Both the position numbers and the translations under genes were made by a program. Under the pieces are notes generated by a model. That model ran no database searches. It was not told the origin of the DNA and worked only from the letters and a program-made list of their open reading frames with translations. Shown here in pieces: positions 1 through 64,000 of a DNA stretch of 64,000 nucleotides. Source of the DNA: Stenotrophomonas sp. MMGLT7. Its GTDB lineage: Bacteria > Pseudomonadota > Gammaproteobacteria > Xanthomonadales > Xanthomonadaceae. Position 1 is the first letter of the stretch. Every line of letters begins with the position of its first letter. The stretch covers positions 62,001-126,000 of the forward strand of contig NZ_JAJOZS010000007.1 of assembly GCF_021168555.1 (NCBI RefSeq), written 5' to 3'.

Positions 1-33
1 GTGGAAGGACCTGCGGTCGAGGTGCGCCTGTAA
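1..33 (+). CDS. possible C-terminal tail of a gene cut by the window edge
   Basis: Frame 1 is open from the first base and ends at TAA at 31-33, encoding ten residues with mostly G or C at third codon positions. It would be the end of a plus-strand gene convergent with purK. Too little is present to name a product, and it could be chance. Confidence 0.25.
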   Translation: MEGPAVEVRL

Positions 34-85
34 TCCGGGCAATCCTCAGGGAATACGTCGGAAACGGCGAAAAATCGAAGGTGTG

Positions 86-131
86 AACGCTGCCGGCCTG
101 ACCGATGTAGCCTGCTACATCCGACAGCGTT
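86..131. other. nested inverted repeat downstream of purK
   Basis: An inner stem (104-110 GATGTAG with 115-121 CTACATC) sits inside an outer stem (86-95 AACGCTGCCG with 122-131 CGACAGCGTT, one mismatch). It lies between the end of purK (minus) and the possible plus-strand gene end at 33. No T-tract follows on either strand, so it is not a standard intrinsic terminator. It could be a 3' RNA structure, an attenuator or part of a small RNA. Confidence 0.4.
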
Positions 132-230
132 ACTCAGACCTTCCTTGGCCGGGCCACGCGGTCCGGCCAACGCGTCGGGGCCATGCCCGGAAATCCAGGC
201 ACCGGGCGCGTAGGCCGCGTGGTACCCGAC

Positions 231-1388
231 CTACGATGACGCCCCGGGGCTGCGCAGCAGTTCCACCACCGGCCGCACCTGTTCCTCGCGCCCCAGCGCC
301 CCCCCTGCCCGTTCCAGCGCCGTCGCCAGCGCTGCGGCGGTATCGTCGCGCAGGGTCGCGTGGCCGACCTTGCGGCCTTCGCGCGGCTGCTTGCCGTAGT
401 CGTGCCAGTGGCCGGCGGGTTCGCGCAAAATCGCGTCCGCCTCGGGCATGTGCCCCAGCCAGTTGAGCATGCAGGCGTGGCCGAGCATGCGGGTGGACCC
501 CAGCGGCAGGCCGGCCACGGCGCGCAGGTGGTTCTCGAACTGCGAGGTCTCCGCGCCCTCGATGGTCCAGTGGCCCGAGTTGTGCACCCGTGGCGCCATC
601 TCGTTGGCCAGCAGCCGGCCTTCGCGGCAAAACAGCTCCAGGGCGAAGACCCCGACGTAGTCCAGGTGCTCGGCCAGGCGGCGGGCATGGGCGATCGCGG
701 CCTGCTGCACCGCCTCCGGCTCGCCGGCCGGCGCCAGGCTCGCCGACAGCACGCCGTCCACGTGCCAGTTGCGGGTCAGCGGCCAGGCGCGGAACTCGCC
801 GTCGCGCGCGCGCACCGCCACCACGCTCAGTTCGTAGTCGAACGGGACGAATGCCTCGGCGATCAGGCCGGTCCTGGACGCCTGCGCGCCCAGGGCTTCC
901 CAGGCGGCATCGGCATCGGCCGGCGACTTGATGCGGAACTGGCCCTTGCCGTCGTAGCCGAAGCGGCGCGTCTTGACGATGCATGGGGTGCCGACCCGGG
1001 CCAGCGCCGCGTCGAGCCCGGCACGGTCGTCGAAGGCGGCGAAATCGGGCACGGGAATGCCGAGTTCGCGCAGCAGCGTCTTTTCCGACAGGCGGTCCTG
1101 CGCCACCGCCAGGGCGGCGGGGTCCGGGTGCACCGGCACGCGCGCGGCCAGCCACTGCGCGCTCTCGGCCGGCACGTTCTCGAAATCGAACGTGGCCACG
1201 TCCACCCGTGCGGCGAACTCGGCCAGGATCGCCTCGTCGCGGTAATCGCCCACCAGCAGCGGCGCCACCTGCCCGGCGCAGGCGTCGTGCGACGGGTCCA
1301 GCACCAGGAACCGCAGCCCCAGCGGCGCTCCGGCCAGGGCCAGCATGCGGGCCAGCTGCCCGCCCCCGAGGATGCCGACGGTGATCAT
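231..1388 (-). CDS. purK: 5-(carboxyamino)imidazole ribonucleotide synthase
   Basis: ATP-grasp enzyme that carboxylates AIR to N5-CAIR with ATP and bicarbonate in de novo purine synthesis. The 385-residue product has the usual family length. Visible motifs are the N-terminal [13 protein letters not shown], the ATP-grasp loop FGYDGKGQ and the C-terminal catalytic block [16 protein letters not shown]. The chosen ATG at 1388 overlaps the purE stop (ATGA), so the two genes are translationally coupled and purE is upstream. An in-frame extension further upstream runs antiparallel through purE in another frame and is not part of the gene. Cytoplasmic. Confidence 0.97.
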
Positions 1389-1888
1389 GAACGCGGATCG
1401 TCCGCGGCCATCACGTCGTCGGTCTGCCGCTGCCTGAACTGGGCCAGCGCCTCGCCGACCCGCGGGTTCTCGGCCGCCAGCATCGCCGCGGCGAACAGCG
1501 CGGCATTGGCGGCGCCGGCATTGCCGATGGCGAAGGTCGCCACCGGCACCCCGGCCGGCATCTGCACGATCGACAGCAGCGAATCCAGCCCGTTCAACGC
1601 CCGCGACTGCACCGGCACGCCCAGCACCGGCACCGCGGTCTTGGCCGCCAGCATGCCCGGCAGGTGCGCAGCGCCGCCGGCGCCGGCCACGATCGCGCGC
1701 AGGCCGCGCCCGGCGGCGGCCTCGGCATAGGAGAACAGCACGTCCGGCGTACGGTGTGCCGATACCACTTTCACTTCGTAGGGCACGCCGAGTGCATCGA
1801 GCTTGAGCGCGGCATGCTGCAGGGTCTCCCAGTCCGAGCGGGAGCCCATCACGATGCCGACGAGCGGCGCGGGTTGGTTGGAGGTCAT
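1385..1888 (-). CDS. purE: N5-carboxyaminoimidazole ribonucleotide mutase
   Basis: Class I PurE moves the carboxylate of N5-CAIR to give CAIR, the step after PurK. The 167-residue product shows the substrate-binding sequence GSRSDWETL near residue 16, the catalytic-loop SAHRTPD and the glycine-rich [11 protein letters not shown]. It is first in a two-gene purEK operon. The 58 bp between its start and the plus-strand gene at 1947 must hold divergent promoters. The sequence matches the family throughout. Confidence 0.97.
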
Positions 1889-1946
1889 GGCCGTCCCCGG
1901 TATTAAAGACGTATTCTAGCCATCCTCCACGCAAGACGAAGACCGG

Positions 1947-2216
1947 ATGGACCGCAAACTGCTCGACCTGCTGTGCTCGCCCGATACCCGCCAACCCTTG
2001 TCGCTGCTGGACGCGCAGGGGCTGGAGGCGCTGAACCGCGCCATCGCCGCCGGCAGCATCAAGCGCGGCGACGGCAGCGCGCAGGCCGCGGCGCTGCGCG
2101 AGGCGCTGGTCACCCGCGACCGCAAGCAGGTCTTCCGGGTCGAGGACGGCATTCCGGTGCTGCTGGCCGAGGAAGCCATCGATACCGCGCAGATCCCGGA
2201 CTTCGCCGGCAAATGA
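1947..2216 (+). CDS. Trm112-like small protein (YcaR family)
   Basis: An 89-residue protein opening MDRKLLDLLCSPDTRQPL, the typical N-terminus of bacterial Trm112/YcaR proteins, and ending with the conserved block around DGIPVLL. It is longer than the roughly 60-residue E. coli YcaR because of a helical insertion in the middle. Only one cysteine remains, so it should not bind zinc as eukaryotic Trm112 does. The stop overlaps the nadC start (ATGA), indicating co-translation. In eukaryotes and archaea Trm112 is a methyltransferase partner; the role of the bacterial protein is unclear. Confidence 0.85.
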   Translation: MDRKLLDLLCSPDTRQPLSLLDAQGLEALNRAIAAGSIKRGDGSAQAAALREALVTRDRKQVFRVEDGIPVLLAEEAIDTAQIPDFAGK

Positions 2217-3091
2217 CCGCGGCCGTCGGCGTCTCCGCGCCGCCCGAGGCGGTCGTGCAGGCCGATGTGTCCAGGGCGCTGGCCGAAGACATCGGCAGCG
2301 GCGATGTCACCGCCGCGCTGCTGCCCGACCGTCCCGACGAGGCGTACCTGCTGTGCAAGCAGGACGCGGTGATCGCCGGCCGGCCCTGGTTCGACGCCAC
2401 CCACCGCGCGCTCGATCCCCAGGTCGCGATCGAGTGGCACGTCGACGAGGGTGCCCGGGTCCGCGCCGGCACCGTGCTGGCCACCCTGCACGGCCGCAAC
2501 CGCTCGCTGGTCGGCGCCGAGCGCACCTCGCTGAACTTCCTGCAGACCCTGTCGGGCACGGCCACCGCCACCGCGGCGTTCGTGGCGGCGGTGGCCGGCA
2601 CCGGCACCCGCATCCTCGACACCCGCAAGACCCTGCCCGGCCTGCGGCTGGCGCAGAAGTACGCGGTGCGCTGCGGCGGCGGCCACAACCACCGCATCGG
2701 CCTGTTCGATGCGGTGATGCTCAAGGAGAACCACATTCGCGCCGCCGGCTCGCTCACCGCAGCGGCCCGTGCCGCGCGCGTGCAGTACCCGGCGCTGCCG
2801 CTGATCGTCGAGGTCGAGGACCTGGCCCAGCTGCGCGAGGCGCTGGACGTGGGCTGCGAACGCATCCTGATCGACGACTTCGAGCCCGCGCTGCGGCGCG
2901 AGGCGGTGCGCATCACCGCCGGGCGCATTCCGCTGGAGGTCTCCGGCAGCGTCGACCTGGACGGCGTGCGCGCCATTGCCGAGGACGGCGTGGACTGCAT
3001 TTCCGTCGGCGCGCTCACCAAGCACGTGCGCGCCATCGACCTGTCGCTGAAGCTCGGCCCTGCGCCGAATGGAATGGCACGCGGGGTGTGA
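2213..3091 (+). CDS. nadC: nicotinate-nucleotide pyrophosphorylase (carboxylating)
   Basis: Quinolinate phosphoribosyltransferase makes nicotinate mononucleotide from quinolinate and PRPP in NAD synthesis. The 292-residue product has the family signatures DTRKTLPGLR, RCGGGHNHR and KENHI, which contribute basic residues for quinolinate and PRPP binding. The start ATG at 2213 overlaps the stop of the Trm112-like gene by four bases. A long palindromic repeat begins 35 bp after its stop. No other nad gene is nearby. Confidence 0.96.
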   Translation: MTAAVGVSAPPEAVVQADVSRALAEDIGSGDVTAALLPDRPDEAYLLCKQDAVIAGRPWFDATHRALDPQVAIEWHVDEGARVRAGTVLATLHGRNRSLVGAERTSLNFLQTLSGTATATAAFVAAVAGTGTRILDTRKTLPGLRLAQKYAVRCGGGHNHRIGLFDAVMLKENHIRAAGSLTAAARAARVQYPALPLIVEVEDLAQLREALDVGCERILIDDFEPALRREAVRITAGRIPLEVSGSVDLDGVRAIAEDGVDCISVGALTKHVRAIDLSLKLGPAPNGMARGV

Positions 3092-3125
3092 ATAACCCGC
3101 GCAAGGCATCCTTCGGCAGCAACCT

Positions 3126-3193
3126 GTAGGAGCGACTTCAGTCGCGATGGGGCTTTGCCGGCAAAGCCCCATCGCGACTGAAGTCGTTCCTAC
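3126..3193. repeat. REP-like inverted repeat, family 1, copy 1
   Basis: A 68-bp near-perfect palindrome starting GTAGGAGCGACTTCAGTCGC and ending with its reverse complement, with arms meeting at a GCC/GGC centre. Related copies lie at 28612, 50949, 55978 and 58800, and a split copy at 44473. A partial extra arm (GTCGCTCCTGCGG) follows at 3194-3206. It sits downstream of nadC and can form a very stable hairpin. Confidence 0.9.
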
Positions 3194-3324
3194 GTCGCTC
3201 CTGCGGTCAATTGATTCTGCGCGGCGGCGAAGGGATGTCCGTCGATCCTCCGTGCCCCGCTTCACGATGCCTGCTCATCGACTTTGCCACGCTGGCCGCA
3301 TCCCTCCCCCGAAGGAACAAGGCG

Positions 3325-4266
3325 ATGCTGAATCGATGGATGGCCAGGTGCGGCCTGCTGCTGGCCCCGGCCCTGGCCTGGCAGGCACACGCGGCGGAAG
3401 TGTGCGACCTGCCGCCGCGCTACGGTCTGGCCCCGATCGCCATCGCCATCACCCGCGTGGCCTGTGAGGAGCATCGGCAATGGCTGCGCCCCTTCATAGA
3501 CCGCGACGGGCGGCTGGCCAGCCTGCGCGTCACCGAGGCCGAGAGCGGCTACCTGGCCGACCATGGCATCGTCGCCTGGCAGCGTACCGCCAGCTACTGG
3601 CGCGAGAGCGGCACCCTGGACGCCGTGGCCGACCTGCCCGGCGCCAGCAGTTGCGCGCAACCGGCCGGGTCGCGCTACACCGACAGCGATTGCCGCGCGT
3701 TCCTGGTCGATACCCCGTGGTCGGCGACCTTCGTCTCGTGGGTGATGACGCGGGCCGGACTGGCCGGTTTCCATCGCTCCCAGCGGCACATGGACTACAT
3801 CCGCAGCGCCTGGCACGACGCCGCGACCGGGCCCTACCGGATGAGCGACCCGGCCAGCGAGAAGCCGGCCCCCGGCGACCTGCTGTGCTTCATCCGCGGA
3901 CGCAGCCAGAAACTGGGCTACGGCGGGTTGATCGAGGCGCTGGGCGGGCGTGGTCCGATGCCGACGCAATCGCACTGCGACATCGTCATCGCCGCGAACG
4001 TCGGCGGCGACCGCACCCTCTACCTGATCGGCGGCAACGTGCTCAACGCGGTGACCATGCGCAAGCTCGAGCTGGACCGGGCCGGCCGCATCGTGCTTCC
4101 CGCCGCATCCGCGCAGGCGGCGCAGGGCGAAGCGGAGATCACCGCCCCCGGCGCGGAATGCACGCCGGCCCACGAGGAGCTGTGCGACTTCAACCGCCAG
4201 GACTGGGCGGCGTTGCTGAAGCTGCAGGTGCCCGCGGTGCCGGCTTCGCCGCAACCCGGGCAATGA
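3325..4266 (+). CDS. exported DUF2272 domain protein
   Basis: A 313-residue protein with a cleavable signal peptide (MLNRWMARCGLLLAP...AHA). The mature part shows the DUF2272 pattern: TPWSATFVSWVMTRAG, followed by HMDYI and PAPGDLLCFIRG. DUF2272 resembles CHAP/NlpC-like cell-wall hydrolase folds in layout (a Trp-Ser-Ala-x-Phe-Val block and a Pro-Gly-Asp-Leu block). A peptidoglycan or periplasmic amidase-like role is possible but unproven. The start at 3325 is preferred over an upstream in-frame start because it begins the signal peptide and follows GAAGGAACAAGG. It appears to stand alone. Confidence 0.75.
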   Translation: MLNRWMARCGLLLAPALAWQAHAAEVCDLPPRYGLAPIAIAITRVACEEHRQWLRPFIDRDGRLASLRVTEAESGYLADHGIVAWQRTASYWRESGTLDAVADLPGASSCAQPAGSRYTDSDCRAFLVDTPWSATFVSWVMTRAGLAGFHRSQRHMDYIRSAWHDAATGPYRMSDPASEKPAPGDLLCFIRGRSQKLGYGGLIEALGGRGPMPTQSHCDIVIAANVGGDRTLYLIGGNVLNAVTMRKLELDRAGRIVLPAASAQAAQGEAEITAPGAECTPAHEELCDFNRQDWAALLKLQVPAVPASPQPGQ

Positions 4267-4643
4267 ACACGGCGGCGTGCCCTGCCAGCCAGCCTCTTCA
4301 ACCGCCTCGTTCCTCCATGGGACCCGCCTCCCGCCGGCATCTACCGCGTGGGGCCGACCCATGGGACATGGCCTTCGCGGAGTGGATCCGGCCACGGGCG
4401 CGAGGCGGTGCCTGCCCGCGAAGGCCCGTCCTCCTTCCTTTCCCGCGGCAGGCATCGGGCCGGAACGGCTGGCTGCCGGATATGGCAGCAGCCCGGACAG
4501 GGCCGAACGCCACCCGTGGCATGGCCAGCCACAGGCCCACGCGTGAGCTGGGCCAGCCGCCCTTACCCGGCCTGCCCGGCCGCCCGCTGTCCGCGACGAG
4601 CACAGCTGTTCCCCAAGGCCGGTCGCGCCACTACAGTACGCCC
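4267..4643. other. gene-free stretch between DUF2272 and DUF3301 genes
   Basis: A GC-rich 377-bp gap. Open frames exist on both strands, but none has a credible start or a recognisable product. I see no tRNA-like or strong hairpin structure. It presumably contains the promoter of the 4644 gene. Confidence 0.5.
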
Positions 4644-4985
4644 ATGCCCAGCCTGATCCTGCTGATGATCGCCGGCGCGGCGGCGTTCGCGTTCTGGAAC
4701 TCCTCCCGCGCCGCCGCCGAACGCGCCGAAGCCCTCGGCCGCAATGCCTGCCGCGCCGCCGACGTGCAATGGCTCGACCAGAGCGTGCACGCCACCGGCC
4801 TGCGCCTGTGCCGCCTGGCCAGCGGCTGGCTGGGCTTCGAGCGCAGCTTCCGTTTCGAGTACTCGCGCGACGGGTCCGATCGCTACAGCGGCCGCCTAGT
4901 ACTGCGCGGCGAGCAGCTGGTGTCGTTCATCGGTCCCGCCGAGGCCTCGGTGACGGCGTTGCGGCCGCGCGGGGAAGACCTGTAG
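4644..4985 (+). CDS. small membrane-anchored DUF3301 protein
   Basis: A 113-residue protein with an N-terminal hydrophobic segment (MPSLILLMIAGAAAFAFW) that should anchor it in the inner membrane. A short cytoplasmic or periplasmic domain follows, with the DUF3301 features LGRNACRA..VQWLDQSV and a basic FRFEYSRDGSDRY segment. The family is common in gammaproteobacteria with no established function. It is convergent with sspB, separated by a hairpin repeat that may terminate both. Confidence 0.75.
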   Translation: MPSLILLMIAGAAAFAFWNSSRAAAERAEALGRNACRAADVQWLDQSVHATGLRLCRLASGWLGFERSFRFEYSRDGSDRYSGRLVLRGEQLVSFIGPAEASVTALRPRGEDL

Positions 4986-4986
4986 C

Positions 4987-5065
4987 GCCGAGCTTGCTCG
5001 GCGGGCCTTACCGGGAACCGGGGACCCCTTGGTCACTTGGGAAGAGCGGCCGAGCAAGCTCGGCC
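4987..5065. repeat. paired hairpin repeat, family 2, copy 1
   Basis: Two self-complementary blocks lie about 45 bp apart: GCCGAGCTTGCTCGGC at 4987-5002 and GGCCGAGCAAGCTCGGCC at 5048-5065. Both share the GAGCTTGCTC core seen again at 42762-42835. It lies between convergent genes (4644 gene and sspB), so it may act as a bidirectional terminator or processing site, although no T-tract is present. Confidence 0.75.
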
Positions 5066-5094
5066 CTACCGTAGCGCGTGACGACCGCCACCCG

Positions 5095-5535
5095 CTACTT
5101 GACCACGCGCAGGAACGGCCGCTTGCCCGGCGTCGGGGCCGGGCTGTCCGGACCCGGCGAATCCGGCGGCGTGTCTTCGTCGGAAGGCCCGCCGGCGGTG
5201 CCGGGGATATCGTCCGGCAGCGCCATGCCCTGCCCGGTCTCGCGCGCATACACCGCCAGCACCGCCGAGATCGGCACCTGCACCGGGTAGCTCACGCCGC
5301 CGAAGCGGGCGGTGAAACTGACGCCGTCGTTGTCGACCTGCAGGTGTACCACCGCGCGTTCGGCGATGTTCAGTACCACCTTGCCGTCCTTGATCGCGCT
5401 CGGCGGTACGCGCACGCCGGACAGGCCCGCATCGACCAGGATGTGCGGGGTCATGCCGTTGTCGTTGATCCATTCCACCAGCGCACGCAGCAGGTAGGGC
5501 CGGTGGCTGGTCATTCGGGGAGTAGCTTCGCTCAT
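5095..5535 (-). CDS. sspB: ClpXP protease specificity-enhancing factor
   Basis: SspB binds ssrA-tagged and other substrates and delivers them to ClpXP. The 146-residue product has the N-terminal substrate-binding fold, opening SHRPYLLRALVEWINDNGMTPH, followed by a flexible acidic and proline-rich linker. The C-terminal motif PFLRVVK matches the ClpX-docking (XB) tail. Start at 5535, though an internal Met at residue 8 is also close to the usual family start. It lies downstream of sspA on the same strand, as in most gamma- and betaproteobacteria. Confidence 0.95.
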   Translation of the reverse strand: MSEATPRMTSHRPYLLRALVEWINDNGMTPHILVDAGLSGVRVPPSAIKDGKVVLNIAERAVVHLQVDNDGVSFTARFGGVSYPVQVPISAVLAVYARETGQGMALPDDIPGTAGGPSDEDTPPDSPGPDSPAPTPGKRPFLRVVK

Positions 5536-5661
5536 GAGACAAGTCTAACCGCGGCCCGCTTGCAGTGGATCGCGGACCACGCAATCGGCACGATCCCGCC
5601 CGTGCCCGACTTCATCGTGCGGACAGGCGGCGAACGGTCCGCCGCCCGTCGCGACCAAGCA

Positions 5662-6297
5662 TCAGGCCGGCAGCGCGCGCAGCTTCTTCTCCTGCTCGGT
5701 GAGGCTGCGGATGAAGCCGGGGTTGCGGAAGATGCGGTTGCCGTAGTCCTCGATCGCCTTGCCGTCCTTGGGCAGCGCGACGCCCAGCGCTTCCAGGCGC
5801 CAGATGATCGGCGCCATCGCGCAGTCGGCCAGGCTCATTTCCGGGTTGAGGAAGAACTTGCTGGCCTTGAACAGCGGCACCGAGGCGGTAAGCAGTTCCC
5901 GCAGCCGCTTGCGGCCGGCTTCGGCCTGGGTCTTGTTGCCCAGCTGGATGGCCTGCACCTGCGGCACCCAGTCGTGCTCGATGCGCAGCATCGCCAGGCG
6001 CAGGCGCGCGCGCGAGAGCGGATCGACCGGCATCAGCGGCGGATGCGGATAGCGCTCGTCGAGGTATTCGCTGACCACCGAGGCGGCATACAGCACCAGT
6101 TCGCGCTCGACCAGCGTCGGCACGGAATGGTAGGGATTGAGGTCTATCAGGTCTTCGGGCGGACTCTGGGGATCGACCGCGACGAAATCGTAGGTGACAC
6201 CCTTGGCCGCCAACACCAGCCGCACGCGGTGGCAGAGCACATCATCGGTGGAGGAAAACAACGTCAGGGTATTCCGCATGCGCACACTCGCCGCCAT
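5662..6297 (-). CDS. sspA: stringent starvation protein A
   Basis: A GST-fold protein that binds RNA polymerase and modulates transcription during starvation and acid stress. The 211-residue product has a thioredoxin-like N-terminal domain (RNTLTLFSS..DDVLCHRVRLVL) with NPYHSVPTL in place of a GST glutathione site. The C-terminal helical domain contains ADCAMAPIIWRL. It follows petC by 147 bp and precedes sspB by 126 bp. The order petABC-sspAB is a conserved arrangement and suggests co-transcription at least in part. An alternative start lies at the Met seven residues in. Confidence 0.95.
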   Translation of the reverse strand: MAASVRMRNTLTLFSSTDDVLCHRVRLVLAAKGVTYDFVAVDPQSPPEDLIDLNPYHSVPTLVERELVLYAASVVSEYLDERYPHPPLMPVDPLSRARLRLAMLRIEHDWVPQVQAIQLGNKTQAEAGRKRLRELLTASVPLFKASKFFLNPEMSLADCAMAPIIWRLEALGVALPKDGKAIEDYGNRIFRNPGFIRSLTEQEKKLRALPA

Positions 6298-6444
6298 TCA
6301 AGGCTCTCCAGCAGCCGGTATCCGCCGGCTGTCCGGTGCCGCCAGCCCCTTGCCGGACGGTCACCACGGTCCCCGAGTGTGCAATCCCATGCGGAAAAAG
6401 CCAATACCGCAAAGACGGTTGCGGTGCCGGCATTGGCGCATGTG

Positions 6445-7191
6445 CTAATGCACGTCCTTCCAGTACTCGCGCTTGAGCAGATAGGCGAGGAAGGTGAAAA
6501 ACGCCAGGAACAGGATCACCCAGACGCCCAGCTGCCGCCGCTTCAGGGCCGCCGGCTCGCCGGCATACTCGAGGAAGTTGGTGATGTCGCGCACGGACTG
6601 GTCGAACTCTGCCGGGTTCTGCAGGCCCGGCTGCGCCAGCTTGAGCGCCTTGACCGGCCGCTCGCCGCTGGCCGCGTCGGGCTCGCCCAGTTCGGGCAGC
6701 TGCATGCCCTGCAGCTGCCACAGCGGATTGGGCATGGAAGCGTTGGCGAACAGGGTGTTGTTCCAGCCCAGCGGACGGCTCGGATCGAGGTAGAAGGACT
6801 TGAGGTAGGTGTAGACCCAGTCGCTGCCGCGCACGCGCGAGACCAGGGTGAGGTCCGGCGGCGCCTTGCCGAACCACTTGGCCGAGGGCTCGGCCGGCAT
6901 CGCCGAGGCGATGTGCTCGCCGAAGTCGGCGCTGGTGAAGTTCAGGTTCTCCATCACCTGCTGCTCGGTCAGCCCCAGGTCCTCGGCCATCCGCGAATAG
7001 CGCAGGTACTTGAGCGAGTGGCAGCCCGAGCAGTAGTTCATGTACAGCTGCGCGCCGCGCTGCAGCGAGGCGCGGTCGCCCAGGTCGTTGCCGGCCTGCA
7101 GCAGCGCGGTGCCATCGGCGGCCAGGGCGGCGGCCGAAACCAGCAGGCCCGCCAGCAGGCCGGCCAGGCGTGAGATCCAGGCGTCAGTCAT
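6445..7191 (-). CDS. petC: cytochrome c1 of the bc1 complex
   Basis: Heme-c subunit of ubiquinol-cytochrome c reductase. The 248-residue precursor has a signal peptide ending in ALAAD, the heme attachment motif CSGCH near residue 55, and a Met-containing region (NASMPNPLW) likely to supply the axial ligand. A C-terminal membrane anchor (LGVWVILFLAFFTFLAYLL) precedes a basic tail. It overlaps the end of petB by eight bases, so the two are coupled. It is the last gene of petABC. Confidence 0.96.
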   Translation of the reverse strand: MTDAWISRLAGLLAGLLVSAAALAADGTALLQAGNDLGDRASLQRGAQLYMNYCSGCHSLKYLRYSRMAEDLGLTEQQVMENLNFTSADFGEHIASAMPAEPSAKWFGKAPPDLTLVSRVRGSDWVYTYLKSFYLDPSRPLGWNNTLFANASMPNPLWQLQGMQLPELGEPDAASGERPVKALKLAQPGLQNPAEFDQSVRDITNFLEYAGEPAALKRRQLGVWVILFLAFFTFLAYLLKREYWKDVH

Positions 7192-8446
7192 GGGAAACCA
7201 CCCGTTCCGGCACCGGCTTGGTCCTGTCCCAGCGTGTCCACAGCGGCATGGTGATGAAGAAGGCGAAGTACAGGAAGGTCAGCACGCGGCCGACGTAGGT
7301 CTCGTAGATCTCGGTGCCCGGGCCGGAGCCGATGACGCCCAGCCAGACGAAGCACACCGCCAGCATGCCCAGCATGGCCCTGGACAGCCAGCCGCGGTAG
7401 CGGATCGAGCGCACCCTGGCCCGGTCCAGCCATGGCACCAGGAACAGGATCGCGATCGCCGAGAACATCACGATCACGCCCAGCAGCTTGTCCGGCACCA
7501 CCCGCAGCATCGCGTAGTACGGGGTGTAGTACCACACCGGCTTGATGTGCTCGGGGGTGACCAGGCGGTTGGCCTCGGTGAAGTTGTCGTGCTCCAGGAA
7601 CAGGCCGCCGAAGCCCGGCGCGAAGAAGATGATGAAGGCGGCGATGATCAGCAGGAAGCCGACGCCGACCAGGTCCTTGAACGTGTAGTACGGGTGGAAC
7701 GGGATGCCGTCGGCCGGCGCGTCGGCGCTCCAGCGGTTGCCCTTCGGGCCCTTCTTGATCTCCACGCCGTCCGGGTTGTTGGAGCCGACCTCGTGCAGCG
7801 CGCCCAGGTGCAGCACCACCAGCAGCAGCAGCACCAGCGGCAAGGCGATCACGTGCAGGGCGAAGAAGCGGTTGAGGGTGGCGTCGCCGGGCAGGTAGTC
7901 GCCCATGATCCACTCGGTCAGGCCCTGGCCGATCACCGGGATGGCGCCGAACAGCGAGATGATCACCTTGGCGCCCCAGAACGACATCTGCCCCCACGGC
8001 AGCACGTAGCCCATGAACGCCTCGGCCATCAGCACCAGGTAGATCAGCATGCCGATGATCCACACCAGCTCGCGCGGCTTCTGGTAGCTGCCGTACAGCA
8101 GCGCGCGGAACATGTGCAGGTAGACCACGATGAAGAACAGCGATGCGCCGGTGGAGTGCATGTAGCGGATCAGCCAGCCCCACTCCACGTCGCGCATGAT
8201 GTACTCGACCGAGGCGAACGCCTCGGCGGCGCTGGGCTTGAAGTACATCGCCAGGAAGATGCCGGTCAGGATCTGGTTGACCAGCACCACTAGCGACAGC
8301 GAGCCGAAGTAGTACCAGAAGTTGAAGTTCTTCGGCGCGTAGTACTCGGTGACGTGCTTGCGCACCACCGGCATCAGGCCCGGCGCGCGGGCGTTGACCC
8401 AGTCCACCAGTCCGGTGGCGGTGCGGCTCAGCAGATTGCTCGCCAT
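7184..8446 (-). CDS. petB: cytochrome b of the bc1 complex
   Basis: Membrane subunit carrying hemes bL and bH and the quinol sites. The 420-residue protein has eight or so membrane helices with paired heme-ligand histidines, for example in RYMHSTGASLFFIVVYLHM and LHVIALPL...HLGALHE. The Qo-site loop reads PVWY rather than the mitochondrial PEWY. It lies three bases downstream of petA and overlaps petC. Confidence 0.97.
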   Translation of the reverse strand: MASNLLSRTATGLVDWVNARAPGLMPVVRKHVTEYYAPKNFNFWYYFGSLSLVVLVNQILTGIFLAMYFKPSAAEAFASVEYIMRDVEWGWLIRYMHSTGASLFFIVVYLHMFRALLYGSYQKPRELVWIIGMLIYLVLMAEAFMGYVLPWGQMSFWGAKVIISLFGAIPVIGQGLTEWIMGDYLPGDATLNRFFALHVIALPLVLLLLVVLHLGALHEVGSNNPDGVEIKKGPKGNRWSADAPADGIPFHPYYTFKDLVGVGFLLIIAAFIIFFAPGFGGLFLEHDNFTEANRLVTPEHIKPVWYYTPYYAMLRVVPDKLLGVIVMFSAIAILFLVPWLDRARVRSIRYRGWLSRAMLGMLAVCFVWLGVIGSGPGTEIYETYVGRVLTFLYFAFFITMPLWTRWDRTKPVPERVVSHD

Positions 8447-8449
8447 GGC

Positions 8450-9088
8450 TCAGGCTCCTCCCTTCGCGGCGGCACCGGCCGCCGGGTCCACGCCGATCAC
8501 CAGCGTGTTCTCGTCCCGGTAGTGGTGCGGCGGCACCAGCAGGTTGGTCGGTGCCGGCACGCCCTGGAACACCCGCCCGGCCATGTCGAAGCGCGACTTG
8601 TGGCAGGGGCAGAAGTAGCCGCCCTTCCACTGCGGGTCGTAGGGTTCGGGACGGATCTCGGCGACCATCTCCGGCGAACATCCCAGGTGGGTGCACAACC
8701 CCACCAGCACCGAGATCTCCGGGCGGATGGAACGGTACTCCGGCTCGCTCGCGAGCACGTAGTCCGGCTGCTGGTCCTTGTTCTCCGACTCCGGATCGCG
8801 CAGGCGCGGGTCCAGCGTCGGCAGGGCGTCGAGGATGGCCTTGGAGCGCTTGACGATCCAGATCGGCTGGCCGCGCCATTCCACGATCAGCCGCTGGCCC
8901 TCCTGCAGCGCGCCGATGTCGGCCACGACCGGGGCGCCGGCGAGCTTGGCGCGGGCGCTGGGATTCCAGGACTTGATGAAGGGGACGGCGGCGAAACCCG
9001 CCCCCACCGCGCCCACCACGGCGGTGGTGGCGCCGAGAAACCGGCGACGTCCCGCATCTGCGGGTTCGTTGACCCCATCGTTGGCCAT
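8450..9088 (-). CDS. petA: Rieske iron-sulfur subunit of the bc1 complex
   Basis: The 2Fe-2S subunit that passes electrons from quinol to cytochrome c1. The 212-residue protein begins with a twin-arginine export signal (RRRFLGATT) and a single membrane anchor. The cluster ligands are in CTHLGC and CPCHKS. It is the first gene of petABC and lies three bases from petB. The promoter should lie in the 318 bp upstream. Confidence 0.97.
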   Translation of the reverse strand: MANDGVNEPADAGRRRFLGATTAVVGAVGAGFAAVPFIKSWNPSARAKLAGAPVVADIGALQEGQRLIVEWRGQPIWIVKRSKAILDALPTLDPRLRDPESENKDQQPDYVLASEPEYRSIRPEISVLVGLCTHLGCSPEMVAEIRPEPYDPQWKGGYFCPCHKSRFDMAGRVFQGVPAPTNLLVPPHHYRDENTLVIGVDPAAGAAAKGGA

Positions 9089-9406
9089 CCGGCGCTCCGA
9101 TCTTGGTGTTTGGGTAGCGGGTGTCGTATCGCCGGCGAATGACGGTTTCCGCTCGTCCCCGCCGCGTATCGCTGCGGTGCAACCCTTGCCCGGACGGCCA
9201 GTCGGGGCGGCGGCTTGCGCCTTGCGCTACGCGACGATGACTTCGCGGAAACACGGCATTCACCGGTCACACGGCACCAGTGGCTGCCAGCGGTCCGGTG
9301 GGGCGAGCCGCGGTGGATCTCCAGCAGTGTATCTAAAGCAGATCGCGGCGGAAATTTCCAGCGCGGCGCAGCAATGCCGATACCGTCACGATCTCCCGGG
9401 CGGCGC
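9089..9406. other. upstream region of petABC
   Basis: A 318-bp gap between the lytic transglycosylase stop and the petA start, both on the minus strand. It should hold the petABC promoter. I see no credible gene and no clear terminator or riboswitch-like structure. Confidence 0.5.
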
Positions 9407-10315
9407 TCATCGTGCCACCGCCACCGCGCTTCGGTAGCGGTCGGCCAGCACGCCGACGCGCTGCACGTAGCGCTGCGTCTCGCTGTACGGCGGCACGCCG
9501 CCATGGCGGTCCACGGCGCCTTCGCCGGCGTTGTAGCCGGCCGCGGCCAGCATCAGGTTGCCGTCGAAGCGCCTGAGCAGCCACGCCAGGTACTGCACGC
9601 CGCCGCGGATGTTCTGCACCGCATCATAGGAATCGGTGACGCCGAAGCGGCGCGCGGTGGCCGGCATCAGCTGCATCAGCCCCTGCGCGCCGGCACGGCT
9701 GAGCGCCACCGGGTTGTAGGCCGATTCGGCATGGATGATCGCCCGCACGACCGCCTCGTCCACGCCGAACTCGCGCGCCGCCGCCGCGATCTCGTCCCGG
9801 TAGGCGGAGGTGTTCAGGCGCACGGAGCCGAAGTCCACGCCGGGATTGACGCCGCAGGCGTAGCAGGTCTCGATGAAGCTGTAGGAGATCGTGCGCAGGT
9901 TCTCGATGCTGGCCACCTGCCGCGGCCGGGCGCTGGTGTAGTGGCGCACCCCGTCCTTCATGTAGGAATAGACCTCTCCCTTCACCACGCGCCGCACCGG
10001 CGCCGCGGCGACGGGGGCCGGGACCGGCGCCACCGACCGCGGCGCGCTGCCGGCCGCGACCGCGGTGGCGGCAGCGGCAGGAGCCGGTGACGGCACCGCG
10101 TCGCCCGAACGGGAGGGCCGCGGCTGCGCCCGCCCTGGCGCGGCGCTGGCGGGGACGTAGCTGCTGACCACGCTGCAGCTGGCGCCGGCGGTGCGCTTGC
10201 TGACGTAGCTGGGTATGCCGTCGTCGCCGATGCATTTGTACAGCGTGCCGGCGCTGGCCGGCGAAGCGGCCCACGCGGCGGCCAGTATCCCCAATGGCAG
10301 CAGCATTCCCCTCAT
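9407..10315 (-). CDS. exported lytic transglycosylase (SLT family)
   Basis: A 302-residue protein with a signal peptide (MRGMLLPLGILAAAWAASPASA) and an N-terminal DUF4124-like segment (GTLYKCIGDDGIPSYV). An Ala/Pro-rich linker leads to a C-terminal SLT domain. The SLT catalytic Glu is in HAESAYNPVA, followed by AGAQGLMQLMPATARRFGV and AAGYNAGEGAVDRHGG. It should cleave peptidoglycan glycan strands in the periplasm with 1,6-anhydro products. The start could also be the Met three codons in. It is divergent from miaB, 120 bp away. Confidence 0.9.
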   Translation of the reverse strand: MRGMLLPLGILAAAWAASPASAGTLYKCIGDDGIPSYVSKRTAGASCSVVSSYVPASAAPGRAQPRPSRSGDAVPSPAPAAAATAVAAGSAPRSVAPVPAPVAAAPVRRVVKGEVYSYMKDGVRHYTSARPRQVASIENLRTISYSFIETCYACGVNPGVDFGSVRLNTSAYRDEIAAAAREFGVDEAVVRAIIHAESAYNPVALSRAGAQGLMQLMPATARRFGVTDSYDAVQNIRGGVQYLAWLLRRFDGNLMLAAAGYNAGEGAVDRHGGVPPYSETQRYVQRVGVLADRYRSAVAVAR

Positions 10316-10435
10316 CGCGCGGAGTGTCCCAGCTTCGGCAACGCTTGCCAAGCCGTCCGCGCCGTCGCTCCATGCAAGCGCCCGGCGAGGCGCTAGACTA
10401 TGCGGCTCCCTAGCCACCCGTCTGGAATAAGCGCC

Positions 10436-11908
10436 ATGCCCGGGACCGTACTCCACCCCCTGCCTTCGGCAGGCGGCACCGCCCTGCCCTCTTCCGCCGC
10501 CGCCGGCACCACGCCCGCGCGCGGCGTGCCCAGCGATGGCTCGCCAGCGCGAGGCAAGCTCTACATCAAGACCCACGGTTGCCAGATGAACGAGTACGAC
10601 TCGGCCAAGATGGCCGACGTGCTGGCCGCCAGCGAGGGCCTGGAGCTGACCGACACGCCGGAGGACGCCGACGTCATCCTGATCAACACCTGCTCGATCC
10701 GCGAGAAGGCGCAGGAGAAGGTGTTCAGCCAGCTCGGCCGCTGGCGCCTGCTCAAGGAGAGCGGACTCAAGGCCGGCCGCAGGCCGGTGATCATCGGCGT
10801 CGGCGGCTGCGTGGCCTCGCAGGAGGGCGAGGCGATCGTCAAGCGCGCGCCCTACGTGGACCTGGTGTTCGGGCCGCAGACGCTGCACCGCCTGCCCGAG
10901 CTGATCCGTGCCCGCCGCGAGCAGAACCGGCCGCAGGTGGACATCAGCTTCCCGGAGATCGAGAAGTTCGACCGCCTGCCCGAGCCGCGCGCCGAAGGTC
11001 CGAGCGCGTTCGTCTCGATCATGGAGGGCTGCTCCAAGTACTGCAGCTTCTGCGTGGTGCCCTACACCCGCGGCACCGAGGTCAGCCGGCCGTTCGAGGA
11101 CGTGCTGGTGGAGGTGGCGCAGCTGGCCGCGCAGGGCGTGCGCGAGATCAACCTGCTAGGACAGAACGTCAACGCCTACCGCGGCCCGTACGGCGACGGC
11201 GAGGAGGCGGACCTGGGCCTGCTGATCCGCACCATCGCCCAGATCGACGGCATCGGCCGCATCCGCTTCACCACCTCGCACCCGCTGGAGTTCAGCGATT
11301 CGCTGGTGGACGCCTACCGCGACGTGCCGCAGCTGGCCAACTACCTGCACCTGCCGGTGCAGGCCGGCAGCGACCGCATCCTCAGCGCGATGAAGCGCGG
11401 CTACACCGCGCTGGAGTTCAAGCAGAAGATCCGCAGGCTGCGCGCGGTGCGCCCGGACATCTCGATCAGCTCGGACTTCATCGTCGGCTTTCCCGGCGAG
11501 AGCGACGCCGACTTCGACAAGACGATGAAGCTGATCGAGGACGTCGGCTTCGACCAGAGCTTCTCCTTCATCTATTCGCGCCGCCCCGGCACCCCGGCCG
11601 CGGACCTGGAGGACGACACCCCCGAGGCAGTCAAGCATGCGCGGCTGGAACGGCTGCAGGCGCACATCAACGCGCATGCGGCGTCGATCTCGCAGGCGAT
11701 GGTCGGCAGCGTGCAGTCGGTGCTGGTCGAAGGCCCCTCGCGCAAGAACCCGAACGAGCTGACCGGCAAGACCGAGAACATGCGCTCGGTGAACTTCCCG
11801 GGCAGCCCGCGGCTGGTCGGCCAGTTCGTCGACGTGGAGATCACCGAGGCGCTGAGCAACTCGCTGCGCGGGCGGGTGGCGATCGCCGACGACGGTATCG
11901 CCGCCTGA
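10436..11908 (+). CDS. miaB: tRNA-2-methylthio-N6-dimethylallyladenosine synthase
   Basis: A radical SAM enzyme that adds the 2-methylthio group to i6A37 of tRNAs reading UNN codons. The 490-residue product has the MTTase N-terminal cluster ligands ([29 protein letters not shown]), the radical SAM CxxxCxxC in [16 protein letters not shown] and a C-terminal TRAM domain. The ATG at 10436 is chosen; an extra roughly 40-residue low-complexity N-terminus precedes the first domain. In many relatives miaB is followed by phoH-ybeY-corC, but here those genes are 14 kb away. Confidence 0.97.
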
Positions 11909-12029
11909 AACATCGACCGTGGGACACCTCACGGACGCAGGGTCATGCCTTGCAACGTCCTGGACAGGGAGCCTTGCCAGGGGGCACGTCTGCAGCCTGC
12001 AACCCAAAGGACGTTGAGCGGCATCGGGC

Positions 12030-12812
12030 TCAAGATCCGGCCAGGAAGTCCAGCAGGATGCGGTTGAACTCGCCCGGGGACTCGATGTTGCAGATGTGGC
12101 GCCCGCCCACCTGGGCATAGCGGCCACCGCCTACGCCGTCCGCCAGCGCCTGCAGGTCGGCCGGCGGGCACACCGGATCGTCGTCGCCGGCCAGTGCCAG
12201 CACCGGGTTGGCGATCGCGCCCAGGCGGTCGCGGAAGTCGGCCGCGCCCACGGCGTGGCAGCAGCTTGCGTAGCCCTGTGGATCGGTGGCCAGGAACACG
12301 GCGAGGACCGCCTCGACCGTGGCGGCGTGGGCCTGTTGGAAGGCCGGGGTGAACCAGCGCAGGCGGGTGCCGTCGGTCAGCGCAGCCAGGCCGGTTTCCC
12401 GCACCTGGGCGATGCGCGCTTCCCAGCTTTCCGCGGTGCCGATCTTCGCCGCCGTCGCGCACAGCGCCAGCCGCTCCACCCGCGCGGAGGCCTCCAGTGC
12501 CAGCCACTGGCCGGTCAGCCCGCCGATGGACAGGCCGCAGACATGCGAGCGCTGCACGCCCAGCGCGTCCCACAGCGCCAGCACGTCGCCGCCGAGCTGC
12601 TCGATCCGGTACGGCCCGGCCGGCGCCCCGGAGCGGCCATGGCCGCGCACGTCGTAGCGCAGTATCCGGAACCGGGACGACAGTGCCTGCACCTGCAGGC
12701 CCCACATGTTCAGGTCGGTGCCCAGCGAGTTGGAGAAGGTCAGCCATGGCGCGCCTTCGCTGCCGTCGATGCGGTAGTGCAGGCGGTGGGAAGGAAGCTG
12801 GAGGAACGGCAC
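12030..12812 (-). CDS. pcaD: 3-oxoadipate enol-lactonase
   Basis: An alpha/beta hydrolase that opens 3-oxoadipate enol-lactone to 3-oxoadipate, where the catechol and protocatechuate branches meet. The 260-residue product shows the nucleophile elbow GLSIGG, the oxyanion/substrate region SLGTDLNMW and YDVRGHGRS, a late Asp in AGDDDPVCP and the catalytic His in [13 protein letters not shown] start at 12812 is preferred because AGGAG lies just upstream. It is the last gene of the catechol operon, 114 bp after pcaF. Confidence 0.93.
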
Positions 12813-12926
12813 GGCGGCTCCTGGTCGGGATGGCGGAAAGGAATGCGGGCAAGCGGATGATGCGCGGAGCGTCCGTCGTCGCGGCGGCAAGGACGCGCGG
12901 GTTCGCGGCGACGCCCGCCGCCGGCG

Positions 12927-14135
<1,209 letters not shown>

Positions 14136-14136
14136 C

Positions 14137-14802
14137 TCATGCTCCTTCGGTGGCCATTTCCAGCGGCAGGCCAGTCAGGCGCCGCAGCTCGTCCAGGCCA
14201 ACGCCGTCCACGGTCTCGATCACCCGCGCACCGTCCACGCCGACCGCGAACACGCCCAGGTCGGTGTACACGCGCGACACGCAGCGCAGCCCGGTCAGCG
14301 GATAGCTGCATTCGGCCACCAGCTTGCTCTCGCCGGCCTTGGTCAGCAGTTCCATCATCACGAACACCTGGCGCGCGCCGATCGCCAGGTCCATCGCCCC
14401 GCCGACCGCGGGGATCGCATCGGCCGCGCCGGTGCTCCAGTTGGCCAGGTCGCCGTGCGCGGACACCTGGAAGGCGCCCAGCACGCATACGTCCAGGCGG
14501 CCGCTGCGCATCATCGCGAACGAGTCGGCGTGGTGGAAATAGCAGCCGCCGGTCAGCAGCGTCACCGGCTGCTTGCCGGCGTTGATCAGCTCGGGGTCCT
14601 CCTGCCCGGGCGCCGGCGCCGGGCCCATGCCGAGCACGCCGTTCTCGCTGTGCAGGAAGATCTCCTTGTCGGCCGGCAGGTAGTTGGCGACCTTGGTCGG
14701 CAGGCCGATGCCGAGGTTGACGTAGGCGCCGTCCGGGATGTCGCGCGCCACCCGCGCGGCCATCGCGTTGCGGTCGAGCCGGTTGCGGTTCAAGTCGTTC
14801 AT
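14137..14802 (-). CDS. pcaJ: 3-oxoadipate CoA-transferase subunit B
   Basis: Beta subunit of the transferase that moves CoA from succinyl-CoA to 3-oxoadipate. The 221-residue protein contains the catalytic Glu in [10 protein letters not shown] and the VNLGIGLPT block. The start at 14802 overlaps the pcaI stop (ATGA). Sequence alone cannot separate it from a succinyl-CoA:3-ketoacid transferase (scoB), but adjacency to pcaF and the cat genes supports the 3-oxoadipate assignment. Confidence 0.93.
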
Positions 14803-15476
14803 GCCGCCTCCCCGTTCGCCGTGGCGACCACGCGCTGCACGAAGATGCCCGGGGTCACGATCGTCTCGGGGTCCAGTCCGCCCAGCGGCACCACCTCGCC
14901 CACCTGGGCGATCGTGCAGTCGGCGGCCATCGCCATGATCGGGCCGAAGTTGCGCGCGCTCTTGCGGTACACCAGGTTGCCCCAGCGGTCGCCGCGGTGC
15001 GCCTTGATCAGCGCGAAGTCGGCGCGGATCGGGTACTCCAGCACGTAGTGCCGGCCGTCGATCTGGCGCGTCTCCTTGCCGGCGGCGAGCTCGGTGCCGT
15101 AGCCGGTCGGGGTGAAGATCGCGCCCAGGCCGTTGCCGGCGGCGTGGATGCGCGCGGCCAGGTTGCCCTGCGGCACCAGTTCCAGCTCGATCTCGCCGTC
15201 GCGGTAGGCGGCGTCGAAGTGCTGCGAATCGGCCTGGCGCGGGAACGAGCAGACGATCCGGCGCACGCGCTTGTGCTTGATCAGCGCCGCCAGCCCGGCC
15301 TCGCCGTTGCCGGCGTTGTTGCTGACGATGGTCAGCCCGCGCGCGCCGTGCGCGATCAGCGCATCGATCAGTTGGTCGGGCATGCCGGCGGTGCCGAAGC
15401 CGCCGATCATCACCGTGGCGCCGTCGAAGATGCCGGCCACGGCCTCGGTGCAGGAGGGCAAGGTCTTGTCGATCAC
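14799..15476 (-). CDS. pcaI: 3-oxoadipate CoA-transferase subunit A
   Basis: Alpha subunit of the 3-oxoadipate CoA-transferase. The mature start reads VIDKTLPSCTEAVAGIFDGATVMIGGFGTAG, matching the usual family N-terminus. I chose GTG at 15476 (225 residues) because GGAGAGGA lies about ten bases upstream; the in-frame ATG at 15506 has no such site. Other family marks are SNNAGNG and GTELAAGK. It overlaps pcaJ by four bases and follows catA by 151 bp. Confidence 0.92.
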   Translation of the reverse strand: MIDKTLPSCTEAVAGIFDGATVMIGGFGTAGMPDQLIDALIAHGARGLTIVSNNAGNGEAGLAALIKHKRVRRIVCSFPRQADSQHFDAAYRDGEIELELVPQGNLAARIHAAGNGLGAIFTPTGYGTELAAGKETRQIDGRHYVLEYPIRADFALIKAHRGDRWGNLVYRKSARNFGPIMAMAADCTIAQVGEVVPLGGLDPETIVTPGIFVQRVVATANGEAA

Positions 15477-15627
15477 GTTGTTCGTGTCCTCTCCGTGCCG
15501 GCCCATGGCCGGCGGGATGAATGGCCGAAGCGGCGGCCGCCGTGCGCCCGGGGAAGGCCGGGGCGGGCTCCGCCACGCGTGCCGGCGCGCGCGGCGCGGC
15601 GGCGATGCGCGGCGGCGGGTGGCGGCC

Positions 15628-16557
15628 TCAGACCGTGGCACGCAGGCGATTGACCACCTGGTTGTCCTTGCCGTCCACCAGCGCGGTCAGGTGGATGTCG
15701 AACCGGATGTCCTTGTAGTCGTCGCTGTCCAGGCCGCGCGCCTTGCCATCGTGCCTGTCCACCACCGGCGGGATCAGGCCATCGCGGGTGGCGTAGGCGA
15801 AGTCGTCCCAGATCAGCGGATCGCCCTCGATGTTGAACTGGGTGGTCAGCTTGCGGCAGCCCGGCGCGGTGATGAAGAAGTGCACGTGCGCCGGTCGCTG
15901 GCCGTGCCGATCGAGCTGGTCCAGCAGCGCCTGGGTGGGACCGTCGGGCGGGCAGCCGTAGCCGACCGGCATCAGCGTGCGGAAGCTGTAGCCCCCGTCC
16001 GCGCCGGTGCGTACCGCGCTGCGCAGGTTGAACGGGCTCTGCTCGCCGGTGGGGTCGAAGTGGGAGTAGAACCCCTTGGAATTGCAGTGCCAGGCCTCGA
16101 CCAGGGCACCGGCCAGCGGCCGGCCGTCCGGGCCGGTGACGGTGCCGTGGATGAACAGCGGCCCGGCATCGGGATCCGGGTCCTTGTCCATGCGCGCACT
16201 GCCCTCGTGCACCGGCGCGCCGGCCACGTAGAGCGGGCCTTCGATGGTGCGCGGCGTGCCGCCGGTGACGCCGGCGATGCGGTCCTCCTCGTCCAGGCGC
16301 ATGTCGATGTAGTGCTCCAGGCCCAGGCCGGCGGCCAGCAGCGCCGCCTCGTTGCGCGAGCCGAGGAAGTTCAGGTAGTTGATGCCGGCCCAGATCTCGT
16401 CCGGGGACAGGTCCAGGTCCTCGATGGTCCTGAACAGGTCCGACAGGATGCGGTGCACCGCCTGCTTGGCGCGGGGATTGCCGCCCTCGCCGCCCAGGTT
16501 GCTGACCGTGTCCAGGAACTGCTGGACCTCCCGGCCTTCGAAAATCTTCACGCTCAT
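15628..16557 (-). CDS. catA: catechol 1,2-dioxygenase
   Basis: An intradiol non-heme Fe(III) enzyme that splits catechol to cis,cis-muconate. The 309-residue protein has the expected iron ligands: Tyr in GPLYVAGAP, Tyr in GYGCPP, and two His in HVHFF. The N-terminal helical dimer domain is present and includes EIWAGINYLNFLGSRNEA. GAGAGGAGGG precedes the ATG at 16557. Its position between catC and pcaI is consistent with one operon. Confidence 0.97.
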   Translation of the reverse strand: MSVKIFEGREVQQFLDTVSNLGGEGGNPRAKQAVHRILSDLFRTIEDLDLSPDEIWAGINYLNFLGSRNEAALLAAGLGLEHYIDMRLDEEDRIAGVTGGTPRTIEGPLYVAGAPVHEGSARMDKDPDPDAGPLFIHGTVTGPDGRPLAGALVEAWHCNSKGFYSHFDPTGEQSPFNLRSAVRTGADGGYSFRTLMPVGYGCPPDGPTQALLDQLDRHGQRPAHVHFFITAPGCRKLTTQFNIEGDPLIWDDFAYATRDGLIPPVVDRHDGKARGLDSDDYKDIRFDIHLTALVDGKDNQVVNRLRATV

Positions 16558-16631
16558 GGTTTCCCTCCTCTCGGGTTGCAGGGTGTCGGCTGCCGCCGGC
16601 GTGGCCGCCGGCCGGTAGGAAACGGTTCGGT

Positions 16632-16922
16632 TCAGCGGTCGTCCTCGTACAGCGAGGACGGATGCCGGCACAGCGGCATCACCGCGATGTCCATGTAGAG
16701 GAACAGCGGCAGCGACAGCAGCAGCTCGTGCAGCTCGGCCGGGCTGTCCACGTCGAACACGGACACGTTCGAGTAGTGTCCGACCACGCGCCAGATGTGG
16801 CGCCACTTGCCGCTGCGCTGCAGCTCCTGGAAACGCGCCTTCTCCGTGGCCTTCAACGTCGCCGCCTGCCCGGCGGGCATGTCCACCGGCAGGTTCACGT
16901 CCATACGCACATGGAACAGCAT
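16632..16922 (-). CDS. catC: muconolactone delta-isomerase
   Basis: Converts muconolactone to 3-oxoadipate enol-lactone. The 96-residue product has the typical small ferredoxin-like fold length and the family opening MLFHVRMDVNLP, with GHYSNVSVFDV in the middle. It lies three bases after the catB stop, as in many cat operons, and 74 bp before catA. Confidence 0.97.
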   Translation of the reverse strand: MLFHVRMDVNLPVDMPAGQAATLKATEKARFQELQRSGKWRHIWRVVGHYSNVSVFDVDSPAELHELLLSLPLFLYMDIAVMPLCRHPSSLYEDDR

Positions 16923-16925
16923 GGT

Positions 16926-18080
16926 TCAGTCCTCCTTCTGGGCGGTGCCCGCGGGCACCGCGATGCGGTCGCGATCGCGCCGGAACGCCTGCACGCGGTC
17001 CTCGTCCAGCACGATGCCCAGCCCCGGCGCGGCCGGGACGGCGAGCTGGAAGTCGGCGTAGCGCAGCGGTTCGGCGAGGATCTCCTCGGTCAGCAGCAGC
17101 GGCCCGAACAGCTCGGTGCCCCACTGCAGGTTCGGGAAGGTGGCGAACACGTGGGCCGAGGCGATGCTGCCCACCGCGCCTTCCAGCATGGTGCCGCCGT
17201 ACAGCTCGATGCCGGCCGCGTCGGCGATCGCGGCCACCTCGCGCGCGGCGAACAGGCCGCCGGACTGCTCGATCTTGACCGCGAACACATCGGCCGCGCC
17301 GCGCCGCGCCGCCTCGAACGCGCTCTCCGGGCCGGTCAGCGATTCGTCGGCCATCAGCGCGATCGGGAAGCGCCGCGCCAGCCGCTGCATCGCCAGCAGC
17401 GAGGCCACCGGCTGCTCGGCCAGCTCGCAGCCGGCATCGGCCAGCGCCGGCAGCGCGCGCAGCGCCTGGCTCTCGCTCCAGGCCATGTTCACGTCCACCC
17501 GCACCGCGGCCCGGTCGCCCAGCGCGCGCTTGATCGCCGCCACGTGGGCGACGTCCTCGGCCGGCGCACGGCGGCCGATCTTGAGCTTGAACACCTTGTG
17601 CCGGCGCACGTCGAGCATGCGCTCGGCCTCCTCGATGTCGCGCCCGGTGTCGCCCGAGGCCAGCGTCCAGGCCACCGGCAGCGCATCGCGCACGCGCCCG
17701 CCCAGCAGCTCGGACAGCGGCAGCCCGGCGCGCTTGCCCTGGGCGTCGAGCAGCGCGGTCTCCACCGCGCACTTGGCGAAGTGGTTGCCCTTGACCAGCT
17801 TGCCCACGTGCGCCATCGCCGCCCGCACCCGGCGCGGATCGGCGCCGGTCAGCGCCGGGGCGATGTATCGGTCCACCACCAGCTTCATGCCTTCCGGGCT
17901 TTCCGCGCCGTAGGCGGTGCCGGCGATGGTGGTGCCCTCGCCCAGGCCGACGATGCCGTCCGAGCAGCGCACGCGCACCAGCATCAGGGTCTGGCCGTGC
18001 ATCGTCGCCACGGACAGGCGGTGCGGGCGGATGGTGGGCAGATCGACGAGCAGGGTCTCGATCGATTCGATGGTGGTCAT
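16926..18080 (-). CDS. catB: muconate cycloisomerase
   Basis: An enolase-superfamily enzyme that lactonises cis,cis-muconate to muconolactone. The 384-residue protein shows the catalytic lysine block KLKIGRR, metal ligands in DVNMAW, AEQPV and ADES, and the second catalytic lysine in KIEQSGG. The start at 18080 is the first Met of the family-like N-terminus MTTIESIETLLVDLP. It follows the symporter gene by 14 bp, so the two are almost certainly co-transcribed. Confidence 0.96.
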   Translation of the reverse strand: MTTIESIETLLVDLPTIRPHRLSVATMHGQTLMLVRVRCSDGIVGLGEGTTIAGTAYGAESPEGMKLVVDRYIAPALTGADPRRVRAAMAHVGKLVKGNHFAKCAVETALLDAQGKRAGLPLSELLGGRVRDALPVAWTLASGDTGRDIEEAERMLDVRRHKVFKLKIGRRAPAEDVAHVAAIKRALGDRAAVRVDVNMAWSESQALRALPALADAGCELAEQPVASLLAMQRLARRFPIALMADESLTGPESAFEAARRGAADVFAVKIEQSGGLFAAREVAAIADAAGIELYGGTMLEGAVGSIASAHVFATFPNLQWGTELFGPLLLTEEILAEPLRYADFQLAVPAAPGLGIVLDEDRVQAFRRDRDRIAVPAGTAQKED

Positions 18081-18094
18081 TCGGCTCCCGTGGT

Positions 18095-19501
18095 TCAGGA
18101 AGAAAGTGAGGTGGCCTGCCCGGCGGCAGGCGCCGCGTCGCCGCGCTTGAACAGCTGGCTCAGGCCCATGATCAGCAGCGGCGTGGCCAGCGCGACGTAG
18201 GCGTTGTCCACGCCCCAGGGATTGCCGGCCAGGTACCAGCCGACGGTGGCCACCAGCGAGGCGATGATGCTGACGAAGGCGCCGGTGGCCGTGCCGAAGC
18301 GCGGCGCGTAGAACACCAGCAGCACCAGCACCGCCAGCGAGGCGCGCAGCGCCTTGCCGAGGAAGGCGATCATCAGCACCTTGGTCGACAGCAGCGCCAG
18401 CGCGATCGGCAGCAGGCCGACCACCAGCGTGGCGATGCGCACGAAGCGCAGCGACCTGCGGTCGTCCCGGTCGGGGTTGAAGTACGGGTCGTAGAAATCG
18501 CGCAGCAGCAGCGTCGCCGAGCCCATGCTGACCGCGGAGATGGTGCCGAACAGCGAGCCGGCCAGGCCGGCCACCACCAGTCCCGCCGCCAGCCCGTCCA
18601 TCCGCCCGATCAGGCGCGGGAAGGCCTGGATCGACTCGATGCCCGGGAACAGCACCGCCGCGCACATGCCGATCAGCGCCGCGCAGATGCCGAACGGCAC
18701 CATCAGCCCCGCGCAGTAGAAGCAGGCGCGCTGGGCCTTGCCGGCCACGCTAACCGCGTTGACCGCCTGGATCACGTACTGGGTGGAGAAGATCGAGCCG
18801 ATGCCGGCGATCATCCAGGCCACGATCTGGCCCCAGCCCACCGCCGTCCAGTCGAACATCGCGGCCGGCAGCTGCCGGCGCAGCCCGGCCACGCCGCCCA
18901 CCTGGCCCAGGGCGAAGGCCAGCGCGATCAGCACGCCCACGTACTTGATCGAGGCGTGCACGAAGTTGGTGTAGATCACCGAGCGCATGCCGCCGACGCT
19001 CACGTACACCACCGCCACCACGCCGACGATCACCGTGGCCAGCACGCGATTGATGCCCAGCAGCCCGGCCAGCACCGCGCCGCCGCTGGCATAGATGGAG
19101 ACGGCGACGATCTCCAGCGCGAAGATGGTGATCACCGAGGTGGCGATGCGGGTGCGCTCGCCGTAGTTGCTCGCCAGCACGCCGGAAATCGTGTTCAGGC
19201 CCAGCTGCTTGTAGCGCCGCGCCATCAGCCAGGCGAACAGGACGAAGCCCAGCGCCAGCGCGAACAGGTTCCAGGACGCCGAGATGCCGACCTGGTAGCC
19301 GGTCTGGGCGGTGCCGATGCTGACCGCGGTGCCGATGAACTCGGACAGCATCAGGAACCCGATCAGCACAGCGGGGAAATGCCCGCCGCCATCGGTATAG
19401 GCGCCGGACGAGCGCGCGTGGCGACGCACCCAGAGACTGATCGCCGCGAGCCCGAGGACGTAGATGCCCGTCACCAGCAGCGCGCCTGTTGTATTGGTCA
19501 T
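18095..19501 (-). CDS. sodium:solute symporter, first gene of the catechol operon
   Basis: A 468-residue membrane protein of the SSS family with about 13 predicted helices. Visible family traits are GTAVSIGTAQTGYQVGISASWN after the second helix and the region SLFGTISAVSMGSATLLLRD. It is the promoter-proximal gene of the cat-pca operon, 14 bp before catB, so its substrate is probably a compound feeding the pathway (catechol, benzoate, muconate or a precursor). This is inference from position only. The cat operons I know best carry MFS or BenE-type importers instead. Confidence 0.85.
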   Translation of the reverse strand: MTNTTGALLVTGIYVLGLAAISLWVRRHARSSGAYTDGGGHFPAVLIGFLMLSEFIGTAVSIGTAQTGYQVGISASWNLFALALGFVLFAWLMARRYKQLGLNTISGVLASNYGERTRIATSVITIFALEIVAVSIYASGGAVLAGLLGINRVLATVIVGVVAVVYVSVGGMRSVIYTNFVHASIKYVGVLIALAFALGQVGGVAGLRRQLPAAMFDWTAVGWGQIVAWMIAGIGSIFSTQYVIQAVNAVSVAGKAQRACFYCAGLMVPFGICAALIGMCAAVLFPGIESIQAFPRLIGRMDGLAAGLVVAGLAGSLFGTISAVSMGSATLLLRDFYDPYFNPDRDDRRSLRFVRIATLVVGLLPIALALLSTKVLMIAFLGKALRASLAVLVLLVFYAPRFGTATGAFVSIIASLVATVGWYLAGNPWGVDNAYVALATPLLIMGLSQLFKRGDAAPAAGQATSLSS

Positions 19502-19621
19502 AGGCCCTCCGACATGACCGTGGAGCGGGATCGGCCGGCACCTTCGCGGGGCCGGTCGGCGTACCCGCGCAGGCTGCTACCGGCACGGCCATGCGTCCAA
19601 GATCATGTTGGGCAGCATTTG

Positions 19622-19636
19622 ATACCTTGAAGGTAT
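19622..19636. promoter_or_regulatory. CatM/BenM-type LysR operator ATAC-N7-GTAT
   Basis: The sequence ATACCTTGAAGGTAT is an exact match to the ATAC-N7-GTAT high-affinity site described for the LysR regulators CatM and BenM. It lies in the 220-bp gap between the divergent symporter/cat operon and the LysR gene, about 86 bp from the regulator start at 19722 and about 120 bp from the symporter start. I see no equally good second site. Confidence 0.75.
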
Positions 19637-19721
19637 ATATTTCCCGGGAGCGGCTTGTTATCTCGTTTTGCTTCGCTGCAACATGCCGCTGGAAGCATCA
19701 TTCGACTTTGGTCTAATCCCG

Positions 19722-20660
19722 ATGGACCTGCGCCAGCTGCGTTACTTCATCGCCGTCGCCCAGGAGCGCAATTTCACCCGCGCGGCCGAGCGGCTGCACA
19801 TCGCCCAGCCGCCGCTGAGCCGGCAGATCCAGCAGATCGAGGAGGAACTGGGCACCCACCTGCTGGTGCGCAGCAGCCGCCCGATCCGGCTGACCGACGC
19901 CGGCCGGCTGTTCTACGAGGAAGCCCTGCAGGTGCTGGGGCGGGTGGAGCAGATGAAGGAGGCCACCCGCCGGGTGGGCCACAGCGAACGCCAGCTGCTG
20001 ACCATCGGCTTCGTCGCCTCGCTGCTCTACGGCGGGCTGCCGCTGCTGGTGCGGCGCCTGCGCCAGCGGCGCCCGGACCTGGACATCCGCCTGGTCGAGA
20101 TCATGTCCGGCGGCCAGAACGAGGAGCTCAAGGCCGGGCGCATCGACCTCGGCTTCGGCCGCATCCGCAGCGACGACGACGCCATCGAGCGGCTGGTGCT
20201 GCGCGAGGAACGGCTGGTGGTGGCGCTGCCGACCGACCATCCGCTGGCCGGCGATCCCGGTCCGCTGCCGCTGACGGCGCTGGCGGGCGAGCACCTGGTG
20301 GTCTATCCCAGCCGGCCGCGCCCCAGCTTCGCCGACCAGGTGCTGTCGCTGCTGCGCGACCACGGCGTGCGCCCGCTGTCGGTGTACGAGGTCAGCGAGC
20401 TGCAGATCGCGCTGGGCCTGGTGGCCGCCGAGACCGGCGTGTGCGTCATCCCCGGCTCGGCCGGCAGCATGCGCCAGGAACTGCGCTACCGGCTGATCGA
20501 CGATCCCCACGCCACCTCGCCGATCATCCTGAGCTACCGCCGCAGCGACGAGACCAGCCCGGTCGCGCTGCTGCGGCAGCTGCTGCTGCAGATGTACGCC
20601 GAGCCGCATCCGTGGCTGGCCAATTCCTACACCTTGCTCGAAGGCGGCGCCGATCCCTGA
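19722..20660 (+). CDS. catR: LysR-type activator of the catechol operon
   Basis: A 312-residue LysR regulator with the winged-helix N-terminus MDLRQLRYFIAVAQERNFT and the recognition region AERLHIAQPPLSRQIQQIE characteristic of the CatR/BenM/CatM group. A substrate-binding domain follows (TIGFVASLLYGGLPLLV, with GFGRI and VVALPTDHPLAG). The start at 19722 is chosen for the family N-terminus; an in-frame Met lies 18 codons upstream. Divergent from the cat operon with a matching operator, it probably activates in response to cis,cis-muconate. Confidence 0.92.
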   Translation: MDLRQLRYFIAVAQERNFTRAAERLHIAQPPLSRQIQQIEEELGTHLLVRSSRPIRLTDAGRLFYEEALQVLGRVEQMKEATRRVGHSERQLLTIGFVASLLYGGLPLLVRRLRQRRPDLDIRLVEIMSGGQNEELKAGRIDLGFGRIRSDDDAIERLVLREERLVVALPTDHPLAGDPGPLPLTALAGEHLVVYPSRPRPSFADQVLSLLRDHGVRPLSVYEVSELQIALGLVAAETGVCVIPGSAGSMRQELRYRLIDDPHATSPIILSYRRSDETSPVALLRQLLLQMYAEPHPWLANSYTLLEGGADP

Positions 20661-20664
20661 GCAC

Positions 20665-21756
20665 TCAGTCCAGCCGCTTGCGGAAGCGCAGGATCGCCAG
20701 GGCCATCATCACCGCGGTGAAGGCCAGCAGCGCCAGCACGTCGGCCCACATCTCCCAAAGCCCGGCGCCGCGCAGCATCACGCCGCGGATCAGGCGCAGG
20801 AAGTGCGTCAGCGGCAACACCTCGGCCAGCCATTGCGCCGCCCGCGGCATGCCCGAGAACGGGAACATGAAGCCGGACAGCAGGATCGACGGCAGGAACA
20901 CGAAGAAGGTCATCTGCGTGGCCTGGAACTGCGACTTCGCCCGCGAGGAGATCAGCAGACCCAGGGTCAGGTTGGCGGCGATCAGCAGCAGCGAGGCCAG
21001 GTAGACCTGCAGCAGGCTGCCGGCCACCGGCACCTGGAACAGCCACGTGCCCAGCCCCAGCACCACCGACGCCTGCAGCAGGCCGATGGCGACGTACGGC
21101 AGCACCTTGCCGATCATCAGTTCGGCGCTGCTCAGCGGGGTGGCGATCAGCAGCTCCATGTTGCCGCGCTCGCGTTCGCGCACGATCGCCACGCCGGTGA
21201 ACAGCACCATGGTCATGGTCAGGATCACCCCGATCAGCCCGGGCACGATGTTCAGCGCCGAGCGCCGCTGCGGGTTGTAGAAGCCGACCACGCTGATCGG
21301 GCGCACGCTGGCGGCCTGGACCCCGCTGAACCCGGCCACCGGCATCTGCGCCAGCTGCGCGGCCGCGCTCTGCACCGCGTTGTCGCTGCCGTCCACCAGC
21401 ACCTGCACCAGCTCGCGGCCCTCGCTGCGGCGGCGCTCGAAATCCGGCGGCACCACGATGCCCAGGCTGATCCGGCCGCGGCGCATGGCCTGCATCAGCT
21501 TGTCGGGCGTGCGCGCGGCCAGCACCGGATCGATCACCGTGGTGGCGGCCAGGTCCATCACCAGCGCACGCGAGGCGGCGGTGTTGGCCTGGTCGGCGAT
21601 GCCGGCGCTCAGGTCGCGCAGGTTGGTGTTGATGGCATAGCCGAACAGCAGCAGCTGCGCCACCGGGATGCCCAGGATCATGCCCAGGGTGATGCGGTCG
21701 CGGCGCAGCTGGCGCAGTTCCTTGAGCATCACCGCGTGCAGCCTGCGCCAGTTCAT
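20665..21756 (-). CDS. ABC-2 type exporter permease (YhhJ/YbhR-like)
   Basis: A 363-residue inner-membrane protein with one helix near residue 25, a large extracytoplasmic domain, and five more helices in the C-terminal half, the ABC2_membrane_3 layout. Family traits include RDRITLGMILGIPVAQLLLFGYAIN and RERERGNMELLIATPLSSAELMIGK. It overlaps the ATPase gene (21753) by four bases. It ends five bases from catR, which is convergent. Confidence 0.93.
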   Translation of the reverse strand: MNWRRLHAVMLKELRQLRRDRITLGMILGIPVAQLLLFGYAINTNLRDLSAGIADQANTAASRALVMDLAATTVIDPVLAARTPDKLMQAMRRGRISLGIVVPPDFERRRSEGRELVQVLVDGSDNAVQSAAAQLAQMPVAGFSGVQAASVRPISVVGFYNPQRRSALNIVPGLIGVILTMTMVLFTGVAIVRERERGNMELLIATPLSSAELMIGKVLPYVAIGLLQASVVLGLGTWLFQVPVAGSLLQVYLASLLLIAANLTLGLLISSRAKSQFQATQMTFFVFLPSILLSGFMFPFSGMPRAAQWLAEVLPLTHFLRLIRGVMLRGAGLWEMWADVLALLAFTAVMMALAILRFRKRLD

Positions 21757-22733
21757 GCCGGCACCTGCGCACCGGCATCGGCCCCGGGCCGCCTGCGGGT
21801 GGCGGCGACGAACACGTCCTCCAGGCTCGGGTGCACCGGCGCCACCTCCGCCTCCACGCCTGCCTGGCGCAGGACCTGCCCCACCCTCGCCTGCATGTCC
21901 GCGCGGTCGGCGGTCAGCACGCGCAGGGCGTTGCCGATCTGCGCCACGCTGACCACGCCGTCGGCGTCGGCCAGCAGCTTCTGCGCCTGCCGCGGCTGCG
22001 CCGACTGCACCAGCAGGGTGCGGCCGGAAAGCCGCTGCGCCAGCTCGTCCGGCGAGCCGTCGGCCACCAGCCGGCCGCGGTCGAGGATGGCGATGCGGTG
22101 GCAGCGCTCGGCCTCGTCCATGTAGTGGGTGGACACCAGCAGCGTGGTGCCGGCGTCGGCCAGGTCGAAGAGTTTTTCCCAGAAGTCGCGGCGCGATTCC
22201 GGATCGACCGCGCTGGTCGGCTCGTCCAGGAACAGCAGTTCCGGGTCATGGATCACCGCACAGGCCAGCGCCAGGCGCTGCTTCTGCCCGCCGCTGAGGG
22301 TGCCGGCCAGCTGCCCGCGGCGATCCTGGAAGTGGTACTGCGACACCAGCTCGGCGATGCGCTGCCGCGCCCGCGCCTTCGCCAGCCCCTGCACCGCGGC
22401 CATGAACTCCAGGTTCTCGAGCACGGTTAGGTCCTCGAACAGCGAGAAGCGCTGGGTCATGTAGCCGATGCGCGTGCGCAGCTGCTCGGCCTGCTGCGGC
22501 ACGCGCAGACCCAGCACCTCGATCTCGCCCTCGCTGGGCGTGAGCAGCCCGCACAGCATGCGGATGGTGGTGGACTTGCCCGAGCCGTTCGGCCCGAGGA
22601 ACCCGTACACCTGCCGGCGCGGCACATCCAGGTCGACACGGTCCACCGCCGCCAGCGCGCCGAAGCGCCTGGTCAGCCCGCGCGCGCGGATCGCCGCTGC
22701 GTCGTGCGGCAGGGCTCGCTCAGCGGCCGCCAT
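21753..22733 (-). CDS. ABC exporter ATPase (YbhF-like, single nucleotide-binding domain)
   Basis: A 326-residue ATPase with Walker A GPNGSGKS, signature LSGGQKQR, Walker B LLFLDEPTSAVD and the switch His in VSTHYMDEAERC. A roughly 80-residue C-terminal extension ending PSLEDVFVA is typical of drug or lipid exporters of the DrrA/CcmA type. It overlaps the upstream HlyD gene by 14 bases and the downstream permease by four. Unlike E. coli YbhF it contains only one nucleotide-binding domain, so it should dimerise. Confidence 0.95.
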   Translation of the reverse strand: MAAAERALPHDAAAIRARGLTRRFGALAAVDRVDLDVPRRQVYGFLGPNGSGKSTTIRMLCGLLTPSEGEIEVLGLRVPQQAEQLRTRIGYMTQRFSLFEDLTVLENLEFMAAVQGLAKARARQRIAELVSQYHFQDRRGQLAGTLSGGQKQRLALACAVIHDPELLFLDEPTSAVDPESRRDFWEKLFDLADAGTTLLVSTHYMDEAERCHRIAILDRGRLVADGSPDELAQRLSGRTLLVQSAQPRQAQKLLADADGVVSVAQIGNALRVLTADRADMQARVGQVLRQAGVEAEVAPVHPSLEDVFVAATRRRPGADAGAQVPA

Positions 22734-23697
22734 CGAATTCCACCCGCACCGGGATGCCGGCCGGCAGTTGCGTCGGCGCCTGCTGCACGCTCACCTCGGC
22801 CAGGTAGCTCAGGCGTGCCGCGTCGGCGCCGGTGAGCGCGTAGTACGGAGTGAACACCGGCTCGCTGCGGATCATGCGCACCCGCCCGGGCAACGGCTGC
22901 TCGCGGCCGTCGATGTAGATGCGCGCCGCGTCGCCGACCTTGACCCCGGCGCGCAGCGTCTCCGGCACGTAGACCCGCGCATAGGGCCTGTCGCCGACCA
23001 GCAGCACCGCCAGCGACGCGCCCACCGCGGCCTGGTCGCCGAGGCGGTAAGGCAGGCTGTCCACCCGTCCTGCGCGTGGCGCCACGAGTTCCAGCTTCTG
23101 CAGCAGCACCGCCTGCGCCTGGGCCTGCGCGGTGGCCGCGGCCAGCGCCGACCCGGCCTGCGCGACCTGCTCGGGACGGGTGCCGCGCTGCAGTTCCAGC
23201 AGCGCCTGCTCGGCCACGCGCACCTGGGCACGGGCGCTGCCGGCCGCGGCGCGGGCGCGATCGACTTCGGAGGCGGCCACCAGCCGGCGCTGGCCGAGCG
23301 GCTGCAGGCGGCGGTAGTAGGCCTCGGCATCGGCCACCTCGGCCTGCGCCGCCGACAGGCTGGCGCGCGCCTGTGCGATCTGTTCCGCGCGCGGGCCGTG
23401 CTCGCGCTCGTCCAGCAGTTCGCGGTTCTGCCGTTCCAATGCCTGCGCCGCTTCCAGCTGCGCCCGGGTACGGGTGGGATCCAGTTCCAGCAGCGGCGTG
23501 CCGGCCTGCACCTGCTGGCCCTCGCGCACGTGGATGGCGACGATGCGCTCGTCGGCCGGCGCCGGCAGCGCGATGCGGTCCCACTCCAGCGTGCCCAGCA
23601 CCTGCGGCGGCTTCTGCCCGCAGCCGGCCACCAGCAGCGCCAGCACGCCGGCCAAGGCCTGCCGGCGGAAAGTACGCGATAGCGACGGTTCCATCAT
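22720..23697 (-). CDS. HlyD-family periplasmic adaptor lipoprotein (YbhG/YhiI-like)
   Basis: A 325-residue adaptor with a lipobox (ALLVAGCGQ), then a barrel segment IVAIHVREGQQVQAGTPLLELD, a long coiled-coil hairpin (roughly residues 75-190) and the returning strands GRVDSLPYRLGDQAAVGASLAVL. It would bridge the inner-membrane permease to an outer-membrane channel; no TolC-like gene is in this operon. The start at 23697 overlaps the TetR stop (ATGA). Confidence 0.92.
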   Translation of the reverse strand: MMEPSLSRTFRRQALAGVLALLVAGCGQKPPQVLGTLEWDRIALPAPADERIVAIHVREGQQVQAGTPLLELDPTRTRAQLEAAQALERQNRELLDEREHGPRAEQIAQARASLSAAQAEVADAEAYYRRLQPLGQRRLVAASEVDRARAAAGSARAQVRVAEQALLELQRGTRPEQVAQAGSALAAATAQAQAQAVLLQKLELVAPRAGRVDSLPYRLGDQAAVGASLAVLLVGDRPYARVYVPETLRAGVKVGDAARIYIDGREQPLPGRVRMIRSEPVFTPYYALTGADAARLSYLAEVSVQQAPTQLPAGIPVRVEFDGGR

Positions 23698-24386
23698 TTC
23701 AGCTCCAGACCACGGTCGAGCAGCGTCAGCGCGTGCACGCGCACATCCTCGATGCCCAGTTCGTCGGCGCCGAACACCTGCCGCCAGATCGGCGCGCCGG
23801 CGGCGGGGAACATGGTCAGGCCGATCAGCGACACCATCAGCAGGCGCGGATCCAGGTCCGGGTTCACCTGCCCGCGCGCCTGCGCCGCGGCGAAGCGCGC
23901 GGCCAGCGTCTGCGCCACGGTCGGAGCGATGCGCTCGACCAGCAGCCCGCGCAGTGCCCCGCCCTCGCTGACCACCTCGCGCACCCACAGCGGCGGCAGC
24001 CACGGATGGGCCTGGATCACCGCGCACAGGCCATTGACCAGCGCCGCCACCGAGGCGGCGACGTCCTCGCCGGCCGCCTGCACCGCCTCCTGCATCGGCA
24101 GCAGCGCCGGCAGCAGCTGCTCCTCGACCACGGCGTCGAGCAGCCCGTCGCGGCTGCCGAAGTGATAGTGCAGGGTGGCCGGCGTCACCCCGGCGTGGTC
24201 GGCGATGTGCCGCAGCGTGGTGCCGGAGACGCCATGGCGGACGTAGCAGTCCAGCGCCGCACGCAGCAGCGTGGTGCGCTGCCCGGTGGCATCGGCATCG
24301 AGCGCGGACGGACGGCCCGGCCCGCGCCTGGCGACCCGGGCCTCGCCCGGCAATGCAGAGGGAAGCGGAGGAGTGGAGTCGGCCAT
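23694..24386 (-). CDS. TetR-family repressor of the ABC exporter (CecR-like)
   Basis: A 230-residue TetR regulator. Helix-turn-helix residues lie in the first third (LRHIADHAGVTPATLHYHFGSRDGLL). The C-terminal domain resembles the DUF1956 ligand-binding domain of CecR/YbiH, which also sits at the head of a hlyD-ABC operon in E. coli. It is first in the operon, and a perfect 16-bp palindrome overlaps its promoter nine bases upstream, which argues for autorepression. A Pro/Ala/Arg-rich N-terminal extension precedes the domain. Confidence 0.92.
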   Translation of the reverse strand: MADSTPPLPSALPGEARVARRGPGRPSALDADATGQRTTLLRAALDCYVRHGVSGTTLRHIADHAGVTPATLHYHFGSRDGLLDAVVEEQLLPALLPMQEAVQAAGEDVAASVAALVNGLCAVIQAHPWLPPLWVREVVSEGGALRGLLVERIAPTVAQTLAARFAAAQARGQVNPDLDPRLLMVSLIGLTMFPAAGAPIWRQVFGADELGIEDVRVHALTLLDRGLELK

Positions 24387-24392
24387 GCACTT

Positions 24393-24421
24393 ATTTAATT
24401 CATGAATTAATTAACTGTCAA
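24393..24421 (-). promoter_or_regulatory. tetR promoter with palindromic operator
   Basis: On the minus strand TTGACA (24416-24421) and TTAAAT (24393-24398) are separated by 17 bp, a strong sigma-70-type promoter in a GC-rich genome. The perfect palindrome TTAATTCATGAATTAA (24395-24410) fills the spacer and overlaps the -10, ideal for TetR repression. A start site seven bases past the -10 would fall on the A of the ATG at 24386, implying a leaderless transcript. Confidence 0.75.
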
Positions 24422-24556
24422 CCGTACTTGGCCTGAGGTTGCCTGGCGGCATCGCCATCACCTCTGCCGGTGGGTTACGGGCGCCAAACCTCACGATGCT
24501 CCCGCGAGCACCCATGCCGCCTGCGAGGAAGGACGCCGTACCGGCATGTGCAATGC

Positions 24557-24643
24557 GTAGCCCCGGTGAGGCCGAAGGCCGCACCCGGGTGGAAGTCGCG
24601 CCCCGGCTCCCTGTCTCGGGTGCGCTGCGCTTACCCGGGCTAC
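24557..24643. repeat. degenerate inverted repeat (GTAGCCCGGGT type)
   Basis: An 87-bp element opening GTAGCCCCGGTGAGGCCG and closing CTGCGCTTACCCGGGCTAC, with further pairing CACCCGGG / CTCGGGTG inside. Its arms are imperfect. It lies in the 399-bp gap between the tetR promoter and the shikimate-dehydrogenase-like gene, where I otherwise see no gene. Confidence 0.6.
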
Positions 24644-24820
24644 GCGGCCATCCGGGCAGACGCCGATCGTCGCTCTCACCCAGGCGGTGCCCAGGGCCAC
24701 GAGCAGCGCCGCCGTTCCGCCCGTCCTGCCCATGCCCTCCCGTCGATGCCATGCCCGGCGCAATTGCGGCCGGCACCCGCGTTGCGGTGCAATGGCGTCC
24801 CCGCATCGCTTCGGATCGCC

Positions 24821-25639
24821 ATGTCCTTGAGCATCAGCCGCGACACCCGCCTGTGCATGTCGCTGTCCGGACGTCCCGGCAATTTCGGCACCCGCTTCCA
24901 CAACCACCTCTACCGGGCGCTGGGACTGGACTACGTCTACAAGGCGTTCACCACGCGCGACCTGCCGGCGGCGATCGGCGGCATCCGTGCACTGGGCATC
25001 CGCGGCTGCGCGGTGTCGATGCCGTTCAAGGAGGCCTGCATCCCGCTGCTAGATGCCGTCGAGGCCTCGGCGGCAGCGATCGACTCGGTCAACACCATCG
25101 TCAACGACGACGGCGTCCTGCGCGGCTACAACACCGACTACACCGCGGTGGCCAGCCTGATCGCCCGCCACGGCGTGCCGGCCACCCTGCCGCTGGCGCT
25201 GCGCGGCAGCGGCGGCATGGCCAAGGCGGTGGCCTGCGCGCTGCGCGATGCCGGCTTCGGCAATGGCCACATCGTCGCCCGCAACGCGGACAGCGGCCGC
25301 CGCCTGGCCGCCAGCAGCGGCTTCGCCTGGACGCCGGACACGCGCGGGCTCGACGCGCGGCTGCTGGTCAACGTCACCCCGATCGGCATGGAAGGCGGTG
25401 CCGAGGCCGGGCAGCTGGCATTCGAAGAGGACGAGATCCGCCGTGCCGAGTGGGTCTTCGACGTGGTCGCCCTGCCCGCCGAGACCCCGCTGATCCGGCG
25501 TGCGCGCGAACTCGGCAAGCCGGTGATCAGCGGTGCCGAGGTGATCGTGCTGCAGGCGGTGGAGCAATTCGTGCTGTACACCGGCGTCCGCCCGGACGAT
25601 GCGCTGATCGCTGCGGCCGCCGCGCACGCGCGCGGTTGA
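24821..25639 (+). CDS. shikimate 5-dehydrogenase-like protein (HI0607 / SDH-L class)
   Basis: A 272-residue protein of the AroE superfamily. Its opening (ISRDTRLCMSLSGRPGNFGT) and the run YKAFTT..IRGCAVSMPFKE match the SDH-L class typified by Haemophilus HI0607, not classical AroE. The catalytic Lys is in MPFKE, Asn in NTIVND, Asp in YNTDY, and a dinucleotide-binding segment GSGGMAKAVACAL follows. HI0607-type enzymes are reported to have weak shikimate activity, so the true substrate is unclear. It stands alone downstream of the exporter region. The ATG at 24821 is chosen because it begins the family N-terminus. Confidence 0.85.
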   Translation: MSLSISRDTRLCMSLSGRPGNFGTRFHNHLYRALGLDYVYKAFTTRDLPAAIGGIRALGIRGCAVSMPFKEACIPLLDAVEASAAAIDSVNTIVNDDGVLRGYNTDYTAVASLIARHGVPATLPLALRGSGGMAKAVACALRDAGFGNGHIVARNADSGRRLAASSGFAWTPDTRGLDARLLVNVTPIGMEGGAEAGQLAFEEDEIRRAEWVFDVVALPAETPLIRRARELGKPVISGAEVIVLQAVEQFVLYTGVRPDDALIAAAAAHARG

Positions 25640-25869
25640 CGCCTGCCGGCGCGACCGCCTGTACAGCACGGGCAGGCACGGCGCGGCCTTCGTCCCGGGG
25701 CGCGGGCACCGGCCTTGCCCGCGCCGCACGTTGCATGCATGGACGATGCACGCAGGCGCGGCTGAACCGCAGGCAAGGCGAACTGGCCGGCGCCGCACCC
25801 GCGCGCTAACCTTGCAGTCCTTCCACTGCGTATCGGCGGACGCTCGGTCACGAGGTTCCGCCTCATCCC

Positions 25870-26853
25870 ATGAGCAAATCCGCACACCGCGACTTCATCC
25901 TGGAACCGGCCGACACCGAGCGGCTGGCCAATCTTGCCGGCCCGTTCGACGAGCACCTGCGCCAGATCGAACTCAAGCTGGGCGTGGAGATCGCCAACCG
26001 CGGCAACGTGTTCCGCGTCAGCGGCCCGCACGAGGCGGTGCTGGCCGCCGAGCGGCTGCTGCACGCGCTGTACGAGGAGACGCTGGGCACCACCTTCGAC
26101 AGCCACGCCATCCACCTGCGCCTGAACGACGCCAACGTCGAGCACGTGGCCAGCCGCGAGTACGAGCCGCAGGACGTGGCGATCAAGGTCAAGCGCGGCA
26201 CCGTGCGCGGCCGCGGCCCCAATCAGGCCAAGTACCTGCACGCCATCGCCACCCACGACATCAACTTCGGCATCGGCCCGGCCGGCACCGGCAAGACCTT
26301 CCTGGCCGTGGCCAGCGCGGTGGAGGCGCTGAACGAATCGCGGGTGCAGCGGCTGGTGCTGGTGCGCCCGGCGGTGGAAGCCGGCGAGAAGCTCGGCTTC
26401 CTGCCCGGCGACCTGAGCCAGAAGGTCGATCCCTACCTGCGCCCGCTGTACGACGCGCTGTACGAGATGCTCGGCGTGGAGAAGGTGGTCAAGCTGCTGG
26501 AGAAGAGCGTCATCGAGATCGCGCCGCTGGCCTACATGCGCGGGCGCACCCTCAACGACGCCTACGTCATCCTGGACGAGGCGCAGAACACCACCATCGA
26601 GCAGATGAAGATGTTCCTGACCCGGCTGGGCTTCGGCTCCACCGCGGTGGTCACCGGCGACCTGACCCAGATCGACCTGCCCAAGCACGTCAAGTCCGGC
26701 CTGCGCGATGCCATCGAGGTGCTGCACGAGGTCGAGGGCGTGAGCTTCACCTTCTTCGAGTCGCGCGACGTGGTCCGCCATCCGCTGGTGGCCAGGATCG
26801 TCAGCGCCTACGACAAGCGCGACACGCGCGATGCGCAGACCGGAACGGACTGA
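25870..26853 (+). CDS. ybeZ: PhoH-like ATPase (YbeZ)
   Basis: A 327-residue PhoH-family NTPase. After an N-terminal KH-like region (about residues 10-100) come Walker [12 protein letters not shown], the region [17 protein letters not shown], Walker [11 protein letters not shown] and sensor motif [12 protein letters not shown]. It is thought to act with the RNase YbeY in rRNA maturation and RNA quality control. It is the first gene of a run with ybeY and corC; a small exported-protein gene follows after one base. Confidence 0.95.
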
Positions 26854-26854
26854 G

Positions 26855-27406
26855 ATGCGGCGCGGGACGATCGCGGTCCTGCTGCTGGCGCAGGCGATCG
26901 GGCCGGCCTTCGCCGCCGCTCCGCGGGAAGCGGCGCGGATTCCCACGACCAGCCGCACCGTGGCGATGCTGGCGGACGTCGCGCCCCCCTGCGTTTCCAT
27001 CGGCCTGCAGGAAGCGGTGACGGCCAGCATCCCGCGGTCGCGGTTCGATCGCTACGTGGCGGCGCGCCCGCCACACCGGCAGTCCTGGAGCGACGAACGC
27101 GAACGCCTGGCCTGGATCGCCGGCGATCGCGCCGCACTCCTGCTGCGCGCGACCGAGCGTGCTCCCCGCGATGCCCTCGGCTGCAACGTCGTCACGTTCG
27201 AGCAGGTTCCGAACGACAGCCGGTACCTGCTCGCATCCCTGATCGAGGCCGGCGAGGCGGCCGTGTCCGTGACCGACCGGCCGGGCTTCGCTCCCGCCGT
27301 GACCGTGGTCGACGTCGACAGCCACTGCCGCAACGGCCCCCTGGGCGGCAAGCACTACTGGCTGGAGGACACGCGGTTCCTCCGGCTGGTCACATGCGTC
27401 ACCTGA
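26855..27406 (+). CDS. small exported protein of unknown function between phoH and ybeY
   Basis: A 183-residue protein with a clear signal peptide ([20 protein letters not shown]). I do not recognise a domain. It has three Cys in the mature part ([13 protein letters not shown] and HCRNGP) plus one at the C-terminal LVTCVT, so two disulfides in the periplasm are possible. The start ATG is one base past the phoH stop, indicating tight coupling to phoH, and ybeY starts 34 bp downstream. An exported protein in this cytoplasmic RNA-processing operon is unexpected. Confidence 0.7.
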
Positions 27407-27440
27407 CCCTTCCCCTTCATCGCTACAGGAAATACGCACC

Positions 27441-27926
27441 ATGACCCGCGGACCGATCCGCCTCGACGTCGCCGTCAGCTATGCCCTGCCCCGCGCCGGG
27501 CTACCGGCGGCAGTGAGTTTCCGCAAGTGGGTGGCGACGGCGCTGGCCGGACGCATCCGCGAGGCCGACCTGGCCATCCGCCTGGTCGACGAGAAGGAGG
27601 GCCGCTCGCTCAACCACCACTACCGCGGCAAGGACTACGCCACCAACGTGCTGAGCTTCCCGGCCGAGATCCCCGAGGGCCTGCCCAAGGGCGTCAAGTT
27701 CCCGCTGCTGGGCGACCTGGTGATCTGCGCGCCGGTGGTCGCGCGCGAGGCCGCCGAGCAGCACAAGCCGCTGGCCGCGCACTACGCCCACCTCACCGTG
27801 CACGGCGTGCTGCACCTGCTCGGCTGGGACCACGAGGACGACAAGGAGGCCGAGGCGATGGAGCAGCTCGAACGCGAGATCCTGGCGGTGCTGGACATCG
27901 ACGACCCGTACGCGGGGGAACGCTGA
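27441..27926 (+). CDS. ybeY: endoribonuclease YbeY
   Basis: A zinc-dependent RNase needed for 16S rRNA 3'-end maturation and ribosome quality control. The 161-residue product has the metal-binding motif [12 protein letters not shown] and the conserved [13 protein letters not shown] segment. It lies in the usual phoH-ybeY-corC order, interrupted on each side by one small exported-protein gene. Confidence 0.97.
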
Positions 27927-27928
27927 GG

Positions 27929-28456
27929 ATGCATGCGCGCCTGGCCGCGGCCGTGGCCCTGCTGCTGGCGCTGCCGGCCGTGCCGGGTGCGGCCGCCCCG
28001 CCGGCGCCGGCCATCGACCTGAAGGCGCTGATCGAATGCCGCCAGCGCGTGGCCGACTTCGCCGCGCTGGCGCCGGTGCTGGGCGACCCGCTCGAGGCGG
28101 TGGCGCTGGGCTGGCGGCCGCTGCCGCAGCAGAACCCGTTCATGACCGAATACACGCTGGCCGAGCCGATCACGGTGTTCGGCCACGCGACCTCGCAGAT
28201 CGCCTTCTCCGGCCCCGCCGTGATGGCGGTCCTGGACCTGTCCGACCCGCGGGTGCTGGCGCGGCAGCTGCGGCTGGAGGAAGGCGTGGATACCCCGGAC
28301 AAGGTGATGTACGGGCGCGAGCTGGTCAGCGACGACGTGGCCGACCCTAGGACCGGCGAGCCGATGATCGAGTCGATCGTGCTCAGCGTCTCCAACGTCA
28401 GGTCGCATCCGGGCAGGACCCTGGCCGGCTGCAGCTACAGCCTCGACCTGCCGTGA
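27929..28456 (+). CDS. small exported protein of unknown function between ybeY and corC
   Basis: A 175-residue protein beginning two bases after the ybeY stop, with a signal peptide (HARLAAAVALLLALPAVPGAAA). The mature part has two Cys (ECRQR and GCSYS), a YTLAEPITVFGHATSQIAFSG segment and an acidic end. I do not recognise a family. It is likely periplasmic, and transcription is likely shared with ybeY. Confidence 0.72.
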   Translation: MHARLAAAVALLLALPAVPGAAAPPAPAIDLKALIECRQRVADFAALAPVLGDPLEAVALGWRPLPQQNPFMTEYTLAEPITVFGHATSQIAFSGPAVMAVLDLSDPRVLARQLRLEEGVDTPDKVMYGRELVSDDVADPRTGEPMIESIVLSVSNVRSHPGRTLAGCSYSLDLP

Positions 28457-28502
28457 CGGACGGGATTCGGGATGGCCAGCCTGCGGCTGTCGGAAAGCGT
28501 CC

Positions 28503-28551
28503 GGGAATCGGGATTCGGGATTCGGGATTCGGGATTCGGGATTCGGGATTC
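28503..28551. repeat. heptamer tandem repeat GGGATTC
   Basis: Six perfect GGGATTC units (28510-28551) follow one variant GGGAATC (28503-28509), and GGGAAAA ends the run. Another GGGATTC lies at 28462. It sits between the unknown exported-protein gene and corC, next to a REP-like palindrome. Copy number probably varies between strains. Confidence 0.95.
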
Positions 28552-28611
28552 GGGAAAAGGCTTTCATGGCTGCGATTCGCGATCCAGCGGCCCCGGGGCT
28601 TGCGGTTTGCC

Positions 28612-28679
28612 GTAGGAGCGACTTCAGTCGCGATCGGAGCCTTCCCGGTGGAGCCCATCGCGACTGAAGTCGCTCCTAC
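28612..28679. repeat. REP-like inverted repeat, family 1, copy 2
   Basis: A 68-bp inverted repeat beginning GTAGGAGCGACTTCAGTCGC and ending in its complement, here with a less perfect centre (CGGAGCC / GGAGCCC). Two further degenerate arms (GTCGCTCCTACGG, CCGCTGCTAC) follow directly. It lies upstream of corC. Confidence 0.88.
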
Positions 28680-28809
28680 CGTCGCTCCTACGGCCGCTGC
28701 TACAGGCGGGGCGGTGCGCGGCTTTCGCGGACCTCAGCCCGGGTCGCGGCTTCCCTGCTAGACTCCTTCCATCGCCCGGCGTGCCGGGTGCCGTTTCCCC
28801 GCAAGTTCA

Positions 28810-29688
28810 ATGTCAGAAGACGACAGTAGCCATACCTCCGACAACTCCGAAAAACGACGCGGCTGGCTGGAACGCCTGAGCGCGGCGTTCTCCAACGAGC
28901 CGCACAGCCGCGACGAACTGGTCGCGCTGCTGCGCACCGCCCAGCAGGACGGCCTGATCGCCGCCGACACGCTGCGGATGATGGAAGGCTCGATCTCCAT
29001 TTCCGAACTGACCGTGGGCGACGTGATGGTCTCGCGCTCGCAGATGGTCTCGCTGGCGGCCGAGGCCGATCTGCACGAGCTGATGACGCAGGTGGTCGAG
29101 TCCGGCCACTCGCGCTTCCCGGTGCATGGCGAGAACAAGGACGAGATCCTCGGCATCCTGCTGGCCAAGGACCTGCTGCCCGGCATCGTCGCCGGCAAGC
29201 CGGCGCGCAACGTGCGCGAGCTGCTGCGCCCGGCGGTGCTGATCCCCGAGTCGAAGAAGCTCAACGTGCTGCTCAAGGAGTTCCGGCTCTCGCGCAACCA
29301 CATGGCGATCGTGGTGGACGAGTACGGCGGCGTCGCCGGGCTGGTCACCATCGAAGACGTGCTGGAGCAGATCGTCGGCGAGATCGACGACGAGCACGAC
29401 ATCGCAGAGGACGACGCCAAGCTGATCGCGGTGCAGGCCGACGGCCAGTACGTGGTCGACGCGCTGACCCCGATCGAGGACTTCAACGAGCGCTTCGGCG
29501 CCGATTTCCCCGACGACGAGTACGACACCATCGGCGGCCTGGTCACCGACGCCATCGGCCACCTGCCCGAGACCGGCGAGGAGCTGGCGCTGGGGCGGTT
29601 CCTGTTCCGGGTGGCACGCGCCGACAGCCGCCGCGTGCGCGCGTTCCATGTCACCGTGCTGCCGCCCGCGCCCGAGGAAGAGTCCTGA
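28810..29688 (+). CDS. corC: magnesium/cobalt efflux-associated CBS protein CorC
   Basis: A 292-residue protein of the HlyC/CorC family: two CBS domains (about residues 68-190; for example VGDVMVSRSQMVSL and DEYGGVAGLVTIEDVLEQIVG) and a C-terminal CorC_HlyC transporter-associated domain (DALTPIEDFNERF...). There is no membrane domain, as in short CorC/YbeX. It belongs to the phoH-ybeY-corC set; the lnt gene that often follows is not in the window. Confidence 0.95.
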   Translation: MSEDDSSHTSDNSEKRRGWLERLSAAFSNEPHSRDELVALLRTAQQDGLIAADTLRMMEGSISISELTVGDVMVSRSQMVSLAAEADLHELMTQVVESGHSRFPVHGENKDEILGILLAKDLLPGIVAGKPARNVRELLRPAVLIPESKKLNVLLKEFRLSRNHMAIVVDEYGGVAGLVTIEDVLEQIVGEIDDEHDIAEDDAKLIAVQADGQYVVDALTPIEDFNERFGADFPDDEYDTIGGLVTDAIGHLPETGEELALGRFLFRVARADSRRVRAFHVTVLPPAPEEES

Positions 29689-30085
29689 GCGTCATGCCTT
29701 TGACCGTCCCATCGATACGGAAGGCTGCGCCGAGGCAGTCATCGGGCTATTGGCAAGCCGGAAGCACCGGAAGCCGGGGCTTCCGGCCGCTGTCGCGGCC
29801 GGGTTCATTTGTTTTGGAAAACGCCCAAAGCAACGGACCAAAGAAAAACGCCTCCCCTGCAACGTCAAGAGCCTTCATCGGAAGGGCTATCGGGATTTTC
29901 CGACTCGCCCTGCGTGGCTCGGTCGGAACATGCTTGATCGCGGCAGGCCGCCCATCCATGGGCGGCGCCCTCCGGGCCTGGGAAGATCGTCGCCACTCGG
30001 ACATGGCGTCGAGCCTCGCCTTCCGCAGGATGCCTGCCCGCACTACACGGCTGCGCGAGGGGAGTTGCAATCTCCAAGCACCTCA
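29689..30085. other. gene-free stretch between corC and DUF4105, with a likely dispersed repeat
   Basis: A roughly 400-bp gap without a credible gene. It contains an A-rich patch around 29810-29860 (GTTTTGGAAAACGCCCAAAG followed by ACGGACCAAAG and AAAAACGCC) unlike the surrounding GC-rich DNA. From memory, similar sequence recurs in xanthomonad intergenic regions. Open frames on both strands look spurious. Confidence 0.45.
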
Positions 30086-31321
30086 ATGACGTGGAAAAGC
30101 ATGGTCCCGAGCGTGCCATCGAGCGGATCGTCGCTGTGGGCCGCCTTGTGCGGGCTGCTGCTTCTGTGCCTGCTGCTCGCGCTGCCGGCCGGCGCGCAGC
30201 AGCTGCCGCCGCGCATCGGCGTGGCCACGATGCAGCCGGGCGAGGTGTTCTTCGAGCGCTTCGGCCATGACGCCATCGTGGTGGCGGACCCGGCCAGCGG
30301 CCGCGCCACCTCCTACAACTTCGGCTACTTCGATCCCGGCGAGCCGGACTTCGTCGGCCGCTTCGCCCGCGGCGAGATGATGTACTGGCTGGTCGCGCTG
30401 CCGCTGGAGGAGGACCTGGCCCAGTACCGCGACAGCGGCCGCGGCGTGGACATCCAGTGGCTGGACCTGCCCGCCGCGCAGGCGCAGGCGCTGGCCGATG
30501 CGCTGGCCGAGCGTGCGCGCCCGGAAAACGCGCGCTACCGCTACGACTACTTCACCGCCAACTGCGCCACGATGGTGCGCGACGCCATCGACCACGCCAT
30601 GGGCGGTGCGCTGAAGACCCAGCTGGCCGGACGCTCGCGCGGCAACACCTACCGCAGCGAGTCGGTGCGACTGGCGTCGCCGGCGACCTGGATGTGGATC
30701 GGCTTCGACCTCGGCCTGGGGCCCTACGCCGACCGCCCGCTGTCGCGCTGGCAGGAGGCCTTCGTGCCGATGCGGCTGGCCGAGAGCCTGGAGCAGGCGG
30801 TCAACAGCGAGGGCCGCCCGCTGGTGCAGGCACGCCAGCAGGTACTGCCGCAGCGCCTGCCGCCCGAGCCGGCGGAGTCGCCACGTCCCTGGTGGCCCTG
30901 GCTGCTGGCCGGCGTGGTGCTGGCCGCCGGCCTGTGCTCGCTGCGGCGGCGGCCACGGCTGCTGGCGGCGCTGGCCATCCCGTTCTGGCTGCTGTGCGCA
31001 GTCGGCGGGCTCGTGCTGGCGTGGCTGTGGGGCTTCACCGCGCACCAGGCCGCCTGGGCCAACCGCAACCTGCTGCTGCTCGACCCGCTGTGCCTGGCGC
31101 TGCTGTTCGGCGCCGTGGCGCTGTTGCGCCGCCGCCGGCCCGGGCGCTGGTTCGCCGCCACCCTGTGGACGGTGACGGCGCTGGCCGGTGTCGCGCTGCT
31201 GCTGCACTGGTTGTCGGCGCAGCCGCAGTTCAACCTGCAGTGGATCGCGCTGCTGCTGCCGCTGCACGCGGCACTGGCATGGTCGTTCACGCGGCCACGC
31301 TTGCCCGCCGCCGCGCGCTGA
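30086..31321 (+). CDS. DUF4105 membrane protein
   Basis: A 411-residue protein with an N-terminal signal/anchor (LWAALCGLLLLCLLLALPAGA). The extracytoplasmic DUF4105 domain contains PGEVFFERFGHDAIVV, FARGEMMYWL and YDYFTANCATMVRDAID, and about five C-terminal membrane helices follow. The Asn-Cys and His pattern suggests an NlpC-like cysteine catalytic centre, but no activity is established. A second possible start is ATG at 30101. corA starts 14 bp downstream. Confidence 0.8.
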   Translation: MTWKSMVPSVPSSGSSLWAALCGLLLLCLLLALPAGAQQLPPRIGVATMQPGEVFFERFGHDAIVVADPASGRATSYNFGYFDPGEPDFVGRFARGEMMYWLVALPLEEDLAQYRDSGRGVDIQWLDLPAAQAQALADALAERARPENARYRYDYFTANCATMVRDAIDHAMGGALKTQLAGRSRGNTYRSESVRLASPATWMWIGFDLGLGPYADRPLSRWQEAFVPMRLAESLEQAVNSEGRPLVQARQQVLPQRLPPEPAESPRPWWPWLLAGVVLAAGLCSLRRRPRLLAALAIPFWLLCAVGGLVLAWLWGFTAHQAAWANRNLLLLDPLCLALLFGAVALLRRRRPGRWFAATLWTVTALAGVALLLHWLSAQPQFNLQWIALLLPLHAALAWSFTRPRLPAAAR

Positions 31322-31335
31322 ATCACGATGGCGCG

Positions 31336-32328
31336 ATGAACTCCCCCGCCCCGGCCAATCCGCCCAGCGTCATCACCTGCGCGCACTACGACGGCCAGGG
31401 GCATCGCCGCGACATCGCCTTCGACGCCATCAGCGACATGCTGCAGCTCGACGGCTTCGTCTGGCTGGGCCTGTACGAGCCCGACGACGAGGTGCTGCGC
31501 AAGCTGCGCGACGAATTCGACCTCCACGAGCTGGCGGTCGAGGACGCGCTCAACGCCCACCAGCGCCCCAAGATCGAGACCTACGGCGACACCCTGTTCG
31601 CGGTGGTGCATACCGCGCAGCTGCTGGACGAGCGCATCCGCTACGGCGAGACCCATGCCTTCCTCGGCCCGCACTTCCTGGTCACGGTGCGCCACGGCGC
31701 CTCGCTGTCCTACGCGCCGGTGCGCGAGCGGCTGGAGCGCGAGCCGGCACGGCTGGCGCTGGGCCCGGGCTTCTGCCTGTACGCGGTGCTGGACTTCGTG
31801 GTCGACAACTACCTGCCGGTGGTCACCGGCTTCCGCGACACCCTGGATTCGCTGGAGAAGGACATCTTCGCCGAGAACTACCGGCGCAGCACGGTGATCC
31901 GCCTGTACGAGCTCAAGCGCGAGCTCAACAAGATGCGGCTGGCGGTGGCGCCGCTGCAGGACGTGCTGGCGCAGCTGCGGCGCAGCAGCAGCCCGCTGAT
32001 CCACGACGAGATGAAGCCGTACCTGCGCGACGTGCACGACCATGCGGTCCGCATCAACGACTCCACCGACACCCTGCGCGAGATGCTCGGCACCGCGCTG
32101 AGCGTGAACCTGTCGCTGGTCACCCTGGCGCAGGGCGAGACGGTCAAGCGCCTGGGCGCCTGGGCGGCGCTGCTGGCCGCGCCGACGCTGATCACCAGCT
32201 GGTACGGCATGAACTTCGCGCACATGCCGGAACTGCAGGGCCGCTTCGCCTACCCGGTGCTGATCGTGGTGGTGGCCGCGGTGTGCGTGGGGCTGTACCG
32301 GCTGTTCAAGCGGGTGCGCTGGCTTTAG
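31336..32328 (+). CDS. corA: CorA-type divalent cation channel
   Basis: A 330-residue CorA-family protein: a cytoplasmic N-terminal domain, a long stalk helix and two C-terminal membrane helices with the signature YGMNF between them. It should carry Mg2+ (or Zn2+/Co2+) across the inner membrane as a pentamer. The start at 31336 follows DUF4105 closely, suggesting an operon. Confidence 0.94.
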   Translation: MNSPAPANPPSVITCAHYDGQGHRRDIAFDAISDMLQLDGFVWLGLYEPDDEVLRKLRDEFDLHELAVEDALNAHQRPKIETYGDTLFAVVHTAQLLDERIRYGETHAFLGPHFLVTVRHGASLSYAPVRERLEREPARLALGPGFCLYAVLDFVVDNYLPVVTGFRDTLDSLEKDIFAENYRRSTVIRLYELKRELNKMRLAVAPLQDVLAQLRRSSSPLIHDEMKPYLRDVHDHAVRINDSTDTLREMLGTALSVNLSLVTLAQGETVKRLGAWAALLAAPTLITSWYGMNFAHMPELQGRFAYPVLIVVVAAVCVGLYRLFKRVRWL

Positions 32329-32384
32329 GGCAAGGCGCTGCACGGCGACGAGGCGCCTGCGACACCGTCCCCGCATGAGCTGCT

Positions 32385-32530
32385 CCCTTCTCCCGCTTGC
32401 GGGGCTGGGCACCCTCGGGGTGGAAGGTGCCCGAAGGGCGGATGGGGGCTGCCTGGGGCCATGGGAAAGGCACGGCAAAAGCGCCCTCATCCGGCGCTGC
32501 GCGCCACTTTCTCCCGCAAGCGGGAGAAGG
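32385..32530. repeat. intergenic repeat element with CTTCTCCCGC / GCGGGAG hairpins
   Basis: A roughly 145-bp element between convergent corA and the dehydrogenase gene. The left end is CCCTTCTCCCGCTTGCGGGG (32385-32404) and the right end is a perfect hairpin CTCCCGCAAGCGGGAG (32511-32526) preceded by TTT and followed by AAGG. Inner parts (GCGCCCTCATCCGGCGC) pair too. By memory it resembles a dispersed element of this bacterial family. It may double as a bidirectional terminator. Confidence 0.65.
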
Positions 32531-32604
32531 ATTTCTGTTCATGTCTTGCTCGGAAGAGGCGGCACGACGCAGGGAAAGGAAATGCTTACCTGCCAACGCT
32601 GCAC

Positions 32605-33969
32605 TCAAGCCACGTAGACGGTCTTGATGTTGGTGAACTCGCGGATGCCCGGCTCGGCCAGTTCGCGGCCGTAGCCGGAACGCTTGATGCCGCCGAACGG
32701 CAGCCGGATGTCGCTGCGGACGATCGAGTTGACGAAGGCCGCACCGCACTGCAACTGCTGCGCCACCTCCTCGCCGCGGTCGGCATCGGCGGTCCACACG
32801 CTGCCACCCAGGCCGAAGGTGGTGTCGTTGGCCACGCGTACCGCCTCGGCCTCGTCCTCGACGCGGATGATCGCCGCCACCGGCCCGAACAGTTCCTCGT
32901 CGTAGGCCGGCATGCCCGGCCCCACGTTGTCCAGGATCGAGGCCGGGTAGCCGGCGTGGCTGGCGGCCACCGGCTCGCAGCCCAGCAGCGGCAGCGCGCC
33001 GTTCTCGATGCTGGACAACACCTGCCCGTGCAGCTCGTCGCGCAGGTCGGCCCGCGCCATCGGCGCCAGCGTGGTGGCCTCGTCGTTGGGGTCGCCGTAC
33101 ACGCGCGCCCTGGCCGCGGCGACGAAGCGCTCGACGAAGGCCTCGGCGACCGCCTCGACCACGATGAAGCGCTTGGCGGCGATGCAGGTCTGCCCACTGT
33201 TGTCGAATCGCGACTTCACCGCCGCGGCCACGGTCTTGTCCAGGTCGGCGTCGGCCAGCACCACGAAGGCGTCGCTGCCGCCCAGCTCCATCACGCATTT
33301 CTTCAACTGGTCGCCGGCGGTGGCCGCGACCGAACGCCCGGCGCGCTCGCTGCCGGTGAGGGTGGCGGCGGCGATGCGGCGGTCGCGCAGCACCTGCGCG
33401 GCCTGGTCGTTGTCGATGTGCAGCACGTCGAACACGCCGGCCGGCAATCCCGCGGCCTGCAGCACCTCGTTGATGACGTCGGCGCAGCGCGGCACGTTGG
33501 ACGCATGCTTGAGCACGGCCACGTTGCCGGCCATCAGGCCCGGCGCCAGGAAGCGGAACACCTGCCAGAGGGGGAAGTTCCACGGCATCAGCGCGAACAC
33601 GCAGCCCAGCGGCTCGTAGCGCACGTAGCTGCGCGCGGCCTCGGTGGCGATACTCTGCGGCTGCAGGTATTCCAGCGCATGGTCGGCGTAGTAGTCGCAG
33701 GCCTGCGCGCATTTCTCGATCTCGGCCAGCGCTTCGCCGCGCAGCTTGCCCATCTCGGCGGTCATGATCCGCTGGATGTCCTCGCTGCGCTTTCGCAGCC
33801 CGTCCGCGACGCGCTGCAGATGGCGGCCACGCTCGTCCAGCGACAGCGCCGACCAGGCCGGGAATGCCTGCTCGGCCGCGGCCAGGCGCCGCTCCACATC
33901 GTCGGCGCCCATCAGTTCCAGGCGGTACTCCACCTTGCCGGTGGCGGGATTGACGGTTTCCACGGTCAT
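32605..33969 (-). CDS. NAD(P)-dependent aldehyde dehydrogenase, succinate-semialdehyde type
   Basis: A 454-residue aldehyde dehydrogenase with catalytic Glu in MELGGSD, catalytic Cys in NSGQTCIAAKRF, and the ending FGGIKRSGYGREL. Length and sequence fit the succinate-semialdehyde dehydrogenase (Sad/YneI-like) group, which oxidises succinate semialdehyde to succinate, but substrate cannot be fixed from sequence. The start at 33969 is preferred: AGGAG lies seven bases upstream. It follows the efflux operon on the same strand after 70 bp. No GABA transaminase is nearby. Confidence 0.88.
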   Translation of the reverse strand: MTVETVNPATGKVEYRLELMGADDVERRLAAAEQAFPAWSALSLDERGRHLQRVADGLRKRSEDIQRIMTAEMGKLRGEALAEIEKCAQACDYYADHALEYLQPQSIATEAARSYVRYEPLGCVFALMPWNFPLWQVFRFLAPGLMAGNVAVLKHASNVPRCADVINEVLQAAGLPAGVFDVLHIDNDQAAQVLRDRRIAAATLTGSERAGRSVAATAGDQLKKCVMELGGSDAFVVLADADLDKTVAAAVKSRFDNSGQTCIAAKRFIVVEAVAEAFVERFVAAARARVYGDPNDEATTLAPMARADLRDELHGQVLSSIENGALPLLGCEPVAASHAGYPASILDNVGPGMPAYDEELFGPVAAIIRVEDEAEAVRVANDTTFGLGGSVWTADADRGEEVAQQLQCGAAFVNSIVRSDIRLPFGGIKRSGYGRELAEPGIREFTNIKTVYVA

Positions 33970-34039
33970 CACGGACTCCTGCACAGTGCCTATGGCAATG
34001 CGCACAAGCCTACGCCCGTTGCGGTCGAAACATCGTTAC

Positions 34040-35590
34040 CTACGGCGCAGCCGCGCCGGCATCGCCCGCCTGCGTGGCCGGCGGCGTGCCCCAGCCCAGG
34101 CCCAGGCTCTTCTGCAGCGCGACGTAGCCCACCAGCAGTTGCAGCTGCGCCTGCGCGGCGCCGTCCTGGGCCGACAGGCGCTGGCGCTGCACGTCCAGGG
34201 TGTCGATCAGCGACGAGGCGCCGGCGGCGTTGCGCTGCTCCATCAGCGCGGCCGCACGGGCGGCCGAGGCCTGCGCCTGCTGCGCGCTGCCCAGTTGCCG
34301 GCGCGCGGCACCGAAGCGCGACAGCGCGCCGTTGGCGTCCTGCAGCGCGGCCAGCACGGTGCCCTGGTAGGCGGCCAGGCGCGCCTGGTTGCCGGCCCGG
34401 GCCTGCTCGACCTGGGCGCCGGTGCGGCCGAAGTCGAACACCGACCAGCGCAGCATAGGCGCCACCGCCCAGTTCACCGCGTCCGCCCCCAGGTCGCTGG
34501 CCGAAGTGGCGAACATGCCCAGCGAGCCCAGCAGGGTCACCTGCGGGAAGTAGGCCGACAGCGCCTCGCCGATCTGCGCCGAGGAGGCGGCCAGCTCGCG
34601 CTCGGCGCGGCGCACGTCCGGGCGCCGCCGGATCAGCGCCGCCGCGTCGTCCACCTGCACCCGCTGCGGCAGGTCCGGCAGCGGGCGGTCCTGCGCGAAC
34701 ATCGCATCCAGCGCACCCGGCTCGCGGCCGATCATCAGCGCCAGCTGGTCCAGCGCCACCTGGGCGTCGGCCTCCAGCTGCGGCACCATCGCCTCCTGCT
34801 GGTGCACCTGCGCCACCGCGCGTTCCACCTGCAGGTCCGAGTCGGCGCCGCGATCGCGCCGCTGCCGGGTCAGCGCCAGGATGCGTTCGGCGCGTTCCAG
34901 GTTGTCGCGCGCGATCGCCAGCCGCTCTCGATTGCCGCGGTAGCCCAAGTAGGCCTGCGCGACCTCGGCGGTGAGCTGCACCTGGGCGTCGGCCAGGTCG
35001 GCCGCGCTGGCCTCGGCCTTGGCGCGCGCGCCCTCGGCGGCGCGGCGGCGGCGGCCGAACAGGTCCAGCTCCCAGCTGGCGTCGAAGCCGGCGTCGTACA
35101 GGTCCATGTCCATGTCCAGTGCCTGGGCGCGCTGGCGGATCGCCTGCGCGGCCTCGGCACCGGCGCTGCCCTCGATCGCGTCGGCGACCTCGCCGGCGGT
35201 ACTGCGCACGCTGTCCTTGGCCCAGTCCGGCGCGGTGGCGTGGCCGTAGACCGCGGTGGCGCCGATCGACGGCAGCATCTCGGCACGGCGCTGGCGCACC
35301 AGCGCGCGCGAGGCACGCAGCTGCGCCTCGGCCGCGCGCAGGTTGGGGCTGTTGGCCAGGGCCCGGTCGACCAGCCAGTCCAGCTGCGGGTCGTGCAGCT
35401 GCGTCCACCAGCGCTGCAGCGGCGGCGCGGCCACCACCAGCTGCGGATCGGCGCGCACCAGCCGCGGCTGGGCCTGGGCCGACGCGGCCACCTGCGGCCG
35501 GACGTAGTCCGGCCCGAGCATGCAGCCGGCCAGCGCCAGCGGCAATGCGGAAGCCAGGAAGAAGCGTGTGCGGAATGAAGACATGGCCAT
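34040..35590 (-). CDS. outer-membrane efflux factor lipoprotein (OprM/NodT type)
   Basis: A 516-residue outer-membrane channel subunit with a lipobox (ALAGCMLGPDY) and two internal OEP repeats forming the helical barrel (for example around SWELDLFGRRRRA and MLRWSVFDFGRTGAQVEQARA). It should trimerise and join the EmrA-EmrB pump. It starts one base after the emrB stop. An alternative start is two codons in. Confidence 0.94.
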   Translation of the reverse strand: MAMSSFRTRFFLASALPLALAGCMLGPDYVRPQVAASAQAQPRLVRADPQLVVAAPPLQRWWTQLHDPQLDWLVDRALANSPNLRAAEAQLRASRALVRQRRAEMLPSIGATAVYGHATAPDWAKDSVRSTAGEVADAIEGSAGAEAAQAIRQRAQALDMDMDLYDAGFDASWELDLFGRRRRAAEGARAKAEASAADLADAQVQLTAEVAQAYLGYRGNRERLAIARDNLERAERILALTRQRRDRGADSDLQVERAVAQVHQQEAMVPQLEADAQVALDQLALMIGREPGALDAMFAQDRPLPDLPQRVQVDDAAALIRRRPDVRRAERELAASSAQIGEALSAYFPQVTLLGSLGMFATSASDLGADAVNWAVAPMLRWSVFDFGRTGAQVEQARAGNQARLAAYQGTVLAALQDANGALSRFGAARRQLGSAQQAQASAARAAALMEQRNAAGASSLIDTLDVQRQRLSAQDGAAQAQLQLLVGYVALQKSLGLGWGTPPATQAGDAGAAAP

Positions 35591-35591
35591 C

Positions 35592-37169
35592 TCAGTGCAT
35601 CGCGAGCGAGATCTCGCCCTTGGGCAGCGGCTTGAGCAGGAACACCAGCGGCAGCGAGGCCACCACGATCATGCCGAAGATCCAGAACAGGTCGTTGTAG
35701 GCCATCACCAGCGCCTGCTGCTGCACCACCCGCCCCAGCTCGGCGACCGCGCGCACCGCCGCCTCGCTGCCTGAAGCGGACTGCAGCTGCGCGGTGAGGC
35801 CGCGCACGGCGTCCTGCGCCATCGGCGAGTTGGCGGTGACCGCGCTGCCGATGTTGTCCAGGTGCAGCGCCATGCGCCGTTCCTGGAAGGTGGAGATGAT
35901 CGCCAGCCCGATCGAGCCGCCGAGGTTGCGCGCGGCGTTGAACAGGCCGGAGGCGTCGGCGGCCTCCTCCGGCGGCACCGAGGAGATCGCCGCCTGGTTC
36001 AGCGCCATCAGCGCGAACGCCAGGCCGCAGCCCTGCAGCAGCTGGCCGATGACGAAGTGCTGGCCGACGCTGTCGGCGGTCAGGCTGAGGTTGACGAAGC
36101 AGGCCCCGGCGAAGCACAGCATGCCGGTCATGACCATGACCCGCACGTCGATGGTGGACAGCATCTTCGGCGTGAGCGGCATCAGCAGCACCGTCGGCAG
36201 ACCGGCCAGCAGCAGCACGTAGCCGGCCTGCTCAGTGTTGTAGCCGGCGATCATCGCCAGGAACTGCGGGATCATGTACATCACGCCGAACAGGATGAGT
36301 CCGGTCACCAGCACCATCACGAACACCGCAGCGAAGCTGCGGTTGCGCAGCACCGACAGCCGGATCACCGGCTCGCGGCTGGTGACCTGGGCCAGCGCCA
36401 GCGCGGCGAAGCCGAGCAGCGACAGCAGGCTCAGGCCGATGATCATCCCCGACTCGAACCAGCGTTCGCGCTGGCCCTCCTCCAGCACCACGGTCAGCGC
36501 GCCCAGGCCGGTGCCCAGGCCGAAGATGCCCAGCCAGTCGGCACGCAGCAGGCCCGGAAGATCCATCTTCTCGTGGTGCAGGCCGAGCAGCAGCAACAGG
36601 ATCAGCGCCGCGCACACCGGCACGTTGATGAAGAAGGCGTAGTGCCAGCTCAGGTTCTCGGCCAGCCAGCCGCCGAGCAGCGGGCCGATCACCGGGCCCA
36701 GGATCACGGTCATGCCGAACAGCGCGGTGCCCTGGGTCTGCTGCGACGGCGGCAGCTTGGTGGCGACGATGGTCAGCGCGGTGGGGATCATCGCCCCGCC
36801 GGTGAAGCCCTGGCCGATGCGGCCGAGGATCATCATCGTCAGCGAGTCCGACAGCCCGCACATCACCGAGAAGCCGGTGAACGAGATCGCGCAGATCAGC
36901 AGGAAGTTGCGCAGCCCCAGGGTGCGCACGAACCAGCCGGCCAGCGGGATCATCACGATCTCCGAGACCAGGTAGGCGGTGGAGATCCAGGTACCCTCGG
37001 TGCCGCTGGCGCCGACCTCGCCCTGGATCGTCGGCAGTGCGGCGTTGACGATGGAGATGTCCAGCGTCGCCATGAACGAGCCGATGGTGCCGGCCGCCAC
37101 CGCCAGCCACGCCGAGGCATCGGCCTTGGCCGGGGCGCTGGGGCCGGTGCGGGTGGCGGTGGCGTTCAC
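35592..37169 (-). CDS. emrB: EmrB-type drug:proton antiporter (DHA2 family)
   Basis: A 525-residue MFS transporter with 14 predicted helices. Family marks are FMATLDISIVNAALPTIQ in the first helix, GWFVRTLGLRNFLL and LGPVIGPLLGGWL. The GTG start at 37169 overlaps the emrA stop (GTGA). Together with EmrA and the outer-membrane factor it makes a complete tripartite efflux pump; the drug range is unknown. Confidence 0.95.
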   Translation of the reverse strand: MNATATRTGPSAPAKADASAWLAVAAGTIGSFMATLDISIVNAALPTIQGEVGASGTEGTWISTAYLVSEIVMIPLAGWFVRTLGLRNFLLICAISFTGFSVMCGLSDSLTMMILGRIGQGFTGGAMIPTALTIVATKLPPSQQTQGTALFGMTVILGPVIGPLLGGWLAENLSWHYAFFINVPVCAALILLLLLGLHHEKMDLPGLLRADWLGIFGLGTGLGALTVVLEEGQRERWFESGMIIGLSLLSLLGFAALALAQVTSREPVIRLSVLRNRSFAAVFVMVLVTGLILFGVMYMIPQFLAMIAGYNTEQAGYVLLLAGLPTVLLMPLTPKMLSTIDVRVMVMTGMLCFAGACFVNLSLTADSVGQHFVIGQLLQGCGLAFALMALNQAAISSVPPEEAADASGLFNAARNLGGSIGLAIISTFQERRMALHLDNIGSAVTANSPMAQDAVRGLTAQLQSASGSEAAVRAVAELGRVVQQQALVMAYNDLFWIFGMIVVASLPLVFLLKPLPKGEISLAMH

Positions 37170-38368
37170 CTGCGCGGTTCCGCCGCCGCGGGTTCTCCGC
37201 GCGCGGGTTCCTCGTCCTTGAGCACGTGTTTTTCGTCCTTGGCCGAGCGGGTGTCGACGCTGACCTCCACCGACATGCCCGGCACCAGCACCTTGCGCGC
37301 GTGCTCTCCGGCCTGCACGCGGATGCGCACCGGCACCCGCTGCACGACCTTGGTGAAGTTGCCGGTGGCGTTCTCGGCCGGCAGCAGCGCGAACTGCGAG
37401 CCGGTGCCCGGCGAGATGCTTTCCACCTCGCCGCGCAGCTTCACGCCGGGCAATGCGTCGACCTTGATCTCGGCCGGCTGCCCGGGGCGCATCAGCCCGA
37501 CCTGGGTTTCCTTGAAGTTGGCGGCCAGGTACAGCGACTCCACCGGCACCACGGTCATGGTGCGGGTGCCGGCGGCGACGAACTGGCCCACCTGCACGGT
37601 CTTGTCGCCGATGCGGCCGTCGATGCGCGCGCTCAGGCGGGTGTCCTCCACCGCGATGCGCGCCTGGTCGGCATCGGCCTGGGCCTGCTTGAGCCCGGCA
37701 CGCGCCTGCTCCAGCTGCGCGGCGGCCGCCTCGATGCCGCTGTCGGCGCCGGCCAGCTGCGCCCGGGCGGCGTCGTACTGGGCCTGCGCCTGCTGCAGCT
37801 GGTGCTGCAGGCTTTCCTGGTGCTCGTGGGTGTCGGCGCCGGAGGCGGCCAGCGGCGCGAACCGCGCCACCTCGGCCCTGGCGAACTTCAGGCTGGCGGC
37901 GGCGGAAGCGACCTGCGTCTGCGCCTCGACCCGGCTGGAATGGCGTCCCTGCAGGCCGGCCTCGGCCGCGGCGATGTCGGCCTGGCGCACCGCCACCACC
38001 GCCTCGGCCTGCTCCAGCGTGGCCCGGTAGGTCCGCTCGTCGATCTGCAGCAGCGGCTCGCCGACCTTGACCCACTGGTTGTCGGTGACGAACACGTCGG
38101 TCACGTAGCCGTTCACCCGCGGCGCCACCGCCACCGAATCGGCCTGCAGGTAGGCGTTGTTGGTCTCCTGCATGTAGCGCCCGACCAGCAGCCAGTGGAC
38201 GAACCACACCAGCAGCACCGCCAGCAGCACGATGCCGATGACGATCAGGGTCCACTTGACCTTGGGGTTCTTCAGCGGCGAAGGGCGGCGCTCGGCCTCC
38301 GCGTCGGTGTTCGAGTCGTTGGAATCGGAAGCGGCAGACCGGGTCTGCGGTTGTTCTGGGCTGGCCAA
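37166..38368 (-). CDS. emrA: EmrA-type membrane-fusion protein
   Basis: A roughly 400-residue HlyD/EmrA adaptor: a short cytoplasmic N-terminus rich in Ser and Asn, one membrane helix (WTLIVIGIVLLAVLLVWFVH), then the beta/coiled-coil periplasmic part (VDVFVTDNQWVKVGEPLLQI-like strand, hairpin around residues 115-220). I chose TTG at 38368 because AAGGAG stands seven bases upstream; longer in-frame extensions lack a ribosome site and look non-coding. First gene of the efflux operon, with no local MarR or TetR regulator. Confidence 0.9.
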   Translation of the reverse strand: MASPEQPQTRSAASDSNDSNTDAEAERRPSPLKNPKVKWTLIVIGIVLLAVLLVWFVHWLLVGRYMQETNNAYLQADSVAVAPRVNGYVTDVFVTDNQWVKVGEPLLQIDERTYRATLEQAEAVVAVRQADIAAAEAGLQGRHSSRVEAQTQVASAAASLKFARAEVARFAPLAASGADTHEHQESLQHQLQQAQAQYDAARAQLAGADSGIEAAAAQLEQARAGLKQAQADADQARIAVEDTRLSARIDGRIGDKTVQVGQFVAAGTRTMTVVPVESLYLAANFKETQVGLMRPGQPAEIKVDALPGVKLRGEVESISPGTGSQFALLPAENATGNFTKVVQRVPVRIRVQAGEHARKVLVPGMSVEVSVDTRSAKDEKHVLKDEEPARGEPAAAEPRR

Positions 38369-38601
38369 GTCGGGACTCCTTGCTGACGTATCCCCCGGTA
38401 ACCGCCCGGTGGCCGGCTGCGATACGACAGGCGGCAATGTAGATGCCGCAGTGCTGATGGAACGTGAATGCACGGGGCGGCGGACCACCACCGCGCACGC
38501 GGGTGCTGCCGGCGCAGCGTAGGGCCTGTCAGCACTAAAGCCAACCACCGGACGGCCGATAATGGCTCCGACATCGCCCGGAAAACGCGCCACCGACCTC
38601 C

Positions 38602-39906
38602 ATGTCCCCGCTCCCGGCGCCGCCGCAGCGCCCGCCATCGGGCACCCTGCCCCAGCGCGTGCTGCTGGTCGAGAACTCGCGCGCGTTCACCTCGATGCTC
38701 GGGCACGAGATCCGCACGCGGGTGGAGCTGCCGGTGACCGTCGCATCGTCGCTGGCCGAGGCCGGACGCCTGCTGGAACGGTTCGACGACTGGTTCCTGG
38801 TGCTCACCGGGCTGGTGCTGGCCGATGGCGACCGCGACGCGGTGCTGGACTTCTTCGCCACCCGCAACCTGCCCACGGTGGTCGTCAGCGGCGTGTACGA
38901 CGAGGACCTGCGCCAGCGCGCGCTGGCGCGGCAGGTCATCGACTACGTGCTCAAGAACGCGCCGGGCGCCGTCGACTACCTGGTCTGGCTGGTGCGCCGG
39001 CTCGAGCGCAACCGCCGCATCTCGGCGCTGGTGGTGGACGATTCGCCCTCCGCGCGCGCCTATGCCGGCGGCCTGCTGTCCATGTACGGCTACCGCGTGG
39101 TGGAGGCCGACGACGGCGCGTCCGGCCTGCTGGCGGTGGAGAAGGACGCCACGATCCGGCTGGCCGTGGTGGACCAGGAGATGCCGGGCATGGAAGGGGT
39201 GGAGTTCACCCGCCGCCTGCGCGCCATCCGCGCGCGCGACCGCGTCGCGGTGGTCGGCCTGTCCGGCAACGCGGACCCCACGCTGATCCCGCGCTTCCTC
39301 AAGAACGGCGCCAACGACTTCCTGCGCAAGCCGTACTCGCGCGAGGAATTCTTCTGCCGCATCTCGCAGAACGTGGACCAGCTGGAACTGATCGGCACGC
39401 TGCAGGACCTGGCCACGCGCGATTTCCTCACCGGCCTGCCCAACCGCCGCCACTTCCTGGAAAACAGCGAGCGGCTGCTGCCGAAGTGGCTGTCCAGCCA
39501 CCAGCCGGTGGCCGCGGCGATGCTCGACATCGACCATTTCAAGCACATCAACGACACCTGGGGCCACGAGGCCGGCGACCTGGCGCTGTGCGCGGTGGCC
39601 GCCTCGGTGTCCGGCCATGCACGGCCGCAGGACCTGGTGGCGCGCTTCGGCGGCGAGGAATTCTGCCTGCTGGTGCCGGGCCTGGACGCGGCCAACGCCG
39701 ACGACTACTTCGAGAGCCTGCGCATGCGCATCGGCCAGCTGCGCGTCCCGGTCGGCGACACCGCGCTGTCGCTGACGGTCAGCATCGGGGTGTGCCGCAG
39801 CGGCGACCCCTCGCACGATTCGCTGCACCAGCTGATCAGCGAGGCCGACCGCCGCCTGTACCTGGCCAAGGCCGGTGGCCGCGACCGCGTGGTCAGCCAC
39901 GGCTGA
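38602..39906 (+). CDS. diguanylate cyclase, REC-REC-GGDEF
   Basis: A 434-residue response-regulator diguanylate cyclase. Residues about 18-135 form a receiver-like domain without the phosphoacceptor Asp (Thr69 in VLTG) and with Glu-Asn instead of the acidic pair. Residues about 140-258 are a normal receiver (Asp146, Asp147, Asp191 in VVDQEMPG, Lys243). Residues about 268-432 are GGDEF, with active GGEEF at 350-354 and a complete inhibitory-site RPQD five residues upstream. It should make cyclic di-GMP under control of phosphorylation. Divergent from the efflux operon; no histidine kinase is adjacent. Confidence 0.93.
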   Translation: MSPLPAPPQRPPSGTLPQRVLLVENSRAFTSMLGHEIRTRVELPVTVASSLAEAGRLLERFDDWFLVLTGLVLADGDRDAVLDFFATRNLPTVVVSGVYDEDLRQRALARQVIDYVLKNAPGAVDYLVWLVRRLERNRRISALVVDDSPSARAYAGGLLSMYGYRVVEADDGASGLLAVEKDATIRLAVVDQEMPGMEGVEFTRRLRAIRARDRVAVVGLSGNADPTLIPRFLKNGANDFLRKPYSREEFFCRISQNVDQLELIGTLQDLATRDFLTGLPNRRHFLENSERLLPKWLSSHQPVAAAMLDIDHFKHINDTWGHEAGDLALCAVAASVSGHARPQDLVARFGGEEFCLLVPGLDAANADDYFESLRMRIGQLRVPVGDTALSLTVSIGVCRSGDPSHDSLHQLISEADRRLYLAKAGGRDRVVSHG

Positions 39907-39930
39907 GCGCCGGCCCCGCGGCCGCCGCGC

Positions 39931-41217
39931 TCAGCGCCGCGCGTTGCTCGACAGCAGCAGCGCCACGATGCTCAGCACCGCCGCCGCGCCCAGGTAGTAG
40001 CCCACTGCCTGCAGGCCGTACCCGGACGCCAGCTTGGTGGCCACGTACGGCGCCGGCGCCGCGCCCAGGATGCTGGCCAGGTTGAACGACAGCGAGGCGC
40101 CGGTGTAGCGCACCTCCACCGGATACATCTGCGCCAGCAGCGTGCCGCACGGCCCGTAGGTCAGGCCCATGGCGAAGAAGCCCAGCGACAGGAACAGCAG
40201 CACCATCCACGGGTGCCCGGCCTGGAACAGGTGCGAGAACACCAGGCCGAACAGGAAGATCGCCACGCTGGCCACGATCATCGCCGAGCGCACGTTGCGG
40301 CGGTCGCCGTACAGCGCCGAGATCGGGATGCCGGCGGCGAAGAACAGGATGCCGAGCATCTGCAGCAGCAGGAAGTGTTCCTTGCCGTAGCCCAGCGTGG
40401 CGGTGCCGTAGCCGAGCGCGAACACCGTCATCAGGTAGAACAGCACGAAGGTGGCGAACGCGCCCAGCGTGCCCAGCACCACCGCGCCGGCATGCTGCGA
40501 CAGCACCGACCACATCGGCAGGCGCACCCGCGCGTTGCGGTCCAGCGCCTTCTGGAAGTCCGGCGTCTCGGTGATCTTCAGCCGCACCCACAGCCCGGTC
40601 ACCACCAGCAGCGCGCTGGCCAGGAACGGGATGCGCCAGCCCCACTGCAGGAACTCCTCGTCGCTGAGCGCCTCGCCCAGGATCAGGAAGGTGCCGGCCG
40701 ACAGCATGAACCCCAGCGGCGCGCCCAGCTGCGGGAACATGCCGTACCAGGCGCGCTTGCCGGGAGGCGCGTTCTCGGTGGCCAGCAGCACCGCCCCGCC
40801 CCACTCCCCGCCCAGTCCCAGGCCCTGGCCGAAGCGGCACAGCGCCAGCAGCGCCGGCGCCAGCACGCCGATCTGCGCATAGGTCGGCAGCAGCCCGATC
40901 ACCACCGTGGAGATGCCCATCGTCAGCAGCGCCGCCACCAGCGTGGCCTTGCGGCCGATGCGGTCGCCGAAGTGGCCGAACAGCGCCGAGCCGAACGGCC
41001 GCGCGATGAAGGCCACCGCGAACGTCGCCAGCGACTGCAGCGTCGCCGCGCCGCTGTCGCCGGCCGGGAAGAACAGGTGCGGGAACACCAGCACCGCCGC
41101 GGTGGCGTAGATGTAGAAGTCGAAGAACTCGATCGTGGTGCCGATCAGGCTCGCCGCGAGCACGCGGGCGGGAGAATTGGCGGCGACACCGGGTGTTGCG
41201 ACTGTTGCATTCATCAA
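39931..41217 (-). CDS. MFS transporter, metabolite:H+ symporter family
   Basis: A 428-residue major facilitator with 12 predicted helices. It opens with the family sequence GTTIEFFDFYIYATAAVLVF and has FGHFGDRIGRKATL in loop 2-3 and RFGQGLGLGGEWGGAVLL, typical of the MHS group (proline/betaine, shikimate, alpha-ketoglutarate and related carriers). The specific substrate is not readable. Convergent with the diguanylate cyclase (24 bp). The start could also be the second Met. Confidence 0.9.
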   Translation of the reverse strand: MMNATVATPGVAANSPARVLAASLIGTTIEFFDFYIYATAAVLVFPHLFFPAGDSGAATLQSLATFAVAFIARPFGSALFGHFGDRIGRKATLVAALLTMGISTVVIGLLPTYAQIGVLAPALLALCRFGQGLGLGGEWGGAVLLATENAPPGKRAWYGMFPQLGAPLGFMLSAGTFLILGEALSDEEFLQWGWRIPFLASALLVVTGLWVRLKITETPDFQKALDRNARVRLPMWSVLSQHAGAVVLGTLGAFATFVLFYLMTVFALGYGTATLGYGKEHFLLLQMLGILFFAAGIPISALYGDRRNVRSAMIVASVAIFLFGLVFSHLFQAGHPWMVLLFLSLGFFAMGLTYGPCGTLLAQMYPVEVRYTGASLSFNLASILGAAPAPYVATKLASGYGLQAVGYYLGAAAVLSIVALLLSSNARR

Positions 41218-41456
41218 GGGCGATCAAGGCGGCGGAAACGGGGCGATTCTGGCAGATCGCGCGGTGCATGCACAGTTTTGGCGCACATGCAAGATGGTTG
41301 CGAAAGAAAGCAACGCCGCGGCATGCGGCGGCGCGCGCGCGCCTTCCGTCGCCGCCATCGCCGCTCGCGGCGGCCCGGGCCGGACCCGTGGCCGCGACGA
41401 TCGCACCACCCCGGCTGTGGCACCCTGAAAGCTGGTTTCCCGAAAGAACGGCCCCC

Positions 41457-42731
41457 GTGACTCCCGATCCGCGCCGCGCGCAACTGCGCCGCATGAAACT
41501 CATCGCACTGGCCCTGCTGCTGCTCATGCTGGCCGGCTTCGTCGTCAGCCACGCGATGGGACGCCAGGGCATCTGGGCATGGGTGGCCTCGTTCTGCGAG
41601 GCCGGCACCGTGGGCGCGCTGGCGGACTGGTTCGCGGTGGTGGCGCTGTTCCGCCGGCCGCTGGGCCTGCCGATCCCGCACACGGCGATCATCCCGCACG
41701 GCAAGGACCGCATCGCCGACAGCCTGGCGGTGTTCGTGCGCGACCATTTCCTGGAGCCGGAGACCCTGCTGGCCAAGCTCAAGGTGTTCGACCCGGCCGC
41801 GCGCCTGGGCCAGTGGCTGGCCCAGCCCGCGCAATCGCGCATGCTCGCCGACATGGCGCGGGGCTGGGCACTGCAGGCGCTGGACCTGCTCGACGAGACC
41901 GCCGTGCGCCGCAACATCCAGGCCTTCGTGGTCGAGCGCCTGCGCAGCTGGGATGCCGCCGCCACCGCCAGCGACGTGCTCGGCCTGCTCACCGCCGACG
42001 GCCGCCACCAGAAGCTGCTCGACGAGGCGCTCAAGCGCCTGGCCGCGCACCTGGACGACGAGGCGATCAAGCAGCGCGTGTCGGCGATGCTGGTCAAGTA
42101 CGCGCGCCGCGAATGGCCCAAGCTGGTCGGCACGGTGGAGTGGGTCAAGCCGGTGGAAGGCATCGCCGACAACCTCGCCGACCGCATCGCGCGCGCGCTG
42201 CTGGACGAGCTCAACGAGGTGCTGTCGCAACCGCAGCACCCGTTGCGGCAGGACTACGAGCGCTGGCTGGGCGACTACATCGTGCGCCTGCGCGACGAGC
42301 CGGCACTGGGCGAGCGGGTGGCGGCGATCAAGCAGCGGCTGATCGACCACCCCAGCCTGCAGGAGTACGTGCAGGGCCTGTGGGACCAGGTCAACGCCTC
42401 GCTGCGCCGCGACCTGGCGCGCGAGGACGGGGTGATCGCCGGCCACCTGCAGCGCTCGCTGGCCGGGCTGGGCGACGCCCTGCAGCAGGACCCGTCGCTG
42501 CGCGAGGCGCTCAACCAGCACCTGCTCGCCGGTGCGGAAAGACTCACCACGCGCCTGCGCGACGGCGTCACCGCGCACATCGCGCAGACGGTCAAGGGCT
42601 GGGACGAGCGCCACCTGGTGGAGCAGCTGGAACTGAGCGTGGGCCGCGACCTGCAGTACATCCGCTTCAACGGCACCCTGGTCGGCGGCCTGATCGGGCT
42701 GGCGCTGCAGGCCATCAGCCGCTGGATCTAG
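41457..42731 (+). CDS. DUF445 inner-membrane protein (YjiN-like)
   Basis: A 424-residue protein close in length to E. coli YjiN. It has N-terminal membrane segments (MKLIALALLLLMLAGFVV, then AWVASFCEAGTVGALADWFAVVALF with RRPLGLPIPHTAIIP), a long helical middle and a C-terminal hydrophobic end (LVGGLIGLALQAIS). Function unknown. GTG at 41457 is taken as the start; the Met at 41493 just before the first helix is an alternative. Confidence 0.82.
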   Translation: MTPDPRRAQLRRMKLIALALLLLMLAGFVVSHAMGRQGIWAWVASFCEAGTVGALADWFAVVALFRRPLGLPIPHTAIIPHGKDRIADSLAVFVRDHFLEPETLLAKLKVFDPAARLGQWLAQPAQSRMLADMARGWALQALDLLDETAVRRNIQAFVVERLRSWDAAATASDVLGLLTADGRHQKLLDEALKRLAAHLDDEAIKQRVSAMLVKYARREWPKLVGTVEWVKPVEGIADNLADRIARALLDELNEVLSQPQHPLRQDYERWLGDYIVRLRDEPALGERVAAIKQRLIDHPSLQEYVQGLWDQVNASLRRDLAREDGVIAGHLQRSLAGLGDALQQDPSLREALNQHLLAGAERLTTRLRDGVTAHIAQTVKGWDERHLVEQLELSVGRDLQYIRFNGTLVGGLIGLALQAISRWI

Positions 42732-42761
42732 CGCGACCTGATTGCGCTGACGGCGCCCCCT

Positions 42762-42835
42762 CCTCGTGGAACCGAGCTTGATCGGCTGAAGCGTTCCCGG
42801 TACAGCCCCAGCCGAGCAAGCTCGGCTCCACGAGG
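42762..42835. repeat. paired hairpin repeat, family 2, copy 2
   Basis: Arms CCTCGTGGAACCGAGCTTG (42762-42780) and CAAGCTCGGCTCCACGAGG (ending 42835) are nearly complementary across a roughly 36-bp centre. The arms share GAGCTTG / CAAGCTCGG with the copy at 4987-5065. It follows the DUF445 gene and may fold into a cruciform or terminator-like stem. Confidence 0.8.
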
Positions 42836-43022
42836 GGCTGCGGCGCGGATGCCGCATCGAGGCAATCTAAGCCTCTCCGCTCGCCCTGCAGAGCGCCCGA
42901 GGCCGCCGTCGCGTTCTTGCCGCGACGCCGCATGGGGCCAATAATGTGCGGCCGCGACGGGTCGGCGGCGCTTGCGCTCTCCGCCGCGCCCTCCCCTTCG
43001 CCCCCGCAGTGAGACCGCAACG

Positions 43023-44453
43023 TTGCCCATCGAGGAACGGCCGGCGTCGCTTTCGCCCAGCGCCTACCCCGACTACCGCCTGATATCGCTGATCCTGGCC
43101 TGCGCCATCTTCATGGAACAGCTGGACGCGACCGTGCTGGCCACCGCCCTGCCGACCATGGCGCTCGAATTCGGCGTGCCGGCGCCGTCGATGAGCATCG
43201 CCATGACCGCCTACCTGCTGGCGCTGGCGGTGCTGATCCCGGCCAGCGGCGCGATGGCCGACCGCTACGGCCTGCGCCGGGTGTTCTGCGCCTCCATCGG
43301 CGTGTTCGTCGCCGGCTCGATCGCATGCTCGGTGGCGGTGGACCTGCCGACCATGGTCGGCGCGCGCCTGCTGCAGGGCGCCGGCGGGGCGATGATGGCG
43401 CCGCTGGGACGGCTGATCCTGCTGCGCACGGTCGAGCGCCGGCACCTGGTGTCGGCAATGGCGTGGACGCTGGTGCCGGCGTTCCTCGGGCCGATGCTGG
43501 GCCCGCCGCTGGGCGGCCTGCTGGTCAGCTACCTCGACTGGCGCTGGATCTTCTACATCAACGTCCCGATCGGCATCGCCGGCTACCTGCTGGTGCGCCG
43601 CTTCATCCCCGAGATCCCGGCCGAATCGCAGCCGGGGCGCTTCGACTTCCTCGGCTTCGTGCTCAGCGGCACCGCGCTGGGCTGCCTGCTGTTCGGGCTG
43701 GAGAGCGCGAGCCAGCCCGGCGAGCTGGCGCGTTCGCTGCTGCTGCTGGGCATCGGCGCCGGCGCCGGACTGGGCTACCTGCGGCATGCCCGCCGCCATC
43801 CCAACCCGCTGCTGGACCTGTCGCTGCTGCGGATCGACTCGGTCCGGCTGTCGGTGATCGGCGGTTCGTTGATGCGCGTGACCCAGGGCGCGCACCCGTT
43901 TCTGCTGCCGCTGCTGTTCCAGCTCGGCTTCGGCTACAGCGCCGCCTACAGCGGCCAGCTGGTGCTGGCCACCGCGCTGGGCGCGCTGCTGATGCGCAGC
44001 CTCACCCCGCGCCTGCTGCGGCTGTTCGGCTACCGCAACGGCATGATCGGCAACGGCGTGCTGGCCAGCCTGGGCTATGCGGTATGCGCGTTCTTCCGCC
44101 CCGGCTGGCCGCCGGCGCTGATGTTCGTGCTGCTGGTGTGCTGCGGGGCGTTCATGTCGTTCCAGTTCGCCGCCTACAACACCATCGCCTACGAGGACGT
44201 GCCGGCCAGCCGCATGAGCAGCGCCAGCAGCCTGTACACCACGCTGCAGCAGTTGATGCTGTCGGTCGGCATCTGCGCCGGGGCGATGTTCCTGAAGATC
44301 GCCATGGGCGTGGCCGGGCATGCGCAGCCGCAGCTGTCCGACTTCTCCTGGGCCTTCGCGCTGGTGTCGGTGATCTCCTTCACCTCGCTGCGCTGGCACC
44401 TGCGCTTCGATCGCGACGCGGGCCAGGAGATGAGCGGGCACCGCCAGCGCTGA
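43023..44453 (+). CDS. MFS drug-transporter-like protein (DHA2 family)
   Basis: A roughly 476-residue major facilitator with about 14 helices. Family marks include MEQLDATVLATALPTMA in the first helix, GAMADRYGLRRVFC, and GPPLGGLLVSYLDWRWIFYINVPIG. It resembles MdtD/EmrB-type exporters but is shorter than the EmrB at 35592. The start is uncertain: only TTG codons are available near the natural N-terminus (43023, 42972), and none has a strong ribosome site. Substrate unknown. Confidence 0.85.
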   Translation: MPIEERPASLSPSAYPDYRLISLILACAIFMEQLDATVLATALPTMALEFGVPAPSMSIAMTAYLLALAVLIPASGAMADRYGLRRVFCASIGVFVAGSIACSVAVDLPTMVGARLLQGAGGAMMAPLGRLILLRTVERRHLVSAMAWTLVPAFLGPMLGPPLGGLLVSYLDWRWIFYINVPIGIAGYLLVRRFIPEIPAESQPGRFDFLGFVLSGTALGCLLFGLESASQPGELARSLLLLGIGAGAGLGYLRHARRHPNPLLDLSLLRIDSVRLSVIGGSLMRVTQGAHPFLLPLLFQLGFGYSAAYSGQLVLATALGALLMRSLTPRLLRLFGYRNGMIGNGVLASLGYAVCAFFRPGWPPALMFVLLVCCGAFMSFQFAAYNTIAYEDVPASRMSSASSLYTTLQQLMLSVGICAGAMFLKIAMGVAGHAQPQLSDFSWAFALVSVISFTSLRWHLRFDRDAGQEMSGHRQR

Positions 44454-44472
44454 CCCGAAGCCGCCGCGGCCC

Positions 44473-44683
44473 GCAGGAGCGACTTCGGTCGCGATGGAGC
44501 TCCACCGGGAATCTGACTCCCCAGGTGAAGCGCCCCGCCTCGCCGTAGAGCCGAGCCAGCCCGGCTCTACGTGAAGAGGCGGCTGCCGCTTCTGGCAAGG
44601 CTCCCTTTTCAGACCTGTGGCGAGGATGCGGCATCCGGGAATCAGGACCAGGAAAGCTTCGTCGCGACTGAAGTCGCTCCTGC
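44473..44683. repeat. split family 1 REP with another hairpin inside
   Basis: A left arm GCAGGAGCGACTTCGGTCGC starts at 44473 and the matching right arm GTCGCGACTGAAGTCGCTCC ends near 44683, about 150 bp apart instead of adjacent. Between them lies a separate hairpin with arms GTAGAGCCG (44545) and CGGCTCTAC (44570). It separates the convergent MFS gene and rlmKL. Confidence 0.7.
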
Positions 44684-44692
44684 AGGAGCTTG

Positions 44693-46828
44693 CTACGCCG
44701 GGCTCAGGCGCCAGGCGCGATGGATGCGCGGGTTGCGCTCGAAGTCCGGGTCCAGGGTCTGGCGGCTGATCTCCTCGCAGCGCGCGAACGCGGCGATCGC
44801 CTCTTCGTCCAGGCGGAAGCGGCGGAAGTTGTTGGAGAAGTACAGCACCCCGCCCTGCGCCAGCCGCGCCACCGCCGCGCGCAGCAGCCGCACGTGCTCG
44901 CGCTGGATGTCGAAATCGTCGGCGCGCGCGGAGTTGGAGAAGGTCGGCGGATCGCAGAAGACCACGTCGAACTGGCCGCGCTCGGCCTCCAGCCAGGCCA
45001 CCGCGTCGGCCTGCACCAGCCGGTGCCGGGCGCCGCCCAGGCCGTTGAGCGCGAGATTGTCCGCGCACCACTGCAGGTAGGTCCCCGACAGGTCCACGCT
45101 GGTGGTCGCGGCCGCGCCGGCCACCGCGGCCTCGACGCTGGCCACGCCGGTGTAGCAGAACAGGTTGAGGAAGCGCCGTCCCTTCGCCTGCGCCGCCAGC
45201 ATGCCGCGCAGCGGGCGGTGGTCGAGGAACAGCCCGGTGTCCAGGTAGTCGAACAGGTTCACCCGCAGCAGCGCGCCGTGCTCGCGCACGTGGACGAACT
45301 CGCCGCGCTGCTCGAAGCGACCGTACTTGCTGCCGCCCTTGCCGCGCTCGCGGGTCTTCAGCGCCACCTGCTCGGCCGGCACCTGGAACACCTCGCGCGC
45401 CGCGGCCAGCAGTTCGTTGCGGCGGCGGCGCACGTCGGCCTCGGGAATCGTCGCCGGCGCGGCGTATTCCTGCACGTGCAGGAACAGCCGCCGCGCGCCG
45501 TCGGCCTCCTGGTAGACGTCGATGGCGGCGGCGTACTCGGGCAGGTCGGCGTCGTAGGCGCGGAAGCACTCCACGCCCTCGCGCGCGCGCCATTTCTTCG
45601 TCTTCTGCAGGTTCTTGCGCAGGCGGTTGGCGACCATCTGCGCGCCCTCGCCCAGCGCGCGCGGCGCCGCGGCCTCGCGCTGCGGCACCGCGATCGGGTC
45701 GCAGACGATCAGCGTGCACTCGATCGCGCCGTTGAACAGCTGGTAGCGCTTGCCGGCGCGCAGGCCGGTGGCGAAGGCCAGCTCCTCGCTGCCGCACAGC
45801 AGGCTGGCGCGCCAGCCCGGCACCGCGCGCTTGAGCGCATCGCCCAGCTGCCGGTACAGCGCCGCGTCGGCGGCCAGGCGCTCGTCGTAGGGCGGATTGC
45901 AGACCACGGTGCCGTCGGCCTGCGGCGGCGACGGCAGCGCGGCGACGTCGCACACGGCCAGGGCGATGGCCGTCTCCACCCCGGCCCGCGCCGCGTTCTC
46001 GCGCGCGGCGGCGATCGCCTGCGGATCGAGGTCGCTGCCGTGGAACACCGGCTTCAGTGCCGAGCGCCCGGCCTGCTCGCGCGCCTGTGCCTCGTCGAGC
46101 AGCCGGCGCCAGCCATCGCTGTCGAATCCGCGCCAGCGGGTCGGCGGAAGTTCTCCGAGCCGCAAGAGCCCCGGGGCGACGTCGGCCGCCATCAGCGCGC
46201 CCTCGATCAGCAGCGTGCCGCTGCCGCACATCGGGTCCAGCAGGCCGCCGCCCTGCGCATAGGCCCTGGGCCAGCCGCCGCGCAGCAGCACCGCCGCGGC
46301 CAGGTTCTCCTTCAGCGGCGCCTCGTTCTGCGCCAGCCGCCAGCCGCGCCGGTGCAGCGAACCGCCGCCCAGGTCGACCGAGATCGTGGCCCGGCCCTTG
46401 CGCAGCGACAGGTTCAGCCGCAGGTCCGGGTGCTCCACGTCCACCGACGGCCGCTCCAGGCCCTGCCCGCGCAGCGTGTCCACCACCGCGTCCTTGACCC
46501 GCTGCGCGGCATAGCGCGCGTGGGTGATGGCGGTGCCGGAGACATGCGCGTCCACCGCCAGGGTATCGCCCGGCGCCAGGTGATCGGCCCACGGCAGCGC
46601 GGCGACGCCGTCGTACAGCGCGGCCTCGTCGGGACAGTCGAACTCGGCCAGCGGCCACAGCACGCGGCTGGCCAGGCGCGACCACAGCACCGCACGCTGC
46701 GCGTCGAGCAGCTCGCCCTCGACGTTGGCGCCGGCGATGGTGGCGGTGGCCTTGGCCGCGCCGAGCGCGAGCAGCTCGTCGGCAAGCAGGTATTCCAGGC
46801 CCTTGGCGCAGGATGCGAAGAATTTCAC
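44693..46828 (-). CDS. rlmL: bifunctional 23S rRNA methyltransferase RlmKL
   Basis: A 711-residue fusion enzyme that makes m2G2445 (RlmL part) and m7G2069 (RlmK part) in 23S rRNA. The N-terminal THUMP domain is followed by the RlmL catalytic motif NPPY (in [12 protein letters not shown]), then the C-terminal RlmK Rossmann domain with [16 protein letters not shown] and motif CDPPTFSNS. The GTG start at 46828 gives the family N-terminus [18 protein letters not shown], although its ribosome site is weak. An in-frame upstream extension is not part of the protein. Confidence 0.95.
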
Positions 46829-47396
46829 GTGGATGGGTATCGGCTGGGGACGGTGGCGCCACGGCAGCGGCGCCGGCCGCGGGATCGGATGGGCAGCCGG
46901 CCTGGGGGCGGAAGGCCCCGAGCCGGCGCAGGCAGGGCGCAGATGTTCGGCCATCGTGCCGCCGTTTACCAGCCCGCGCTGCCGCCGCGTTGCGCGGGAA
47001 GCCGACCGTCGTGCCCGCATGGGCTCCCTGCTGCCCGGGAAACATCGGACCGCGTGCCCCCGGCCGAAGCCATGGGCCCCAATGCCCGGGGAACGCGAAT
47101 CGTCGTCCCCGCGCAGGCGCGAGTCCACGGACGTTGCTTCAAGCTGCACGAAGATCCCTGGCTCCCCACGTTCGCGCATTACGGGTCCGGGGAAGTCTTT
47201 TCATCTCGTTGGCGAAGGCTTGCGGCAGCGATGCTGCGAGATCGCTTGGCGACGACGGGACCTGGATGTAGCGCCGATACCGGCGTACGCGTCGTCCCCG
47301 CGGCTTTCTCCAGCCGCATGGATGACGGGAAGCAGGCGTTCAGCGCTCAACCCTCGATCCGGATCCCGCTGATTCCAGGCGGTGACGAACGCAGGA
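46829..47396. other. gene-free stretch upstream of rlmKL
   Basis: A 568-bp gap with no convincing gene in either direction. It includes patches such as GTCGTCCCCGCGCAGGCGCG (from 47101) and CGTCGTCCCCGCGGC (from 47290) that look like worn copies of an intergenic repeat. The rlmKL promoter and the end of the ABC-F gene border it. Confidence 0.45.
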
Positions 47397-49034
47397 TCAC
47401 CTGCCAGCCCCCAAATCTGCACGCCAGGGCAGCAGCTGCCAGCCGTCGCCATCGACATGCAGCCGCAGTTGCAGCCCCAGCCGGTCCAGGAAGACCTCGT
47501 CGTGGGAGGCCACCAGCAAGGCCCCGGGGTACGCCGCCAGCATCTGCTCCAGCGCCTGCAGCGACGGCAGGTCGAGATGGTTGCCGGGTTCGTCCAGCAG
47601 CAGCAGTTCCGGCGGATGCCGTGCATGCAGTACGCAGGCCAGCGCCGCCTTGAGCCGCTCGCCGCCGCTGAGCAGGCCGCTGGCGACGCCGATACGCGCC
47701 GCGTCCAGTCCCAGCAGCGCCAGCCGCGTGCGCAGCAGCGACTGCGCAGCGGCCGGGTTGGCCGCCTGCATCTGCTCCAGCACCGAGCGGTCCGGGTCCA
47801 GCAGATCCAGACGCTGGTCCAGGCAGGCGGTGGCGACGTGGGTCCGGCAGATGCCCGCCGCCGGCGCCAGTTGCCCGGACAGCACGCGCAGCAGCGACGA
47901 CTTGCCGGCGCCGTTGCCGCCGGTCAGGGCGACGCGCTGGCCGGTGGTGACGACGAGATCGAGCGCATGCGCATGTGCAGGCCCGAACGGCAGCCGCATT
48001 CCCTCCAGCGTGGCGGCCGTGCGCCGATGCAGGTCCGCCGGCAGCGGCGCCAGCACGGCGATGTCCTGTTCCTGCCCGGCTTCCCGCACCGCCTCGCGCA
48101 CGTTGGCATCGAGCTGCTCGCACTCGGCGGCCTGGAGCTGGCGCAGGCGCCCGGCGCTGGCCTGGCTGCGATCCTTCTGCCGGTCCAGCAGGATCTTCGC
48201 CTGGTTGGCGTCGCGCGCCTCGCGGTTGCCGCGCGCGCTGCGCCGCTGCATGCGTTCGTGCTGTTCCTGCAAGGCGCGCTCGCCGCGCTGGCGCTCGAGC
48301 CGGCGCTGCTGCAGCCGTTGCTGCGCCGCCTGCCGCTCCTGCGCGCGGCACTGCGCGTAGAACGCATAGCCGCCGCCGTAGTCGCGCAATCCGGCCGGCG
48401 ACAGTTCGACGATGCGGCCCATCGTCTGCAGCAGCTCGCGGTCGTGGCTGACCACCAGCAGGCCGCGCGGCCATTGCCCGAGCTGCTCGATCAGGCGCAG
48501 CCGATGCGCGCGGTCCAGATGGTTGCTCGGTTCGTCGAGGATCAGGAAGTCGGCCTGCGCCAGCCATGCGCCGGCCAGCGCCACCCGCATCGCCTCGCCG
48601 CCGCTCAGGCGCGCGGCCGGCGTGGAGGCGTCGAGGCCGCCGAGTCCCTGCCGCTGCAGTTCGGCCGCCAGCCGCGCGGCAAGATCCCAGTCCTCGCCCA
48701 CGCGTTCGAAATCGGCAACGTCGCAGCTGCCGGCCTCGATCCGTTCCAGCGCGGCCAGCGTGCCGGCAACGCCAGCCAGCGTGGCCACGCTGTCGCCCGG
48801 TGCACAGGCGACCTGCTGCGGCAGGTAGTGCACGCGGCCCGGACGCCGGCAACGGCCGCAGGATGGTTCGAGTTCGCCGGCCAGGATGCGTGCGAGCACG
48901 CTCTTGCCCACGCCGTTGCGTCCGACCAGTCCGGTCGGGGTGGAATCGAACTGCGCGTCGAGCGCGGGGAACAGGCGCCTGCCATCGGGCAGGACGTGCG
49001 AAACGCCTTCGAGCGAAAGCGACGGATGCGTCAT
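47397..49034 (-). CDS. ABC-F family ATPase
   Basis: A 545-residue soluble protein with two ATPase domains. The first has Walker A GRNGVGKS, signature LSGGEAMR and Walker B FLILDEPSNHLD. A charged linker (ERQAAQQRLQQRRLERQRGE...) joins it to the second: GGNGAGKSS, LSGGERLK and LLLLDEPGNHLD. ABC-F proteins act on the ribosome, either as translation factors or in antibiotic protection; which applies here is not readable. The start at 49034 is preferred over an in-frame Met seven codons upstream. Confidence 0.92.
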   Translation of the reverse strand: MTHPSLSLEGVSHVLPDGRRLFPALDAQFDSTPTGLVGRNGVGKSVLARILAGELEPSCGRCRRPGRVHYLPQQVACAPGDSVATLAGVAGTLAALERIEAGSCDVADFERVGEDWDLAARLAAELQRQGLGGLDASTPAARLSGGEAMRVALAGAWLAQADFLILDEPSNHLDRAHRLRLIEQLGQWPRGLLVVSHDRELLQTMGRIVELSPAGLRDYGGGYAFYAQCRAQERQAAQQRLQQRRLERQRGERALQEQHERMQRRSARGNREARDANQAKILLDRQKDRSQASAGRLRQLQAAECEQLDANVREAVREAGQEQDIAVLAPLPADLHRRTAATLEGMRLPFGPAHAHALDLVVTTGQRVALTGGNGAGKSSLLRVLSGQLAPAAGICRTHVATACLDQRLDLLDPDRSVLEQMQAANPAAAQSLLRTRLALLGLDAARIGVASGLLSGGERLKAALACVLHARHPPELLLLDEPGNHLDLPSLQALEQMLAAYPGALLVASHDEVFLDRLGLQLRLHVDGDGWQLLPWRADLGAGR

Positions 49035-49206
49035 GCGGTACTCCATTGGATGCAATGCACGGGCCGGTCCTGGACGGACGGGCGGCGGCGTTGCCGTCAG
49101 TGCGACGGCGGCATCAATGGCGCATCGGACGAATACTCACGTGGTGATGGATGCGGCAAGTGTAATCGCAGGCACCCGGCATGTGATCCGCTGCCGGCCA
49201 CCGCGT

Positions 49207-49725
49207 TCAGCCGGCGGCAAACGCCGGGTGATACTCGACCTCGGCCAGCGGCAGCAGGCGGTCGCCGAAGGCGATGGCCTGGAAGCATCCCGGCGGCGCC
49301 CCGGGCAGCACCAGGCCGGGTTCGGCATGGAAGCCGCAGCGTCGGTAGAACGCCGGATCGCCCAGCACCACGCAGCCGGCCGCGCCACGCGCGCGCAGCT
49401 CGTCCAGCACCGCGCCGACCAGCCGGGTGCCGATGCCGCGGCGCCGGTGGCCCGGCCCGACCGACACCGGCCCCAGTCCGTACCAGCCCGGCGTGCCGTC
49501 GGACAGGGTCACCGGCGAGGCGGCCGCATGCCCGACCACGTAGCCCTCGTGCTCGGCCACCCGCGACACCGCCAGCGCGCCATCGGCCCGCAGCGCGGCG
49601 ACGATGCGCTGTTCGTCGTGGCGGCTGTGCTCCACCTCGAAGAACGCCACCAGGGTCAGCACCTCGATCGCGTCGATGTCGGCATCGGTCTCGGCGCGCA
49701 GGACGATGCCGTCCGCCGCGCTCAC
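49207..49725 (-). CDS. GNAT-family N-acetyltransferase
   Basis: A 172-residue acyltransferase with the acetyl-CoA-binding motif GHRRRGIGTRLV and the strand GLGPVSVGP before it, close to the YhbS-like GNAT subgroup (DPAFYRRCGF). The acceptor is unknown. The GTG start at 49725 overlaps the stop of the hydrolase gene upstream (GTGA), so the two are coupled. Confidence 0.9.
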   Translation of the reverse strand: MSAADGIVLRAETDADIDAIEVLTLVAFFEVEHSRHDEQRIVAALRADGALAVSRVAEHEGYVVGHAAASPVTLSDGTPGWYGLGPVSVGPGHRRRGIGTRLVGAVLDELRARGAAGCVVLGDPAFYRRCGFHAEPGLVLPGAPPGCFQAIAFGDRLLPLAEVEYHPAFAAG

Positions 49726-50291
49726 AGCGACTCCAGCAGTTCGGCGAAGGCGCGCGCGGAGGCGTCCACGTGCGCGGACAGGCGGTGGCTGTCGTCGAGC
49801 AGCAGCAGCCGTGCCGAGCGCTGCCGCGACCACTCGATCACCTCGGCCACCGGGATCACCTCGTCGTGCCAGGCCATCACCACCGAGGTCGGCACGCGCG
49901 CCGCATCCAGCCCCGGCAGCGGTCCCATCGTGGTCGGCGGCACCATCAGGAACAGCCCGGCCACCGGCACCTGCAGCGATACCCGCGCCGCGATGTAGGA
50001 CCCGAGGCTGGAACCGGCCAGCACCAGCGGTCCGCGCGCGGCTGCCGCACGCGCGAGTCCAAGCAGGCGCTGCTGGCGCGCGGGCAGGTCGCCGACCTTG
50101 CTCACTTCGCGGCGCGCGTCCAGGTCGGTGTAGTCCGGGCGTTCGTGGCTCCAGCCCAGGCGCTGCGCCACTTCGGCCAGCGCGGTCACCTTGGTGGCGT
50201 CCGGGCCGCTCTCGAACCCGTGGGACAGGATGCAGTGCCCCTTCAGCGGGCGGTTGCCGGCCCGGCGGGGCGAATCGATGTATGCGCTCAT
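49722..50291 (-). CDS. small alpha/beta hydrolase (RBBP9/YdeN-like)
   Basis: A 189-residue hydrolase with an HG motif (CILSHGFESG), the nucleophile Ser in AGSSLGSYIAA, a late Asp in WHDEVIP, and His in DDSHRL. This is the serine-hydrolase layout of the RBBP9/YdeN group. Its substrate is unknown. It overlaps the GNAT gene by four bases. ampD is divergent from its start, 22 bp away. Confidence 0.85.
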   Translation of the reverse strand: MSAYIDSPRRAGNRPLKGHCILSHGFESGPDATKVTALAEVAQRLGWSHERPDYTDLDARREVSKVGDLPARQQRLLGLARAAAARGPLVLAGSSLGSYIAARVSLQVPVAGLFLMVPPTTMGPLPGLDAARVPTSVVMAWHDEVIPVAEVIEWSRQRSARLLLLDDSHRLSAHVDASARAFAELLESL

Positions 50292-50313
50292 GCGCGAATG
50301 CTAGCATCGGCCC

Positions 50314-50904
50314 ATGTCCTCCCCGCTCCCCGCCGATGCCGCCGAAGGCGGCGCAGCCGTCCGCATCCAGGCGCTGCCCTACGAACACCTGCTGGCGTCG
50401 CGCGAGGTAGCCACGATCGACCTGGTGGTGATCCACTGCACCGAGCTGCCCGACCTGGCGATGGCGCGCGAGTACGGCGAGCGCGTACTGTACGCGGACG
50501 GCACCGGCAATAGCGGGCACTACTACATCGACCGCGATGGCGGCATCGTCCGCTATGTCGCCCACGAGCGCATCGCCCACCACGTGCGCGGCTACAACCC
50601 GCGCTCGCTCGGCATCGAGCTGGTCAACCGCGGGCGCTACCCGCACTGGCTGGACTCGCGCCACCAGGCGATGGACGAACCCTACCCCGACGCGCAGATC
50701 GCTGCCCTGGCCCGGCTGCTGCGGCAGCTGGCCGCCACGCTGCCGGCGCTGCGCTTCGTCGCCGGCCACGAGGAGCTGGACACCGAGCGCGAGCCGGCCA
50801 GCGACGACCCCGCGCTGAGCGTGCCGCGCAAGCGCGATCCCGGCCCGCTGTTCCCCTGGCAGGCGCTGATGGCGCAGGTACCGCTACAGCGCTTCGCGCC
50901 GTGA
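50314..50904 (+). CDS. AmpD-like 1,6-anhydro-MurNAc-L-alanine amidase
   Basis: A 196-residue cytoplasmic amidase_2 protein with no signal peptide. It keeps the zinc ligands (His in VVIHCTE, His in VAGHEEL, Asp in RKRDPGP) and the catalytic Glu in GIELVNRG. It should trim the stem peptide from anhydro-muropeptides during cell-wall recycling, which in many gammaproteobacteria also tunes AmpR-controlled beta-lactamase. The ending PGPLFPW is typical of AmpD. No ampE or ampG is nearby. Confidence 0.88.
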   Translation: MSSPLPADAAEGGAAVRIQALPYEHLLASREVATIDLVVIHCTELPDLAMAREYGERVLYADGTGNSGHYYIDRDGGIVRYVAHERIAHHVRGYNPRSLGIELVNRGRYPHWLDSRHQAMDEPYPDAQIAALARLLRQLAATLPALRFVAGHEELDTEREPASDDPALSVPRKRDPGPLFPWQALMAQVPLQRFAP

Positions 50905-50948
50905 TCCGTGCCGGTGCTCCGCGGCCGGCACGTCGCGGCATGGGTGCC

Positions 50949-51016
50949 GTAGGAGCGACTTCAGTCGCGATGGGGCTCTACCGGTGAAGCCCCATCGCGA
51001 CTGAAGTCGCTCCTAC
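50949..51016. repeat. REP-like inverted repeat, family 1, copy 3
   Basis: A 68-bp palindrome starting GTAGGAGCGACTTCAGTCGC. It is followed directly by a decaying ladder of shorter arms (GTCGCTCCTACGG, CGTTCCTGCAG, TTGCTCCTGCGG) to about 51053. It lies between ampD-like and DUF1684 genes, which are convergent. Confidence 0.9.
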
Positions 51017-51083
51017 AGTCGCTCCTACGGCGTTCCTGCAGTTGCTCCTGCGGCCGTCCGCATGATTCGCCGGGCAGGCCGTG

Positions 51084-51998
51084 TCAGCGCGTCCAGGCGT
51101 AGTTCTTCTCGCCGGCGGTGATCGAAAGATCCAGGCGGTTCTCGGCCGGCGCCAGCGGGCACACCACGTGCGCGGTGAACGCGCATGGCGGATTCTCGGC
51201 ACGGTTGAAGTCCAGCACGATGCGGCCGTTCTCTGGCCTGCCCGCCTCCAGGTAGCGCGCGCCGCCGTAGGTCTCGCGGCCGCTGGTGCGGTCGGCGAAC
51301 AGGAAGAACAGGCTGTCGCGGCCGGCATCCAGGACCGGCAGCAGGCGGAAACGGCGGCCGTCGCGCTCGAACACCGCCTCGCCCGGCACCTGCGAAGGCT
51401 GCGGCGTGGCGATCGACGTCAGCAAGGTGAGCGATCGCGGCGGCACGAACGGATGCCAGTCGGCGACGATGCGCCAGGACGGATCGAGCGGGAAGTACTC
51501 GATGCCGCGGAAGTCGCGCCGCGCCGGCGCGGCCGGATCGCGGAAGCGCCAGCCGAAGGTGTTGCCGTGCCTGACCACGTGGAACTGGCCCTGCCCCACG
51601 TCGAGCGGCCGGCTGCGCGACTGCCCGGGCGGCCAGGCGAGTTCGACGCGTCCGGCCCCGGCCACGCCCCGCGCGGGCGCCGCCTCGAACCAGACCCGGT
51701 CCTCGCGGTCCAGCTCGACCACGCCCAGCCGCGCCGGGCCATCGGGCAGCACGATCTCGTTGCCCGGGTCCCGGCCGATCCGATGGCGGCCGTGCCGCAG
51801 CGGTCCGGAACCGATGTAGCTCAGCCAGCCATCGGGGGCACGCAGCGTGGCCACGCGCTCGCGGCGCCACTGCTCGATCCGCCGCAGATAGTCCGCGTCG
51901 GCAGCCGGCACCGACAGCGCACTGGCCGGGCGGTCGGCCGAGCAGCCGACGATCGATGCCAGCAGGCATCCTGCAACGATCAGACTCGTCCAACGCAT
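51084..51998 (-). CDS. DUF1684 lipoprotein
   Basis: A 304-residue protein with a lipoprotein signal (LLASIVGCSAD). The mature part has the DUF1684 features: WRRERVATLRAPDGWLSYIG, ARLGVVELDRE, and the C-terminal GGARYLEAGRPENGRIVLDFNRAENPPCAFT. DUF1684 proteins are small all-beta domains of unknown role. Confidence 0.85.
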   Translation of the reverse strand: MRWTSLIVAGCLLASIVGCSADRPASALSVPAADADYLRRIEQWRRERVATLRAPDGWLSYIGSGPLRHGRHRIGRDPGNEIVLPDGPARLGVVELDREDRVWFEAAPARGVAGAGRVELAWPPGQSRSRPLDVGQGQFHVVRHGNTFGWRFRDPAAPARRDFRGIEYFPLDPSWRIVADWHPFVPPRSLTLLTSIATPQPSQVPGEAVFERDGRRFRLLPVLDAGRDSLFFLFADRTSGRETYGGARYLEAGRPENGRIVLDFNRAENPPCAFTAHVVCPLAPAENRLDLSITAGEKNYAWTR

Positions 51999-52162
51999 GC
52001 ATACCCCGCGGTTGCCGCACTGCCTTCCATGTCGTGAACGCGACCGTCCTGAAGCCGCCCGTCCGCGTCACAGTATGGAGGGCACGGCGGGCGGGCGATT
52101 GCGACCTTCCTCGAAGATTCGCATATCAACCACGGCCGCCGCGTTCCGGCGCGTGGCCGGGC

Positions 52163-52966
52163 TCAGCGCACCTGTTCCAGGTGACGGCGCAGGTTGAGCA
52201 GGATCGCGGCGGTGGCGCCCCAGATGCGCTGGCCGGGCCAGGCGTACTCGAGCACGCGCCGCGGCCGGCCGCGGAACTGGATCTCGATGCTGCGCAGGTT
52301 GTCCGGGTCCATCAGGAACGCAAGCGGCACCTCGAACACCTCGGCCACCTCGTCCGGCGACGGCCGCGCCACGAAGCCCGGATCGACCACGCCCACCACC
52401 GGCATCACGCGAAAGCCGCTGACCGTGACGAACGGATCCAGGTAGCCCAGCGGCCGTACCTGCTCCGCATCCAGCGCGATCTCCTCGCGGCTCTCGCGCA
52501 GCGCCGCGGCCACCGCGTCGCGATCGCCCGGCTCCACCCGGCCGCCGGGAAAGCTCACCTGCCCGCCGTGGTGGCGCAGCCCGTCGTTGCGCCGGGTCAA
52601 CAGCACGCCGGTGCCCTGCGGCCGCGGCACCAGCGCCGCCAGCACCGCGGCCTCGGCCGGCTGGCCGCTGGGCGCCAGGTCGATCAGTTCCTCGTGGTTC
52701 CAGCCCGGCCCGTGCGGCGGCGCATCCAGCGGATACAGCGCCCGCAGCAGCTGCTCGCGCTCGGGCAACTGCTCGTCGAACGGCGGGCGATGGCGCCGCG
52801 CGCGCGCGCTCAGCACCTGCTCCATGAAAGCCAGCCGCTGCTCGTCGCTCATGCTCGGCCACCTGCCGATCTCTTCGCCGCTGCGCCAGCACCCGGAACA
52901 CAGGCCTGCCTCGCCGAGCGAGCAGACACCGATGCAGGGGCTGGGTACAGCACGGGACACTTCCAT
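52163..52966 (-). CDS. DUF1289-NUDIX fusion, CoA pyrophosphatase-like
   Basis: A 267-residue protein with two parts. Residues about 8-50 match DUF1289, a short Cys-rich domain with CIGVC and CSGCWRSGEEIGRW. Residues about 90-260 form a NUDIX hydrolase with the NUDIX-like box FPGGRVEPGD...ALRESREEIAL and the CoA pyrophosphatase-like GYLDPFVTVSGFRVMPVVG. It may cleave CoA to 4'-phosphopantetheine and 3',5'-ADP. In E. coli CoA-pyrophosphatase NudL has no such N-terminus. The start at 52966 is the first Met before DUF1289. Confidence 0.85.
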   Translation of the reverse strand: MEVSRAVPSPCIGVCSLGEAGLCSGCWRSGEEIGRWPSMSDEQRLAFMEQVLSARARRHRPPFDEQLPEREQLLRALYPLDAPPHGPGWNHEELIDLAPSGQPAEAAVLAALVPRPQGTGVLLTRRNDGLRHHGGQVSFPGGRVEPGDRDAVAAALRESREEIALDAEQVRPLGYLDPFVTVSGFRVMPVVGVVDPGFVARPSPDEVAEVFEVPLAFLMDPDNLRSIEIQFRGRPRRVLEYAWPGQRIWGATAAILLNLRRHLEQVR

Positions 52967-53170
52967 TGATCTATTGGCCGGACAAGCGTAGCGCGATTCT
53001 CCCATCGCGACATGGGCGCGCGGAGCATGGCCGCGCGGAACCGGTACCGGCGTGCCGCGATCGCGGGCCGGTCCCATGCGGCGGGCGCGACCGATGTCCG
53101 GATTCGATGGACATCCGGGCGTGGCCCCGACCCGCCGGGTTTCCCGGAAGTCGGCGGGCGATCCCTCCCC

Positions 53171-53208
53171 CAAAAGCAATGCGCCGGCCCCTCGCAGGGC
53201 CGGCGCAT
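53171..53208 (-). terminator. intrinsic terminator after the FKBP gene
   Basis: On the minus strand a 12-bp perfect stem (ATGCGCCGGCCC / GGGCCGGCGCAT, 53179-53208) with a 6-base loop is followed by TGCTTTTGG. It lies 25 bp past the FKBP stop and upstream of the NUDIX-fusion gene. The short T-run makes it moderate in strength. Confidence 0.75.
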
Positions 53209-53232
53209 CGTCGATCGAACGGATGCCGCAGG

Positions 53233-53934
53233 TTACTTGACGCTGACCAGCTTGATCTCGAACTGCACCGCCACGTTCGGCGGGAACGGCGTGCGCGGAT
53301 CGGCGCCGTAGGCCTTGTCCGGCGGCAGGGTGACTTCCCACTTGGAGCCGGCCGGCATCTGCAGCAGGGTGTCGCGCATGGCCTGCATCTCCACCTCGCT
53401 GACCTTGATCGAGGGGATCTGCTGGGCCGGGCGGGCCTCGGTCGGACGCTGGCCGTAGGGGAACGGACCGGCCACTTCCAGCTGCACGGTGCTGGCCTGG
53501 GTCGGCTTGGCGCCGTTGCCGGTCTCGATCACGCGGTACTGCACGCCGCTGGGCAGGGTCTGCACGCCGGACTTGGCCTTGTTCTGCGCGATGAACTGGT
53601 CGCTCTTGGTCTTGTTCTCGGCAGCGGCCTTGTCGTACTCGGCCTTGGCCTGCTGGGCACGGCCCTGCTCGCGCTTCTGGAAGGCCTCCACGGCCGGGCG
53701 CAGCTGTTCGGCGGTGATCGCCGGCTGCTTCTTGGCGTAGGCGTCCTGCAGGCCCTTGACCACCGAATTGATGTCCAGCTGCTCGCCGCGCGCGGTCAAC
53801 TCGGCAAGGTTGTTGCCGTAGTCGTAGCCGAAGTAGTAGCTCAGCTTGCCCTTCTCGGACGAGGTGTCCTGGGCGAACGCATTGCCCGTCAGGGCCAGGG
53901 CCGCGACGGCGACCGCGATAGAACGCAACTTCAT
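53233..53934 (-). CDS. Mip-like FKBP periplasmic protein with a degenerate active site
   Basis: A 233-residue exported protein. After a signal peptide (MKLRSIAVAVAALALTGNAFA) comes an FKBP_N dimerisation domain (KLSYYFGYDYGNNLAEL, then long helices rich in Lys/Ala/Gln). The C-terminal FKBP-like domain starts SGVQYRVIETGNG but has VQLEVAGPFPYGQRP where active FKBPs have V-x-Y-TG...FDSS, and EMQAM in place of PGW. The start at 53934 follows GGAG. The domain may act as a chaperone rather than an isomerase. Confidence 0.88.
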   Translation of the reverse strand: MKLRSIAVAVAALALTGNAFAQDTSSEKGKLSYYFGYDYGNNLAELTARGEQLDINSVVKGLQDAYAKKQPAITAEQLRPAVEAFQKREQGRAQQAKAEYDKAAAENKTKSDQFIAQNKAKSGVQTLPSGVQYRVIETGNGAKPTQASTVQLEVAGPFPYGQRPTEARPAQQIPSIKVSEVEMQAMRDTLLQMPAGSKWEVTLPPDKAYGADPRTPFPPNVAVQFEIKLVSVK

Positions 53935-54100
53935 TGGATTGTTTTCTCCAGGGTGGTGGCACAGGACGGGCATACCGCCTGAGATGACGCGTTAGGATAG
54001 CCGCCGCAACGGGTGACCGCCACTGACGCCTGGAGGCTGTGACAGTGGGCGCTGGCGGGAGTTCCCCTTCACTTTTCCTTTACATCACCAGGGATTACCG

Positions 54101-54883
54101 ATGTCCGAGCCGATCGTCACGACCCTAGACCGCGACGCCGTCCGCATCCTCACCGTCAACCGCCCGGACAAGCTCAATGCCCTGAACCGGCAGACGCTGG
54201 AGACGCTGGACCAGGCATTCGCGGCCGCCGCCACGGACGCTGCGGTACGCGTGGTGGTGCTCACCGGTGCCGGCGCCAAGGCCTTCGTGGCCGGCGCCGA
54301 CATCGCCGAGATGAACCGGCTCACCCCGCCGCAGGGGCGCGACTTCTCGCTGCTGGGCCAGCGGCTGATGCAGCGGATCGAACGCCTGCCCAAGCCGGTC
54401 GTCGCAATGGTGAACGGCTACGCACTGGGCGGCGGCCTGGAACTGGCCATGGCCTGCCACCTGCGGGTGGCCGCCGAGTCGGCCAGGCTGGGCCAGCCGG
54501 AGATCAACCTGGGCCTGATCCCCGGCTTCGGCGGCACCCAGCGGCTGCTGCGCCTGGCCGGCCGCGCGGCGGCGCTCGAGCTGTGCCTGCTGGGCAGCCC
54601 GGTCACCGCCGCGCGCGCGTTCGAGCTGGGCATCGTCAACCGCGTCGTCGCCGATGCAGAACTGGAGGCGCAGACCCTGCAGATCGCCGAACAGCTGGCG
54701 CGCTCGGCGCCGCTCGCCCTGCGCGGGGTGCTCGACGCGGTGCTGGCCGGCGGCGAATGCGCGCTGGAGCAGGGCCTGGAATTCGAGACCGCGCAGTTCG
54801 GGCTGCTGTTCGCCACCGAGGACATGCGCGAAGGCACCGGCGCCTTCCTGGAACGCCGCAAGCCGCGGTTCGCCAACCGCTGA
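54101..54883 (+). CDS. enoyl-CoA hydratase/isomerase family protein
   Basis: A 260-residue crotonase-fold protein with the oxyanion-hole segments KAFVAGADIAEM and NGYALGGGLELAMACHLRVA, and the two catalytic Glu positions in GQPEINLGLIPGFGGT. It fits a hydratase in fatty-acid or amino-acid degradation. It precedes a small gene and nth with short gaps (8 bp), so they are likely one operon. Confidence 0.92.
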   Translation: MSEPIVTTLDRDAVRILTVNRPDKLNALNRQTLETLDQAFAAAATDAAVRVVVLTGAGAKAFVAGADIAEMNRLTPPQGRDFSLLGQRLMQRIERLPKPVVAMVNGYALGGGLELAMACHLRVAAESARLGQPEINLGLIPGFGGTQRLLRLAGRAAALELCLLGSPVTAARAFELGIVNRVVADAELEAQTLQIAEQLARSAPLALRGVLDAVLAGGECALEQGLEFETAQFGLLFATEDMREGTGAFLERRKPRFANR

Positions 54884-54891
54884 GCCCCGCC

Positions 54892-55260
54892 ATGACCCGG
54901 AAGCCAGATGCCACCGGAACCCTGCACCAGCGCCTGTTCGAGCAGGTACGGGCCGACGACCTCGATGCCGCGATCGCGGCCGGCCTGATGGACTACACGC
55001 CGGCGCCGGCCGACGAGCCGGGCCAGGCGGCCGTGCTGCTGGCCGCGCAACGGCGCCTGCGCGATGCCTGGGCCGCGCGCGAGCGCTATCGCGCGCGCGC
55101 CGCGCGGCTGCAGCGTCGTGCCGCCGAGCGCGAGGCCCGCCGCCGTGCCGTGGCCGCCGCTGCCGCTCCGGCCGCCGACAGCAAGCCGGCATTGCCGCCG
55201 GCGGTCGCCGCCGTGCTGGCCCGCGCCAAGGCCAAGGCCGAGGGCCGTTCCAGCCAATGA
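54892..55260 (+). CDS. small basic protein upstream of nth
   Basis: A 122-residue protein rich in Ala and Arg with a helical C-terminal half (charged repeats such as RAARLQRRAAEREARRR). I recognise no domain. It starts eight bases after the hydratase stop and its stop overlaps the nth start (ATGA), so it is coupled to nth. It has no signal peptide or membrane segment and could bind nucleic acid, but this is only a guess from charge. Confidence 0.7.
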   Translation: MTRKPDATGTLHQRLFEQVRADDLDAAIAAGLMDYTPAPADEPGQAAVLLAAQRRLRDAWAARERYRARAARLQRRAAEREARRRAVAAAAAPAADSKPALPPAVAAVLARAKAKAEGRSSQ

Positions 55261-55937
55261 ACACCACCACGCCTGCCCGCGTCCGCCGCGGGCCCACGCT
55301 CACGCGCGCGGAGATCCACGAACTGTTCTCGCGCCTGCGCGAACTCGATCCGCACCCGACCACCGAGCTGGAGTACCACACCCCGTTCGAGCTGCTGGTG
55401 GCGGTGATGCTGTCGGCGCAGGCCACCGACGTGGGCGTCAACAAGGCCACCCGCAAGCTCTACCCGGTGGCCAATACCCCGGCCGCGATCCTGGCGCTGG
55501 GCGAGGAAGGCCTGAAGCGCTACATCGCCACCATCGGCCTGTTCAACGGCAAGGCGAAGAACGTCATCGCCACCTGCCGCATCCTGCTCGACCAGTACGG
55601 CGGCCAGGTGCCGCGCGATCGCCAGGCGCTCGAAGCCCTGCCCGGCGTCGGCCGCAAGACCGCCAACGTGGTGCTCAACACCGCCTTCGGCGAACCGACC
55701 ATCGCGGTGGACACGCACATCTTCCGCGTCGCCAACCGCACCGGGCTGGCGCCGGGCAAGGACGTGCGCGCGGTCGAGGACCGGCTGCTGAAGGTGGTGC
55801 CCGCCGAGTTCATGCAGGACGCGCACCACTGGCTGATCCTGCATGGCCGCTACGTATGCAAGGCGCGCAGGCCGGACTGCCCGCAATGCGTGATCCGCGA
55901 CCTGTGCCGCTACAAGGACAAGACCACGGAGCGCTGA
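55257..55937 (+). CDS. nth: endonuclease III
   Basis: A DNA glycosylase/AP lyase for oxidised pyrimidines. The 226-residue product has the helix-hairpin-helix with catalytic Lys (LPGVGRKTANVVL), catalytic Asp in VDTHIFRV, and the 4Fe-4S loop C-x6-C-x2-C-x5-C near the end (CKARRPDCPQCVIRDLC). Start overlaps the preceding stop by four bases. Confidence 0.97.
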   Translation: MNTTTPARVRRGPTLTRAEIHELFSRLRELDPHPTTELEYHTPFELLVAVMLSAQATDVGVNKATRKLYPVANTPAAILALGEEGLKRYIATIGLFNGKAKNVIATCRILLDQYGGQVPRDRQALEALPGVGRKTANVVLNTAFGEPTIAVDTHIFRVANRTGLAPGKDVRAVEDRLLKVVPAEFMQDAHHWLILHGRYVCKARRPDCPQCVIRDLCRYKDKTTER

Positions 55938-55977
55938 CTCCGCTGATCCAGTCCGTCCCGCCGCACGAGCGAGATCT

Positions 55978-56045
55978 GTAGGAGCGACTTCAGGCGCGAT
56001 GGGGCTCTACCGGTAGAGCCCCATCGCGACTGAAGTCGCTCCTAC
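55978..56045. repeat. REP-like inverted repeat, family 1, copy 4
   Basis: A 68-bp inverted repeat beginning GTAGGAGCGACTTCAGGCGC, with one arm mismatch (AGGCGC for AGTCGC). Two more degenerate arms follow (ACGGGCGCTCCTGCAGG, TTGCGCCTGCGG). It lies 40 bp after nth, in front of metN. Confidence 0.9.
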
Positions 56046-56195
56046 GGTCTACGGGCGCTCCTGCAGGTTGCGCCTGCGGTAGAGCCGTAGTCACGCCGGA
56101 CCGGTGGCGGCTGCCTGGCGCCGCCAAACTTGCTAGGCTCCGCGGGCGGGCTCGGTCGGAGCCCGCTTGCGCATGCGGGAGCACCATCGAGCGCC

Positions 56196-57269
56196 ATGAT
56201 CGAGATCCGGGGATTGCACAAGCGTTACCAGACGGCGGACGGCCACCACCCTGCCCTGCGCGGCGTGGACCTGCATGTCGGCACCGGCGAGATCTTCGGC
56301 ATCATCGGTCCCAGCGGCGCGGGCAAGAGCACGCTGGTCCAGTGCATCAACCTGCTCGAACGGCCGGACGCGGGCAGCATCGCCATCGGCGGGCAGACGC
56401 TGACCGGCCTGGACGAGGCACAGCTGCGCCGCCACCGCCAGCGCATCGGCATGGTGTTCCAGGGCTTCCACCTGATGACCCGGCGCACTGTCCACGGCAA
56501 CGTCGCGCTGCCGCTGGAGATCGCCGGCGTAGCCGCCGCGCAGGTCGGCCCGCGGGTGGACCGGCTGCTGGAACTGGTCGGCCTGTCGGCGCTGGGCGAG
56601 CGCTACCCGGCCCAGCTCAGCGGCGGGCAGAAGCAGCGGGTGGGCATCGCCCGCGCCCTGGCCAACGAACCGGACGTGCTGCTCAGCGACGAGGCGACCT
56701 CGGCGCTGGACCCGGAAACCACCGCCTCGATCCTGGCGCTGCTGCGCCGGATCAACCGCCAGACCGGCATCACCGTGGTGATGATCACCCACCAGATGGA
56801 CGTGGTGCGGGCCATCTGCGACCGGGTGGCGGTGCTCGACCAGGGCCAGGTGGTCGAACAGGGCGACACCGCCGAGCTGTTCGCCGCCCCGCGCCACCCG
56901 GTGACCCGGGCCATGGTCGCGGCGGCCACCGCCTCGGAACTGACCGCCGAGAGCCTGCAAGCCCTGCGCCGGCGCCTGGACCAGCGCGAAGCCGGCGACG
57001 GCGCGGCGAGCGTCCAGCTGTGGCGGCTGCGCCTGTGCGGCGGCGAGGCCGGGGACTGGATCTCCAGGCTCGCGCGCGATACCGGACTGGACCTGACCCT
57101 GCTGCAGGCCCGGGTCGAGGACATCCAGGGCAATGCCGTCGGCACCGTCTTCGTCCTTGCCCGCGGCAGCGCGGCAGCGCTCGAACAGGGCCGGCGGGCG
57201 CTGGGCGAGCACCGCATCCAGCCGCAGGTGGTGGAAATGGACGCACTGCAGGCAGGGAGCGGGCGATGA
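56196..57269 (+). CDS. metN: methionine ABC importer ATPase
   Basis: A 357-residue ATPase of the MetNIQ methionine importer. Walker A GPSGAGKS, signature LSGGQKQR, Walker B VLLSDEATSALDPE and switch His in ITHQMDVV are present, followed by a C-terminal NIL/ACT-like regulatory domain (about residues 270-340; residues VQLWRLRLCGG). The start at 56196 gives the family N-terminus MIEIRGLHKRY. It overlaps metI by four bases. I see no SAM-riboswitch-like sequence upstream. Confidence 0.95.
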   Translation: MIEIRGLHKRYQTADGHHPALRGVDLHVGTGEIFGIIGPSGAGKSTLVQCINLLERPDAGSIAIGGQTLTGLDEAQLRRHRQRIGMVFQGFHLMTRRTVHGNVALPLEIAGVAAAQVGPRVDRLLELVGLSALGERYPAQLSGGQKQRVGIARALANEPDVLLSDEATSALDPETTASILALLRRINRQTGITVVMITHQMDVVRAICDRVAVLDQGQVVEQGDTAELFAAPRHPVTRAMVAAATASELTAESLQALRRRLDQREAGDGAASVQLWRLRLCGGEAGDWISRLARDTGLDLTLLQARVEDIQGNAVGTVFVLARGSAAALEQGRRALGEHRIQPQVVEMDALQAGSGR

Positions 57270-57919
57270 GCGCGGCGATGCTGCAACTGCTGTGGCGCTC
57301 GCTGCTGGAGACCCTGCTGATGGTCGGCGTCTCCGGGCTGGTCGCGGTGCTGGCGGGAATCCCGCTCGGGGTGGCGCTGATCGTCAGCGAGCGCGGCGGG
57401 CTGGTGCCGTTCCCGCTGTTCAACCGCGTGCTGGGGGCACTGGTCAATGCCACCCGCTCGGTCCCGTTCGTGATCCTGATGGTGGCCATCGTGCCGCTGA
57501 CCCGGCTCGTCGCCGGGACCTCGATCGGCACCACCGCGGCGATCGTGCCGCTGGCGCTGGCGGCGATCCCGTTCATGGCCCGGCTGGCCGAGAACGCGCT
57601 GCGCGAGATCGACCCCGGGCTGGTGGTGGCGGCGCGGGCGATGGGCGCCTCGCCGCTGCAGGTGGTGCTAAAGATCATGCTGCCGGAGGCGCTGCCGGGG
57701 CTGGTGGCGGCGGTCACCGTGACCCTGATCGGCCTGATCGGCTACTCGGCGATGGCCGGCGCGATCGGCGGCGGCGGGCTCGGTGATCTGGGTATTCGCT
57801 ATGGTTATCAGCGCTTCCTGCCGGAAGTGATGGCGATCGTGGTAGTGGTATTGATCCTGCTGGTACAGCTGATCCAGAGCCTGAGCGATTGGCTGGTCCG
57901 CAGGCTTTCCCATCGCTGA
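57266..57919 (+). CDS. metI: methionine ABC importer permease
   Basis: A 217-residue inner-membrane protein with five helices, the MetI layout. The EAA-like coupling loop is AARAMGASPLQVVLKIMLPEALPG. The start overlaps the metN stop (ATGA), and metQ starts 17 bp downstream. Confidence 0.95.
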   Translation: MSAAMLQLLWRSLLETLLMVGVSGLVAVLAGIPLGVALIVSERGGLVPFPLFNRVLGALVNATRSVPFVILMVAIVPLTRLVAGTSIGTTAAIVPLALAAIPFMARLAENALREIDPGLVVAARAMGASPLQVVLKIMLPEALPGLVAAVTVTLIGLIGYSAMAGAIGGGGLGDLGIRYGYQRFLPEVMAIVVVVLILLVQLIQSLSDWLVRRLSHR

Positions 57920-57936
57920 CCCCAGGGGCCTCGTCC

Positions 57937-58758
57937 ATGCCTGTATCGTCCGTGCGCGCGCTGCCGCGCCTGTTCCGTCTCGTCGTGCCGGCACTGGCCG
58001 CGCTGGCACTGGCTGCCTGCGGCCGCGGCGGCGACGGCAGCGCCCCGCTCAAGGTCGGGGCGACCACCGGGCCGCACGCGGAGATCCTGGAGGTGGTCAA
58101 GGCCGAGGCCGCCAAGCAGGGATTGCCGATCGAGGTCGTGGAGTTCACCGACTACGTCCAGCCCAACGCCGCGCTCGAGGCCGGCGACCTGGACGCCAAC
58201 AGCTACCAGCACCTGCCGTACCTGGAGAGCACCAACGCCGACCGCGGCACCCACCTGGTCAGCCTCGGCCGCACCTTCGCCTCGCCCATCGCCGTCTACA
58301 GCCGCAAGTATCCGTCGCTGGACGCCCTGCCCGAGCGCGCCCGCATCGCCATCCCCAACGACCCGACCAACGGCGCGCGCAGCCTGCTGGTGCTGCAGCA
58401 GGCCGGCGTGATCGGCCTGCGCGCCGATGCCGGCATCCGTGCCGGCGTGCAGGACATCGAGGACAACCCGCGCCAGCTGCGCTTCGTCGAACTGGATGCC
58501 GCCCAGCTGCCGCGCTCGCTGGACGACGTCGATGCGGCTGCGGTCAACACCAACTACGCGCTGGAGGCCGGCCTGGACCCGGTACGCGAGTCGATCGCGC
58601 GCGAGGCGACCGACTCGCCCTACGTCAACGTGTTCGCGGTGCGCGCCGCCGACAAGGACCGGCCCGAACTGCATCGGCTGTACGACATCTATCGCAGCGA
58701 GCCGGTCAGGCAGTTCATCCTGGAACGCTACAAGGGCGCGCTGGTCCCGGCTTGGTGA
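57937..58758 (+). CDS. metQ: methionine-binding lipoprotein
   Basis: A 273-residue NlpA/MetQ-type substrate-binding lipoprotein with lipobox LALAACG and the family-typical KVGATTGPHAEILEVVKAEA, EVVEFTDYVQPN and ALEAGDLDANSYQHLPYL. It feeds D- or L-methionine to MetNI. GGGGCC precedes the ATG at 57937. An upstream in-frame Met would extend it into metI and is less likely. Confidence 0.94.
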   Translation: MPVSSVRALPRLFRLVVPALAALALAACGRGGDGSAPLKVGATTGPHAEILEVVKAEAAKQGLPIEVVEFTDYVQPNAALEAGDLDANSYQHLPYLESTNADRGTHLVSLGRTFASPIAVYSRKYPSLDALPERARIAIPNDPTNGARSLLVLQQAGVIGLRADAGIRAGVQDIEDNPRQLRFVELDAAQLPRSLDDVDAAAVNTNYALEAGLDPVRESIAREATDSPYVNVFAVRAADKDRPELHRLYDIYRSEPVRQFILERYKGALVPAW

Positions 58759-58799
58759 GCGCGCCGCGGGAGCGGTCGCGCCCCTGAGAGAAGCAACCT

Positions 58800-58867
58800 G
58801 TAGGAGCGACTTCAATCGCGATGGGGACTTGCCGGTAGAGCCCCATCGCGACTGAAGTCGCTCCTAC
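58800..58867. repeat. REP-like inverted repeat, family 1, copy 5
   Basis: A 68-bp inverted repeat beginning GTAGGAGCGACTTCAATCGC, with a mismatch in the left arm and a less perfect centre. One more arm (AGTCGCTCCGGCA) follows. It lies between convergent metQ and the prolyl-hydroxylase-like gene. Confidence 0.88.
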
Positions 58868-58906
58868 AGTCGCTCCGGCATCACTCCCCGAGCGTGGGCC
58901 TGTCCT

Positions 58907-59761
58907 TCATGGATATGCGCGCTCGCGCAGCCACTTGGTGGCGATCCACTTCTCGCCTTCCAGCACCGGCGCGCCGGCGTGCAGGCTGCGCGTCATCGGG
59001 TGCGGGCGGTCGTAGCTGAAGAACACCGCATTGCCCTTGACCGCGGCCGCCTCGAACCTGGCGTCCGGGAACACCGTGGCACCGCCGCGGGCGGGCGTGT
59101 TGAGGTACATCACCAGCGTGGCCACGCGCTGGCCGCCGCACCTGGCCACCGCCTCGCTGCCGGCGCGCTGCGGATCGAAGTAGTCGTAGTGCGGGCGGTA
59201 CTCGGCTCCGGTGCCGTAGTGCAGTATCTGCAGGCCCTCGCCGTGGTCCAGCGGCCAGTCCAGCAATCGTGCGATCCGCGCCTCGATGCGCGCGCACAGC
59301 GCATTCTCGCCGCGGGCGAAGCAGGTCCCCCGGCTGGTCCTGTGCGCGTGCACGAGGCCCTCGCCGGTCTCGGGATCGACCGTGGTCGAGCGCGAGAGGC
59401 GACTGCGCGACAACCCCACCAGTGCGTCGCATTCCTCGTCCGACAGCAGCCCGCCGAGGACCACGACCCGCGGCAGCAGCATCTGCGCCAGGACCTGCAC
59501 CCGCCGGTCGCCGGCATCGAGCACCGCCGCGCCATTCAACTCGAACGCCGCCGGCACGCGCGCCGGCGGCGGTGATCCGGATTCCCGCGCCTGCTCGAGC
59601 AGGTAGCCGCGCACGGCCTCCTCCACCGCGTCGATCGCCTCCTGTTCGTTCCAACCGTCCGCATACAGCGCCTGCAGCACGACGCCGGGGTCCTGGCCGG
59701 CAAGCGCCTGCTCCACGGCCCAGCGTTCGAGTTCCGGCGACAGGTGTCGCGCCATGGGCAT
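58907..59761 (-). CDS. prolyl 4-hydroxylase-like 2-oxoglutarate/Fe(II) oxygenase
   Basis: A 284-residue cytoplasmic protein with no signal peptide. Residues about 1-70 are helical (LSPELERWAVEQALAGQDPG, then WNEQEAIDAVEEAV). The rest is a P4H-type double-stranded helix: Fe ligands in RPHYDYFD (HxD) and HPMTRSLHAG, and the 2-oxoglutarate-binding Lys in LEGEKWIATKW. Bacterial P4Hs with this fold hydroxylate prolines in proteins such as EF-Tu; the target here is unknown. The start at 59761 is preferred because an upstream start would lie inside a Pho-box-like sequence. Confidence 0.85.
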   Translation of the reverse strand: MPMARHLSPELERWAVEQALAGQDPGVVLQALYADGWNEQEAIDAVEEAVRGYLLEQARESGSPPPARVPAAFELNGAAVLDAGDRRVQVLAQMLLPRVVVLGGLLSDEECDALVGLSRSRLSRSTTVDPETGEGLVHAHRTSRGTCFARGENALCARIEARIARLLDWPLDHGEGLQILHYGTGAEYRPHYDYFDPQRAGSEAVARCGGQRVATLVMYLNTPARGGATVFPDARFEAAAVKGNAVFFSYDRPHPMTRSLHAGAPVLEGEKWIATKWLRERAYP

Positions 59762-59819
59762 CGTCCCGCCGCGGGCGGGCTCCAGCAAAGGACCTGGTGA
59801 CGGAAATTCCATCACGGCC

Positions 59820-59837
59820 ATGACAACGCCATGACAG
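59820..59837 (-). promoter_or_regulatory. Pho box facing the prolyl-hydroxylase-like gene
   Basis: Read on the minus strand, 59837 to 59820 is CTGTCATGGCGTTGTCAT: CTGTCAT, four bases, then TTGTCAT, matching the PhoB box (CTGTCAT-N4-CTGTCAT) at 13 of 14 positions. A weak -10-like GAATTT follows after 10 bp, the E. coli phoA spacing. It lies 59 bp upstream of the start at 59761. Confidence 0.7.
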
Positions 59838-59904
59838 CTGCCCGGCACGCATTTCGATCCCCGCAGGAAGGCACGCTCAGGCATCGGCTCGGTGTCGGGA
59901 GAAC

Positions 59905-59938
59905 GAGTCACCGACCTGTCACAGACAGCACCTATAAA
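59905..59938 (+). promoter_or_regulatory. Pho box and -10 for the lipoprotein / TonB receptor operon
   Basis: GAGTCAC-CGAC-CTGTCAC (59905-59922) matches the two-heptamer PhoB box, weaker in the first heptamer. The -10 hexamer TATAAA (59933-59938) follows exactly 10 bp after the box, as in the E. coli phoA promoter, with no standard -35. This predicts a roughly 115-base leader before the ATG at 60059. Confidence 0.65.
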
Positions 59939-60058
59939 TCTTCCTTAACGCAAGCCATACGGATCGCGCGCCCGCATCCGATCGCGAGCGAACTGTGGCC
60001 TGTCCCCGCTTCCCTTGAATTCCTTTTCGAACACTCACTTTTTTGGAGAGAGAGCATC

Positions 60059-61522
60059 ATGTCGTCCAGCCACAATGCCAAGACCCTCCTGATGACCTTC
60101 GCCGCCGCCTTCGCCCTCAGCGGCTGCGGCGGCGGTGCCGACAAGGTGGTCTCCCCCGGCACCCCGAGCAATCCGCCGGCCCCGACTCCCACGCCGAGCC
60201 CCACGCCGACCCCCACGCCATCGCCGGGCGGCAGCGCCGCCGAGAGCTGCCCGGACGGCACCGTCAACCAGGGCACCATCGCCAGCGACAGCCTGCGCGC
60301 CTGCCGCCTGCCTTCGGAAATCCTCGGCGACCTGACCCTGCGCAACATCGACGGCGTGGCCTACCAGATCCAGGGCCAGGTCAACGTCGGCCAGGACCAG
60401 CTGGGCGACAGCGCGGTCAACGATGCCTCCAAGCGCGGCCGCCTGCTGATCGAACCGGGCGTGACCCTGTTCGGCTCCAGCGGCCCGGACGTGCTGCTGG
60501 TGCAGCGCGGCTCGCAGATCCACGCGCTGGGCACCCGCGAGCAACCCATCGTCTTCACCTCGCGCAACGACCTGGAAGGCAACGGCGCCAAGTTCGACTG
60601 GGCCGGCGTGGTGCTGATGGGGCGCGCGCCGATCAACAACTGCATCGGCGGCGCCACTCCCGGCGCGGCCGACTGCCAGGGCGCGGTGGAAGGCACCAGC
60701 AACGCCTACGGCGGCGGCAACGATCCGACCGACAGCAGCGGCGAAATGAGCTACGTGCAGATCCGCTACTCCGGCTACGTCCTCGGCGCCGGCAACGAAC
60801 TGCAGTCGCTGACCCTGGTCGGCGTCGGCAGCGGCACCAAGATCGACCACTTCCAGTCGCACTACAGCGGCGACGACGGCATCGAGATCTTCGGCGGCAC
60901 GGTCAACCTGAGCCACATCGTCATCACCGAGGCCGACGATGACTCGCTGGATACCGACTGGGGCTGGAGCGGCGGCGTCCAGTACGGCCTGGTCGTGCGC
61001 AAGACCCCGTCGGTGAAGGGCGTCGCCGACTCCGGCTCGATCTTCGAGTGGTCGGCCCTGGACCAGACCCCGACCTCGACGCCGAAGGTGTCCAACTTCA
61101 CCGTCTACACCACCGACCCGACGCTGGACTCGCTGGTCAAGGTCAACCAGGGCACCAACGCATACGTGTGGAACAGCGTGCTGGTGACCGCCCCGGCCTC
61201 GGCCAACCAGAAGCAGGCCGACGTGTGCTTCGACATCACCGGCACCGGCACCGGCATCGAACTGCTGTCGAACCACTTCACCTGCGACAAGCGCGACAAG
61301 AACTCCGAGACGACCGCCAAGGTCGATGCGGCCACCAAGACCGGCACCGTGTTCGGCGCCTCGACCCTGACCAGCGCCTACATCAACGGCCAGAACGAGA
61401 ACGCGGTGACGCCGGCCGCGGTCAACGCCAAGCACGGCTTCTTCGACGACGTGGACTACATCGGCGCGGCCAAGGACGCCAACGACGCCTGGTGGCAGGG
61501 CTGGACGGTCGGCCTGGAGTAA
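60059..61522 (+). CDS. surface lipoprotein with Pro/Thr/Ser linker and beta-helix-like domain
   Basis: A 487-residue lipoprotein (lipobox ALSGCGGG near residue 23). The mature N-terminus has a roughly 25-residue linker of repeated Pro-Thr and Pro-Ser. The remainder resembles the right-handed beta-helix proteins found with TonB-dependent receptors: GRLLIEPGVTLFGSSGPDVL, RGSQIHALGTREQPIVFTSR, HYSGDDGIEIFGGTVNLSH. Four Cys lie outside the lipobox. I do not know a function. GGAGAGAG precedes the start. It sits upstream of a TonB-dependent receptor gene, so it may be its surface-exposed partner. Confidence 0.8.
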   Translation: MSSSHNAKTLLMTFAAAFALSGCGGGADKVVSPGTPSNPPAPTPTPSPTPTPTPSPGGSAAESCPDGTVNQGTIASDSLRACRLPSEILGDLTLRNIDGVAYQIQGQVNVGQDQLGDSAVNDASKRGRLLIEPGVTLFGSSGPDVLLVQRGSQIHALGTREQPIVFTSRNDLEGNGAKFDWAGVVLMGRAPINNCIGGATPGAADCQGAVEGTSNAYGGGNDPTDSSGEMSYVQIRYSGYVLGAGNELQSLTLVGVGSGTKIDHFQSHYSGDDGIEIFGGTVNLSHIVITEADDDSLDTDWGWSGGVQYGLVVRKTPSVKGVADSGSIFEWSALDQTPTSTPKVSNFTVYTTDPTLDSLVKVNQGTNAYVWNSVLVTAPASANQKQADVCFDITGTGTGIELLSNHFTCDKRDKNSETTAKVDAATKTGTVFGASTLTSAYINGQNENAVTPAAVNAKHGFFDDVDYIGAAKDANDAWWQGWTVGLE

Positions 61523-61549
61523 CCGGCCGCGACTGCTCCCCCCGTGCAC

Positions 61550-61582
61550 GAGGATGCGGCGGCCCGAGGCCGCCGCATCCTC
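61550..61582. other. strong intercistronic hairpin
   Basis: A perfect 14-bp stem (GAGGATGCGGCGGC, 61550-61563; GCCGCCGCATCCTC, 61569-61582) with a 5-base loop sits between the lipoprotein stop and the receptor start. No T-tract follows, so it is unlikely to be a full intrinsic terminator. It could stabilise the upstream mRNA or lower receptor expression. Confidence 0.7.
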
Positions 61583-61618
61583 CATCAAGCCTGCCCGATG
61601 CAGCCAAGGTCCACGCCC

Positions 61619-64000
61619 ATGACGTCCTCCAATCCCCGATCCAATCCATTGCGCCGCGGCCTGTTCATCGCCATCGGCACGGCGCTGGCCCAGCCCGTGC
61701 TGGCCCAGGAAACCACGCAACAGACAACGCCGCAGGCCACCCAGATCGACACGGTGACCGTGCGCGGCGAGTACATCCCCGAACCGATGGCCAACACCGC
61801 CGAGGTGGCCAGCTTCGTCACCCGGGAAGATCTCCAGCGCACCGGCGACAGCGATGCCGCGCAGGCACTGGCCCGCGTCAGCGGCCTGAGCGTGGTCGGC
61901 GATAAGTACGTGTACGTGCGCGGCCTCGGCGAGCGCTATTCCTCGGCGCTGTTCAACGGCTCGCCGCTGCCCTCGCCCGAACCGATGCAGCGCGTGGTGC
62001 CGCTGGACCTGTTCCCGAGCGAGGCGCTGCAGAGCATGACCGTGCAGAAGACCTATTCGGCCAGGTACCCCGGCGAGTTCGGCGGCGGCGTGATCGACCT
62101 GCAGAGCCTGAACGTGCCGGAAGACAGCTTCCTCAAGCTGTCCATCGGCATCGGCGGCAACAGCGTCACCACCCGCGAGAAGGGCCTGACCTACTACGGC
62201 GGCGGCGACAGCGACTGGTGGGGCTACGACGACGGCCGCCGCGACCTGCCCAGCGAGGTCATCCACAGCCACCAGGCACTGACCCAGGCCAACTACAGCC
62301 GCGAATGGCTGGCCGCGTTCGGCAGCGCGCTGAACAACCCCAACCTGTTCGTGCTGCAGCAGAAGAACAAGATCGATCCGGACTTCAACTTCGGCGGCAG
62401 CGCCGGCACCTCGTACGACATCGGCGACGACCTGAAACTGGGCGTCGTCGCGGTGGCCGACTTCAAGAACGAATGGCGCACCCGCACCGGCAAGCAGCAG
62501 AACGGCGTGTTCACCGGCGCCGGCGCGGACACCTACGAGGACTACGACTTCGCCACCACGCGCATGAACGCCCGCGTCAACGGCCTGCTCGGCCTCGGCC
62601 TGCAGGGCCGGCGCCACTCGCTGTCGTGGAACACCCTGTACGTGCACGACACGCTCAAGGAAGCCAAGTCCCGCGACGGCTACAACTTCAACGTCGGCGT
62701 CGACATCCGCGAGGACGGCACCCTGTGGCTGGAGCGCAAGCTGATCAACCACCAGCTGTCCGGCAAGAGCAGCTTCGGCGAATACGACGACTTGAAGGTC
62801 GAATGGCGCCTGGCCAAGTCCAAGGCGACCCGCACCACCCCCTACGAGACCAGCGTCCGCTACGCCGACATCGACGGCACCTGGCTGCACGGCAGCGGCA
62901 ACAACTCGCTCAAGTTCGGCGCGGTGGACGACGAGGTGGCCAGCGGCGGCGTCGATTTCGTCTGGCGCCTGCCGATCGAGCGCGAGCTGAGCCTGAGCTT
63001 CGGCGCGGCCTATTCCGACAACGACCGCGAAGCGGTGCAGCGCAGCTTCCGCTTCGACACGACCAACAATGCCGCCCTGCCCGTGTACAACCAGTACCAG
63101 CGCATCGACTACCTGTTCTCGGACTACAACTTCCAGAACGGCCTGCTGACCCTGAACGAGATCACCGCCAACAACAACGGCGAGTCGGCCTACAAGGGCA
63201 CGCTCAAGACCAAGGCGGCCTACCTGCAACTGGAAGGCGACATCGCCCCGGCGTGGCGCGCGGCGCTGGGCCTGCGCTACGAAGACGCCACCCAGGCGGT
63301 GCATCCGCTGGACATCTTCAGCGGCGCGCGCGTCGGCGGCATCTACGCCACCGCCCCGCTGCAGAACGACTACCTCCTGCCGGCGCTGACCATCACCTGG
63401 AACTTCGCCGAGAACCAGCAGATCCGCCTCGGCGCGTCCAAGACCATCGCCCGCCCGCAGTTCCGCGAACTGGCCCCGCAGCAGTACACCGACCCGGACA
63501 ACGACCGCCTGTTCTTCGGCAATCCGTACCTGGTGGACAGCGAACTGGTCAACCTGGACCTGCGCTACGAATGGTTCTTCGGCGCCGGCGAGTACTTCAC
63601 CGCCGGGCTGTTCCACAAGCACATCGACAAGCCGGTGGAAGCGGTGGTCGGCGATTTCGGCGGAAACCAGCTGTTCCAGGGCTTCCTCAATGCACCGGAA
63701 GCCACCTTGTACGGCGCCGAGATCGAATACAAGAAGTACTTCGACCCCGGCTTCAACTGGCTCGGCGACGGCCGCCTCTACTTCGCCAGCAACTACACCT
63801 GGTCCAAGTCGGAAGTGAACAGCAAGGACAGCGACACGGTGATCCCGCCGGGCTTCAACGGCGTGCCGCAGGCAGCCAGCAGCTTCGTCCGCGACGGCAG
63901 CCAGATGCAGGGCCAGAGCGAACACATCGCCAACCTCCAGTTCGGCGTGGAAAGCGAAAGCGCCGACCTGCAGGCGACCCTGATCGCCAACTACGTCAGC
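61619..64000 (+). CDS. TonB-dependent outer-membrane receptor (3' end beyond the window)
   Basis: The frame from ATG 61619 is open for 794 codons to the window end, so the C-terminus is missing. A signal peptide (LFIAIGTALAQPVLA) and TonB-box-like region (IDTVTVRGEY) precede a plug (about residues 50-165, VSGLSVVGDKYVYVRGLGERYSS, NGSPLPSPEP, GEFGGGVIDLQS). A beta-barrel rich in aromatic strands follows, ending at residue 794 here. AAGG stands nine bases before the start; an alternative is ATG at 61598. It should import a large or scarce ligand using TonB energy. Pho boxes upstream of its lipoprotein partner suggest a phosphate-linked ligand. Confidence 0.9.
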   Translation, partial: MTSSNPRSNPLRRGLFIAIGTALAQPVLAQETTQQTTPQATQIDTVTVRGEYIPEPMANTAEVASFVTREDLQRTGDSDAAQALARVSGLSVVGDKYVYVRGLGERYSSALFNGSPLPSPEPMQRVVPLDLFPSEALQSMTVQKTYSARYPGEFGGGVIDLQSLNVPEDSFLKLSIGIGGNSVTTREKGLTYYGGGDSDWWGYDDGRRDLPSEVIHSHQALTQANYSREWLAAFGSALNNPNLFVLQQKNKIDPDFNFGGSAGTSYDIGDDLKLGVVAVADFKNEWRTRTGKQQNGVFTGAGADTYEDYDFATTRMNARVNGLLGLGLQGRRHSLSWNTLYVHDTLKEAKSRDGYNFNVGVDIREDGTLWLERKLINHQLSGKSSFGEYDDLKVEWRLAKSKATRTTPYETSVRYADIDGTWLHGSGNNSLKFGAVDDEVASGGVDFVWRLPIERELSLSFGAAYSDNDREAVQRSFRFDTTNNAALPVYNQYQRIDYLFSDYNFQNGLLTLNEITANNNGESAYKGTLKTKAAYLQLEGDIAPAWRAALGLRYEDATQAVHPLDIFSGARVGGIYATAPLQNDYLLPALTITWNFAENQQIRLGASKTIARPQFRELAPQQYTDPDNDRLFFGNPYLVDSELVNLDLRYEWFFGAGEYFTAGLFHKHIDKPVEAVVGDFGGNQLFQGFLNAPEATLYGAEIEYKKYFDPGFNWLGDGRLYFASNYTWSKSEVNSKDSDTVIPPGFNGVPQAASSFVRDGSQMQGQSEHIANLQFGVESESADLQATLIANYVS

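Follow-up and report, generated by a model that had tools for sequence, protein, structure and literature searches.

Is the gap between two divergent genes of Stenotrophomonas sp. MMGLT7 a phosphate-responsive switch and, if so, which genes would it control? The window, by which we mean the whole 64,000-nucleotide stretch of DNA that was analysed, contains an intergenic gap of ∼300 bp with a prolyl-4-hydroxylase-like gene on one side and a lipoprotein gene followed by a TonB-dependent receptor gene on the other. The original prediction, made from the letters of the sequence, placed two opposed Pho boxes in this gap and proposed phosphate control in both directions.

Two opposed Pho boxes in the divergent gap

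Read directly from the sequence, the gap holds two heptamer pairs of 7-4-7 layout, opposed and back to back. On the minus strand, CTGTCAT-GGCG-TTGTCAT (59820..59837) faces the hydroxylase gene; predicted as a near-perfect PhoB box, it proved to have no mismatch to YTGTCAY-N4-YTGTCAY when read from 59837 to 59820. On the plus strand, GAGTCAC-CGAC-CTGTCAC (59905..59922), with two mismatches to the same consensus, faces the lipoprotein operon, and a spacer of exactly 10 bp (59923-59932) separates it from the −10 hexamer TATAAA (59933..59938), so that the whole predicted arrangement is present at 59905-59938. Both boxes have the heptamer-N4-heptamer form of PhoB-dependent promoters, and the plus side also has the −10 hexamer at 10 bp that such promoters use without need of a −35 element. 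On the minus side the hexamer 10 bp past the box is GAATTT (59804..59809), as poor as the prediction had warned. A simple scan of locus L008 2600-7600 gave no promoter of sigma-70 type.

The layout had been likened to that of the Escherichia coli phoA promoter, and the likeness holds in E. coli genomes: a 41-base query for that promoter (box, 10 bp, TATAGT) matched 5198 of 5426 genomes and lay 40 bp before phoA in one record that was inspected. In both promoters the direct heptamers are spaced at 11 bp and the −10 lies 10 bp beyond them, with no −35, and the phoA box scores 16.5 bits with the pstS-trained matrix described below. They differ in that the first heptamer is weaker here, that two units stand back to back in one gap and that no good −10 accompanies the minus box.

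The boxes score on a par with the pstS and phoB promoters

A scan with a loose consensus is uninformative by itself, since shuffling the window 100 times gave at least as many matches (2 or more) in 54 cases when two mismatches were permitted. We therefore used a matrix trained on other genomes. It was built from 29 pstS upstream regions of other genomes of the family, 17 of which have a heptamer-N4-heptamer site 76-87 bp before the aligned start; 16 distinct sites were used, with the two heptamers pooled, and the 12 regions with no site under the anchor rule were left out. With this matrix the minus box scores 16.8 bits and the plus box 16.2 bits, ranks 1 and 2 among 127,966 window positions, against 10.4 bits for the next position and a maximum of 7.9 bits upstream of 56 other scorable predicted genes of the window. 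With the unpooled matrix the ranks among the same positions are 4 for the minus box and 1 for the plus box. The genome's own pstS and phoB boxes score 18.7 and 16.4 bits with the same matrix, on a par with those in the gap. Elsewhere in this genome, in stretches mostly picked for holding a box, the two scores are equalled or exceeded at 4 and 5 of 189,744 positions. In a matrix scan of the kind that the original prediction had proposed, both boxes thus stand clear of the GC-rich background. Genome-wide, TGTCAY-N4-YTGTCAY with at most one mismatch occurs 10 times (three perfect matches) as compared with 2 in the reversed control, and both gap boxes are among the 10.

Conservation of the plus promoter

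The named-genome scan found 573 relatives, of which the best 80 were kept; the nearest among these 80 are Lysobacteraceae bacterium NML93-0793 and Luteimonas deserti, and a divergent hydroxylase gene is present in 16 of the 80 loci. For the tests in gaps with a divergent hydroxylase gene, 8 of 30 were dropped as near-duplicates and, with the window excluded, 21 were tested; 10 of 61 loci without the hydroxylase were likewise dropped, leaving 51.

The plus site was conserved, as the prediction requires. TGTCAY-N10-TATAAT (12 positions) beat shuffles at p<0.05 in 15 of the 21 deduplicated gaps (Fisher 5e-18), and the plus matrix did so in equally many (Fisher 8e-16); these and the other Fisher values across relatives are overstated because relatives share kinship and are not independent. 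When TGTCAY-N10-TATAA was sought in 16 genomes, 9 matches were found, as compared with 0 in the reversed control; six of the nine are the plus promoter, with its −10 hexamer. The other three matches, TGTCAC-N10-TATAA in one genus (L077, L078, L079), precede the gene for a secreted-looking protein beginning MPKPSLLSLL, a possible Pho target. Two loci, L012 and L080, lack the −10 at 10 bp despite a strong plus box. The first plus heptamer had been listed as a weak point, and GAGTCAC is indeed weak; nevertheless, it is often poor in relatives too (CTGAAAG, GCGCAAG, CTGCAAG), so that its weakness is no objection.

Real sequence served as a further control in 11 named loci. The region upstream of the lipoprotein gene reaches at least 10 bits in 7 of the 11 (p=1.3e-5 versus 96 other genes) and that upstream of the hydroxylase gene in 5 of the 11 (p=1.6e-5 versus the same 96); the control genes that reach this score (8 of 96) are all gspC or TonB_C-like genes from this part of the genome, around the same cluster. 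In the 51 deduplicated loci without the hydroxylase, the forward box has p<0.05 in 31 and the reverse strand in 9, the reverse-strand control being itself enriched (Fisher 2.8e-7 versus 3.9e-29 forward). Among 18 loci titled with a Caulobacteraceae genus or Caulobacterales, some of which were dropped as near-duplicates, L098 alone passes at p<0.05.

The plus-side genes have the order of an ElpS-type cluster and continue into pst

The plus-side lipoprotein gene (60059..61522, plus strand) encodes an ElpS-like protein of 487 aa with a lipobox Cys23, a Pro-rich linker and a strand-rich domain. Its sequence has no match in Pfam or NCBIfam and, in a sequence search with its alignment, none in the PDB. 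The AlphaFold2 model (mean pLDDT 88) contains many strands, and the Foldseek list for it is led by tailspikes and pectate lyases, which we take to be parallel β-helices; the scores are poor (best E 9e-4, TM 0.17-0.36), so that at most a fold class can be assigned, and the modelled domain is probably a parallel β-helix. The receptor gene follows (61598..64000, plus strand), with an uncertain start (61544, 61598, 61619 or 61649) and a stop at 64252, beyond the window.

The predicted direction of the plus box, towards lipoprotein and receptor, was correct, but the gene set was drawn too small. Downstream of the receptor the plus strand continues with gspC, gspD, gspE, gspF and more genes of a type II secretion system (T2SS), and then with pstS, pstC, pstA, pstB and phoU, the later T2SS genes and pstC, pstA and pstB being named by gene order and our reading. 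The pstS gene lies ∼15 kb downstream on the same strand as the lipoprotein operon. Among 119 family genomes searched, 15 others have the lipoprotein, at 46-84% identity; in 10 of these 15, pstS follows farther along that strand within one contig, and the hydroxylase gene divergently adjoins the lipoprotein gene in 13. In one of the remaining two (G017) the hydroxylase gene is elsewhere in the cluster, and in the other the match ends at an apparent contig end. A weaker Pho-like box precedes gspC (12.5 bits here; 3.4-15.5 bits in 13 relatives). In L008 2600-7600 there are two terminator-like sites, as compared with 3.3 in shuffles, and one of them lies between receptor and gspC. A second gspD stands elsewhere in the genome, which makes two above the cut-off in total.

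This order recalls a published system. A study of Caulobacter crescentus gives the order cc0170 (ElpS), cc0171, gspC-N, and names Xanthomonas campestris among others with the same order; it describes ElpS as surface-anchored, produced on phosphate starvation and cleaved close to residue 38, with a protease exported through the T2SS apparently responsible (PMC2996285). According to a second source, the Caulobacter T2SS belongs to the PhoB regulon (PMC11208175). Compared with that published description, the lipoprotein, TonB-dependent receptor and T2SS genes, with gspC in third place, stand here in the same order on one strand. The locus differs in its divergent prolyl hydroxylase, in the pst genes at its end and in a linker that is Pro-rich here and Gly-rich in most Caulobacteraceae relatives seen. 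The lipoprotein is 39-46% identical to proteins of Caulobacteraceae-titled loci that also have a receptor gene downstream. The study just cited on C. crescentus (PMC2996285) describes the cc0171 receptor as constitutive and the Caulobacter T2SS genes as expressed irrespective of conditions, and it is therefore not certain that the cluster is one operon under one switch. A further likeness, by description, is to Hxc of Pseudomonas aeruginosa, which is reported to be one of two T2SSs and to accumulate at low phosphate (PMC9769906); two gspD genes are present here.

The minus box and the hydroxylase gene

The minus-side gene (58907..59761, minus strand; probable start at an ATG, 59761 or 59755, with the frame open farther upstream) encodes a homologue of prolyl 4-hydroxylases (P4Hs), a 2OG-Fe(II) oxygenase of PF13640. 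It aligns with solved P4Hs over ∼190-205 residues (E 3e-43 for the 3itq/5hv0 group, 2e-42 for 2jig/3gze), from which it differs by ∼75-90 extra residues before the matched part and by the Pho box upstream of its gene. The HxD...H motif and lysine of the family are found in it, with H190, D192, H260 and K270 as candidate active-site residues; all 30 aligned homologues share HxD...H, and 29 of the 30 have the lysine, which we take to be the residue that binds 2OG. In a genome with no lipoprotein match (L177), the aligned C-terminal end of the homologue is without this lysine. By our reading of its N terminus, the protein appears to have no evident signal peptide.

Conservation is lower for the minus box than for the plus box. 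The minus matrix gave p<0.05 in 11 of the 21 gaps, about half (Fisher 2e-13), while the box was not detected in the three closest relatives examined (L012, L080, L081) and has p≥0.05 in 7 further gaps of the 21; conservation in related species thus came out as predicted for the plus site and in part for the minus site. The minus box combined with a −10, tried as a conserved unit, was weak across the 21 gaps (Fisher 0.014). These shortfalls, together with the poor GAATTT, would fit a locus in which only the plus box works in a promoter; its minus counterpart would then be an extra PhoB site for the plus operon or a relic, and the hydroxylase gene would not be regulated by phosphate. We consider this unlikely, given the minus-matrix result and two further observations. 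First, hexamers of the form TAGGCT, TAAGCT, TAGCGT or TAGCAT, better than GAATTT, stand exactly 10 bp past the minus box in some relatives. Second, the box accompanies hydroxylase genes of this cluster: when the near-duplicates L169, L170 and L173 are dropped from 15 linked genes, the remaining 12 have better upstream boxes than 15 unlinked homologues (p=1.5e-5), whose scores range from −11 to 1.7 bits. Two linked genes are at background score; the relocated gene of G017, which sits between T2SS genes and pst, has kept a 17.0-bit box upstream. The minus box may depend more on contact between PhoB and polymerase because its −10 is poor, or it may be decaying.

A probable divergent pair of PhoB promoters

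We think it very probable, from the sequence evidence above, that two PhoB-activated promoters diverge from the gap, with the lipoprotein, receptor and T2SS genes on the plus side and the hydroxylase gene on the minus side. Score and conservation give good support to the phosphate control that the original prediction proposed, and firmer support on the plus side than on the minus. Binding by PhoB, induction, the arrangement into operons and the roles of the gene products are what we infer from sequence, as follows. At low phosphate, phosphorylated PhoB would bind each direct heptamer pair. On the plus side it would replace the −35 and recruit RNA polymerase to TATAAA at 10 bp, turning on the ElpS-like surface lipoprotein and the TonB-dependent receptor; the second T2SS, for phosphate scavenging, would follow by read-through or be aided by the weak box before gspC, and pstSCAB-phoU, next on the same strand, has a box to itself. 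In the opposite direction, the mismatch-free minus box would turn on a prolyl 4-hydroxylase that has no visible signal peptide.

A profile search found one gene above the curated cut-off for PhoB in the genome, and from its position and own sequence we infer that the histidine kinase encoded beside it is PhoR, which would give the genome both phoB and phoR. Since 17 genome matches span the PhoB model almost from end to end and 16 of these fall below the cut-off, there are many related regulators, and another member of the OmpR/PhoB family with a similar preference for direct repeats could in principle read these sites. We regard this as very improbable, because the pstS-derived matrix also recovers the genome's own phoB and pstS promoters and because pstS and phoU end the cluster. 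Chance resemblance within a GC-rich gap, which the loose-consensus shuffles would allow, is contradicted by the matrix ranks, the genome-wide control, the low scores of other window genes, the count of TGTCAY-N10-TATAA in 16 genomes (9 versus 0 in the control) and the conservation among 21 relatives, and its probability is very small.

An operon of ElpS type is known; a hydroxylase joined to the Pho regulon would add a new part. Among the matches listed in a literature search, which drew mostly on papers outside subscription, no prolyl hydroxylase was placed under PhoB, and its link to phosphate, as read from this sequence, looks new. For many Lysobacteraceae, the finding suggests that lipoprotein, TonB receptor, second T2SS and Pst belong to a single cluster for acquiring phosphate, served by conserved Pho promoters. 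The second T2SS would thereby gain a likely purpose.

A candidate substrate next door

What would a starvation-induced prolyl hydroxylase act on? A candidate substrate is encoded next door: the linker of the lipoprotein, which after Cys23 is Pro-rich and predicted to be disordered. Every one of the 16 named loci that have the hydroxylase (from the best 80 of 573) encodes a Pro-rich linker behind the lipobox Cys, and this linker is the counterpart of the region in which Caulobacter ElpS is cut. We offer, tentatively and as a rather doubtful proposal, that the hydroxylase modifies this linker before export, thereby tuning cleavage by a protease that the adjacent T2SS secretes and shedding of the outer domain from the cell surface. 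In 33 genomes that we selected from these best 80 loci, PxP/PPP is commoner in the linkers of 24 with a P4H homologue than in 9 without (p=1.4e-5), a comparison in which clade and trait are inseparable, as all 9 are Caulobacteraceae by title.

The hydroxylase may instead act on another cytosolic protein, its place beside the lipoprotein gene reflecting only shared regulation. EF-Tu is a substrate of a prolyl hydroxylase in Pseudomonas. To this alternative we give a chance not far short of even. It would account for Sphingomonadales loci with PTPTP linkers but no adjoining hydroxylase gene, for two Brevundimonas genomes that pair a homologue with Gly-rich linkers (the counterexamples to the match between linker and P4H are L106 and L116) and for genome G041, which has no lipoprotein but retains a homologue with all four residues. 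Shared regulation does less well with the adjacency in 13 of 15 other genomes and with the distribution of the two genes: in the 119 family genomes, the hydroxylase (at least 56% identity) occurs in 17, the lipoprotein (at least 45%) in 16 and both in 15, with 3 discordant (Fisher 5e-16, kinship ignored; the cut-offs of 45% and 56% were set after viewing the lists, where the next values were 39% and 51%).

Other Pho boxes and neighbouring genes

Outside the window, the genome has boxes of 16.7 bits before a PF00884 sulfatase-family protein (L001 5729-5746), 21.1 bits before an alpha/beta hydrolase (L002 5800-5817) and 17.7 bits before an outer-membrane protein with a CarboxypepD_reg domain (L003 5736-5753). 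A Pho-like box with one mismatch (L004 5306-5323) faces genes read as a response regulator, a kinase and a periplasmic-binding-like protein, with porin-like and transporter-like genes, also named by reading, on its other side.

In the window, an endonuclease III-like gene is separated from the hydroxylase gene by genes for an ABC ATPase, a permease and an NlpA-type lipoprotein (PF03180) that we read as MetNIQ (56196-58758); three Luteimonas loci have a TonB_C gene in this place. Very strong boxes (18.4-23.9 bits) precede hydroxylase-side TonB_C genes of Luteimonas at L089 5034-5726, L090 5156-5842, L102 2127-2807 and L110 5061-5750, the domain being assigned by Pfam in L089 and L102 and by similar sequence in L090 and L110. 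With so strong a box before its gene, this TonB protein may share the regulon.
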